Shown here: in pieces, positions 1-33,151 of the stretch
How positions within the stretch are numbered: the first letter of the stretch is position 1
Layout of the letters: each line of letters starts with the position of its first letter
DNA from: a bacterium
GTDB taxonomy: Bacteria > Patescibacteriota > CG2-30-54-11
Assembly (NCBI GenBank): GCA_029573015.1
Contig: JAKQHK010000135.1
Span: 1 to 33,151 of the forward strand
Direction: 5' to 3'
Length of the DNA: 33,151 nucleotides
Translations under genes and position numbers: made by a program
Notes under the pieces: generated by a model
The model's input: only the letters and a program-made list of their open reading frames with translations
Told to the model about the DNA's origin: nothing
The model's database searches: none

Positions 1-2
1 GG

Positions 3-128
3 TGCAGGCGATTGCGTGTCTTGGGAAAGAAAACCCCGCATCAAGTTACGATGGAATGGTTTGTTAAAGAGCCAGATATCTTTATCGTTAATCCTACCGA
101 TATGTTTCCCGATTTGTTAACAACCTAG
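3..128 (+). CDS. C-terminal fragment of an unidentified protein (runs in from the left edge)
   Basis: An open frame enters from the left edge and ends at TAG 126-128, giving about 41 residues (ending NPTDMFPDLLTT) with no start inside the window. The composition is protein-like, with a mix of acidic and aromatic residues, and the other two frames stop earlier. I cannot assign a family. It converges on the minus-strand acyl-CoA dehydrogenase, 28 bp away, with no clear hairpin terminator between them. It could be a chance frame. Confidence 0.3.
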   Translation, partial: CRRLRVLGKKTPHQVTMEWFVKEPDIFIVNPTDMFPDLLTT

Positions 129-156
129 TGCAACTTTACAAATACGTAATAATAAA

Positions 157-1287
157 TTATTTAAGTAAGTTCCGTGCCACCAGGATTCGCAATACCTCCG
201 AAGCTCCTTCGCCAATCTCATTCAGTTTTGCATTGCGGAAATACCGTTCCACCGGACAATCCCGCGTATAGCCGTAGCCGCCGTGAATCTGGATAGCGTC
301 CTTGCAGACCTGCATGGCCACTTCCGAGGCTTTAATTTTGGCAGCCGCTGCCTCGGCATGGTACGGTTTACCCTGTGTTTTCAGCGAGGCAGCCTTGTAT
401 ACCAGCAACCGGGCTGCCTCGATCTCTATCTGCATATTCGCCAGCATGAACTGCACTGCCTGCTGGTCTGTCAGCGGCTTGCCAAATGCTTTACGCTGCT
501 TGGCGTAGGCAAGTGCCGCATCGCGGGCTGCAACTGCCGTACCGATACTGATAGCTCCAAGGGATATGCGCCCTCCGTTCAAAATGCCCATGGCAACCTT
601 GAAACCATTGCCTGCATCTCCCAAAATCAGTTGTTCAGAAACATGCACGTCGTTTAAATGAACTTCCGTCGTGTGCGAACCGCGCAGCCCCATCTTGTCT
701 TCCTTGGTGCCAATGGAAAAACCTTTGGAATCCTTGTCAACGATAAATATGCTGAATTGCTTTTTATCTGCATCCGTCATCGCGCCGACCAGATAGATCT
801 GGGCTAACCCCCCATTGGTAACAAACGCCTTGGTTCCATTGAGCACGTATCCACTGCCGTTCTTAACAGCTTTTGTCTGAATTCCTGCTGCATCAGATCC
901 TGCTTCCGGTTCGGTCCAGCAAAAAGCGCCCAGGTGTTCGCCTGACAGCAGTTTCGGCAAATACTGTTGCTTCTGCTCCTCATTCCCGAACTCCATAATT
1001 CCATCCACACATAACCAATGCGCATCAAGCGTGATGGCCATACTGCCGCTCGCTTTGGCTACTTCCTCGATGCAGACAACCTGACTAATCGCATCCCCTC
1101 CGGCCCCGCCATACTGCTCCCCGCCGACAATGCCCCACAAACCTGCCGTTGCCATGGCGCTAAGCAGTTCCTCATGTATGTGATTGTCCTCATCCATTTT
1201 TTTATCGTGGGGAGCGATTTCCTTTTCAGCAAAATCGCGCACCATCTGCCTGAGCATATCCTGCTCTTCTGACAGTTCAAAATTCAT
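157..1287 (-). CDS. acyl-CoA dehydrogenase family flavoprotein
   Basis: FAD-dependent acyl-CoA dehydrogenase (376 aa), which would oxidise an acyl-CoA thioester to the 2-enoyl-CoA in the cytoplasm. The family pattern is complete. The helical N-terminal domain begins NFELSEEQ, the first signature is [11 protein letters not shown] in the beta-barrel region, and the second is [20 protein letters not shown] near the C-terminus. IGEGASEV carries the Glu at the catalytic-base position of short/medium-chain enzymes. An upstream in-frame ATG would add 21 residues. I chose the start at 1287 because AGAGAGG lies 6 bases before it and the family normally begins there. The gene stands alone, with no electron-transfer flavoprotein, thiolase or CoA ligase in the window, so its substrate and electron acceptor cannot be inferred. 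Such enzymes are unusual in reduced CPR-like genomes, and lateral gain is possible. Confidence 0.93.
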
Positions 1288-1427
1288 TAGCAGCCTCTCT
1301 GTAAAGTAATTATCAAAAAAAGGATTAACCACAAAGATCACAACATGCATGCAACTGATGATTACATGATACTTCGGGGGCTTCGAGGTTGTTATCTATT
1401 CCAGAACCGTTTGGATGTACGTTAATT

Positions 1428-1456
1428 ATTATATGTAACCCGTCTACATCCAGCAA
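1428..1456 (-). promoter_or_regulatory. sigma70-type promoter for the acyl-CoA dehydrogenase
   Basis: Read on the minus strand, TTGCTG (1456-1451) and TATAAT (1433-1428) are separated by exactly 17 bases. Transcription would start near 1421, leaving a 5' leader of about 130 nt before the ATG at 1287. I see no obvious riboswitch in that leader. Confidence 0.6.
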
Positions 1457-1482
1457 GGTGTTCATTGTAGAATGTGAATAAG

Positions 1483-1511
1483 TTGCGTATTCATGCAAGC
1501 TTTCTTATACT
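1483..1511 (+). promoter_or_regulatory. sigma70-type promoter for the SpoU methyltransferase
   Basis: TTGCGT (1483-1488), a 17-base spacer and TATACT (1506-1511). The start would be near 1518, some 37 nt before the GTG at 1555. It is divergent from the promoter at 1428-1456. The 1288-1554 gap between the genes otherwise holds only A+T-rich leader sequence. Confidence 0.55.
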
Positions 1512-1554
1512 CTAAAAGTAGATTTGATTCTTTAATTTTTAATTTAAAATTATC

Positions 1555-2304
1555 GTGTCCTACGAATTTGTTGCCGGGCGCTATCCGGTGCTCAGCGTGA
1601 TCGCCAATCCACGCCGTGAACCGCGCAAGCTTTTTTTCCAGACAGACCTCGACTGGCCGCCAGTGATGCAGGAAATCAAAGACTGGGCAGAACGACGCCA
1701 TGTCCAGTTCAAGGAAGTCAGCCGGATCACGCTGGAGAAGCGCTTCAGCCAGTCTGGCCAAAAGCATCAGGGAGTAGTCCTCATCACCTCCCCTTATCCT
1801 TACGCTGAACTGGACGAAGTGCTCCCCACGGCAGTTACCGGCAAAGCAGCCAACCCTCTCTACCTTATCCTGGACCATATCCAGGACCCGCACAACCTCG
1901 GCGCCCTGATCCGCAGCGCTGAACTGGCAGGCGTGACTGCGGTTATCATCCCGAAAGACCGAGCCTGCGAAGTCACCACGACCGTGGTCAAGACGTCGGC
2001 AGGAGCCAGCGAACTGATCCCTGTCTGCCTGGTGACTAACATCAACAGAACCATTGACGTACTCAAGGAACATGGCATCTGCATTATCGGAGTGGAAACC
2101 GGTGGTGCCACCCTGTACAATCTCGACCTCAACCAGCCGCTGGCCTTAATCATAGGCAATGAAAATGACGGCTTGAAAAAACTAACTATGGATAAATGCG
2201 ATCATCTCGCCGAGATCCCCATGCACGGGCGCACCGCATCGCTCAATGCGTCCGTAGCCGGAGGCATCGCCATGTTCGAAGCCGCGCGGCAGAGGTCTCT
2301 TTGA
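1555..2304 (+). CDS. rlmB: SpoU/TrmH-type RNA 2'-O-methyltransferase, RlmB-like
   Basis: SPOUT-class 2'-O-ribose methyltransferase (249 aa), most like RlmB, which modifies a guanosine of 23S rRNA. Residues 1-80 form the small substrate-binding domain (AGRYPVLSVI at the start, KHQGVVL near its end). The catalytic domain has motif 1 at DPHNLGALIRSAE (111-123, with the conserved Asn114 and Arg120), motif 2 at LIIGNENDGL (198-207) and motif 3 at IPMHGRTASLNASVAGGIA (221-239), which form the trefoil-knot SAM site. The start is GTG because an in-frame TAA at 1540 leaves no upstream ATG, and no Shine-Dalgarno is visible. Length and domain order fit RlmB/TrmH group 3. RlmB versus a tRNA Gm18 enzyme cannot be settled by reading. 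Confidence 0.88.
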   Translation: MSYEFVAGRYPVLSVIANPRREPRKLFFQTDLDWPPVMQEIKDWAERRHVQFKEVSRITLEKRFSQSGQKHQGVVLITSPYPYAELDEVLPTAVTGKAANPLYLILDHIQDPHNLGALIRSAELAGVTAVIIPKDRACEVTTTVVKTSAGASELIPVCLVTNINRTIDVLKEHGICIIGVETGGATLYNLDLNQPLALIIGNENDGLKKLTMDKCDHLAEIPMHGRTASLNASVAGGIAMFEAARQRSL

Positions 2305-2333
2305 TCTCTAGCTCACAAACACTTCTTATATCC

Positions 2334-2362
2334 TTTCTTTTTCCTGAAGCGGTCAGTATAAT
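2334..2362 (+). promoter_or_regulatory. putative promoter for the GT2 gene
   Basis: A perfect -10 TATAAT lies at 2357-2362, with a poor -35 (TTTCTT, 2334-2339) 17 bases upstream, inside the 92-bp gap before the glycosyltransferase. The start would be about 27 nt before its ATG. Confidence 0.4.
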
Positions 2363-2396
2363 ACTGCTGTTTGAAAACGAAAACAGAAACTGACCC

Positions 2397-3086
2397 ATGC
2401 TCTCGATTATCATCCCGACGTATAATGAAAGCGAAACCCTGCCTATCCTCGTCAGGCAGATTTTTGAAATCACCGGCTATAACAAAATCCAGGCGGAAAT
2501 CATCATAGTTGACGATAATTCCCCGGACGGCACCGGGGAACTGGCGTATTATCTGAAGAAATTTTTTCCAAAACTAAAAACCCTGCACCGGACAGAACGA
2601 CTCGGTAAAACATCAGCGTTTTATGAAGGACTAGCTCAGGCGCAGGGAAATCTCATCGGCATGATAGATGCCGGACTTCCCTATTCTCCGGACATTATCC
2701 CTGACCTGGTTTTCCCTCTGATCAGCGGTAATATCGACCTGACGATCGGCAGCCGTTTTGTACCCGGCGCCCAGACCTTCGGCTGGAATTTCATCACGAA
2801 ATCCCTTACCCGGATGGCCTGCCTGCTCTGTGCTCCCCTGACTCCGGTGCATGATCCCTTATCCTCCTATTTCTTCATCCGCAAATCCATACTCCAGAAA
2901 ATCCCCGTGTCCGATGACGCACCTTACCTGTTGCTGGAATTACTTGCCCAGGGTAGCTTCAGGTCAATGCAGGAAATCGCCTGCCACTATGAACGGCAGC
3001 TGCAGGGGAAAAGCACCGCTCCGCAAAAAGCGTTTACTTTTCTCAGACAAATAGGTAAACTGTATAAAGTGCGCATTCGGCGCTGA
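2397..3086 (+). CDS. family 2 glycosyltransferase, polyprenyl-phosphate-mannose-synthase-like
   Basis: GT2 enzyme (229 aa) resembling DPM1-type synthases, which move a sugar from a nucleotide donor to polyprenyl phosphate at the inner face of the membrane. The fold begins LSIIIPTYNESETLP (2-16), and the nucleotide-binding VDDNSPDGTGE (38-48) is characteristic of this subfamily. IGSRFVPGA (117-125) follows. The position normally occupied by the metal-binding D-x-D reads IDAGLPYSP (90-98), so the second Asp is Gly. There is no C-terminal membrane domain, as in the short bacterial DPM1 types. The start is ATG 2397 without a clear Shine-Dalgarno. Substrate is unknown, and activity is uncertain because of the D-x-D change. 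Confidence 0.82.
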   Translation: MLSIIIPTYNESETLPILVRQIFEITGYNKIQAEIIIVDDNSPDGTGELAYYLKKFFPKLKTLHRTERLGKTSAFYEGLAQAQGNLIGMIDAGLPYSPDIIPDLVFPLISGNIDLTIGSRFVPGAQTFGWNFITKSLTRMACLLCAPLTPVHDPLSSYFFIRKSILQKIPVSDDAPYLLLELLAQGSFRSMQEIACHYERQLQGKSTAPQKAFTFLRQIGKLYKVRIRR

Positions 3087-3117
3087 TCTATTCAATCATT
3101 ACACCCATCACTATCCT

Positions 3118-4473
3118 ATGGACATCACTATCGAAAAACTGGAAAAAAGCCAAATCAAACTGACTGTTACCATACCTGTGGCTGTTGCTTCAGAGGAGAA
3201 AAAGAAGGCATTTGCCAAGCTGAAATCACAATTAAAAATCCAGGGATTCCGCAAGGGAAAAATTCCTGAAAGCATGGCCAGAGAGCTTATCCCCGCAGAA
3301 GAAGTAACGAGCGAGATGCTTCAGGCTTGTGTGCCCGAATGGTATTTTGAAGCATTACAACAGGAAGGCATCCGGGCGATTTCCCAACCAAAATTTGAAA
3401 TAACCTCAGTTGAAGATGACAAACCGGTTGTCTTCACTGCCCAGACCAATGTCTATCCGGAAATCACCCTCGGCGATTACCGTTCCATCAAAATCAAACA
3501 CAGCCATCCCAAGGTGACGGACAAGGACGTGAACGAATCACTGGACCTCCTCCGCCAGCGCAGTGCCACCTATGAAGCGCAGGATAAAGCAGCCGCCAAG
3601 GATGATGTCATAGTGCTTACTACCAAGGCGAAAATGGGTGAGGAAGAACTCAAGGCATTCACCCGGGAAAACTACCAGCACTACATCGGTGAAAATTTCT
3701 TCGCTCCCGGCTTTGACGACGAAGTAATCGGTCTGAAAAAGGGCGATACCAAAGAATTTTCCCTGACCTTTCCCAAAGAATATCCTCTGGAACGCTACCG
3801 CAATAACAAAGTTGATTTTGCTATCACGGTCGTGGAAGTTAAGATCAGAGTTCTTCCCGTCCTTGATGATGCATTTGCCAAAACCATCGGTGCCAAAAGT
3901 CTCGCTGATCTGAAACAGGAGCTGGAGCATTCACTCCAGCACAGCAAGGAGCATGAAGCCGAGCAGCAGTTCCAGAAGGATTTTTTCGCAGCCCTGATCA
4001 AACAGACTAAAATGGACACCCCGGCTGTGCTCATCGACGATGAACTTGACAAAATCCAGAAGGAATTCGAATGGCGCCTCAATCAGCAGGGATTAAACCT
4101 GGAAACCTATCTCAGCGCCCAGAATAAAAAACTCGAGGAACTCCAGAAAAATTGGTTGCCCCAGGCAGAAGAAGTCGCCAAGTTGGAACTGATCCTCGAC
4201 GAGATCGCCAAAACTGAAAAGATAGCTGTTAAACCCGCAGAACTCGATTCTGAATTTCACCAGTGGCTTTCAAGCTTCCGGGATCAAAAAGGACACCTGA
4301 CGGACGAGGGACGTAATCTCCAGCGCAACCTTTCCACGCCCAATGGACGCCTCTATCTCACACAATTGATCCGCCGCAATAAGACGCGCCAGTTCCTGCT
4401 CAACCTCGGCCATGACCATACTTCCCACCAGGAAACTGAAGAAAAAAAGTCAAAAATACCGGCAAAGAAATAG
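3118..4473 (+). CDS. tig: trigger factor, ribosome-associated chaperone
   Basis: Trigger factor (451 aa, the usual length), which binds near the ribosomal exit tunnel and shields nascent chains. The N-terminal ribosome-docking domain carries the signature GFRKGKIP (43-50). The middle FKBP-like domain spans roughly residues 155-245 (YIGENFFAPGFDDEVIGLKKGD, then FPKEYPLERYRNNKVDF). The long helical C-terminal domain follows and ends in a Lys-rich tail. It starts 31 bp after the GT2 stop with no obvious Shine-Dalgarno and precedes the rpsB promoter. No clpP or clpX follows, unlike the tig-clpPX arrangement in many bacteria. Confidence 0.95.
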   Translation: MDITIEKLEKSQIKLTVTIPVAVASEEKKKAFAKLKSQLKIQGFRKGKIPESMARELIPAEEVTSEMLQACVPEWYFEALQQEGIRAISQPKFEITSVEDDKPVVFTAQTNVYPEITLGDYRSIKIKHSHPKVTDKDVNESLDLLRQRSATYEAQDKAAAKDDVIVLTTKAKMGEEELKAFTRENYQHYIGENFFAPGFDDEVIGLKKGDTKEFSLTFPKEYPLERYRNNKVDFAITVVEVKIRVLPVLDDAFAKTIGAKSLADLKQELEHSLQHSKEHEAEQQFQKDFFAALIKQTKMDTPAVLIDDELDKIQKEFEWRLNQQGLNLETYLSAQNKKLEELQKNWLPQAEEVAKLELILDEIAKTEKIAVKPAELDSEFHQWLSSFRDQKGHLTDEGRNLQRNLSTPNGRLYLTQLIRRNKTRQFLLNLGHDHTSHQETEEKKSKIPAKK

Positions 4474-4477
4474 ACGC

Positions 4478-4506
4478 TTGTGCTATATACCTGATTTAGC
4501 TATACT
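4478..4506 (+). promoter_or_regulatory. promoter for the rpsB-tsf block, with about 120-nt leader
   Basis: TTGTGC (4478-4483), a 17-base spacer and TATACT (4501-4506). The start would be near 4513, giving a leader of about 120 nt that ends in a strong AAGGAGG (4621-4627), six bases before the rpsB ATG. The leader contains a short GC-rich self-complementary stretch around 4561-4575 and may be structured. Autogenous control by S2 is known in other bacteria but is not shown here. Confidence 0.6.
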
Positions 4507-4633
4507 ATCTGTTGTGTTTATTTTCCATCTTACACCTCTGTGGATTGGGTAATGGGTGTCCGCTCCCGCAGCCATGCGGCGGATTATTAGCCAAGATGAT
4601 ACAGAGGGAAGTTCAACTCAAAGGAGGTTCGTC

Positions 4634-5755
4634 ATGTCCGATCACCCCACCGAAGGAGTAGCTGTGCCCGAAAATGCACCTACTCCTATTTCTATGCCCC
4701 AGACGCCGCCGACGGCGAGCGATGATCCCCGCGAAGCCATGCTCCGGGAGATGCTCAAATGCGGCGTGCACTTCGGTCACCAGACCGCACGCTGGAATCC
4801 GAAAATGAAACCCTTCATTTTCACCGAACGCGGTGGTGTGCATATCATCGACCTTGTCCAGACGATCGACTTGCTGGAAGAAGCAAAAAAAGTCATTATG
4901 GAAGTCATCGCCCGAGGCGGTATCATTCTTTTCGTCTGCACTAAACGCCAGGGGCAGCAGAAAATCGCGGAAATCGCTGAAAAATGCCACATGCCCTATA
5001 TCAACAGCCGCTGGCTCGGTGGCTTTTTCACCAACTTCGAAACGCTGGCAGAGCGTATTCGGCATTACAATGAATTGAAGGCTAAGCAGCTCAGCGGCGA
5101 ACTGGAAAGCATGATCAAGAAAGAAAAAGTCGTCCTCAACAAAAAAATCCAGAAAATGGAAACACTCTTTAAAGGCGTTGCCAATCTGAAAAAAGTACCC
5201 GACCTGGTATTCATCATTGATCCCAAACGCGAGAAGAACGCCGTCAAGGAAGCGCTGGTCAAAAACATACCGATCATGTCCACGCTGGATACGAACTGCG
5301 ATCCGGATGTTGTCGATTATCCGATCCCGGCCAACGATGATGCTATCCGCTCCATCTACTTCGTCCTCGACCAGCTCGGTGCAACAGCCGAGGCAGCGCG
5401 CCGGGAATACGAGCTCAAACACCCGCAACCCGTCGCACCAGTCAGACCGACAGCTGCTCCATCAGTATCAACCTCTGTGCCCGGCATGTCATCAACACGC
5501 GTAGGAGCGACAGATGAAGAAGATACGGTAGTCGTCGAACCGGAAGTCACTCCCCCTGCCGGGGAAGAAAAGCCTGCCGTATCCACTGCGATAACCGCCG
5601 AAAAGCTCCCCGGCATCAAGACATCTGTTCTGACCACGCTCCAGGCAGCCTTCCCCTCCTGGGAACAGCTGCAGCAGGCAGGGGAAAATGACCTGACAGC
5701 TCTGGACGGCATCGGTCCGGCTACTGCGAAAAAAATTGTCGCTCTCATCCAGTAG
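4634..5755 (+). CDS. rpsB: 30S ribosomal protein S2 with C-terminal helix-hairpin-helix extension
   Basis: Ribosomal protein S2 (373 aa) of the small subunit. Residues 34-262 are the S2 fold: MLKCGVHFGHQ (40-50), WNPKMKPFIF, FVCTKRQGQQ (100-109), INSRWLGGFFTNF (123-135), the coiled-coil arm, then VFIIDPKRE and the DTNCDPD segment (219-225). Bacterial S2 usually stops near 230-260 aa. Here a Pro/Ser/Glu-rich linker (265-325) leads to a helix-hairpin-helix module, LTALDGIGPATAKKIVALI (354-372), preceded by a second half-module starting LPGIKTSVL (325-333). A longer frame opens at GTG 4556, but the ATG at 4634 has the best Shine-Dalgarno in the region (AAGGAGG, spacing 6). The N-terminal 33 residues are also a low-complexity extension. 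The gene heads the tsf-pyrH-frr block. Confidence 0.95.
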   Translation: MSDHPTEGVAVPENAPTPISMPQTPPTASDDPREAMLREMLKCGVHFGHQTARWNPKMKPFIFTERGGVHIIDLVQTIDLLEEAKKVIMEVIARGGIILFVCTKRQGQQKIAEIAEKCHMPYINSRWLGGFFTNFETLAERIRHYNELKAKQLSGELESMIKKEKVVLNKKIQKMETLFKGVANLKKVPDLVFIIDPKREKNAVKEALVKNIPIMSTLDTNCDPDVVDYPIPANDDAIRSIYFVLDQLGATAEAARREYELKHPQPVAPVRPTAAPSVSTSVPGMSSTRVGATDEEDTVVVEPEVTPPAGEEKPAVSTAITAEKLPGIKTSVLTTLQAAFPSWEQLQQAGENDLTALDGIGPATAKKIVALIQ

Positions 5756-5794
5756 TCGATGGTTTTTGCTACTCATTCAACACAAGGATAGCGT

Positions 5795-6391
5795 ATGACT
5801 ACGATAAACGCCCAACAGGTCAAGGAACTGCGCGAACTCACCGGCGCCGGGATGATGGATGCCAAAAAAGCACTGGTAGACGCGAAGGGTGACCCTAAAC
5901 AGGCCGCAGAGATCCTCAGGAAGCAGGGCCTGGCCAAGGCTGACAAGAAATCCGGCAGGGCTGCGTCCGAAGGTTTGATCGAAAGCTACATCCATGCCGG
6001 TGCCAGAGTCGGCGTGCTCCTTGAAATCAATTGCGAAACTGATTTTGTCGCCCGCACTGATGAATTCAAACAGTTGGCTCATGACATAGCCATGCATATT
6101 GCAGCTACGAATCCGCTCTATCTCAAACCGAGCGATATTGACGAAGAGACTGTGAATAAGGAAAAAGAAATCTATCTTGCCCAGATCCAGCAGGAAGGGA
6201 AGCCAACGGAGATTGCCGAAAAGATTGCTGAAGGAAAACTGTCAAAATATTATGATGAGGTCTGCCTCCTGCGTCAAGCATTCATCAAGGACCCGGAGAA
6301 AAAAATTATCGATCTCATTCAGGAAGCGATAGCTAAAATGGGGGAAAATATTCTCATTGGCCGATTCGTACGCTTCCAGCTCGGCGCTTAA
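5795..6391 (+). CDS. tsf: elongation factor Ts (short form)
   Basis: EF-Ts (198 aa), the nucleotide-exchange factor of EF-Tu. The N-terminal UBA-like domain is VKELRELTGAGMMDAKKAL (9-27), and the EF-Tu-contacting signature NCETDFVARTDEF is at 79-91, with Thr82-Asp83-Phe84 as expected. At under 200 residues it lacks one of the two core subdomain repeats of the 280-residue E. coli protein and resembles the short forms of Thermus and CPR bacteria. AAGGA at 5784-5788 sets the ATG at 5795. It lies 39 bp after rpsB, the classical order. Confidence 0.96.
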   Translation: MTTINAQQVKELRELTGAGMMDAKKALVDAKGDPKQAAEILRKQGLAKADKKSGRAASEGLIESYIHAGARVGVLLEINCETDFVARTDEFKQLAHDIAMHIAATNPLYLKPSDIDEETVNKEKEIYLAQIQQEGKPTEIAEKIAEGKLSKYYDEVCLLRQAFIKDPEKKIIDLIQEAIAKMGENILIGRFVRFQLGA

Positions 6392-6442
6392 GTTGTCCAG
6401 CCGCCAACTGCGCGGCATCCAGTTATTAGTCTTTCGGCTGCT

Positions 6443-6886
6443 ATGTCAGAAGACTCCTCCTCTCATCCTCACACGTCCTTGGTTATGGCCTCAGGTGTTT
6501 TTGATATCATTCACCCGGGCCATATTTTTTATCTGACCCAGGCCAAAAAACTTGGTACGGAACTGCTTGTGGTCGTCGCCTGCGATGCCACCGCCAAACA
6601 GCAGGGGAAAAAACCGTTATTTGGCGAAAGAGACCGTCTGGCGTTGGTACAAGCTCTCAAAGTTGTCGACCGGGCTGTCCTCGGATCAGCAAATAACCAT
6701 GCAAAGGTTGTCGAGAAGTACAAACCCGATATAATAGCTCTGGGATATGACCAGTTTGAAAAAAAAACCCACATATCGGCGCTGCTCGCGCAGCTATCCT
6801 ATCACCCTCGCATCGAACGTATCCCCAAATACCATGGCGAACTGGCGGCTTCACGCCTCATCAAAGCCAAAGCGGCCAGGCAGTAG
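6443..6886 (+). CDS. nucleotidyltransferase of the cytidylyltransferase-like (HxGH) family
   Basis: Small nucleotidyltransferase (147 aa) of the TagD/RibL/CTP-transferase-like family. The [14 protein letters not shown] stretch (18-31) contains the HxGH nucleotide-binding motif (HPGH, 24-27), and IIALGYDQF is the conserved C-terminal motif near residue 100. Family members activate glycerol-3-phosphate, FMN or other phosphorylated substrates with CTP or ATP. Archaeal FAD synthase RibL and glycerol-3-phosphate cytidylyltransferase are the nearest by motif, and I cannot choose between them. The usual ISxRxxK-type C-terminal motif is not clear. The gene sits between tsf and pyrH (51 and 31 bp gaps), an unusual insertion into a conserved order. 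Start ATG 6443, with no strong Shine-Dalgarno. Confidence 0.85.
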
Positions 6887-6917
6887 TAGCCATCCATCCT
6901 TTATACAGGAGACGGAC

Positions 6918-7646
6918 TTGCCCAAAGCACCCACCATCCCCACCGAATTCAGCAGAGTCCTCATCAAGCTAAGCGGCGAAGCGCTCATGGGAAAACGATC
7001 TCATGGCGTTGATCCTGTAACCACTCTGGCAATCGCCCGCTCGATCGCCGATATCCATAACCGCGGTGTCCAGGTAGCGCTGGTTGTGGGCGGAGGTAAT
7101 ATCTTCCGCGGACTTGCCGCTTCGGCAGCAGGTATGGACCGCGGCACGGCTGACTATATGGGCATGCTTGCCACCCTGATCAACGCGCTTGCTCTCCATG
7201 ATGCCTTCACCAAAATCCACATACCCGTGCGGGTCCAGTCGGCTATTAATGCGCCCCAGGTCGCAGAACCCTATATCAGACAAAAAGCTATCCGCCATAT
7301 GGAAAAAGGCCGGATCATCATCCTGGCCTGCGGAGTCGGCAGTCCCTATTTCACGACAGATACCGCCGCTGCCCTGCGGGCAGTGGAAATCGGTGCCCAA
7401 GCGATTCTCAAGGCAACCAAAGTCAACGGTGTGTACGATAAAGATCCCAAAAAGTACAAAACTGCCAAACGCTATGACCGCATCAGCTACGATGAAGCCT
7501 TGCGGAAGAAATTGCGGGTCATGGACATGACTGCCTTTGCCATGTGCCGTGACAACCATATGCCCATCATTATTTTTGATTTTTTCAAAAAAGGCAATTT
7601 GCAGAAAGTTATTGCCGGCGAAAATATCGGCACCTGCGTGTATTAA
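6918..7646 (+). CDS. pyrH: uridylate (UMP) kinase
   Basis: Bacterial UMP kinase of the amino-acid-kinase fold (242 aa), phosphorylating UMP to UDP. Landmarks are LIKLSGEAL (15-23), [10 protein letters not shown] (56-65), [20 protein letters not shown] (141-160), [12 protein letters not shown] (168-179) and MDMTAFAM (202-209). The open frame extends far upstream over the preceding gene, but the start is best placed at TTG 6918, because AGGAGA (6907-6912) lies five bases upstream and the resulting length fits the family. A TTG start may hold down translation in this otherwise strongly initiated block. It is followed by frr after 15 bp. Confidence 0.95.
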
Positions 7647-7661
7647 TCCAAGGAGTCCAAC

Positions 7662-8219
7662 ATGTCAGAACAGACCATCCCCGCCCTTAAAAGCAACATG
7701 GAAAAAAGCATCTCGAGCCTCTCAGCCCAGCTCGCCAAGATCAGCAGCGGCCGTGCCCAGCCCGGGTTGATCGAGGATATCATGGTTGATTACTACGGGA
7801 CGCAGACCCCCCTCAAGCAGATCGCCTCCATAACCGTTCCCGAAACGAGGCAATTACTCATCCAGCCCTGGGACAAGGCAGCTGTTTTTGCCATTGATAA
7901 AGCCATTCAGATCTCCAATCTCGGCCTGACGCCCCAGGTGGAAGGACAAACCATCAGAATTAACATTCCACAAATGACCGAGGAACGCCGCAAGGACATG
8001 AAAAAAATTGTCGACGACTACGGAGAAAAAGCCCGGGTTGCTCTCCGGGCACACCGGCAGGATGCCATCAAGGATATCAAGACGGAAGAAAAGGATAAAC
8101 AAATCTCAGAAGACGACAGCAGAAGACTCCAGGAACAGGTGCAGAAAATGACCGAAAGTTTCAACAGCCGCGTCGACGAACTGGTCAGCGCCAAAGAAAA
8201 AGAAATCATGACCGTATAG
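7662..8219 (+). CDS. frr: ribosome recycling factor
   Basis: RRF (185 aa, the usual length), which with EF-G splits post-termination ribosomes. It shows the two-domain layout: an N-terminal helix with ISSGRAQPGLIEDIMVDYYG (27-46), the beta domain with TPLKQIASITVPETRQLLIQPWD, and the C-terminal helices from MTEERRKDM with RVALRAHRQDAIKDIK. The Arg normally before T-G-R-A is Ser here (SSGRA), a mild departure. AAGGAG directly precedes the ATG at 7662. Order pyrH-frr is conserved in most bacteria. Confidence 0.96.
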   Translation: MSEQTIPALKSNMEKSISSLSAQLAKISSGRAQPGLIEDIMVDYYGTQTPLKQIASITVPETRQLLIQPWDKAAVFAIDKAIQISNLGLTPQVEGQTIRINIPQMTEERRKDMKKIVDDYGEKARVALRAHRQDAIKDIKTEEKDKQISEDDSRRLQEQVQKMTESFNSRVDELVSAKEKEIMTV

Positions 8220-8234
8220 CCCATCTTTTTTTTA

Positions 8235-11200
8235 GTGACAGTGCCTGTGACTGATTTTGTCCATCTGCATGTCCATACCATGTACTCCCTCCTCGATGGC
8301 CTGTGCAAGCTCGATGAGCTGTGCCTGCGTACGCGGGAACTGGGCATGTCAGCAGTGGCGATCACCGATCATGGCACCCTGCATGGAGCGATCGACTTTT
8401 ATCTGGAAGCGAAGAAAAACGGAGTCAAACCGATCATCGGCATGGAAGCCTATATTGCCCCTGATGGTGTTGCCCAAAAAGAAAAACGCGGCGAAACCTC
8501 CCTCCATCATCTGGTACTCCTAGCGGAAAATACGCAGGGATACCACAATCTGATGCAATTGGCGACCCGCGCCAATCTGGAAGGATTTTATTACAAACCC
8601 CGCCTGGATCGTTCCTGGCTGCGGGAGCATGCGCAGGGTCTGATTGCTCTGAGTGCCTGCCTCCAGGGTGAATTGCCAAAGCTGCTCAACCAGAATCGCG
8701 AAGAGGACGCTTTGGCAGTCATCCGTGATTACCAAAACATGTTCGGCAAGGAAAATTTCTTCCTGGAAATCCAGCACCATGCCATGCCAGAACAGCTCGC
8801 CTACAACGAACGAGCAATCTCCCTGGCGCATTCACAAGGCATTCCGCTCGTTGCTACTAACGATGTGCACTATATTCTCGCGGATGACTGGGAACCGCAG
8901 GACGTGCTCCTCTGTGTCCAAACAGGCAAGGTCCTTTCGGATACCGATCGCATGCGCATGACCTCCCATGACTACCACCTGCGTTCTCCCGCAGAAATGC
9001 AGGCGTTGTTCCCGGACATTCCGGAAGCTCTGCAGAATACAGTAGAAATCGCAGCCCGCTGTCAGATAGAAATCGAATTTGGCAAACACCTGCTTCCGGA
9101 ATTCACGATCGGTAATAACCTTACCCCGGAAGAACTGTTCCGCGAGGAATGCGTACAAGGCCTCCAGCGGCGTTATCAGATACAGGCAGACCGGGAATTT
9201 CGGGAAATCACTCCATCTACCTCAGACGTCCCGGAAGAAAAACGCCGGGCGATTCTCGAACGTCTGATCTACGAAACTTCTGTTATCTGTCCCATGGGCT
9301 ATGCTTCCTACTATCTCCTGGTGCAGGATCTGGTGAATTACGCGCGATCGCAGGACATCGCCGTCGGTCCCGGACGCGGCTCCGGAGCGGGAAGTATGGC
9401 CGCATATCTGATGGGAATCACTAACCTTGATCCACTGGACCATTTCCTCCTGTTCGAACGGTTTCTCAATCCCGAACGCGCGAGCATGCCGGATTTTGAT
9501 CTTGACTTTGCCGACGACCGCCGCGATGAAGTTATCCAGTATGCATTCCGAAAATACGGCGAGGAGCATGTCGCCCAGATTATCACCTTCGGCAGCATGA
9601 TGGCCCGGGCAGCTGTCCGCGATGTCGGACGAGTTCTCGGCATGCCGTATAGCGATGTTGACAAAATTTCCAAAATGATTCCTGTGGGCATGAATCTCCA
9701 GGAAGCCCTGGAAAGTGTCGTGGAATTCAATCTGCTCTATGTTCAGGATCCTCAGGTCAAAAAACTCATCGATCTTTCGCTTCGTCTGGAGGGCGTAGCC
9801 CGGCATTCTTCAACCCATGCCGCCGCCGTAGTTATTTCCAAAAATCCGCTTGTCGAAGATGTCCCCCTGCAGAAGGATGCCAAGGAAGGAAAAATCACCA
9901 CCCAGTACAGCATGAAACCCTGCGAAAAGATCGGCTTGCTCAAGGTTGACTTCCTCGGTCTCCGCAATCTTACCATTCTGGGCAATGCCCTGCGCATCAT
10001 CCAGAATCACCGCGGCACAATAGTTGACCTCAATACCATACCGCTCGATGACGCAAAAACCTTTGCCATGCTCTCCCGGGGGGAAACCGCTGGCGTGTTT
10101 CAGGTGGAAAGTACCGGTATGGCGCGCCTGGCACGCGAAATGGGCGTAAAGACCTTCGAAGACATCGTCGCCCTGGTCGCCCTGTTCCGGCCGGGTCCCA
10201 TGAACATGCTAGACGCCTATATAGCCTCCAAGCACGGCAAGAAGAAGCCATCCTATCCCCATCCGATTCTGGAGCCTATCCTAAAAGAAACCTCCGGCAT
10301 TGCCATTTATCAGGAACAGGTGCAGCAGATCGCCTGCGATTTTGCGGGATTTTCACTTGGAGAAGGATATATTCTTATCAAGGCTATCGGAAAAAAAATC
10401 GCCTCGGAGATCGAACGTTTGAAAAGTAAATTCATCGAAGGCGCCCGGGCAACTGCCAAAGTAAGTACCGAAAAAGCCGAGGAAGTCTACAGCTTTATCG
10501 AACCATTTGCCCGATATGGCTTCAATAAATCGCATGCTGCCTGCTATGCCATGCTCACCTACCAGACCGCCTATCTCAAAGCTAATTACCCACTCGAATA
10601 CATGGCTGCCGTTCTTACCTCCATGATGGACGACCAGGAAAAGCTTGCAGACTACATCGACGAATGTAAACGCATGCAGATCGAAGTCATCGGGCCTGAC
10701 ATCAATGCCAGTCAGGAGGAATTCTCTATCGAGGATGAACACATCCGCTTTGGTCTCAAAGCCATACGCAATGTTGGATTGGCAGCTATCGCTGATATAC
10801 TTTCCACCCGGAAAGAGCAACCGTTTGATTCCCTGGCTGATTTCTGCAGCCGGGTTGACAATCACAGCTGCAACCGCAAGGTGCTGGAAAGCCTGATAAA
10901 AAGCGGTTCGTTTGACGCATTCGGCAATCGCAATCAGCAGCTCCACATCATTGATCAGGCCGTGGCGCTTGCTGCCAAAGAACATCAAGCCAAAGCCAGC
11001 GGCCAGACGACCATGTTCGGTCTCAATCCCGCTTCCGAGACTAGCATGACAACCCTGATCCTGCCAGACATTGATGAGGTCAATATTACTGAAAAATTGG
11101 CTTGGGAAAAGGAAATGCTCGGTTTCTATTTCTCGCGGCATCCCCTATCCATGTTTGCCGAACAGCTCGCCCGGCAGGGAATCACCCCTATCCAGGAAGT

Positions 11201-11774
11201 GAAGCAGCTGCCCTCCCGTTCCAAAGTCTGCACGGTCGGGATCGTCAGGTCAGTTCGCAAAATCATCACAAAAAACAATACCCCCATGGCTTTTGTGCTG
11301 TTGGAAAATGAAAAAGACAAAATCGAGCTGGTGGTATTCCCGAAAGTGTTTGAGCAAATCCAGCCATTCTGGCAACCGGAAGCGATCATCGCTGTCAAGG
11401 GAAAAATCGAACACAAGGACGACAGTGCGAAAATCATCATCGATTCCGGTCAGGTTCTGCAGAACGAGGAAGATATTTCCCTTTTCTCTGAAAATGGTTA
11501 TAGTGATACCGCGGAACAGACAGCAAGCACCGAATCAGTATCCCGGTCACTCACCATTATCCTGACAGAAGAACAGTCAAACAGCATGACGCTTGCCAGG
11601 ATCCAGCAGGCAGTCAGACAGTATCCCGGAACAAATGCCTTACGCCTCACCCTGCACGCCCATACCCCCAAAGAAAAAACGCTCTGCCCGGATATCCGTA
11701 TTGCTCTGGACAGGAATTTGCTCATAGAACTGGAAGGTATAACCGGGAAACAGGCGGTCCAGATAACTAATTAA
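8235..11774 (+). CDS. dnaE: DNA polymerase III alpha subunit (replicative polymerase)
   Basis: C-family DNA polymerase (1179 aa), the chromosomal replicase subunit. The N-terminal PHP domain has HLHVHT, AITDHG, GMEAYI, HHLVLLAEN, SACLQGE, EIQHH and NDVHYI, so the metal-ligand positions look intact. The palm has GPGRGSGAGS and the catalytic PDFDLDF with Asp420 and Asp422, with the third Asp in KVDFLGL. SSTHAAAVVI and the helix-hairpin-helix region follow. The OB-fold is VCTVGIVRSVRKIITKNN to GKIEHKDD near residues 995-1065, followed by a short tail. Three in-frame GTGs occur at 8235, 8241 and 8247. The last would match the usual start just before FVHLHVH. The gene follows frr after 15 bp and is probably cotranscribed. 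Confidence 0.97.
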   Translation: MTVPVTDFVHLHVHTMYSLLDGLCKLDELCLRTRELGMSAVAITDHGTLHGAIDFYLEAKKNGVKPIIGMEAYIAPDGVAQKEKRGETSLHHLVLLAENTQGYHNLMQLATRANLEGFYYKPRLDRSWLREHAQGLIALSACLQGELPKLLNQNREEDALAVIRDYQNMFGKENFFLEIQHHAMPEQLAYNERAISLAHSQGIPLVATNDVHYILADDWEPQDVLLCVQTGKVLSDTDRMRMTSHDYHLRSPAEMQALFPDIPEALQNTVEIAARCQIEIEFGKHLLPEFTIGNNLTPEELFREECVQGLQRRYQIQADREFREITPSTSDVPEEKRRAILERLIYETSVICPMGYASYYLLVQDLVNYARSQDIAVGPGRGSGAGSMAAYLMGITNLDPLDHFLLFERFLNPERASMPDFDLDFADDRRDEVIQYAFRKYGEEHVAQIITFGSMMARAAVRDVGRVLGMPYSDVDKISKMIPVGMNLQEALESVVEFNLLYVQDPQVKKLIDLSLRLEGVARHSSTHAAAVVISKNPLVEDVPLQKDAKEGKITTQYSMKPCEKIGLLKVDFLGLRNLTILGNALRIIQNHRGTIVDLNTIPLDDAKTFAMLSRGETAGVFQVESTGMARLAREMGVKTFEDIVALVALFRPGPMNMLDAYIASKHGKKKPSYPHPILEPILKETSGIAIYQEQVQQIACDFAGFSLGEGYILIKAIGKKIASEIERLKSKFIEGARATAKVSTEKAEEVYSFIEPFARYGFNKSHAACYAMLTYQTAYLKANYPLEYMAAVLTSMMDDQEKLADYIDECKRMQIEVIGPDINASQEEFSIEDEHIRFGLKAIRNVGLAAIADILSTRKEQPFDSLADFCSRVDNHSCNRKVLESLIKSGSFDAFGNRNQQLHIIDQAVALAAKEHQAKASGQTTMFGLNPASETSMTTLILPDIDEVNITEKLAWEKEMLGFYFSRHPLSMFAEQLARQGITPIQEVKQLPSRSKVCTVGIVRSVRKIITKNNTPMAFVLLENEKDKIELVVFPKVFEQIQPFWQPEAIIAVKGKIEHKDDSAKIIIDSGQVLQNEEDISLFSENGYSDTAEQTASTESVSRSLTIILTEEQSNSMTLARIQQAVRQYPGTNALRLTLHAHTPKEKTLCPDIRIALDRNLLIELEGITGKQAVQITN

Positions 11775-11813
11775 CTTCACCAGCATACCTAAAACCAATA
11801 ACAAAGTAGTATT

Positions 11814-13226
11814 ATGCATCTGACCTTTCTTGGCGCTGCCCAGACCGTCACCGGCTCGTGCTATCTTCTCGAAACCCAAGACACCAAAATCCTCATCGAC
11901 TGCGGCATGTTCCAGGGCAATGCCGAGCTCAATGACCGCAACTATGCCCCGTTCGACTTCGACCCGGCTGGCATAACTGCCGTACTGCTCACCCATGCCC
12001 ACATCGATCATTCCGGACTGATCCCCAGACTTGTTCGTGAGGGATTCAAGGGGCCAGTCTACTGCACCCCCGCGACACGCGATCTCTGCGAAATCATGCT
12101 GCCGGACAGCGCCCACATCCAGGAGGAAGATATAAAATGGAAAAACCGCAAGCGGCAACGCGCGGATCTTCCCCAGCTCGACATGCTCTACACACCCGAG
12201 GATGCTATAGCAAGCCTCTCCCAGTTCCGGACCGTTACCTATGGAGAAAAAGCTGAGGCAGCCCCGACCGTATCGTTCCGCTTTCAGGATGCCGGCCATA
12301 TTCTCGGCTCAGGATCGTTGGAAGTCTGGGTAACCGAAAAAAATTTGCCCATCTCCCTGGTTTTTTCCGGCGACATCGGGCATGGCGGTCAGGCAATCGT
12401 CAAGGATCTGACCCCGATCAAGAAAGCCGACTATGTCATCATGGAAACAACCTATGCGGCGCATTGTCATAAATCCCGGGAGGAAACCCTCGCGGAATTC
12501 AAGTCCATTCTGCAGGATTGTATCGCAGGCAACGGCAATATAGTCATTCCTTCGTTCGCTGTGGAACGTACCCAGGAAATTATCTACGAACTGCATTGTA
12601 TGCACAAAGCAGGAGAGCTCCCCGATATTCCGATCTTTATCGACAGCCCCCTGGCAATAAATGCTACGGAGATCTTCCGCCGTCATCCGGAATGTTATGA
12701 CGAAAACACCTGGAAAATTCTGAAAAGCGGTGACAACCCCTTTGAGCTGCCCAATCTGAAGTATACCCGCACGGTCGCAGAATCCCAGCAAATCAATTCG
12801 ATCAAAAAAGCGATGATCATCTCTGCGTCCGGCATGTGCCATGCCGGACGCATCAAGCATCATCTCAAGCATAACCTCTGGCGGCCTGAAAGCCACATTG
12901 TTTTTGTCGGCTACCAGGCCGAGGGTACCCTGGGAAGAAAAATCGTCGATGGTGCGACCCGCGTCAAGATATTCAACGAGGACATCGCGGTCAAGGCCAA
13001 AATCCATACGCTCGGCGGTTTCTCGGCGCACGCCGACCAGGCGGACCTGGCCCGCTGGGTCAGCAATTTCAAACCACACCCCAGTAAAATATTCCTCACG
13101 CACGGAGAGCCCGAGTCCATGCGTTTATTTACCTACTATTTACAAAAAGAGCAGAATATTCTAACATGGATGCCGGCATGGAAAGAAACAGTTGTATTAA
13201 AAACTCCTTTGCATTTCATTAAATGA
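11814..13226 (+). CDS. metallo-beta-lactamase / beta-CASP ribonuclease
   Basis: Zinc-dependent RNA nuclease (470 aa) of the MBL/beta-CASP superfamily, like TTHA0252 and CPSF73-type proteins. The MBL half has the GAAQTVTGSCYLLE start (8-20), the zinc motif HAHIDHSG (61-68), GHILGSGS and SGDIGHG. The beta-CASP insertion carries METTY (motif A region), PSFAVERTQE (motif B region) and ISASGMCHAGRIKHHL (motif C region). The C-terminal MBL part closes with GGFSAHADQ and THGEPESM. No KH or extra N-terminal domain is present, so it is not an RNase J. It lies 39 bp after dnaE and ends the plus-strand block. It probably acts in RNA processing or decay, with targets unknown. Confidence 0.93.
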   Translation: MHLTFLGAAQTVTGSCYLLETQDTKILIDCGMFQGNAELNDRNYAPFDFDPAGITAVLLTHAHIDHSGLIPRLVREGFKGPVYCTPATRDLCEIMLPDSAHIQEEDIKWKNRKRQRADLPQLDMLYTPEDAIASLSQFRTVTYGEKAEAAPTVSFRFQDAGHILGSGSLEVWVTEKNLPISLVFSGDIGHGGQAIVKDLTPIKKADYVIMETTYAAHCHKSREETLAEFKSILQDCIAGNGNIVIPSFAVERTQEIIYELHCMHKAGELPDIPIFIDSPLAINATEIFRRHPECYDENTWKILKSGDNPFELPNLKYTRTVAESQQINSIKKAMIISASGMCHAGRIKHHLKHNLWRPESHIVFVGYQAEGTLGRKIVDGATRVKIFNEDIAVKAKIHTLGGFSAHADQADLARWVSNFKPHPSKIFLTHGEPESMRLFTYYLQKEQNILTWMPAWKETVVLKTPLHFIK

Positions 13227-13233
13227 ATAACTA

Positions 13234-13262
13234 TTGACAATTATATACTTTTTTTTTATAAT
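13234..13262 (+). promoter_or_regulatory. perfect consensus sigma70 promoter
   Basis: TTGACA (13234-13239), exactly 17 bases, and TATAAT (13257-13262). Both hexamers match the consensus fully and the spacer is a T-rich tract. It drives the single gene at 13308 and implies very high, probably constitutive, transcription. Confidence 0.85.
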
Positions 13263-13307
13263 TTAATGATAAATTATACTATTTAACCATTGAGGAGAAT
13301 CACGGTC

Positions 13308-13673
13308 ATGCAAACCAAACATGCAAAGAAAATCCTGTACCCCGCCCTGTTAGGCTACCAAATTATGGCTTTCGCCCTGCCGACATTTGCCTTGTCAAGC
13401 CCTGTGGGTGAAACATCGTTTATGGAACTCTTGGATACGCTTATCAGTTTCATGTTATCGTTTATCGGCGTCATCGCGGTCATCTATCTGATCTGGATGG
13501 GCTTTAAATATGTTACTGCCGGTGGGGATTCCAAAAAAGCCGGAGAAGCCAAGGAAGGTATCACCCATGCGATCATCGGTATTGCCATCGCACTCCTCGG
13601 GTATGTGCTTGTCAAATTCATCTTCACCACCCTTGGTGCAGAAGGGGATGTTACGCAGTATTTCGACGAATAA
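13308..13673 (+). CDS. small TrbC/VirB2-like (pilin-like) membrane protein
   Basis: A 121-aa protein with a basic N-terminus and a hydrophobic signal-like segment (9-30, ending TFALSS), then two transmembrane helices (about 43-70 and 86-109). These flank a short charged loop, AGGDSKKAGEAKEGI (71-85). The architecture matches TrbC/VirB2 conjugative-pilin-like proteins, abundant in CPR genomes and often annotated as pilins of unknown role. An in-frame TTG at 13290 lies upstream, but GAGGAG (13292-13297) supports the ATG at 13308. The gene is monocistronic between a perfect promoter and a strong terminator, suggesting an abundant surface or membrane structural protein. No VirB4, VirB6 or other secretion genes are nearby. 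Function is inferred from topology only. Confidence 0.85.
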   Translation: MQTKHAKKILYPALLGYQIMAFALPTFALSSPVGETSFMELLDTLISFMLSFIGVIAVIYLIWMGFKYVTAGGDSKKAGEAKEGITHAIIGIAIALLGYVLVKFIFTTLGAEGDVTQYFDE

Positions 13674-13703
13674 TATTTCAATCAATCATCAAGCAGACAA
13701 AAA

Positions 13704-13733
13704 ACGGCTACGAACAACGTGGCCGTTTTTTTT
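13704..13733. terminator. bidirectional rho-independent terminator
   Basis: An 8-bp stem ACGGCTAC / GTGGCCGT (13704-13711 with 13719-13726, one G-T pair) encloses a 7-nt loop. It has a T run after it on the plus strand and, because the left flank is A-rich, a T run on the minus strand too. It closes the pilin-like gene from the left and the glycosyltransferase at 13750 from the right. Confidence 0.9.
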
Positions 13734-13749
13734 GCATATTTACTTCTCG

Positions 13750-14454
13750 TTAAGATAGTATCGCCCGAATATACTCTGCGCAGATTCGCCAGCAAATTTT
13801 AGAACTGTCTGCCTTGCGAGTAGCAAATATGTAGGGCACAGCTGCAATATTCGTATCACGGCCAATCAATTTAAGGAAGTCAAACAGGCACTTATAACCC
13901 GCTCTCCTGAAATGACTCCCGGATGCTTTTTCTACCATTTCTTGCCAAAATTCCGTACGGACACCAAAAAAACCGCTGAGGATGTCATGCTGCCACACAG
14001 ATACGCCGCGCACTGCTAAAGACACTTTTCCCAATATACTGCCCAGATGAGATATGCCTCGGCGCAATAATGGCCATTCTGGTTCCACTGTCTCCCGCGA
14101 TGCTATGACGATATCATATCCGGATGCCAATTTGCTGAAGATACTACTGACAATCCGCGGAGGGTGCTGGCCGTCAGCGTCCATAACGATAAAATATGTA
14201 GTTCGTACTCTTTGGACAGCATCCAATATGCTGGCTGTCAATCCTTTTTCCTCTGCCCCCTGTCTGTTGAGTAGATGTATTGGGGGATTAGTAAAGCGTT
14301 GTACGATTTCCTGTGTGCCATCGGTCGAGTCGTCATCTGCAACTATAATAATAATTCCGGGATACAAGCTGATCAGATCATTGAGCAGAACAGATATACT
14401 TTTCTCTTCATTTAATGTCGGTAAAATCAGAGTAACATCACTAAAGCTGGACAT
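13750..14454 (-). CDS. family 2 glycosyltransferase, DPM1-like
   Basis: GT2 glycosyltransferase (234 aa), cytoplasmic, probably making a polyprenyl-phosphate sugar. It has VTLILPTLNEEKSI (7-20), VADDDSTDGTQE (38-49) and an intact metal-binding MDADGQHPP (91-99), then IASRE. There is no membrane domain. The start is the ATG at 14454, with GAAAGG seven bases upstream. Another in-frame ATG at 14460 is too close to that site. This overlaps the end of the GT39-like gene by 14 bases, so the two are translationally coupled. The natural reading is a pair in which this enzyme loads a lipid carrier and the GT39-like protein uses the sugar outside. It is the last gene of the minus-strand block and is A+T-richer than the core genes. 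Confidence 0.85.
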   Translation of the reverse strand: MSSFSDVTLILPTLNEEKSISVLLNDLISLYPGIIIIVADDDSTDGTQEIVQRFTNPPIHLLNRQGAEEKGLTASILDAVQRVRTTYFIVMDADGQHPPRIVSSIFSKLASGYDIVIASRETVEPEWPLLRRGISHLGSILGKVSLAVRGVSVWQHDILSGFFGVRTEFWQEMVEKASGSHFRRAGYKCLFDFLKLIGRDTNIAAVPYIFATRKADSSKICWRICAEYIRAILS

Positions 14455-16147
14455 GTGCATACCTTTCAGGCCGAACATACAGTTCCAAATTACCAAATGC
14501 AAAATATGGCCAGTCGGCCATGGCTGAAACTTTGCGTTTGGCTAGTAGCATATCCTCGACTACCGGCTTGTTATCGATGTAGTTTCCCATATACTCCTCC
14601 AGGGTCATTTCTCCCCGCACAAAACGGCTAAACCGATTTGTGGTTACATAATAATCCGCGCTCTCTATACTGATGTCAAACAACAAACGCTCGTTAGTAT
14701 AGTATTCACCTACCATAGCATAAGCTAAATCGGTTTCCTGGTAATACATAAATTGGGATATCGTTGCAATACGCATGTCTACTTCTCCGTTCAAGGCCAC
14801 CCCGAGGACAAGCAGGTCGTCCCTGTCAGCATGATGGCGAAGATAGCTCGCGACTCCTTGTAAGGCCTGAACATCCTGTCTTCTATCTATAAGTAATTTC
14901 CCTATGAGCATATTGGTGCTTTGCCATGCTATATAACATATCGGCAAAATAGCCAAAAGTACCGATATTTGTTTCATGTATTTACATCTGACAATTGATT
15001 TCCAGACTTGCCAGGATTGCATGGTGATCAATCCAATCCCGATTGATAAAAAAGGCAGCGTAGCGAGCAAAAAAACATCCACCCTGTTAATGAACAAGTT
15101 ATAGAGTATGTAACTACCTGCTACAGATAAAAGCATGATCCTGAGCTGGTTGTCTTGTGTAGTTCTCCTGGGTAAGAGGAATAAACCAAGTATGCCAATC
15201 CAATAGAATCCATACCCGCCCCTGACCAGCGGGTAGGACATCGGCACAGCTGCAATAATTACAGCATATAACGGCCAGAGGACTATAATACCTTTCATGG
15301 AAAAATCATACATCCTGCTCATCGCCTTACGAGCGACCGGGATCAAAAAAATCAGTATTCCATACATTACTGCTGCGAGAAATAAGGTCATATTATTTCT
15401 GCCGCTGTTGATAGTTAAGTCAGCGATAAACCAGCTGGGATGACGAACAAACAACAGGAAATAAACCATGCCGGGCAATAGGACTGCCCCTGGCATGATA
15501 TACCAAAAAAAATCGTAGTGTTGCTTGAAAAAATAGAATACTAATAAAACCACCAGAATAACTCCCCCTACCTCTGTAATAAAACCAAGACCAGCCGCAA
15601 CACCAGCGAACACTACCCATATCCTTTCACTGGAAACAACATCTGTCTGATGTTCATCGGCGTATTTGATCCTGACAAATCTGCTAAAGCAGTACAGACT
15701 CACAAAAATATAAAAAACCTGCAGGGTATAACCAACAGCTAATCTTTCAAAAACAATCGCTGTCGGCATGACTGCCTGAGCCAAGCCTGCAATACAACCT
15801 GTCTTGCGATCAACATATCGCGATATCACCGCATATATCAGTATACAGACAAGCACCCCACTCAAAGCCGAGAGCAAGCGCAGACTGACAATGTAATTAC
15901 CAAATAGCATGGTAAAAAAATTCCCGATTGCAAAAAAAAGCGGCGGGTGCGGTAAGTAGGTATAGGGTATACAGAACATTTCATGCTGTCCTGACCAAAA
16001 ACCATCAGCCAGATAGCGATAAATATCCTCGTCAACCTCTAACTTTGGGAAAATGGAAATATCCCAGAATCGCATAAAAATCGAAACGACCAGGACAAGA
16101 AGAAACGGCCACAGATTCCATAATGAATCGATTACCTTCCGAGCCAT
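14441..16147 (-). CDS. GT39-like polytopic membrane glycosyltransferase (GT-C fold)
   Basis: A 568-aa integral membrane protein with roughly a dozen hydrophobic helices and a soluble C-terminal part. The first loop after TM1 carries the acidic pair of GT-C enzymes (LEVDEDIYRYLADGF, about 36-50). A second loop has YLPHPPLFF (63-71), typical of the PMT/ArnT/GT39 group. Such proteins transfer a sugar from a polyprenyl-phosphate donor to protein or glycan outside the membrane. GAAAGGCG precedes the ATG at 16147. It starts 12 bp after cmk ends and overlaps the DPM1-like gene downstream. The sequence is visibly more A+T-rich than the dnaE or mre genes, consistent with a variable, possibly acquired, surface-glycosylation gene. 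Acceptor unknown. Confidence 0.8.
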   Translation of the reverse strand: MARKVIDSLWNLWPFLLVLVVSIFMRFWDISIFPKLEVDEDIYRYLADGFWSGQHEMFCIPYTYLPHPPLFFAIGNFFTMLFGNYIVSLRLLSALSGVLVCILIYAVISRYVDRKTGCIAGLAQAVMPTAIVFERLAVGYTLQVFYIFVSLYCFSRFVRIKYADEHQTDVVSSERIWVVFAGVAAGLGFITEVGGVILVVLLVFYFFKQHYDFFWYIMPGAVLLPGMVYFLLFVRHPSWFIADLTINSGRNNMTLFLAAVMYGILIFLIPVARKAMSRMYDFSMKGIIVLWPLYAVIIAAVPMSYPLVRGGYGFYWIGILGLFLLPRRTTQDNQLRIMLLSVAGSYILYNLFINRVDVFLLATLPFLSIGIGLITMQSWQVWKSIVRCKYMKQISVLLAILPICYIAWQSTNMLIGKLLIDRRQDVQALQGVASYLRHHADRDDLLVLGVALNGEVDMRIATISQFMYYQETDLAYAMVGEYYTNERLLFDISIESADYYVTTNRFSRFVRGEMTLEEYMGNYIDNKPVVEDMLLAKRKVSAMADWPYFAFGNLELYVRPERYAHVQL

Positions 16148-16159
16148 GATACGCCTTTC

Positions 16160-16852
16160 TCACTCGAACATTTCCTGATATTGTTTATTAATCTCCTGAC
16201 ATACCTGAACGAGTGCCAGGTTCGTCGTATCAATGCTAACCGATCCTTCTGCCGGCACATCCGGATCAAAGGAACGATTCTTGTTCATGGCATCGCGCTC
16301 TGCCAGCTCTGCGGCGATAGCATCGATGTCAACCGGTTTGCCCATCCGCTGGTACTGAGCTGCCCGCCGCCGAGCGCGCTCGCTGAGCGAGGCGGTGAGA
16401 TACACCTTGATATCTGCTCGCGGCAAAACCGTCCTGCCGATCCCCCTGCCAGTCATAATCAGACGCGAATGGGTTCGGGCAATTTGCTTTTTGAGTCTAA
16501 TCAGATACTTCCTGACCTTCGGCTGGCTGGCTACCAGCGAACTGAGCCGGTCTATGTCTTTTGACCGGATGAACGGTTCGATATCAGTTCCATTAACCCG
16601 CACCTGCGGTATGATCCGATCGTCTTTCTCCGTATTGCGTATTTCAAAATTTGCTTTCGACACGATCCGATATACCTGGTCAGAATCGCTAAAATCACCC
16701 TGCTGCTCCCTGACCAGCCAGGCTGCTGCCCGGTACATCGCACCTGATTCGATAAAGAAGCAGCCGAGCTGCTTGGCGAGAATTGCACCAACCGTATCCT
16801 TTCCGGAAGCAGACTGGCCATCGATGGCAATATGCAGTAATTTTTTTTTCAT
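16160..16852 (-). CDS. cmk: cytidylate kinase
   Basis: CMP/dCMP kinase (230 aa), making CDP for nucleic-acid and lipid synthesis. The P-loop region is AIDGQSASGKDT (9-20), followed by ESGAMYRAAAW (35-45), the NMP-binding insert, and the C-terminal RDAMNKNRSFDP...SVSIDTTNL that matches the RD..R / IDTT pattern. The usual GRDIGT reads GRGIGRTVLP here, so the Asp is Gly. An ATG 18 codons upstream lies inside the carboxypeptidase gene. The start at 16852 is preferred because the family begins MKKKLLHIAIDG and AAGGCGG is just upstream. It lies 13 bp after the carboxypeptidase. Confidence 0.9.
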   Translation of the reverse strand: MKKKLLHIAIDGQSASGKDTVGAILAKQLGCFFIESGAMYRAAAWLVREQQGDFSDSDQVYRIVSKANFEIRNTEKDDRIIPQVRVNGTDIEPFIRSKDIDRLSSLVASQPKVRKYLIRLKKQIARTHSRLIMTGRGIGRTVLPRADIKVYLTASLSERARRRAAQYQRMGKPVDIDAIAAELAERDAMNKNRSFDPDVPAEGSVSIDTTNLALVQVCQEINKQYQEMFE

Positions 16853-16865
16853 GTGCCGCCTTAAT

Positions 16866-17864
16866 TCAAAATTGTGGCAAAATAATTGTTTTGGAATAGT
16901 CAACACACTCCTTCGTTTCCACCTGTGCGGTCAATAGCAAGTACTGCCAGTCCGGTTGGCACCAAGACTGTCCAACCGTATGCCATGACCGTTCAACCTT
17001 CAACCATTGCATCATTGCTCTAGCGTCAGCAAAACGATCCCTGCTCCCCATTAGTACGATCAGCACCTCATGCCCGTCCAGCTCAACCAGCAGGCTCAGT
17101 GTTTCTCCAGCCAGACTGGTACTTCCGGTTTTTATACCGGTAACTCCATCGGTTCCTAGTAGCTGATTCGTGGAATAAAGAAAATGGCTGTTCAACCGGT
17201 CTGTGGAATAAATAGTCTGGCTGCGCGTCGCCACTAGACTGCGCAAAAACTCATTGTTTAAAACTTCTTTGCTTACGAGGGCTATATCCGCAGCCGTTGT
17301 CTCATGCCCTACGCCGTCAAATCCGACTGGGTTCGTGTAGCGGGTCTGGCTCAGACCAATCGTTACTGCCTTGGCGTTCATCAGTTCCACAAAACGGTCA
17401 AGGCCCTCAGGTTTACCGTATGCCAGGGCATATGCTGCATCATTGGCCGAAGCAATCAGGGAAGCCGCGATCAAATCCCGCGCCGTCAGCTTCTCTCCGG
17501 TAAAAAGTTTAATCCTGGCGGCATCATTGGGAAGACTGGGAACATACACCGTGACTGTCTCATCCAGAGTATACAGGTCAACAGCCACCAACGCCGTCAT
17601 CAGCTTGGTCAGGCTGGCGGGAGAACGTGGCTCACGAGCGTTTTTTTCTGTTAGCACTTGCCCGGTTTCCATATCTACCGCTATATATGATTGCGCGGAT
17701 ATCCTGGGTTCATCCGCACCTGCCAATTCTACCAAGCTATCCAAAAAAGCATCGGCTGTGCTTGCAATAGCCTGATCAGCGTACCCGTTCATCTGCATAG
17801 AAAAACATGACAAAAAAATAAAAAGGAGACCATGTTTCAGCCCCTTTTTTTGTATAAGCCGCAA
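16866..17864 (-). CDS. D-alanyl-D-alanine carboxypeptidase (S11 family, DacA-like)
   Basis: Exported serine peptidase (about 332 aa) that trims the terminal D-Ala of peptidoglycan pentapeptides. A basic N-terminus and hydrophobic stretch (GLLFIFLSCFSMQM) form a signal peptide. The catalytic motifs are all present: S-x-x-K as SPASLTKLM (Ser84, Lys87), S-x-N as ASANDAA (139-141) and K-T-G as IKTGSTSLAG (245-247). No C-terminal amphipathic anchor is obvious. No ATG is suitably placed. TTG 17864, four bases after GAGGGG at the scpB stop, is my choice, and TTG 17885 (overlapping scpB by 20 bp) is the alternative. It is coupled to scpB upstream and cmk downstream. Confidence 0.88.
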   Translation of the reverse strand: MRLIQKKGLKHGLLFIFLSCFSMQMNGYADQAIASTADAFLDSLVELAGADEPRISAQSYIAVDMETGQVLTEKNAREPRSPASLTKLMTALVAVDLYTLDETVTVYVPSLPNDAARIKLFTGEKLTARDLIAASLIASANDAAYALAYGKPEGLDRFVELMNAKAVTIGLSQTRYTNPVGFDGVGHETTAADIALVSKEVLNNEFLRSLVATRSQTIYSTDRLNSHFLYSTNQLLGTDGVTGIKTGSTSLAGETLSLLVELDGHEVLIVLMGSRDRFADARAMMQWLKVERSWHTVGQSWCQPDWQYLLLTAQVETKECVDYSKTIILPQF

Positions 17865-17865
17865 T

Positions 17866-18390
17866 TTACCCCTCGTTCTTAACAATTTTTGCCCGCAGTT
17901 CTTCGATGCTTCCCAGTCCGAAATACTCCAAAAATTTCAAACTCAACTCATAGTAATACGCTTTGGGATCACCGTTTTCCGGCGGTGTCGTAAACTGGAT
18001 CAATCCCCGTTCCAGTAAATTTTTTAAAACTTTCCGGGAATCCAACCCGCGTATGCTTTCGATATCACTCCGGCTTACTGGCTGCCGATAGGCGATGATC
18101 GCCAGTGTCTCCCGCGCTGAGGCGGTTAATTCTGCTTTATCCTCCTGCTTCAGCCATTTCTGGATGAGCTGGCTATAGGCAGGCCGGGTTGCAAGCTGTA
18201 CTGTTGTTTCTGCTTCCTGCACAAAGAATACTTTCGAACAAGTATGCTCATTGCCCTGACGAATGGCTTCTGCTAGTTCTTGAGTTTTGATATCCAAGAT
18301 ACTCGTAAGATTCTTTCTCTCGACCGGTGTTGCTTCTACGAACAAAACAGCCAATACCTGATTGTATATCGATTCCTGACGCGGTTCCAT
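17866..18390 (-). CDS. scpB: segregation and condensation protein B
   Basis: ScpB (174 aa), the winged-helix partner of ScpA/SMC in chromosome condensation. The diagnostic central segment is present: LTASARETLAIIAYRQPVSRSDIESIRG (about 89-116), then DSRKVLKNLLERGLI. Its C-terminal helix KFLEYFGLGSIEELR is also typical. Neither scpA nor smc is in the window. In many bacteria scpA directly precedes scpB, whereas here a 93-bp gap and dnaB do. The stop overlaps the candidate start region of the carboxypeptidase. Confidence 0.93.
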   Translation of the reverse strand: MEPRQESIYNQVLAVLFVEATPVERKNLTSILDIKTQELAEAIRQGNEHTCSKVFFVQEAETTVQLATRPAYSQLIQKWLKQEDKAELTASARETLAIIAYRQPVSRSDIESIRGLDSRKVLKNLLERGLIQFTTPPENGDPKAYYYELSLKFLEYFGLGSIEELRAKIVKNEG

Positions 18391-18483
18391 ATTTAATTCC
18401 CGGATGCATTAAAGAATTAAAAAGTAAATAACAGTTATGAACAGCTAGATATCAGGGATAAACCTGTATAAAAGCCGGTTCGA

Positions 18484-19830
18484 TCAGGTTGCCGCAGGTC
18501 CAGAGCTTACTCGAGCAAGGTTACCAAATCTAGTCTGTTCCTTTTTAAATACCAGCTCGATTTTTCCGGTCGGACCGTTGCGGTGCTTGGAGATGATGAT
18601 ATCAGCAAGACCTTTACGCGGCGTCTCAGCATTGTAATATTCTTCACGGTAAATAAACATCACCACATCCGCATCCTGTTCAATAGACCCGGATTCCCGC
18701 AGATCAGATAATTGCGGAATCTGCGGATGCCGACTCTCAACCGCACGTGACAACTGAGAACATGCCAAAACAGGAATATTGAGTTCACGCGCCAGGCCTT
18801 TGAGTGATCGTGAAATCTCTGAAATTTCCTGCACCCGGTTTTCCTGATAGCGGCCGTAGCCGGTCATAAGCTGAAGATAATCAACGATGAGCAACCCCAG
18901 CCCCGCTTCTGCCTGCAGCCGGCGGGCTTTGGCTCGCATCTCCAGCACATTGATACCTGGTGTGTCATCGATATAGAGCGGCGCCTCTCCAAGCACACCC
19001 ATCGCATCACCGATCTTGGCAAAATCTTCCTCTTTGAGAAATCCAGTTCGCAAGGCCCGCAGATCAATGCCTGCTTCCGAGCAGAGCAGACGATCCACCA
19101 GCTGGGCTTTAGACATTTCCAGGCTGAAAACACCCACGGGCATATGCGTTTTCGCAGCCACAGTTTGCGCAATATTGAGAGCCAGGCTGGTTTTCCCCAT
19201 GCTCGGCCGGGCAGCTAAAATAATTAAATCAGCCCGCTGCATGCCACCGAGCATGGTGTCGAGATCAGCAAATCCCGTTGCTATACCGCTGATCGATCCC
19301 TTGTTCTTGTGCAGCTCATCGATACGGTCAAATGTTTCGGATAGGATTGAACGTATCGGACTAAAGTCAGTTCTGATATTTTTCTGGGATATGGCGAAGA
19401 TAACCTGCTCTGCCTCGTCCAGCGTCTGCGGTATCTCTTTCTCTTCATCATAGGCCATCTCAGCTATCCGTTCGGCACCTTCGATAAGTTTGCGCAGGAT
19501 AGCTTTCTGCCGGACGATCTGGCCATAATGCTCGACATGCAACGCCGCCGGCACTCCGTTGACCAGATCACTCAGATAGGTAGCTCCTCCAACAATTTTG
19601 AGTTTTTTCTGTTTGCGCAGGGCTTCGGTCAGGGTAACCAGATCGACCGGAATACGCTTTTCAAAAAGTTCAATAATCGCTTCGTAGATAATCGTATGTG
19701 CTTCTTTATAAAAATCATCCGGCTGCAGGATCTCGATCGTCTTCAGTACTGCATTCTTGTCGAGCAAAAGCGCTCCGAGCACGGATTCTTCGGCTTCGAT
19801 GTTTTGAGGGGGCAATTTTAAATTAGCCAT
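18484..19830 (-). CDS. dnaB: replicative DNA helicase
   Basis: DnaB (448 aa), the hexameric fork helicase. The N-terminal primase-interacting domain begins LPPQNIEAEESVLGALLLD. The RecA-like domain has Walker A ARPSMGKTS (207-215), Walker B LLIVDYLQLM, the SLKGLARELNIPVLACSQLSR segment with the Q/arginine-finger region, and DLRESGSIEQDADVV. A TTG-initiated frame adds four residues. ATG 19830 is preferred on the usual MANLKLPPQN start, with AGGA close upstream. No intein interrupts the P-loop or other inteinisation hot spots. It follows mrdA by 44 bp, which hold a candidate extended -10. Confidence 0.96.
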   Translation of the reverse strand: MANLKLPPQNIEAEESVLGALLLDKNAVLKTIEILQPDDFYKEAHTIIYEAIIELFEKRIPVDLVTLTEALRKQKKLKIVGGATYLSDLVNGVPAALHVEHYGQIVRQKAILRKLIEGAERIAEMAYDEEKEIPQTLDEAEQVIFAISQKNIRTDFSPIRSILSETFDRIDELHKNKGSISGIATGFADLDTMLGGMQRADLIILAARPSMGKTSLALNIAQTVAAKTHMPVGVFSLEMSKAQLVDRLLCSEAGIDLRALRTGFLKEEDFAKIGDAMGVLGEAPLYIDDTPGINVLEMRAKARRLQAEAGLGLLIVDYLQLMTGYGRYQENRVQEISEISRSLKGLARELNIPVLACSQLSRAVESRHPQIPQLSDLRESGSIEQDADVVMFIYREEYYNAETPRKGLADIIISKHRNGPTGKIELVFKKEQTRFGNLARVSSGPAAT

Positions 19831-19860
19831 ATTCCTGCCCAACTAGAGCTAAGCCGTATA

Positions 19861-19869
19861 ACTATACCA
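19861..19869 (-). promoter_or_regulatory. candidate extended -10 promoter for dnaB
   Basis: On the minus strand TGGTATAGT fits an extended -10 (TG-N-TATAGT, hexamer 19866-19861) between the mrdA stop and dnaB. No good -35 is visible, so it is tentative. It would let dnaB be expressed independently of the T-box-led transcript. Confidence 0.3.
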
Positions 19870-19874
19870 AAGCC

Positions 19875-21833
19875 TCAGCGGTTCTCAAAGTACCACTGCA
19901 GAATTTTTTTTGTTACCGGTACCGCTGCCTTCGATCCCTCACCCCCCTGCTCTACAAGAACAACCGTAGCGATACGGGGCTGGGAATAGGGAGCAAAACT
20001 GATAAACCAGGCATGATCCTGCTTCCGCTTGTCGTGCTGGGCAGTGCCTGTCTTGCCTGCCACTTCTACGGGCAGATCACGCAACAGATACGCTGTTCCT
20101 CCTTCCGCCGCGACCGCCCCCCGCATCCCCTCCCGCACAACAGCCAAATATGCAGGATCGACCAGATCAGCAGCCTGAGCAACCGGCTCAACCACCTGTC
20201 CCCCGGCATAATCAGTAGCCTGAATTTCTTTGACGAAGTGCGGCCGGTACAGCGTACCTCCGTTGGCAATGGCTGCGGTGCCACTGACGAGCTGTAAGGG
20301 TGTTATAAGACTGTATCCCTGCCCGATTGCCATATGGGCGGTATTTCCCCAATACCACTCTTCGCCTTGTGCGGCAAAGTCGCTCTCAGCCGGAACCTGT
20401 CCGACTTTCTCTCCATCGATATCGATTGCAGTATTGACCCCTAAACCGAACTTTTGGGCATACCACTTGATCTTTTCCGAGCCCAGCCCTGCCTGCCGCT
20501 CGTATCCGGCACCGATTTCATAGAAAAAAACATCACATGATTTGGTCAGGGCTCCGGTCACGGAGAGGCTGCCATGGCTGCCGCCGTATTGTCCGTATAC
20601 CCAGCAGGGAAATCTACTGCCGCCGACCTCCAATAACCCCGGATCATGCACGGTCGTGCTGCGGGTAATGATACCCTCCTCAAGCGCCGCCGCAGCTACA
20701 AAAGGCTTGAATGTCGATCCGGGCGGATACAGGCCGGCAATTGCCCGGTTGAACAGGGGATTACCCGCCTCGGGCGCATAGAGCGCTGCCAGGGCATCAG
20801 AGCTTAAATAGCCGGAGAAAAGATTGTTGTCATAGCTTGGATAGCTTACCAGGCTCAGGACTTCACCGGTCTGCACATCCATGACAATCGCCACTCCGGC
20901 GATGCCGTCATTTTGCTCAATACCTTCCCTGAGTGCCTCATAGGTTATTTGCTGCAGGGAAGCATCGATAGTCAGGGTCAGACTGTGTCCTTTTTGGGGA
21001 TTCTTGGTCGGGTCCACACGCAAGTTGATCTGCTGCCCGGTAGCGTCGATTTCCACCTCCCCTTCTCCCTTGACACCCCGTACATATAATTCATAACTTT
21101 TTTCTACTCCGTCACGACCGATCAAATCGCCGGGTATATAATACTCACCTAGTTTGGTTTCCAGTTCTGAATCGCTGATTTCACCGATATACCCGAGCAC
21201 ATGGGCAAATGGAGCACCAAAGACGTAGCGACGCACCGGGGTAATCTCGATCTTCAACCCTGGATACTCATCCGCATCGCTTAAAATCGCCAATGCTACC
21301 GACCGATCCAGTTCCAGCTGCAGGGGAATCCGGTCTTTTTGATCTTTGAATGCCTCGTCAATTCTGGTTTGCAGTGCCGTCGCATCGTAGGGCAACAGCT
21401 CAGCAATTCTTGTGATGTAGGACGGCAACGCATCGTCATCAGGCAAGGCTGCTGTTTCGATTACCGGCGTATAGCGTGGTTCATTGGTTACCAGCGCCAT
21501 GCCGTACCGGTCATAGATTATCCCGCGATTCGGGCTGATCTGGTGAAAACGCTGATAATTGACATCGGCTTTTTTGCGCAGTTCCTCCCCATGAATAATC
21601 TGCAGATCAACTAAACGCAGGAAAAGCAAACCAAAAAAAATGATGAACATGCCATGCAATACCGGCAGCCGGCTCCTGCCTTTGAAATCCTCATGTGCTA
21701 CCCCGGTATCGGTAAAGGGGATTAGGTTTTGCTGCCAATCTCGCGCTTTCACCTGCTTGGGGCGTTTTTCTTTCCCGAGACTGGTATCAACACGTGCCCG
21801 GCTTGCTAACAAGCGGGAAAAAGGATTTTTCAC
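19875..21833 (-). CDS. mrdA: penicillin-binding protein 2 (peptidoglycan transpeptidase)
   Basis: Class B PBP (652 aa from GTG 21833), the elongasome DD-transpeptidase. A basic cytoplasmic N-terminus precedes one TM helix (LPVLHGMFIIFFGLLFLRLV), then the pedestal domain with SPNRGIIYDRYGMALVTNEP. The transpeptidase domain has S-x-x-K as PGSTFKPF (Ser373, Lys376), S-x-D as KSCDVFF and K-T-G as AGKTGTAQH (594-596). An ATG at 21893 would overlap mreD by 55 bp. The GTG lies just after the mreD stop with GGAG about ten bases upstream and is the likelier start. No rodA is adjacent, although mrdA-rodA pairs are common. Confidence 0.95.
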   Translation of the reverse strand: MKNPFSRLLASRARVDTSLGKEKRPKQVKARDWQQNLIPFTDTGVAHEDFKGRSRLPVLHGMFIIFFGLLFLRLVDLQIIHGEELRKKADVNYQRFHQISPNRGIIYDRYGMALVTNEPRYTPVIETAALPDDDALPSYITRIAELLPYDATALQTRIDEAFKDQKDRIPLQLELDRSVALAILSDADEYPGLKIEITPVRRYVFGAPFAHVLGYIGEISDSELETKLGEYYIPGDLIGRDGVEKSYELYVRGVKGEGEVEIDATGQQINLRVDPTKNPQKGHSLTLTIDASLQQITYEALREGIEQNDGIAGVAIVMDVQTGEVLSLVSYPSYDNNLFSGYLSSDALAALYAPEAGNPLFNRAIAGLYPPGSTFKPFVAAAALEEGIITRSTTVHDPGLLEVGGSRFPCWVYGQYGGSHGSLSVTGALTKSCDVFFYEIGAGYERQAGLGSEKIKWYAQKFGLGVNTAIDIDGEKVGQVPAESDFAAQGEEWYWGNTAHMAIGQGYSLITPLQLVSGTAAIANGGTLYRPHFVKEIQATDYAGGQVVEPVAQAADLVDPAYLAVVREGMRGAVAAEGGTAYLLRDLPVEVAGKTGTAQHDKRKQDHAWFISFAPYSQPRIATVVLVEQGGEGSKAAVPVTKKILQWYFENR

Positions 21834-21838
21834 GTCCG

Positions 21839-22333
21839 TTACGCTCCAATCGTATCCTGTTGCTGATAAAAGGCATGTTCTATCCACTTGCATAAAGGCA
21901 AACAGAGTATGAGCAGACCTGCATTAATGATCGTCCTTGACAATACTACCTGTAGAAAATAATGCACTGGGTTTAAATCAATACCTGAAAGCATATATGC
22001 AAAAAGAACGAGGATTTCAAACAATAGGCACCACAATCCTCCCCAGAGTATAACGAAACTGATATTCCTCCGAAAAACATCGTAGGACAGGAGGCTGCTG
22101 CCAAACGCGCTCACCACATACATGAGAGGGAGAAAACCAAAATGGATCGTGGAAAAAACAGACAGGAGCATCCCGGCAACAAACGCTAAAGGGAGTGCCT
22201 CCTGTCCCCCCCGGATCACGCTGATACTGATGATACCCACGAGAACGCTATCCATGATAATAGTATTGCTCATCAGCTGGGGTATGAGGGTAACCTGAAA
22301 AAAAATCAGAAACATGATTAGAAGATAATACAT
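21839..22333 (-). CDS. mreD: rod shape-determining membrane protein MreD
   Basis: A 164-aa polytopic inner-membrane protein with five or six hydrophobic helices and almost no polar regions. It is identified mainly by position between mreC and PBP2 and by size, as MreD is poorly conserved. The segment QEALPLAFVAGMLLSVFSTIHFG (44-66) fits the family pattern of an acidic/polar turn between helices. It begins 27 bp after mreC and is followed within five bases by mrdA. Confidence 0.88.
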   Translation of the reverse strand: MYYLLIMFLIFFQVTLIPQLMSNTIIMDSVLVGIISISVIRGGQEALPLAFVAGMLLSVFSTIHFGFLPLMYVVSAFGSSLLSYDVFRRNISFVILWGGLWCLLFEILVLFAYMLSGIDLNPVHYFLQVVLSRTIINAGLLILCLPLCKWIEHAFYQQQDTIGA

Positions 22334-22360
22334 ACCTGCGCTCTCTAACCGGGAATATGG

Positions 22361-23182
22361 CTATTGTTCAAATGCCGTAATGATCACAACCTGTTCCAGA
22401 CGTTCAAAATCTACCGCAGGCAATACATCTGCCTTCTGAAACAATTCATCCGGCGCCTGGTATACGGCCTGGACATACCCGATCAGCAAACCAGCCGGAA
22501 AGATGTCGCCGATACCTGAAGTTACAATACGGTTGCCACGTGTCACCTCCACGCCCTGGGGAATCAATTCCATGATCAATCCCTGTCCAAGCTCCTGTCC
22601 TTTCACCATCCCGTCCACCCGGCTGGTCTGAAGACGAGCCGGCACTTCCAGACTGGCATCCAGCAGGAACGTGACGCGTGCGCTGTGCTCGTACACCTCT
22701 GAAATATAGCCGACCAGTAACCCCTCTGAAACAACCACGGGCATCCTGACCGCTACCCCGTCGGCTTGCCCGCGATTCACCGTGATCACACGTACAATAC
22801 CCGTAGGCTCCCGGGCGACCACCCGGGCATTGAGGGTATCATACCCCTGCTTTTGTTCCAAGCCCAGCTGTTCGCGTAAATGTTGATTTTCTATCTGCAA
22901 TTCTTCGATCTGGGCGTTCTCTGCCTCCAGACTTTTCAGCCGCTCGGAGAGAAGCTTGTTTTCCTCGGTAAGATTGCCGATATTGCCGATAAAAGTACCC
23001 ACACCGAGCACTTTCCGTGAAAAACCATCGAAAAATTGTGCTACGGGTATACTGACCGTATCCAACGCGTTTCTTACCAGGTAGTCAGCCCGGACTTCAG
23101 CCAAAAAGATAACCACGATGCTGAGCAGGACGAGGAAAACCGCTTTACCGAAATTATTGAGACTGCGCCAGAATGACAACAT
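22361..23182 (-). CDS. mreC: rod shape-determining protein MreC
   Basis: MreC (273 aa), the extracytoplasmic scaffold joining MreB to PBP2. One N-terminal TM helix (KAVFLVLLSIVVIFLAEV, about 14-31) is followed by a coiled coil (NLTEENKLLSERLKSLEAEN and on, about 69-108) and two beta-rich domains with VVAREPTGIVRVITVNRGQADGV, VSEGLLVGYISEV and VTSGIGDIFPAGLLIGYV. It lies 53 bp after mreB. The ATG at 23182 has no recognisable Shine-Dalgarno, unlike mreB and proS, so its expression may depend on coupling or a leaderless start. Confidence 0.95.
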   Translation of the reverse strand: MLSFWRSLNNFGKAVFLVLLSIVVIFLAEVRADYLVRNALDTVSIPVAQFFDGFSRKVLGVGTFIGNIGNLTEENKLLSERLKSLEAENAQIEELQIENQHLREQLGLEQKQGYDTLNARVVAREPTGIVRVITVNRGQADGVAVRMPVVVSEGLLVGYISEVYEHSARVTFLLDASLEVPARLQTSRVDGMVKGQELGQGLIMELIPQGVEVTRGNRIVTSGIGDIFPAGLLIGYVQAVYQAPDELFQKADVLPAVDFERLEQVVIITAFEQ

Positions 23183-23235
23183 GCTTTTGGTATGCTAATA
23201 ATAAACACCTGAATGGTTTCCTGGGTGCATACAAG

Positions 23236-24300
23236 CTAGGTGGGTAGTTTTTCATATTTTGAGGTGACACAGACACGGTCGAGCAATTCAATATCGTCAA
23301 GCAAAATGCCTGTACCCCGGGCTACGCAGGTAAGCGGATCCTCAGCAACCGTAACCGGCATCTTGCATTCCTGGCTGAGCAGGCTGTCCATTCCCCGGAT
23401 CTGCGCTCCTCCCCCGGCGAGGAAAATGCCTCTATCGAGTATATCAGCAACCAGTTCTGGTGGTGTTTCCTCGATCGTTGACTTCACCGCATCCACGATC
23501 AATCCGAGCGACTCACGCATCGCCTCACGCACCTGCTCGCTGGTGATGCGTTCCGATCGGGGCAAACCGCTGAGGACATCCCGTCCCTTGATCACGGATT
23601 CAAGCTCTTTTTTCAGGGGAAACGCGGATCCGATATTGATTTTCACCTCCTCGGCCATGCGCTCACCAATCACCAGATTGAGCACATTACGCACATAGAG
23701 CATAATATCTTCGTCAAGCTTGTCGCCGGCGATGCGGATTGAGCGGCTGGCAACGACACCACCGAGAGATATAACTGCAATCTCAGCTGTCCCGCCGCCC
23801 ATGTCCACAACCATACAACCACCGGCATCACCTACGGGCAAACGTGCTCCAATGGCAGCAGCCATGGGTTCTTCGATCAAATACACCTTGCGGGCGCCGG
23901 CATTGATCGCGGCATCATGCACTGCCCGCTTTTCAACCTCCGTAACCCCGGAGGGTATCCCGATCACTACACGCGGGTTGGGGAAAAATTTAAATTTGGC
24001 ATAGCCTTCTACGGCTTTACGAATAAAATACTTGAGCATTTGCTCAGTAACTTCATAGTCGGAAACCACTCCGCTGCGCAGGGGCCGTATTGCCCGGATA
24101 TCGAGCGGCGTCCTGCCAACCATCTTTTTTGCTTCTGCACCGATCGCCAGTACATCCTTGGTCTTGTCGCTGATGGCGACAACCGACGGCTCCTGGATCA
24201 CGATGCCGTGTCCACGCACATATACCATGCTATTGGCTGTCCCGAGATCGATACCCAGATCCAAGGAGGCATTTTTAAAAAAAGAGTCAAATAATCCCAT
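23236..24300 (-). CDS. mreB: rod shape-determining actin homologue MreB
   Basis: MreB (354 aa), the membrane-associated filament that positions lateral wall synthesis. It has the phosphate-1 loop DLGIDLGTANSMVYV, IRPLRSGVVSDYEVTEQML, VVIGIPSGVTEVEKRAV, LIEEPMAAAIGARLPV, the phosphate-2 loop VVDMGGGTAEIAVIS and the adenosine motif FLAGGGAQIRG. The amphipathic N-terminus MGLFDSFFKN is a plausible membrane-binding helix. AAGGA sits seven bases before the ATG. It begins 12 bp after proS, so proC-proS-mreBCD-mrdA look like one transcript. Confidence 0.97.
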   Translation of the reverse strand: MGLFDSFFKNASLDLGIDLGTANSMVYVRGHGIVIQEPSVVAISDKTKDVLAIGAEAKKMVGRTPLDIRAIRPLRSGVVSDYEVTEQMLKYFIRKAVEGYAKFKFFPNPRVVIGIPSGVTEVEKRAVHDAAINAGARKVYLIEEPMAAAIGARLPVGDAGGCMVVDMGGGTAEIAVISLGGVVASRSIRIAGDKLDEDIMLYVRNVLNLVIGERMAEEVKINIGSAFPLKKELESVIKGRDVLSGLPRSERITSEQVREAMRESLGLIVDAVKSTIEETPPELVADILDRGIFLAGGGAQIRGMDSLLSQECKMPVTVAEDPLTCVARGTGILLDDIELLDRVCVTSKYEKLPT

Positions 24301-24312
24301 ACTGTAGTCCTT

Positions 24313-26067
24313 CTATGATAACAAACCCTGCTGATCCCGCAACCAGGCTGACATGACATCCTGATCGATCAACTCTCCTTTACCTTCGCTGACACGTCGT
24401 TTAACCTCAATTTTTTTGTCTGCTACGGTGCGTGGACTGATGACAAACCGGTACGGTATGCCAATCAGGTCTGCATCAGCGAACTTGACACCGGCAGAAC
24501 AGTCGATCCGGTCATCGAACAGCACCTCCACGCCCTGGTCAATTAACTCCCGGTAAACTGCTTCTGCATTTTCAATGACTTCCGGCTTGTCACCCAGCAC
24601 CAGCAAGTGTACGGTAAAAGGGGCAACGAGCTCCGGCCAAACCATACCTTTATCATCATGGGATATTTCCACGATCGTGGCGAGCGTGCGACCGATACCA
24701 ATGCCATAGCACCCCATGTAATAGAGCTTGTCCTGGCCGTCGGTATCGACAAAGGCAGCCTGCATCAGTTTACTATAGTGGTAACCGAGTTGGAATATGT
24801 TCCCCACTTCAATGCCACGACGCTCCTCCAGCTTCTTCCCCTCCAGCGTATAGCCTGCCTGAGCAATGCTGATGTCTCCTTCGATTTCGTGTTTAAAATC
24901 ACGTCCGTAGTTCACATAACGTGAATCAGTAGTTTTTTCCTTTTGCCCGCCAATGAAATTCCGCACATACTTCAATGCTTCATCTGCCACATAGATCACC
25001 CGGCAATCACGATCACTACTGCGGGTCTTGCGGGGTTTGATGAACTCATGCCCCCAGCAATGCACATAGCCATGCTTGGTCCCGATTGCTTTCAGATCAT
25101 TTTCATCAGCATCAATCAACTGACCAGTCAAGCCAAGCAGATGTTCAAGCTTCGTCTGGTTGATCTGCATATCACCCCGGGTGGCGGCGATAACGATATC
25201 TCCTTCGGTGGTGCGATACACAACATTTTTTAAATAGCGCCAGAGCGGTTCTTGATAATATTTTACGTTTTCCTCCATAGTGCAGACCCATTCCGGCTGG
25301 TCGACTATCCGGAACTCCTCAAGCGGTTCATCGGGATTCTTAGGTTGATAATCAAAACGCGCCACGTCTTCATGCGCAGCATATTGGCCATCCTCGGTAA
25401 TCAGGAAGCGGCTTTCCCCCACTTCGCTCTCCACCACGAACTCATGGCAGTATTCTCCGCCGATATAGCCGTTATCTGATTCGACTACGACTGTCGGCAG
25501 CCCGAGCCGGTCAAAAATGTGTGTATAAGTCTGCCACATATTTTCATATTCTTTTTTGAAATGCTCCTCGTCAACGTCAAACGAATACGCGTCCTTCATG
25601 AGAAATTCCCGGACGCGCAGCAGACCGCCCCGCGCCCGCATCTCATCCCGGAATTTCTGAGAAAACTGGTACAGATTAAACGGCAGGTCCCGATAGCTTA
25701 CCTTCATACTGCGCACAACGTCGACGAACATTTCCTCCGCCGTGCCCCCGAGCGCGAATTCTGCCCCCCGCCGGTCAGTGACTTTCATGAGTTCAAACCC
25801 GGTGGTATTGGTTCGGTTGGTCTCCTTCCACAGCTCCAGGGGATGTAAAACCGGAGAGATCATTTCCTGCGCTCCGGCACGATTCATCTCATCCCGCACC
25901 ACATCGATGATCTTATTCTGCACCCGCATCCCGAGCGGCATGAGGTAATAGCGTCCGGCAGTGCTCTCCCGGATAAAACCCGCCTGATAGAGCAGTTTGG
26001 TGCTGATATTGTTTGCCTCCCGTGGAGGCTCGCGCCTTGTCTTGGGAAAAAGGGTGGAATACCGCAT
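24313..26067 (-). CDS. proS: prolyl-tRNA synthetase
   Basis: Class II ProRS of the bacterial type (584 aa), charging tRNA-Pro. It has MRYSTLFPKTRREPP at the N-terminus, motif 2 around FRDEMRARGGLLRVREFLMKDAY, an inserted editing-type (INS) domain over roughly residues 225-405, motif 3 MGCYGIGIGRTLATIVE and the C-terminal anticodon-binding domain (TVHLLVLGD to VFDD-like LFDDRIDCSAGVKFADADLIG). The TxE loop reads LGGTAEEMF, where many ProRSs have LGPTHEE. GGAGAG lies just before the ATG at 26067. It is downstream of proC and, with it, of the proline-type T-box, which makes a self-consistent circuit. Confidence 0.96.
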   Translation of the reverse strand: MRYSTLFPKTRREPPREANNISTKLLYQAGFIRESTAGRYYLMPLGMRVQNKIIDVVRDEMNRAGAQEMISPVLHPLELWKETNRTNTTGFELMKVTDRRGAEFALGGTAEEMFVDVVRSMKVSYRDLPFNLYQFSQKFRDEMRARGGLLRVREFLMKDAYSFDVDEEHFKKEYENMWQTYTHIFDRLGLPTVVVESDNGYIGGEYCHEFVVESEVGESRFLITEDGQYAAHEDVARFDYQPKNPDEPLEEFRIVDQPEWVCTMEENVKYYQEPLWRYLKNVVYRTTEGDIVIAATRGDMQINQTKLEHLLGLTGQLIDADENDLKAIGTKHGYVHCWGHEFIKPRKTRSSDRDCRVIYVADEALKYVRNFIGGQKEKTTDSRYVNYGRDFKHEIEGDISIAQAGYTLEGKKLEERRGIEVGNIFQLGYHYSKLMQAAFVDTDGQDKLYYMGCYGIGIGRTLATIVEISHDDKGMVWPELVAPFTVHLLVLGDKPEVIENAEAVYRELIDQGVEVLFDDRIDCSAGVKFADADLIGIPYRFVISPRTVADKKIEVKRRVSEGKGELIDQDVMSAWLRDQQGLLS

Positions 26068-26136
26068 TATCTCTCCTTACTAAGCTTGTGTAGCATAACA
26101 AGAAACCCTGCCAGCTGCAACGCATGCCGGGCAGAT

Positions 26137-26931
26137 TCAACGGACAAGCAAACGCGCCTGCTCATACGCTGCCTGCACGGCAGCAGCGCAATGCTCCTGG
26201 CACCCCAGATCATCAAGCCTGGCCAGGGCCGCTGCTGTGGTACCTCCTTTCGAGGTTACCTGCCGGCGCAACTCGCTGACATCCAGGGCGCTCTCTGCAA
26301 GAAGGGACGCAGCGCCGATACATGTCTGCCGAGCCAGCTCGTAACTTGTTTGCAGATCAAGCCCAAGATCAGCGCCGGCCTTGGCAAGAGCTTCAACCAA
26401 ATAGAAAAAGTATGCCGGTCCGCTGCCGCTGACAGCGGTAACCCTATCAATATCAGCCTCCTGCTCGAATCTGATCTGTTTACCGAAGCTTGCAAGCATG
26501 GTCTGCACCATAGCCCGTTCGTCAACAGTAACCTCAGGGCTTGCATACCATCCGGTCATTCCCTTGCCGATCCGGGCTGGAGTATTGGGCATGGCGCGTA
26601 CCACTTTTGCCGACATATCCTTAAGCGATGTTTTTATGGTCATACTTGATACGCCCGCAGCGATAGATATCCAGAGCTTCCCCTCTATCTGTGTATCAGC
26701 AAGCGGTTGCAGTAATTTCGCCAGCACCTGGGGCTTGACCGCAAGCAGGATGATGTCAGCCTCATTCACTGCCTGTCGCAGGTCAGATGTTATCTGACAG
26801 TCAAATGCCTTTAACTTATCCTGATCCGTATCGCACGCGATCAGATCATTGCGGGAGAATACGCGGGTGTGCAGCAGGGACTGCAGGATTGCCCCTCCCA
26901 TGTTCCCGACACCGATTATGGCTGTTTTCAT
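26137..26931 (-). CDS. proC: pyrroline-5-carboxylate reductase
   Basis: P5C reductase (264 aa), which reduces pyrroline-5-carboxylate to proline with NAD(P)H. It has the Rossmann motif IIGVGNMGGA (5-14), ILLAVKPQVL (61-70), RAMPNTPARIGKGMTGW and the signature VSGSGPAYFFYLVEALAKAGADLGL, followed by QVTSKGGTTAAAL. No proA or proB is in the window, so P5C may come from elsewhere (ornithine or scavenging) or the genes lie outside. It begins about 25 nt after the attenuator hairpin of the T-box leader and is followed 69 bp later by proS. Confidence 0.96.
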   Translation of the reverse strand: MKTAIIGVGNMGGAILQSLLHTRVFSRNDLIACDTDQDKLKAFDCQITSDLRQAVNEADIILLAVKPQVLAKLLQPLADTQIEGKLWISIAAGVSSMTIKTSLKDMSAKVVRAMPNTPARIGKGMTGWYASPEVTVDERAMVQTMLASFGKQIRFEQEADIDRVTAVSGSGPAYFFYLVEALAKAGADLGLDLQTSYELARQTCIGAASLLAESALDVSELRRQVTSKGGTTAAALARLDDLGCQEHCAAAVQAAYEQARLLVR

Positions 26932-26955
26932 GAAAGCAAACCTAATCTAATGAAT

Positions 26956-26988
26956 AAAAAAACCCTCATCCGCCGAAGGACGAGGGTT
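26956..26988 (-). terminator. T-box attenuator (intrinsic terminator)
   Basis: On the minus strand AACCCTCGTCC pairs with GGATGAGGGTT around a short loop and is followed by seven T. Its 5' arm is shared with the T-box antiterminator, giving the expected mutually exclusive structures. Confidence 0.92.
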
Positions 26989-27143
26989 CCCGTGGTACCA
27001 CCTTGATTGTTCATGTGAAATGAACGCTTGATGCTGCTAAAGGAGCAACCCTTACTGCTGCGGGGTGGGGGTGACAGATACTGTTGATTTTCACTGTTTT
27101 CAACTCACTGCGGTTTTCTGTCCCGTGATCCCGCCTGTCACTC
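26956..27143 (-). promoter_or_regulatory. T-box riboswitch, proline (CCC) specifier, transcription-attenuation type
   Basis: The leader lies between the lemA stop and proC. The T-box core reads AAGGTGGTACCACGGG (27004-26989), and the antiterminator 3' side CCTCGTCCTT (26985-26976) pairs back to AAGG and to CGGG. Upstream, the distal stem I segment AGTGAGTTGA...GTGAAAATCAAC matches the AGNGAG / GTG-A loop pattern. I fold the base of stem I as GCGGG (27134-27130) with CCCGC, then an internal loop, then GACAGA with TCTGTC. The 3' side of that loop is ACCCCCA, so the codon before the conserved purine is CCC (27069-27067), a proline codon. A hairpin GTTCAT/ATGAAC (stem III) precedes the core. A competing 7-bp pairing GTGACAG/CTGTCAC also exists. 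Uncharged tRNA-Pro should turn on proC-proS and perhaps the mre genes. Confidence 0.92.
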
Positions 27144-27145
27144 AA

Positions 27146-27151
27146 ATATTA
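27146..27151 (-). promoter_or_regulatory. candidate -10 box for the T-box leader
   Basis: TAATAT (27151-27146) is placed so that transcription would start near 27140, right at stem I of the T-box. The -35 region is poor (CGTTAT at 17-base spacing). Read-through from lemA is the alternative. Confidence 0.35.
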
Positions 27152-27177
27152 TTTTGAATAATCGCCAAATAACGAGC

Positions 27178-27756
27178 TTACTGAGCAGGTTTTTCTTCGG
27201 TCTTGGGAGCGTCGCTGAAGCTTACTTTGACTGCTTCCCGGGCTGCTTCCTCTGCTTCAAAGAACTCCTCGGCCTTGAAACCAAACATCCCAGCGATTAA
27301 TACCGTGGGGAATACCTGGATCTTGGTATTGTAATCGAGAACATTGGTATTGTAGAACTGACGGGCATAGGCAATTTTATCCTCAGTATCGGAAAGTTCC
27401 GACTGCAGCTGCTGGAAATTCGCCTGTGCCTTGAGGTCAGGATACGCTTCCGCTACCGCGAACAAGCTTTTCAGGGCACCGGTCAGCATGTTATTAGCTT
27501 CTGCCTGCTCGGCAACGCTGCCGCCCGCCATAGCCGCAGTGCGTGCTTTGGTCACATTTTCAAAAACTGTTTTTTCGTGAGAAGCATAACCTTTGACTGT
27601 TTCCACGAGATTGGGGATGAGATCAAAACGCCGTTTCAGCTGTACGTCAATACCTGCCCAGGCTTCCTTGACCCGCATGCGGGCTGTAACCAGACCGTTG
27701 TACGTCAACCAGAGGAACACTACAATTACGCCAATGATACCAAGTACCCAAACCAT
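27178..27756 (-). CDS. lemA: LemA family membrane protein
   Basis: LemA (192 aa). A single N-terminal TM helix ([22 protein letters not shown]) precedes a helical domain with the family hallmarks: [35 protein letters not shown] (27-61), the alanine-rich [39 protein letters not shown] and a charged tail. N-terminus out / C-terminus cytoplasmic topology is reported for the family, but its role is not established. No adjacent htpX or TPM-domain gene is present, although such partners are frequent. AAGGAG lies six bases before the ATG. Its stop is about 30 nt upstream of the T-box. Confidence 0.95.
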
Positions 27757-27869
27757 GCGCTCTCCTTGTTTAAACCATAATGACTAAATCCGTGTGAGTA
27801 CAAAGCAACCTAAAGCTTCTCTCACAGCGATAGTAAACTATTTTTCTCAACATTTGGCAAGTCAAATAC

Positions 27870-27984
27870 TAATGAGCTCCTGCGAGTAAACGAGCCGTAG
27901 AGCGAATAATGAGACCCTACGAGCCTCTGTGAGTAGATGGACGAATTATCCCGAAGCCGAAAGGCTGAGGGGTTGAACCTGTAA
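27870..27984. repeat. 115-bp direct repeat, copy 1
   Basis: This copy matches 28189-28303 with five mismatches, all in the first third, and the last 82 bases are identical. It contains an internal hairpin with a GAAA tetraloop (AAGCC GAAA GGCT) flanked by CCC/GGG, and ends GGTTGAACCTGTAA. No tRNA-derived sequence flanks this copy. Confidence 0.95.
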
Positions 27985-28016
27985 CTATTCAGTTTGCCTA
28001 TCTTATTCTAGGGTCA

Positions 28017-28043
28017 GTCCCGTAAATCTCTGATTTACGGGAC
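28017..28043. repeat. perfect 12-bp palindrome
   Basis: GTCCCGTAAATC (28017-28028), a 3-nt loop TCT, and GATTTACGGGAC (28032-28043), with no mismatch. There is no T run on either side, so it is not a standard terminator. The form resembles REP-type palindromes recognised by Y1 (RAYT) transposases, but none is in the window. Confidence 0.85.
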
Positions 28044-28129
28044 ACACATTTCTAAGCTCATTGTCAGTAGACAACTCGCTTAAAAGCTAAGTGGCGAGCC
28101 AGCCGAAGCAAAGTAATAGGCTAGTGCAT

Positions 28130-28170
28130 GCCTTCGCATCAAGCTTCGTCGGGCATCCTTCTGCGAAGGC
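28130..28170. repeat. 9-bp inverted repeat with 23-nt loop
   Basis: GCCTTCGCA (28130-28138) and TGCGAAGGC (28162-28170) are perfect complements. The structure abuts the displaced tRNA-Thr 3' end that starts at 28171. Confidence 0.7.
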
Positions 28171-28189
28171 TGGAGCCGCCCATCGGAGT
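28171..28189 (-). repeat. displaced 19-bp copy of the tRNA-Thr 3' end
   Basis: TGGAGCCGCCCATCGGAGT on the plus strand is identical to 28308-28326, which is the CCA, discriminator, 3' acceptor strand and part of the T arm of tRNA-Thr. Duplication of a tRNA 3' end is the typical trace of tyrosine-recombinase integration. The interval to the intact tRNA is only 118 bp and consists almost wholly of repeat copy 2. Confidence 0.85.
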
Positions 28190-28303
28190 AATGAGATCCG
28201 GCGAGTAAACGAGCAGTTGATCGAATAATGAGACCCTACGAGCCTCTGTGAGTAGATGGACGAATTATCCCGAAGCCGAAAGGCTGAGGGGTTGAACCTG
28301 TAA
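28189..28303. repeat. 115-bp direct repeat, copy 2
   Basis: Second copy of the repeat at 27870-27984, same orientation, 110 of 115 positions identical and no gaps. It fills the space between the displaced tRNA fragment and the true 3' end of tRNA-Thr, so it resembles a minimal element bounded by 19-bp direct repeats. Confidence 0.95.
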
Positions 28304-28307
28304 GACG

Positions 28308-28383
28308 TGGAGCCGCCCATCGGAGTTGAACCGACGACCGACGGTTTACGAAACCGTTGCTCTACCAACTGAGCTAGGGCGGC
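28308..28383 (-). tRNA. tRNA-Thr, anticodon CGT
   Basis: A full cloverleaf reads on the minus strand: acceptor GCCGCCC with GGGCGGC, D arm GCTC...GAGC, anticodon stem ACGGT/ACCGT with loop TTCGTAA (anticodon CGT, reads ACG), T stem GTCGG/CCGAT with loop TTCAACT, discriminator T and an encoded CCA. It lies six bases downstream of tRNA-Gly. Confidence 0.96.
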
Positions 28384-28389
28384 GAGCGA

Positions 28390-28463
28390 TGGAGCGGGAT
28401 ACGGGAGTCGAACCCGTCTTTTAAGCTTGGGAAGCTCACGTTGAACCGATCAACTAATCCCGC
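28390..28463 (-). tRNA. tRNA-Gly, anticodon CCC
   Basis: Cloverleaf on the minus strand: acceptor GCGGGAT with ATCCCGC, D arm GTTG...CAAC, anticodon stem TGAGC/GCTTA with loop TTCCCAA (anticodon CCC, reads GGG), T stem ACGGG/CCCGT with loop TTCGACT, discriminator T as usual for bacterial tRNA-Gly, and an encoded CCA. It is cotranscribed with tRNA-Thr. The 140 bp upstream (28464-28604) hold no gene that I can support. Confidence 0.96.
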
Positions 28464-28604
28464 TGAATTAACCCGAACAATCAAGCACATGCCTAACTGA
28501 ACCAGTCCTCTGAAGTCCCGATATCTCTGGACGCAAGAGGGCAACGAATCCCGCGAGCATGACGTATAGTAGCAAGTAATGCCCATGCACGCAAGACGCC
28601 TTTA

Positions 28605-28633
28605 TTGCACGATATCACCAGACATTCTACAAT
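28605..28633 (+). promoter_or_regulatory. sigma70-type promoter for the envelope operon
   Basis: TTGCAC (28605-28610), a 17-base spacer and TACAAT (28628-28633). Transcription would begin near 28640, only about 20 nt before the ATG at 28661. Confidence 0.6.
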
Positions 28634-28656
28634 GCCTGTGAGCTATCAACAGGCAT
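28632..28656. promoter_or_regulatory. palindrome over the transcription start, possible operator
   Basis: ATGCCTGT (28632-28639) and ACAGGCAT (28649-28656) form a perfect 8-bp inverted repeat with a 9-nt gap. It overlaps the end of the -10 box and runs almost to the start codon. It could bind a dimeric repressor or fold into a 5'UTR hairpin that limits initiation. Confidence 0.5.
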
Positions 28657-28660
28657 ATGC

Positions 28661-31039
28661 ATGCAGCTTTTCAAAATCATCAAAAGGCAGGCCAGAGAAC
28701 TTTTTGCCGGCAAAACAAAACTCGCCGGCTTCTTTCTCATCCTTGGTTATGTCTCCATGACGCACCAACTTGTCCTGCTGCGGGAATTATCGATCTCCTT
28801 TCAGGGAAATGAACTCATCTATGTGCTCGGTTTCCTCTACTGGTTCTCAGGCATTGCGCTGGGAAGCATGCTGCCGATCAAAGCACCAGAACCTGCGCAC
28901 CAGCGAAAAAAACAGCATTTCCCCGGCATAATTATTTACTGGATCATCGCTCATTTCCAAGGGTTGAAACACCGCCTCTTCCGTCATGCCGACCAACCGA
29001 CATATACCCGTTCACTCCGCCTCCTTAGTCTTATGCTCCTGGGCGTGCTGCCCGCACAAATCCTTATGCTTCGGGCTGTGCCCCAGCTCATGCGATTTGC
29101 CGGAGAAATCGCTCCTGTCTCGCATTTTCTCGTCATCCTGCCTCTCTGCATCATGCCCGTCTGCGCACTGTACGGGAGACAATTCAGCCTCGGCGTCGCG
29201 CACTTTTCCCCAGCCAGCCCGGCAGACAAGGCGACAACGGTTCGTACCGCGTATTTCTGGGAATTAACCGGTCTTGTGCTTGGCAGCTCGCTGTATACCC
29301 TGTTTGCCATCTGGACACCCTCGCTGTACATCACGTTTGCGCTCATGATTCTCGAATACCTGATTGTAATAACGCTCTGGCACAAAAGCAACAGCAAACG
29401 TGCTGTGCTCATACTGATCGCATGTATGCTTGCAGTCTTCGCCCTTTCCCTGCCATCTCTGGAGCCACTCAGCAACAGCTGGAGATATCGTGATCAAAAA
29501 AACGTAACAGCCCGCAATACTCTCTACGGCAATATAGCGGTCACGCAAACGGATACTCAGTATAACTTCTACGAGAACGGCGTATACACTGGCACTGGAC
29601 AAGAAGATCCAACCAGCGAACTGACCGCCCACCTGCCTCTGCTCATGCATACAGATCCGCAGCATGTCCTGCTCATCGGTCACGGCTATAGCGGCATCAT
29701 CCAGGAACTAGTCCGCTATCCAAACCTGACCGTTACCGCACTCGAACTTGATCCATACTATATTTCCATTATCAAGGAATATCTGCCTAGCGATGCCCGC
29801 GCCGATCTCGGACATCCCCGCGTACATCTGGTATTTACCGACGGTATCTCCTATCTGCGAAGCACCTCCGAACAGTACGATGCCATCATCATTAATACAC
29901 CCGCCCCGACCAATTTTCAGTTCAACCGCTGGTATACTCGTGAATTCTACCGACTGGCTGCAGCACGTCTCACTGATGACGGTATTCTCTCCACGATACT
30001 ACCTGCTGCACCGAACCGGCTTACCACTGAGCAGCAACGGGTAAGCGCCAGCATCCTCGCTGCCCTACAGAATGTGTTTCCGAATGTTTTCCTGATCCAT
30101 GATCAGGGACTGCGGCTGTTCGCAACCAATGACACAACACTGCGTTTTAATGCAGACATGCTAACTGCTAATTTTGGAAATTCAGAGCTGAAAACTGAAT
30201 ATCTTTCCCTTCCCTATCTTGCATTTCTGGCAAATGATACACGCCATGCTGCCCTGCAGGAAACCCTTGAGCAGACACAGCCACATCTGGTCAACAGCAT
30301 TCTGTATCCCGGTGCCTATCTGTACGAAACCATCGACTGGCTCTCCCGCTCGTCTGACACGCTCGTAACCATTTTCCGATTTCTCGTTGTTAATAACATT
30401 GTTGTACTGCTGATCCTCATCCTGCTTACAGGATCATGGATCCTTCTCCTTGTCCGCAGAAAAACAGTTCTGGGGCGACTGGCTCTCAGCATGGGAATCA
30501 TCTCTGCAACCACTATGGCGCTGGAAATCACCATTATCTTTCTTTTCCAGTCTTTCTCCGGTTATGCCTATAGCGCAATTGCCGTCATCATCACCTTGCT
30601 CATGTTTGGCATGCTCATCGGCAACACCCTGATGAACGAGTTGATCGATGTGCAGCGAAAGCTTAATTTTGAACGAGTACTCATCCTCTGCCACAGCGTG
30701 GTCATTGTTCTGCTCGCGTTCCTGCTTACCGCTGTCCGGCTCTGGGGCGAACAAAATCCTGCTTTACTCAGCGTCGTGGTATTTCCGCTCTGCCTCATCG
30801 GTACCGGCATTGCCGAAGGCTGCACCTATCCGGCAGCCCAGGAGCTCTTTGCCCATTCCCGGCAAAAAGCACACCCTGGCTGGATCTACAGCGCGGATGT
30901 GCTGGGGGCAGGCCTCGGGACAATTATTTTTCCTTTTATCGGTATTCCGTTGTATGGTATACCTGCCTGCCTGGCTGGACTGCTATGTATCAATTTCATA
31001 CCCCTGATCATCCATACCTTATCAAAGGCAACCGCATGA
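28661..31039 (+). CDS. polytopic membrane protein with fused spermidine-synthase-like domain
   Basis: A 792-aa protein. Several N-terminal TM helices (from LAGFFLILGYVSMTHQLVLL) occupy roughly residues 20-270. A soluble Rossmann/SAM-type domain spans about 285-500, and five or more C-terminal TM helices cover 565-785. The soluble part resembles spermidine synthases: YENGVYTG, LLMHTDPQHVLLIGHGYSG (about 327-345), ALELDPYY, VFTDGISYLR and YDAIIINTPAP. The usual GGGxG is GHGYSG, and the catalytic Asp that follows the YD-hydrophobic strand in true aminopropyltransferases is replaced (INTPAP), so polyamine synthesis is unlikely. Similar membrane-fused proteins are known in several phyla without a settled role. 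The stop overlaps the next ATG (ATGA). The Shine-Dalgarno is weak. Confidence 0.82.
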   Translation: MQLFKIIKRQARELFAGKTKLAGFFLILGYVSMTHQLVLLRELSISFQGNELIYVLGFLYWFSGIALGSMLPIKAPEPAHQRKKQHFPGIIIYWIIAHFQGLKHRLFRHADQPTYTRSLRLLSLMLLGVLPAQILMLRAVPQLMRFAGEIAPVSHFLVILPLCIMPVCALYGRQFSLGVAHFSPASPADKATTVRTAYFWELTGLVLGSSLYTLFAIWTPSLYITFALMILEYLIVITLWHKSNSKRAVLILIACMLAVFALSLPSLEPLSNSWRYRDQKNVTARNTLYGNIAVTQTDTQYNFYENGVYTGTGQEDPTSELTAHLPLLMHTDPQHVLLIGHGYSGIIQELVRYPNLTVTALELDPYYISIIKEYLPSDARADLGHPRVHLVFTDGISYLRSTSEQYDAIIINTPAPTNFQFNRWYTREFYRLAAARLTDDGILSTILPAAPNRLTTEQQRVSASILAALQNVFPNVFLIHDQGLRLFATNDTTLRFNADMLTANFGNSELKTEYLSLPYLAFLANDTRHAALQETLEQTQPHLVNSILYPGAYLYETIDWLSRSSDTLVTIFRFLVVNNIVVLLILILLTGSWILLLVRRKTVLGRLALSMGIISATTMALEITIIFLFQSFSGYAYSAIAVIITLLMFGMLIGNTLMNELIDVQRKLNFERVLILCHSVVIVLLAFLLTAVRLWGEQNPALLSVVVFPLCLIGTGIAEGCTYPAAQELFAHSRQKAHPGWIYSADVLGAGLGTIIFPFIGIPLYGIPACLAGLLCINFIPLIIHTLSKATA

Positions 31040-31929
31040 CTACGACCAACGAATCCCCTGCCCCGAATCCCTCTCCTGGTATGAACCGAACTCTTTTGCC
31101 TGTGTACTTTGCTATCGTTGTCGCAGTCGTCACAGGGGTGCTTTATGGTGGGTACTGGCTCTTACAAACCTACGGCCTGCCTGCCCTGCAGGAAGCCTGG
31201 GAAGAGAGCAAGGAAGCAAAAAAGATACAAGTGATTGAAACTGAACCAGATGAAGCGCAAAGCTTTCCTGACAAGCTCCCCGGACTAGGACAGGAATCAT
31301 ACAAAGATGATAATGACATGATTGACCAGGATGAATTCGCCGATGCCCTGCTTGGCACGCAAACTCAGACAACCACCCACACGCAGACATCCCATAACCA
31401 ATGCGGTCTGACCATCACCATCCCGGACAGAGCTTCTTACCCGACAGCTGCTTTCTGGGACGTCGTCGATGGTTTCAATACCGAGGCGTTAACCAGTTTT
31501 TTTGATGATACAGGTATCGGGTATTATTACACCTATACTACGGATCTGCGCTATATGCATAGCAAGGCAGATATAAACGGGGAACGCATCGGCATTCTAT
31601 TCGAATGCATCGATAATTTAAACGGGTACAGTCTTGATGTGGTCACCCGGGCAGTAGATGCTACCTACACCAATCTGAAGCCGACTGAAGAGTTGTTACC
31701 CTTCGCATCCTTAAAAGCCTATGGCTTACATGACCCGGATAAACAGTATGAAACCGAACGCGATCTTGATGGCTATCTTCTCATAGCTCCTTCTGAATAT
31801 AGCAGCGATGCCTATATCGTCTACATAACCATTGACCGTCCGGGCGATGCTCTCCCGGCTGAGGAACGGGATGACATCAATGCCCAGATAGACGATATCC
31901 TGAAAAATTGTCTGCCATCTGATTTTTGA
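31036..31929 (+). CDS. uncharacterised single-helix membrane-anchored protein
   Basis: A 297-aa protein of unknown family. A short Pro/Ser-rich cytoplasmic N-terminus is followed by one TM helix (LLPVYFAIVVAVVTGVLYGGYWLL, about 21-44). An acidic linker with a Thr/Gln-rich patch (TQTQTTTHTQTS) comes next, then a compact domain from about residue 120 that starts CGLTITIPD and contains a second Cys. The domain is rich in Tyr and Asp and most likely lies outside the cytoplasm. The start at 31036 is supported by the ATGA overlap with the upstream stop; the frame opens earlier at 30985 but inside that gene. Coupled translation suggests a partner of the fused synthase-like protein. Confidence 0.8.
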   Translation: MTTTNESPAPNPSPGMNRTLLPVYFAIVVAVVTGVLYGGYWLLQTYGLPALQEAWEESKEAKKIQVIETEPDEAQSFPDKLPGLGQESYKDDNDMIDQDEFADALLGTQTQTTTHTQTSHNQCGLTITIPDRASYPTAAFWDVVDGFNTEALTSFFDDTGIGYYYTYTTDLRYMHSKADINGERIGILFECIDNLNGYSLDVVTRAVDATYTNLKPTEELLPFASLKAYGLHDPDKQYETERDLDGYLLIAPSEYSSDAYIVYITIDRPGDALPAEERDDINAQIDDILKNCLPSDF

Positions 31930-31939
31930 AGGACGTGAT

Positions 31940-33118
31940 ATGAATCGAAAAAAACTACTGTTTGGTATCGTCCTCGCCGCAGGGCTGTTTATCCTGAGCT
32001 TATATGCCAGCCGCATGGTGCAAACGCCGGATGGTATTTTTTTTCCAGAAGATCAGCCAGTCCCCGTGCCAGAGGCTGACCAACCGGTTTCAGTCCCACT
32101 CACCACGCTGACTGAACCAGAGGCTTCACCTCCTGCCAATATGCCTGACCTGCGCATCCTCTATCCTCCGGAGGACCAGACGATCAAGGATAACTATCCC
32201 ACGATCATCGGGATCCTCTACCAAGACCAGTCCACTTGGATCGACTATAAATATGTCGAAGAATATTCCCCTCTGGACGAAAAACCTCATGATTACCTTC
32301 GCTTTTATCCATCCAAACTCCATGGCTTATCGTTCCGCATGGACGGATACGAGATGACTGCATACGGTTTTGCTATTTTCCCTACTGTAATCTGTGAAGT
32401 CGACCCGGTAACCTTAGCTGAACATAAATATTATTACGAGATGGATGAGGATGCCTGCCTCCTAGCCAATGCCAAACGCCTACCTCCGGTGCTATTCTTT
32501 CTCAAACCTCATTTCTCTCTGGGCAACGGCGACTATACCTTGGACATATCCGCTGGTGACGGCCAAACAAAATCATATACCATCCGGATCGATCGGGATC
32601 TACACTCCCCTGATCTCATCCTGAGCAAAGACGACACGCACATGCTCATCAATAATGCTCCCAGTTGTCTAAGCGGGTATTACTATAGTGAAAACGATCT
32701 GATGCTACCCCTGCCAGACAGCCCGCAGGATGAGGTGTACTACCGGATCGCCTTTCCCCATTCCAAAACCTCTGATCGTCCACAGGACCGCCTGGTCGAT
32801 ATCCGCATCCTGGGGGAAACATTTGACCTGATCCTCCCCAACCGGTTAAGCTTTTATGGGTATCCGTCCCGGGAAGACTATAATTCAGATGCGCCCTATG
32901 CCCTGTTCATCCCTACGAATCTGCTTTACTATTCCGATGGGACCAAAGCCGATGTATGGAAATTTGAAACTGATTCCCAAGGCAATATCATCCAGGTTGA
33001 CCAGGGGTATTATTCCTGCGAATATTTTGAATACATCCCCATGGATCTGACTCAACAGCTCTATACCGAGTATCGGATCACCCGCCAGACCACCTCGTTC
33101 AGCGGCTGTGACGGATAA
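31940..33118 (+). CDS. uncharacterised membrane-anchored extracytoplasmic protein
   Basis: A 392-aa protein with no family I recognise. An N-terminal TM/signal anchor (KKLLFGIVLAAGLFILSLYAS, 4-24) is followed by a Pro/Glu-rich spacer (about 30-70) and a large beta-type domain rich in Tyr, Asp and Pro. The segment LRILYPPEDQTIKDNYPTI near residue 72 looks like the start of an Ig-like or bacterial surface domain. Four or more Cys residues in the domain, including one in the SGCDG tail, could form disulphides outside the cell. AAGGA lies seven bases before the ATG, 10 bp after the previous gene. Product and role unknown. Confidence 0.8.
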   Translation: MNRKKLLFGIVLAAGLFILSLYASRMVQTPDGIFFPEDQPVPVPEADQPVSVPLTTLTEPEASPPANMPDLRILYPPEDQTIKDNYPTIIGILYQDQSTWIDYKYVEEYSPLDEKPHDYLRFYPSKLHGLSFRMDGYEMTAYGFAIFPTVICEVDPVTLAEHKYYYEMDEDACLLANAKRLPPVLFFLKPHFSLGNGDYTLDISAGDGQTKSYTIRIDRDLHSPDLILSKDDTHMLINNAPSCLSGYYYSENDLMLPLPDSPQDEVYYRIAFPHSKTSDRPQDRLVDIRILGETFDLILPNRLSFYGYPSREDYNSDAPYALFIPTNLLYYSDGTKADVWKFETDSQGNIIQVDQGYYSCEYFEYIPMDLTQQLYTEYRITRQTTSFSGCDG

Positions 33119-33129
33119 CAGGAGTTTTC

Positions 33130-33151
33130 ATGAAATTCTTTATTTTCCACG
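33130..33151 (+). CDS. start of a further gene of the envelope operon (truncated by window end)
   Basis: ATG at 33130 is preceded by AGGAG (33120-33124) at five bases and 11 bp after the previous stop. Only MKFFIFH is visible. The spacing and strong ribosome site support a real gene in the same operon. Confidence 0.6.

Follow-up and report, generated by a model that had tools for sequence, protein, structure and literature searches.

A proline T-box leader of reduced architecture precedes proC-proS in a CPR-like bacterium

T-boxes have chiefly been described in Firmicutes; Actinobacteria, Chloroflexi and Deinococcus contribute some, as do two Proteobacteria (PMC2494555). The closest described systems are the transcriptional class I T-boxes of Rfam family RF00230, such as those of B. 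subtilis tyrS and glyQS. The K-turn is nearly universal without being obligatory and stem II is an optional domain; both, together with the S-turn, are thought important for geometry, and it has been asked if a T-box lacking the K-turn could function at all (PMC7583486, which also covers the K-turn and linker of the glyQS type). The TBDB search for class II T-boxes covered only Actinobacteria and those class I hits whose stem I is truncated. Gene regulation in CPR bacteria is poorly known; in a review of these bacteria from 2024, riboswitches appear solely as a tool (PMC11665869), and our provisional literature search, with most subscription papers outside it, found no paper linking T-boxes with CPR or Patescibacteria. 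Provisionally, T-boxes in CPR bacteria are unreported. The leader described here, found in the window (the whole 33,151-nt stretch of DNA analysed), is a T-box with a proline codon as specifier upstream of proC-proS; it is a real proline T-box of reduced architecture and of the long-stem-I type (Table 1).

An earlier note had read a canonical proline T-box at this locus and had proposed a search with the RF00230 covariance model. Infernal returned a match over the full model length (model positions 1-219) at 41.8 bits, with E-values of 4.2e-8 in the window and 3.8e-8 across the whole genome, and the distal stem I, CCC, stem III, T-box core and terminator named in that note all lie where it had placed them on the minus strand. 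The score is less than half the Rfam gathering threshold of 93 bits, so the leader is missed by a routine Rfam scan, which at that threshold lists two tRNAs only in the window. Stem III is preceded by AAGCG (27029-27025) and followed by AA (27008-27007), in keeping with the RRRxG-stem III-AA rule for T-boxes (PMC7583486). Upstream of it a putative IIA/B pseudoknot would, by complementarity alone, pair AAGG (27053-27050) with CCUU (27043-27040) and GUUGC (27049-27045) with GCAGC (27037-27033), four and five pairs respectively. The antiterminator is built from AAGGUGGUACCACGG and the downstream CUCGU and CCUU, with helix A1 joining AAGG (27004-27001) to CCUU (26979-26976), helix A2 joining ACGGG (26993-26989) to CUCGU (26984-26980), and UGGUACC (27000-26994) as the bulge. 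Bases 26989-26976 are common to antiterminator and terminator, making the two mutually exclusive, and since the terminator uses the antiterminator's bases transcription control is the likely output. A promoter scan upstream of the leader found nothing above chance.

Table 1. Features of the proline T-box leader and its neighbouring genes in the window (G001, relative from another genus of the same family).
Feature	Position	Strand	Basis
Whole T-box leader, proline type	26956-27142	minus	RF00230 match 27140-26973, plus terminator adding 26972-26956
Stem I basal helix, 5' strand GCGGG	27130-27134	minus	pairs with 27064-27060; G001 ortholog; MFE with 5' end 27145
Stem I middle helix, 5' strand GACAG	27118-27122	minus	pairs with 27077-27073
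First distal T-loop AGUGA	27105-27109	minus	sequence; consensus AGAGA (PMC7583486)
Stem I distal helix, 5' strand GUUGA	27100-27104	minus	pairs with UCAAC 27087-27083
Second distal T-loop UGAAA	27089-27093	minus	sequence; consensus UGxRA (PMC7583486)
Stem I distal helix, 3' strand UCAAC	27083-27087	minus	G001 ortholog comparison
Stem I middle helix, 3' strand CUGUC	27073-27077	minus	G001 ortholog comparison
Specifier CCC (proline), then A27066	27067-27069	minus	specifier-loop position in fold; proline codon in 10/10 proline-gene leaders
Stem I basal helix, 3' strand CCCGC	27060-27064	minus	fold and G001 ortholog comparison
Candidate stem IIA/B pseudoknot	27033-27053	minus	read from sequence
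Stem III GUUCAU/AUGAAC	27009-27025	minus	folding
T-box core AAGGUGGUACCACGG	26990-27004	minus	sequence
UGGU, pairing with tRNA-Pro 3' ACCA (A73)	26997-27000	minus	3/3 tRNA-Pro genes end ACCA
Antiterminator	26976-27004	minus	RF00230 alignment
Intrinsic terminator, 12 bp, -19.6 kcal/mol, then U run	26960-26989	minus	scan and folding
lemA, upstream neighbour	27178-27756	minus	PF04011; 82% identical ORF in G001 (locus L213)
proC, pyrroline-5-carboxylate reductase	26137-26931	minus	TIGR00112, 247 bits (cut-off 197)
proS, proline--tRNA ligase	24313-26067	minus	TIGR00409, 503 bits (cut-off 307)
mreB, mreC, mreD-like ORF, PBP2-type transpeptidase, dnaB	18484-24300	minus	Pfam/NCBIfam; short gaps

The description as canonical is too strong. 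The RF00230 alignment passes from stem I to IIA/B with no intervening hairpin, so stem II is absent; no AGUA/GAA S-turn is recognisable in the specifier loop; and by eye no K-turn can be made out, since below 27134/27060 no lower helix is bordered by GA/GA, nor is one seen in the G001 ortholog. These missing elements, the low bit score and an ambiguous fold are what might be expected of a decaying T-box that no longer responds to tRNA and in which the terminator alone still lowers transcription. We consider this improbable, as stem I pairing has been maintained in G001 across eight double-sided changes and one single-sided change, with 15 of 16 pairs kept (a hand-made alignment to one ortholog) and the sole broken pair at the outer edge. 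The codon, UGGU, the RRRxG-stem III-AA arrangement, the antiterminator and the terminator are likewise intact. Indeed, the G001 leader has no visible K-turn either, which indicates that its absence is not a one-off loss, and because the K-turn is not obligatory (PMC7583486) T-box membership is kept despite it; a hairpin is nevertheless present at the stem II position in G001. The proline leaders offer a natural test of T-box function without a K-turn, the question raised in PMC7583486.

Two alternative stem I pairings had been pointed out previously, and both are indeed possible in single-sequence folding, depending on the 5' end: the minimum-energy structure is the canonical stem I when the RNA begins at 27145, and GUGACAG/CUGUCAC when it begins at 27142 (fold of 27142-26953). 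The latter could be the working stem I, with the specifier-loop CCACC base-pairing in the off state to GGUGG of the T-box, but this is very improbable. Evaluated explicitly, the canonical helices GCGGG/CCCGC, GACAG/CUGUC and GUUGA/UCAAC give -15.0, against -8.4 for GUGACAG/CUGUCAC with GUUGA/UCAAC; no counterpart of the alternative was seen in the G001 leader, whose specifier loop GACCCGC is without CCACC. The compensatory changes that the earlier note had suggested seeking are found in the canonical helices. All five middle-helix pairs are kept in G001, four of them changed on both sides, as are all five distal-helix pairs, three of them changed on both sides. The basal helix also keeps its pairing: of its five pairs, the outermost carries a change in each strand. 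The next pair outward (G-A in the window leader) is not formed. This conservation through double changes favours GCGGG/CCCGC with GACAG/CUGUC, and the stem I so defined carries the distal double T-loop (AGUGA and UGAAA). The CCACC-GGUGG pairing itself appears in one fold of the window leader (27068-26998, minus strand) and was not seen in the G001 ortholog.

The canonical fold places CCCAC on the 3' side of the specifier loop, and CCA, one base beyond CCC, is a proline codon as well. A single sequence does not fix the frame in so C-rich a loop, and as ACCCCCAC also holds ACC (Thr) and CAC (His) the T-box might read another tRNA. It is highly improbable that it does so, given that the targets are proC and proS and that a proline codon, CCC or CCU, occupies the specifier position (assigned by eye) in ten of the ten proline-gene leaders examined in the phylum. 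These comprise the CCC of the window genome's proC leader (G000), GACCCGC in the proB leader of G001, and proS leaders with CCC-A (G009), GAACCCG (G021, G247, G330), UUCCCA in an apical loop (G205) and GAACCUA (G273 and two leaders of G348), so that CCN is kept, as the note had proposed to check, in every homologous or analogous proline leader found. Histidine also fits badly, its C73 not matching UGGU; bacterial tRNA-His normally has C73. The window genome encodes tRNA-Pro with anticodons GGG, UGG and CGG. The agreement of codon and targets noted previously thus stands: CCC is followed by A, the genes are proC and proS, and UGGU is complementary to the ACCA of tRNA-Pro.

Since lemA ends 35 nt upstream, the structure could simply have been the lemA unit's ordinary terminator, resembling a T-box by chance, a reading of next to no probability that we judge already excluded by the full-model E-value of 4e-8 and the syntenic ortholog with covariation. 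The two proline genes were assigned with NCBIfam equivalog models (TIGR00112 and TIGR00409). In G001 a single contig carries lemA, a T-box (59.2 bits) and proB-proA-proC-proS in that order, and the proS-mreB-mreC adjacency is kept in both G001 and a further relative, G002. A misbinned foreign contig was considered and ruled out, lemA and ProS being 82% and 78% identical to those of the sister genus with the same gene order. No proA was found in the window genome assembly (1.35 Mb, 69% complete). Our ProC search covered the order and class levels, and as the class is represented by only three genomes in the set used, deep orthology is unavailable. Sampled genomes of the same phylum are mostly 0.5-1.3 Mb and, among named ProS proteins, the one closest to the window's belongs to Ca. 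Uhrbacteria (58% identity), which together indicate a CPR/Patescibacteria host, agreeing by inference with the CPR-like host suggested earlier. In that Ca. Uhrbacteria genome, too, a trpS-like ORF is preceded by a T-box (E=1.5e-12).

Computation shows that the leader belongs to the T-box family, that stem I has undergone compensatory change, that codon, tRNA and targets agree, and that antiterminator and terminator overlap; the locus is very probably a transcriptional T-box riboswitch for tRNA-Pro controlling proC-proS. We infer tRNA binding, sensing of charging and actual attenuation. Stem I of the nascent leader would show CCC, then A, to the anticodon of tRNA-Pro(GGG), while the distal double T-loop would stack on the tRNA elbow. 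The free ACCA of an uncharged tRNA would pair with UGGU and hold the antiterminator, allowing RNA polymerase into proC-proS; with proline-charged tRNA this end would be blocked, the 12-bp terminator would form and transcription would stop. Most likely, then, the switch turns on the proline-making and proline-loading genes when proline is low. The proline T-box heads a run of proC-proS-mreB-mreC-mreD-like-PBP2-dnaB (18484-26931, minus strand), and to judge from this gene order the genes from mreB to dnaB are possible read-through targets. That the T-box functions although K-turn, S-turn and stem II are missing, and that antitermination also reaches past proC-proS into mreB-mreC-mreD-PBP2-dnaB, is a rather unlikely combination; if true, scarce charged tRNA-Pro would raise cell-elongation genes in a CPR-like bacterium.

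T-boxes are not confined to this locus. Three more are present in the window genome with fitting codon and target logic, among them a trpE leader with a UGG specifier and a UGGC bulge. A search with RF00230 at E<=1e-4 found matches in 126 of the 381 phylum genomes sampled, and in 111 of the 346 good ones, so that the earlier view of such a leader as uncommon in a CPR-like host does not hold, about one third of the sampled phylum genomes matching. Only 13 lie above the Rfam cut-off, and scores below it would explain how nearly all of the phylum's T-boxes came to be overlooked. The named controls that gave a match in this search are B. subtilis, Thermus, Deinobacterium, Corynebacterium and Lactococcus. 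In a sample of 167 leaders the downstream genes are mainly aminoacyl-tRNA synthetases (most identified by similarity to a few named representatives). Locus and survey together indicate that sensing tRNA charging through RNA is widespread in this phylum.

Some of these leaders have unusual readings or forms. In the window genome a leader with a specifier read as CUC (Leu) has the unusual target of a vorB-like 2-oxoacid oxidoreductase gene lying downstream (L001/L215, G000:C48). CGC (Arg) is read in another leader of that genome (L003/L214, G000:C85) and, within the same family, in L078, L080, L084 and L085; CGC-type leaders precede lysX-like, argF-like and argC genes, and in the window genome a 192-aa ORF. 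Two proS leaders (L158 and L151) and the Ca. Uhrbacteria trpS-like leader (L104) have a very short stem I that closes directly above the specifier loop with a hairpin whose cap is a tetraloop, for example GCGAAAGC; this form is intermediate between the long and the ultrashort.

A further set of leaders (L086, L016, L147-L218 and others) has an ultrashort stem I with the codon in the apical loop: AUC before ileS, GUC before valS, and GAC or AAC before Asp/Asn-type synthetase genes. AAC (Asn) loops lie upstream of genes that by similarity are aspartate--tRNA(Asn) ligase-like or bacterial aspS-like (L184, L190, L153, L199, L201 and similar leaders), which would fit indirect Asn-tRNA formation. 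Sorting the hairpins by regular expression proved unreliable, picking competing hairpins (25 of 45 matched), and an alignment (A1) and a covariance model built from the aligned leaders (R1, threshold E<=1e-4) were used instead. Across 15 aligned leaders 92.1% of cells pair and 12 of 16 pairs show double-sided changes; covariation scores 0.644, compared with 0.182 for shuffled alignments, both alignment and structure having been chosen by the analyst. R1 matches 109 of 381 phylum genomes, with none in the window's class, window genome included, and RF00230 or R1 matches 162 of 381. In twelve named genomes R1 gave one strong match, the Williamsia ileS leader (E=1.6e-8), and otherwise none below E=0.08; the phylum's ultrashort leaders thus share the actinobacterial class II T-box architecture. 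By a loose scan without shuffled control, 154 of 167 leaders are followed by a terminator-like hairpin and a T run, which makes transcriptional output likely, and the ultrashort leaders are apparently transcriptional rather than translational. The window leader is not of this kind, its stem I being long and having no apical-loop specifier.

The window leader thus resembles the class I transcriptional T-boxes of B. subtilis tyrS and glyQS in its distal double T-loop, its specifier codon followed by A, stem III with RRRxG and AA, the UGGN bulge and the antiterminator/terminator pair, and in having proline biosynthesis and proS as targets. It differs in its score, 41.8 against 93 bits, in having no stem II, recognisable K-turn or AGUA/GAA S-turn, and in belonging to a phylum missing from the T-box list of PMC2494555. 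Glycine T-boxes of the glyQS type share the absence of stem II. These retain the K-turn and have no IIA/B, whereas the window leader apparently keeps IIA/B and has no recognisable K-turn. The ultrashort class II translational T-boxes of actinobacterial ileS have the same sensing principle, but the window leader has a long stem I and a side-bulge specifier. The phylum's own ultrashort leaders differ from actinobacterial ileS class II in that terminators mostly follow them, giving them a transcriptional rather than a translational appearance.

Follow-up and report, generated by a model that had tools for sequence, protein, structure and literature searches.

Broken copies of tRNA ends beside GIY-YIG nuclease genes suggest a selfish element family at bacterial tRNA genes

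Broken copies of tRNA ends, filled with hairpins and often with a small nuclease gene between the copy and the intact tRNA, suggest a selfish family of elements that invades tRNA genes and leaves the tRNA working. The tRNA-Thr(CGT) locus described here appears to be a scar of this kind from which the enzyme gene is missing. It lies in a window of 33,151 nucleotides that represents the whole of contig C103 of a 1.35-Mb genome (140 contigs, 69% complete), and it is compared below with the corresponding loci of two family relatives (Ca. Wirthbacteria), G001 and G002. What the sequences establish is an arrangement: copies of a tRNA's own end on its own strand, breaks of these copies at loops with inserted sequence, a nuclease gene between copy and tRNA, and a locus without the copy in the relatives. 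We hold, with modest confidence, that the window carries an ORF-less scar of a selfish, tRNA-targeting GIY-YIG element family of the homing type, which would enter at the loops of the tRNA arms while a working tRNA is kept.

The tRNA-Thr(CGT) locus in the window

The initial annotation had described an exact 19-bp copy of the 3' end of tRNA-Thr lying 118 bp beyond the intact tRNA, with the interval almost exactly filled by one 115-bp repeat unit, and both descriptions hold. The sequence TGGAGCCGCCCATCGGAGT occurs as the 19-nt fragment and again at 28308-28326, where it forms the 3' end of tRNA-Thr(CGT) including the CCA. The 118-bp gap contains one 115-bp unit, which is identical to a second unit at 110 of 115 positions and overlaps the 19-nt fragment by one base (Table 1). 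When the window was shuffled in two-base blocks, exact 19-mer repeats at most 400 bp apart were present in none of 200 shuffled windows, as against 65 positions in the real window, most of which are taken to come from the 115-bp unit. Tandem Repeats Finder reported zero repeats in the window, and Rfam at its gathering thresholds returned no family for the region; the two 115-bp copies gave weak Rfam matches to lncRNAs, which were discounted as chance.

Table 1. Features of the tRNA-Thr(CGT) locus, with positions numbered along the window
Feature	Position	Strand	Basis
Intact tRNA-Thr(CGT)	28308-28383	-	ARAGORN; Rfam RF00005, 67 bits
tRNA-Thr 3'-end copy, 19 nt, spanning T-loop to CCA	28171-28189	-	Sequence match; flank comparison
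118-bp insert, from intact tRNA to its end copy	28190-28307	.	Sequence; flank comparison with two relatives
115-bp hairpin unit, copy 1	28189-28303	+	Repeat match
115-bp hairpin unit, second copy, without tRNA end	27870-27984	+	96% identical to copy 1
GA/GA-mismatch hairpin 1, outer stem imperfect at the window site	28189-28232	+	Row of hairpin alignment A1
GA/GA-mismatch hairpin 2, CTAC-GA-..-GA-GTAG	28226-28271	+	Covariance model R1, 2.7e-12; own sequence among the model's inputs
Hairpin 3, CCC-GA-AGCC-GAAA-GGCT-GA-GGGG	28269-28291	+	Sequence reading; fold
Opposite-strand hairpin of the GA/GA style, past the fragment	28052-28083	-	Sequence reading alone
GCTTCGGCTGGC..GCCAC module, 3' of the fragment in the window	28090-28120	-	Flank alignment to two relatives
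Next gene along the tRNA strand	27178-27756	-	ORF list

In all three genomes, tRNA-Thr(CGT) is flanked by tRNA-Gly(CCC) and, on its other side, by an ORF that in the window (27178-27756) we take to be LemA-like; an ORF of this type also starts 3' of the tRNA in both relatives. The end copy is present in the window's genome only, and the copy-less loci of G001 and G002 represent the empty sites envisaged in the initial annotation. The GCTTCGGCTGGC..GCCAC module adjoins the 19-nt fragment in the window, but in G001 and G002 alike its neighbour is the intact tRNA-Thr(CGT) (0 of 500 shuffles in each comparison), and the 118-bp insert has no similarity to the relatives' post-tRNA flanks, the scores being reached by 315 of 500 and 180 of 500 shuffles. 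Read in the orientation of the tRNA, the 19-nt fragment is probably followed by the native downstream flank. Since the module is also found 3' of other tRNAs in the window's genome, it is weak proof of orthology, and the flank alignments support, rather than prove, an insertion of 137 bp between tRNA-Thr(CGT) and its old flank. The tRNA-like sequence past the insert (GGTTCAAC) extends for 8 nt only, a rejoin matched by 16% of controls, so that the window alone is no proof of a split T-arm; the two 19-mers, being identical, do not tell which tRNA end is foreign. No GIY-YIG ORF is present in the window.

Other sequences lie around the locus. A module with the arrangement CCA-GCCTTCGC...GCTTCGGCTGGC is positioned directly 3' of several tRNA ends (28090-28170 in the window; 569-640 and 875-963 in L153), with a terminator or an older scar as candidate roles. 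Between the flank of the fragment and the second 115-bp unit is a perfect palindrome, CCCGTAAATC-TCT-GATTTACGGG, at 28019-28041. A T-box leader match at 26973-27140 on the minus strand (41.8 bits, under the Rfam gathering score of 93; E = 2e-7) is found just upstream of an ORF at 26137-26931 that we read as proC.

Split copies, hairpins and nuclease genes at other tRNAs

An end copy was defined as an exact match of at least 12 nt to a tRNA's own 3' or 5' end, on the same strand and within 600 bp, and in a swap control each tRNA was compared with flanks belonging to tRNAs of different amino-acid specificity. By this definition, 17 of 31 tRNAs in the window's genome have a copy of their own end (swap control, 2 of 882), as do 9 of the 34 tRNAs examined in G002, where 45 hits exist (1 of 1072), and 6 of the 32 tRNAs examined in G001, where 33 hits exist (0 of 938). 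Copies on the opposite strand were found at none of the 97 tRNAs of the three genomes. Both controls confirm that end copies are far above chance. The copy-bearing tRNAs differ among the three genomes, being partly other tRNAs in the relatives, and related units near further tRNAs and the tmRNA bear out the suggestion that copies would recur beside other tRNA genes. G001 and Candidatus Wirthbacteria CG2_30_54_11 have one exact 500-bp stretch in common (L273, L253), which places the host in that organism's family.

In our own tally of 53 copies, the break points of the 25 5' copies fall in the D-arm (21), the anticodon loop (3) and the T-loop (1), and those of the 28 3' copies in the T-loop (19), the T-stem or acceptor (6) and elsewhere (3). 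The ends of the copies are exact and the remainder is variable. The insert is often a palindrome, after which the same tRNA resumes; resumption over at least 9 nt is seen in 21 of 52 copies, compared with 1.9% of control comparisons. For instance, tRNA-Ala(TGC) has two hairpins in its upstream D-loop copy and two in its downstream T-loop copy, the upstream pseudo-copy of tRNA-Lys(CTT) is interrupted in both the D- and the T-loop, and the tRNA-Gly(TCC) copy of G002 is split in the anticodon loop, with split copies also clear at tRNA-Trp and tRNA-Asn of named genomes. By folding energy, the inserted 50 nt do no better than the flanks of copy-less tRNAs, as 20 of 52 copies reached p<=0.05 versus 104 of 223 such flanks, in control rows that were not deduplicated. 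Hairpins, by this test, are common beside all tRNAs of these genomes. Scoring for perfect stems is uninformative because many of the hairpins carry GA mismatches.

The clearest sign of a native tRNA-Thr apparently split by an element that carries a complete tRNA is found at L343 (1395-1990). Here, a tRNA-Thr with palindromes in the D-, anticodon- and T-loops surrounds both a GIY-YIG gene and another, intact tRNA-Thr; the outer acceptor halves, AGCCGTCC and GGACGGCT, pair with one another, and the inner tRNA has different ones (GCCGCCC/GGGCGGC). Among 18 listed loci of the phylum, scored where a tRNA was present, end copies with mismatches were tested against shuffles; L343, L347, L353, L362 and L365 were clear cases, L359 and L361 marginal ones, and no such copy was marked at L349, L351, L352, L354, L355, L356, L364 and L366.

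The GIY-YIG proteins encoded at these loci are single domains of some 80-90 aa; one of 82 aa is encoded beside tRNA-Pro(TGG) on C60 and one of 79 aa beside tRNA-Cys on C33 of G001. PF01541 scored above its cut-off in all four proteins scanned from related elements, for which NCBIfam returned no match. In the three family genomes, 12 of the 17 small GIY-YIG genes, a number that leaves out two UvrC matches, are located at most 500 bp from a tRNA or tmRNA, with binomial P values per genome of 2.7e-5, 9.2e-7 and 1.1e-5 if a flat density is assumed. A profile search of 192 phylum genomes picked up small GIY-YIG genes in 136, and when the best GIY-YIG loci of 27 other phylum genomes were considered, 18 of the 27 were no farther than 500 bp from a tRNA or tmRNA. 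A wider scan yielded 70 loci from Microgenomates, Omnitrophota, Wirthbacteria, Dojkabacteria, Magasanikbacteria, Roizmanbacteria, Dependentiae, Hydrothermota and other groups, 12 of them within 500 bp of a tRNA and 58 with no tRNA that near. All 42 near genes are on the strand of the tRNA. Where a tRNA has both a near GIY-YIG gene and an exact copy, the nuclease gene is flanked by the split copy on one side and the intact tRNA on the other in 15 of 19 cases, the four exceptions being at L260 (two tRNAs), L346 and L358, and the same order of copy, GIY-YIG gene and tRNA also occurs in Omnitrophota, Dojkabacteria, Magasanikbacteria and Hydrothermota. In the window's genome, 4 of the 17 copy-bearing tRNAs have a GIY-YIG gene within about 500 bp. 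A GIY-YIG gene adjoins the tmRNA in G002 (L249) and at L281 and L354.

The 115-bp unit is composed of hairpins whose helices are parted by tandem GA/GA mismatches. In an alignment of eight such hairpins from three contigs (seven distinct rows), 95% of cells pair, compared with at most 51% for slid structures, and 10 changes on both sides, at 5 of 15 pairs, were matched by 0 of 500 shuffles in a control that keeps relatedness in, the structure being drawn from the same sequences. The hairpin family has multiple dispersed copies in the window's genome, as evidenced by 13 matches to covariance model R1 with E < 1e-4, several of which are, or overlap, training sequences of the model (contigs C34, C105, C60, C103, C3, C41, C85 and C44). 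At these matches are tRNA-Val(CAC), tRNA-Val(GAC), tRNA-Pro(CGG), tRNA-Leu(TAA), tRNA-Thr(CGT) and the tmRNA, and the copied end adjoins the hairpin at each; a weaker match (E 0.79) is beside tRNA-Thr(GGT). No tRNA was called near the match on C44 or near the contig-end matches on C105 and C41. In the case of C44 (L138, 1501-1543), no tRNA was called within 1.5 kb of the hairpin, and the GA/GA hairpin is therefore not strictly tied to tRNAs. At the tmRNA itself (L137 920-1443, on C85), a 16-nt copy of its own 3' end is joined to a GA/GA hairpin. A DNA search of 59 genomes found the 115-bp unit in the window's genome only, and 112 stretches of viral contigs matching a 14-mer of the hairpin were discarded as being at about the chance level for a 14-mer.

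How the split copies may have arisen

As a homing-type element, the nuclease would cut the tRNA gene near a loop, and repair off a homologous copy bearing the element would introduce the nuclease gene along with a replacement part of the tRNA. A palindrome in the displaced native end would shield it from renewed cutting, and subsequent loss of the nuclease gene would leave the scar in place. At the window site, the original 3' end would have been displaced to 28171-28189; the intact tRNA would now end in the replacement, and two units of GA/GA hairpins would be left behind. Some findings count against homing. The intact tRNA keeps the presumed target in most elements, a sparing that would be accounted for by a recognition site extending into the native flank. 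The window has no GIY-YIG ORF, nor do 13 of the 17 copy-bearing tRNAs of its genome have one within about 500 bp; to these may be added the 8-nt rejoin, the null folding test, the flanking module as weak proof of orthology, the 4 of 19 exceptions to the order of parts and the 58 of 70 loci away from tRNAs.

A bolder possibility, about which we are doubtful, is that these elements represent a natural bacterial form of cleave-and-rescue, whereby a mini-nuclease would be directed against essential tRNA genes, the elements would carry a rescue tRNA or tRNA end, and palindromes in the loops would block recutting of the native halves. The scars would then be inherited resistance alleles, which would explain end copies at over half of the examined tRNAs of the window's genome.

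The hairpin-rich flanks of tRNAs could have been duplicated passively in tandem, or by slippage during replication, with the GIY-YIG genes as unrelated passengers, but this is in our estimation an unlikely source of the copies. In its favour, there are tandem arrays, with three units at tRNA-Asn and two at tRNA-Ala, the upstream flank of tRNA-Ala(CGC) is duplicated in G002, and the flanks of copy-less tRNAs fold strongly too. However, the split points are at arm loops, the GIY-YIG genes have their position and strand with respect to the tRNA, and a like arrangement occurs in several phyla.

We give still less credence to the split copies being functional RNA, in which tRNA-like arms and extended hairpins would pair among themselves or with the intact tRNA and serve in regulation or processing or as a decoy. 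The exact ends and variable remainder of the copies are consistent with a function of this kind, as are the paired changes in the GA/GA hairpins (10 cells). In addition, seven 3' copies, hand-picked for a common GAGAAG motif, have retained a stem covarying with the T-stem of their own tRNA, with 4 of 6 pairs changed on both sides and 0 of 500 shuffles matching the number of both-changed cells. Yet the GA strand and the tRNA strand are opposites in the window and coincide at tRNA-Val(CAC), so that no single RNA reading fits all, and the copies come and go between relatives.

In the initial annotation, the locus was a candidate for a collapsed integrative element of the tyrosine-recombinase type, or for an array of att sites, at the tRNA 3' end. 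The idea of something that inserts at the ends of tRNAs, and has other copies as well as empty sites, is supported; the tyrosine-recombinase att-site part is rejected as improbable. Integration by tyrosine recombinases displaces the tRNA end and keeps an intact tRNA, as here, and direct repeats of the tRNA 3' end from T-loop to CCA are reminiscent of att cores. Two tyrosine recombinases (PF00589) are encoded in the genome, one of them, on C2, near tRNA-Thr(GGT) and its copy. Against this, 5' ends and anticodon parts are copied too, the hairpins sit inside the tRNA copies, and the enzyme gene between copy and tRNA is GIY-YIG in the 15 of 19 cases described above. The PF00589 matches are on C2 and C50 only, with none in the window or its element, and the C2 protein is Xer-like by our reading. 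A different enzyme would be at work, and we know of no 5' or anticodon splits with hairpins in tyrosine-recombinase integration at tRNAs. Movement of the hairpins by a Y1 (IS200/REP-type) transposase, for which single-strand hairpins are typical substrates and of which the genome has three Y1_Tnp matches (C14, C73 and C132), is rejected as the least credible, since these contigs have no R1 hairpin match and Y1-type elements, to our knowledge, do not duplicate target ends.

If the homing-type reading is correct, the small GIY-YIG genes found by profile in the phylum gain a likely target and lifestyle, and the odd hairpins and tRNA pieces at CPR tRNAs would be scars of repeated attacks on tRNA genes. 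Such elements would also provide a natural model for cleave-and-rescue drives, open to in vitro testing.

Comparison with known systems

Mitochondrial double-hairpin, or repetitive hairpin, elements are short and sometimes consist of two hairpins side by side, as seen here; we know of no tie between them and split tRNA copies or a nuclease gene. No description of split copies together with GIY-YIG genes at tRNAs was found in a search of open-access journal papers that relied mostly on titles and abstract openings.

The insertions in CPR rRNA genes are alike in their CPR hosts, their GIY-YIG ORFs, their many short ORF-less insertions and their positions at the tops or bases of stem-loops; the GIY-YIG ORFs are reported not to be carried by introns and, it seems, not to take part in homing (PMC11270868). 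Unlike the tRNA elements, they are in rRNA, and the main text of that paper never mentions 'tRNA' and, as far as its accessible part goes, describes no duplicated gene ends (PMC11270868).

SegB of phages T4 and T6 is a free-standing GIY-YIG homing endonuclease beside tRNA genes (PMC13096335; PMC2988022). According to the accessible part of the account, the T6 enzyme cuts inside tRNA genes at the motif RAWTSGAAC and drives amplification by recombination (PMC13096335); we read this motif as the complement of a T-loop and count it in favour of the homing-type reading. In contrast to the elements considered here, SegB is found with phage tRNA arrays, and the same part of the account describes no palindrome-bearing split tRNA copies (PMC13096335). 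The tRNA-element proteins also differ from SegB in being single domains of about 80-90 aa.

Gene-end replacement at tRNAs would resemble that by the mobile ORFs of fungal mitochondria, which replace the ends of Glomus atp6, atp9, cox2 and nad3 and of Allomyces atp6 (PMC3630166). As would be the case at tRNAs, an endonuclease ORF is there accompanied by a replacement end in an essential gene, and the native end is displaced past the ORF. The fungal ORFs, as far as the accessible part of the paper describes them, are in protein genes, and the atp6 case is of the LAGLIDADG type (PMC3630166), whereas the tRNA elements have GIY-YIG genes, reside in tRNA genes, involve 5' as well as 3' ends, place palindromes in the displaced end and leave many ORF-less scars. 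If the homing-type reading holds, these elements would represent, in bacteria and at tRNAs, a counterpart to the mobile ORFs that replace gene ends in fungal mitochondria.
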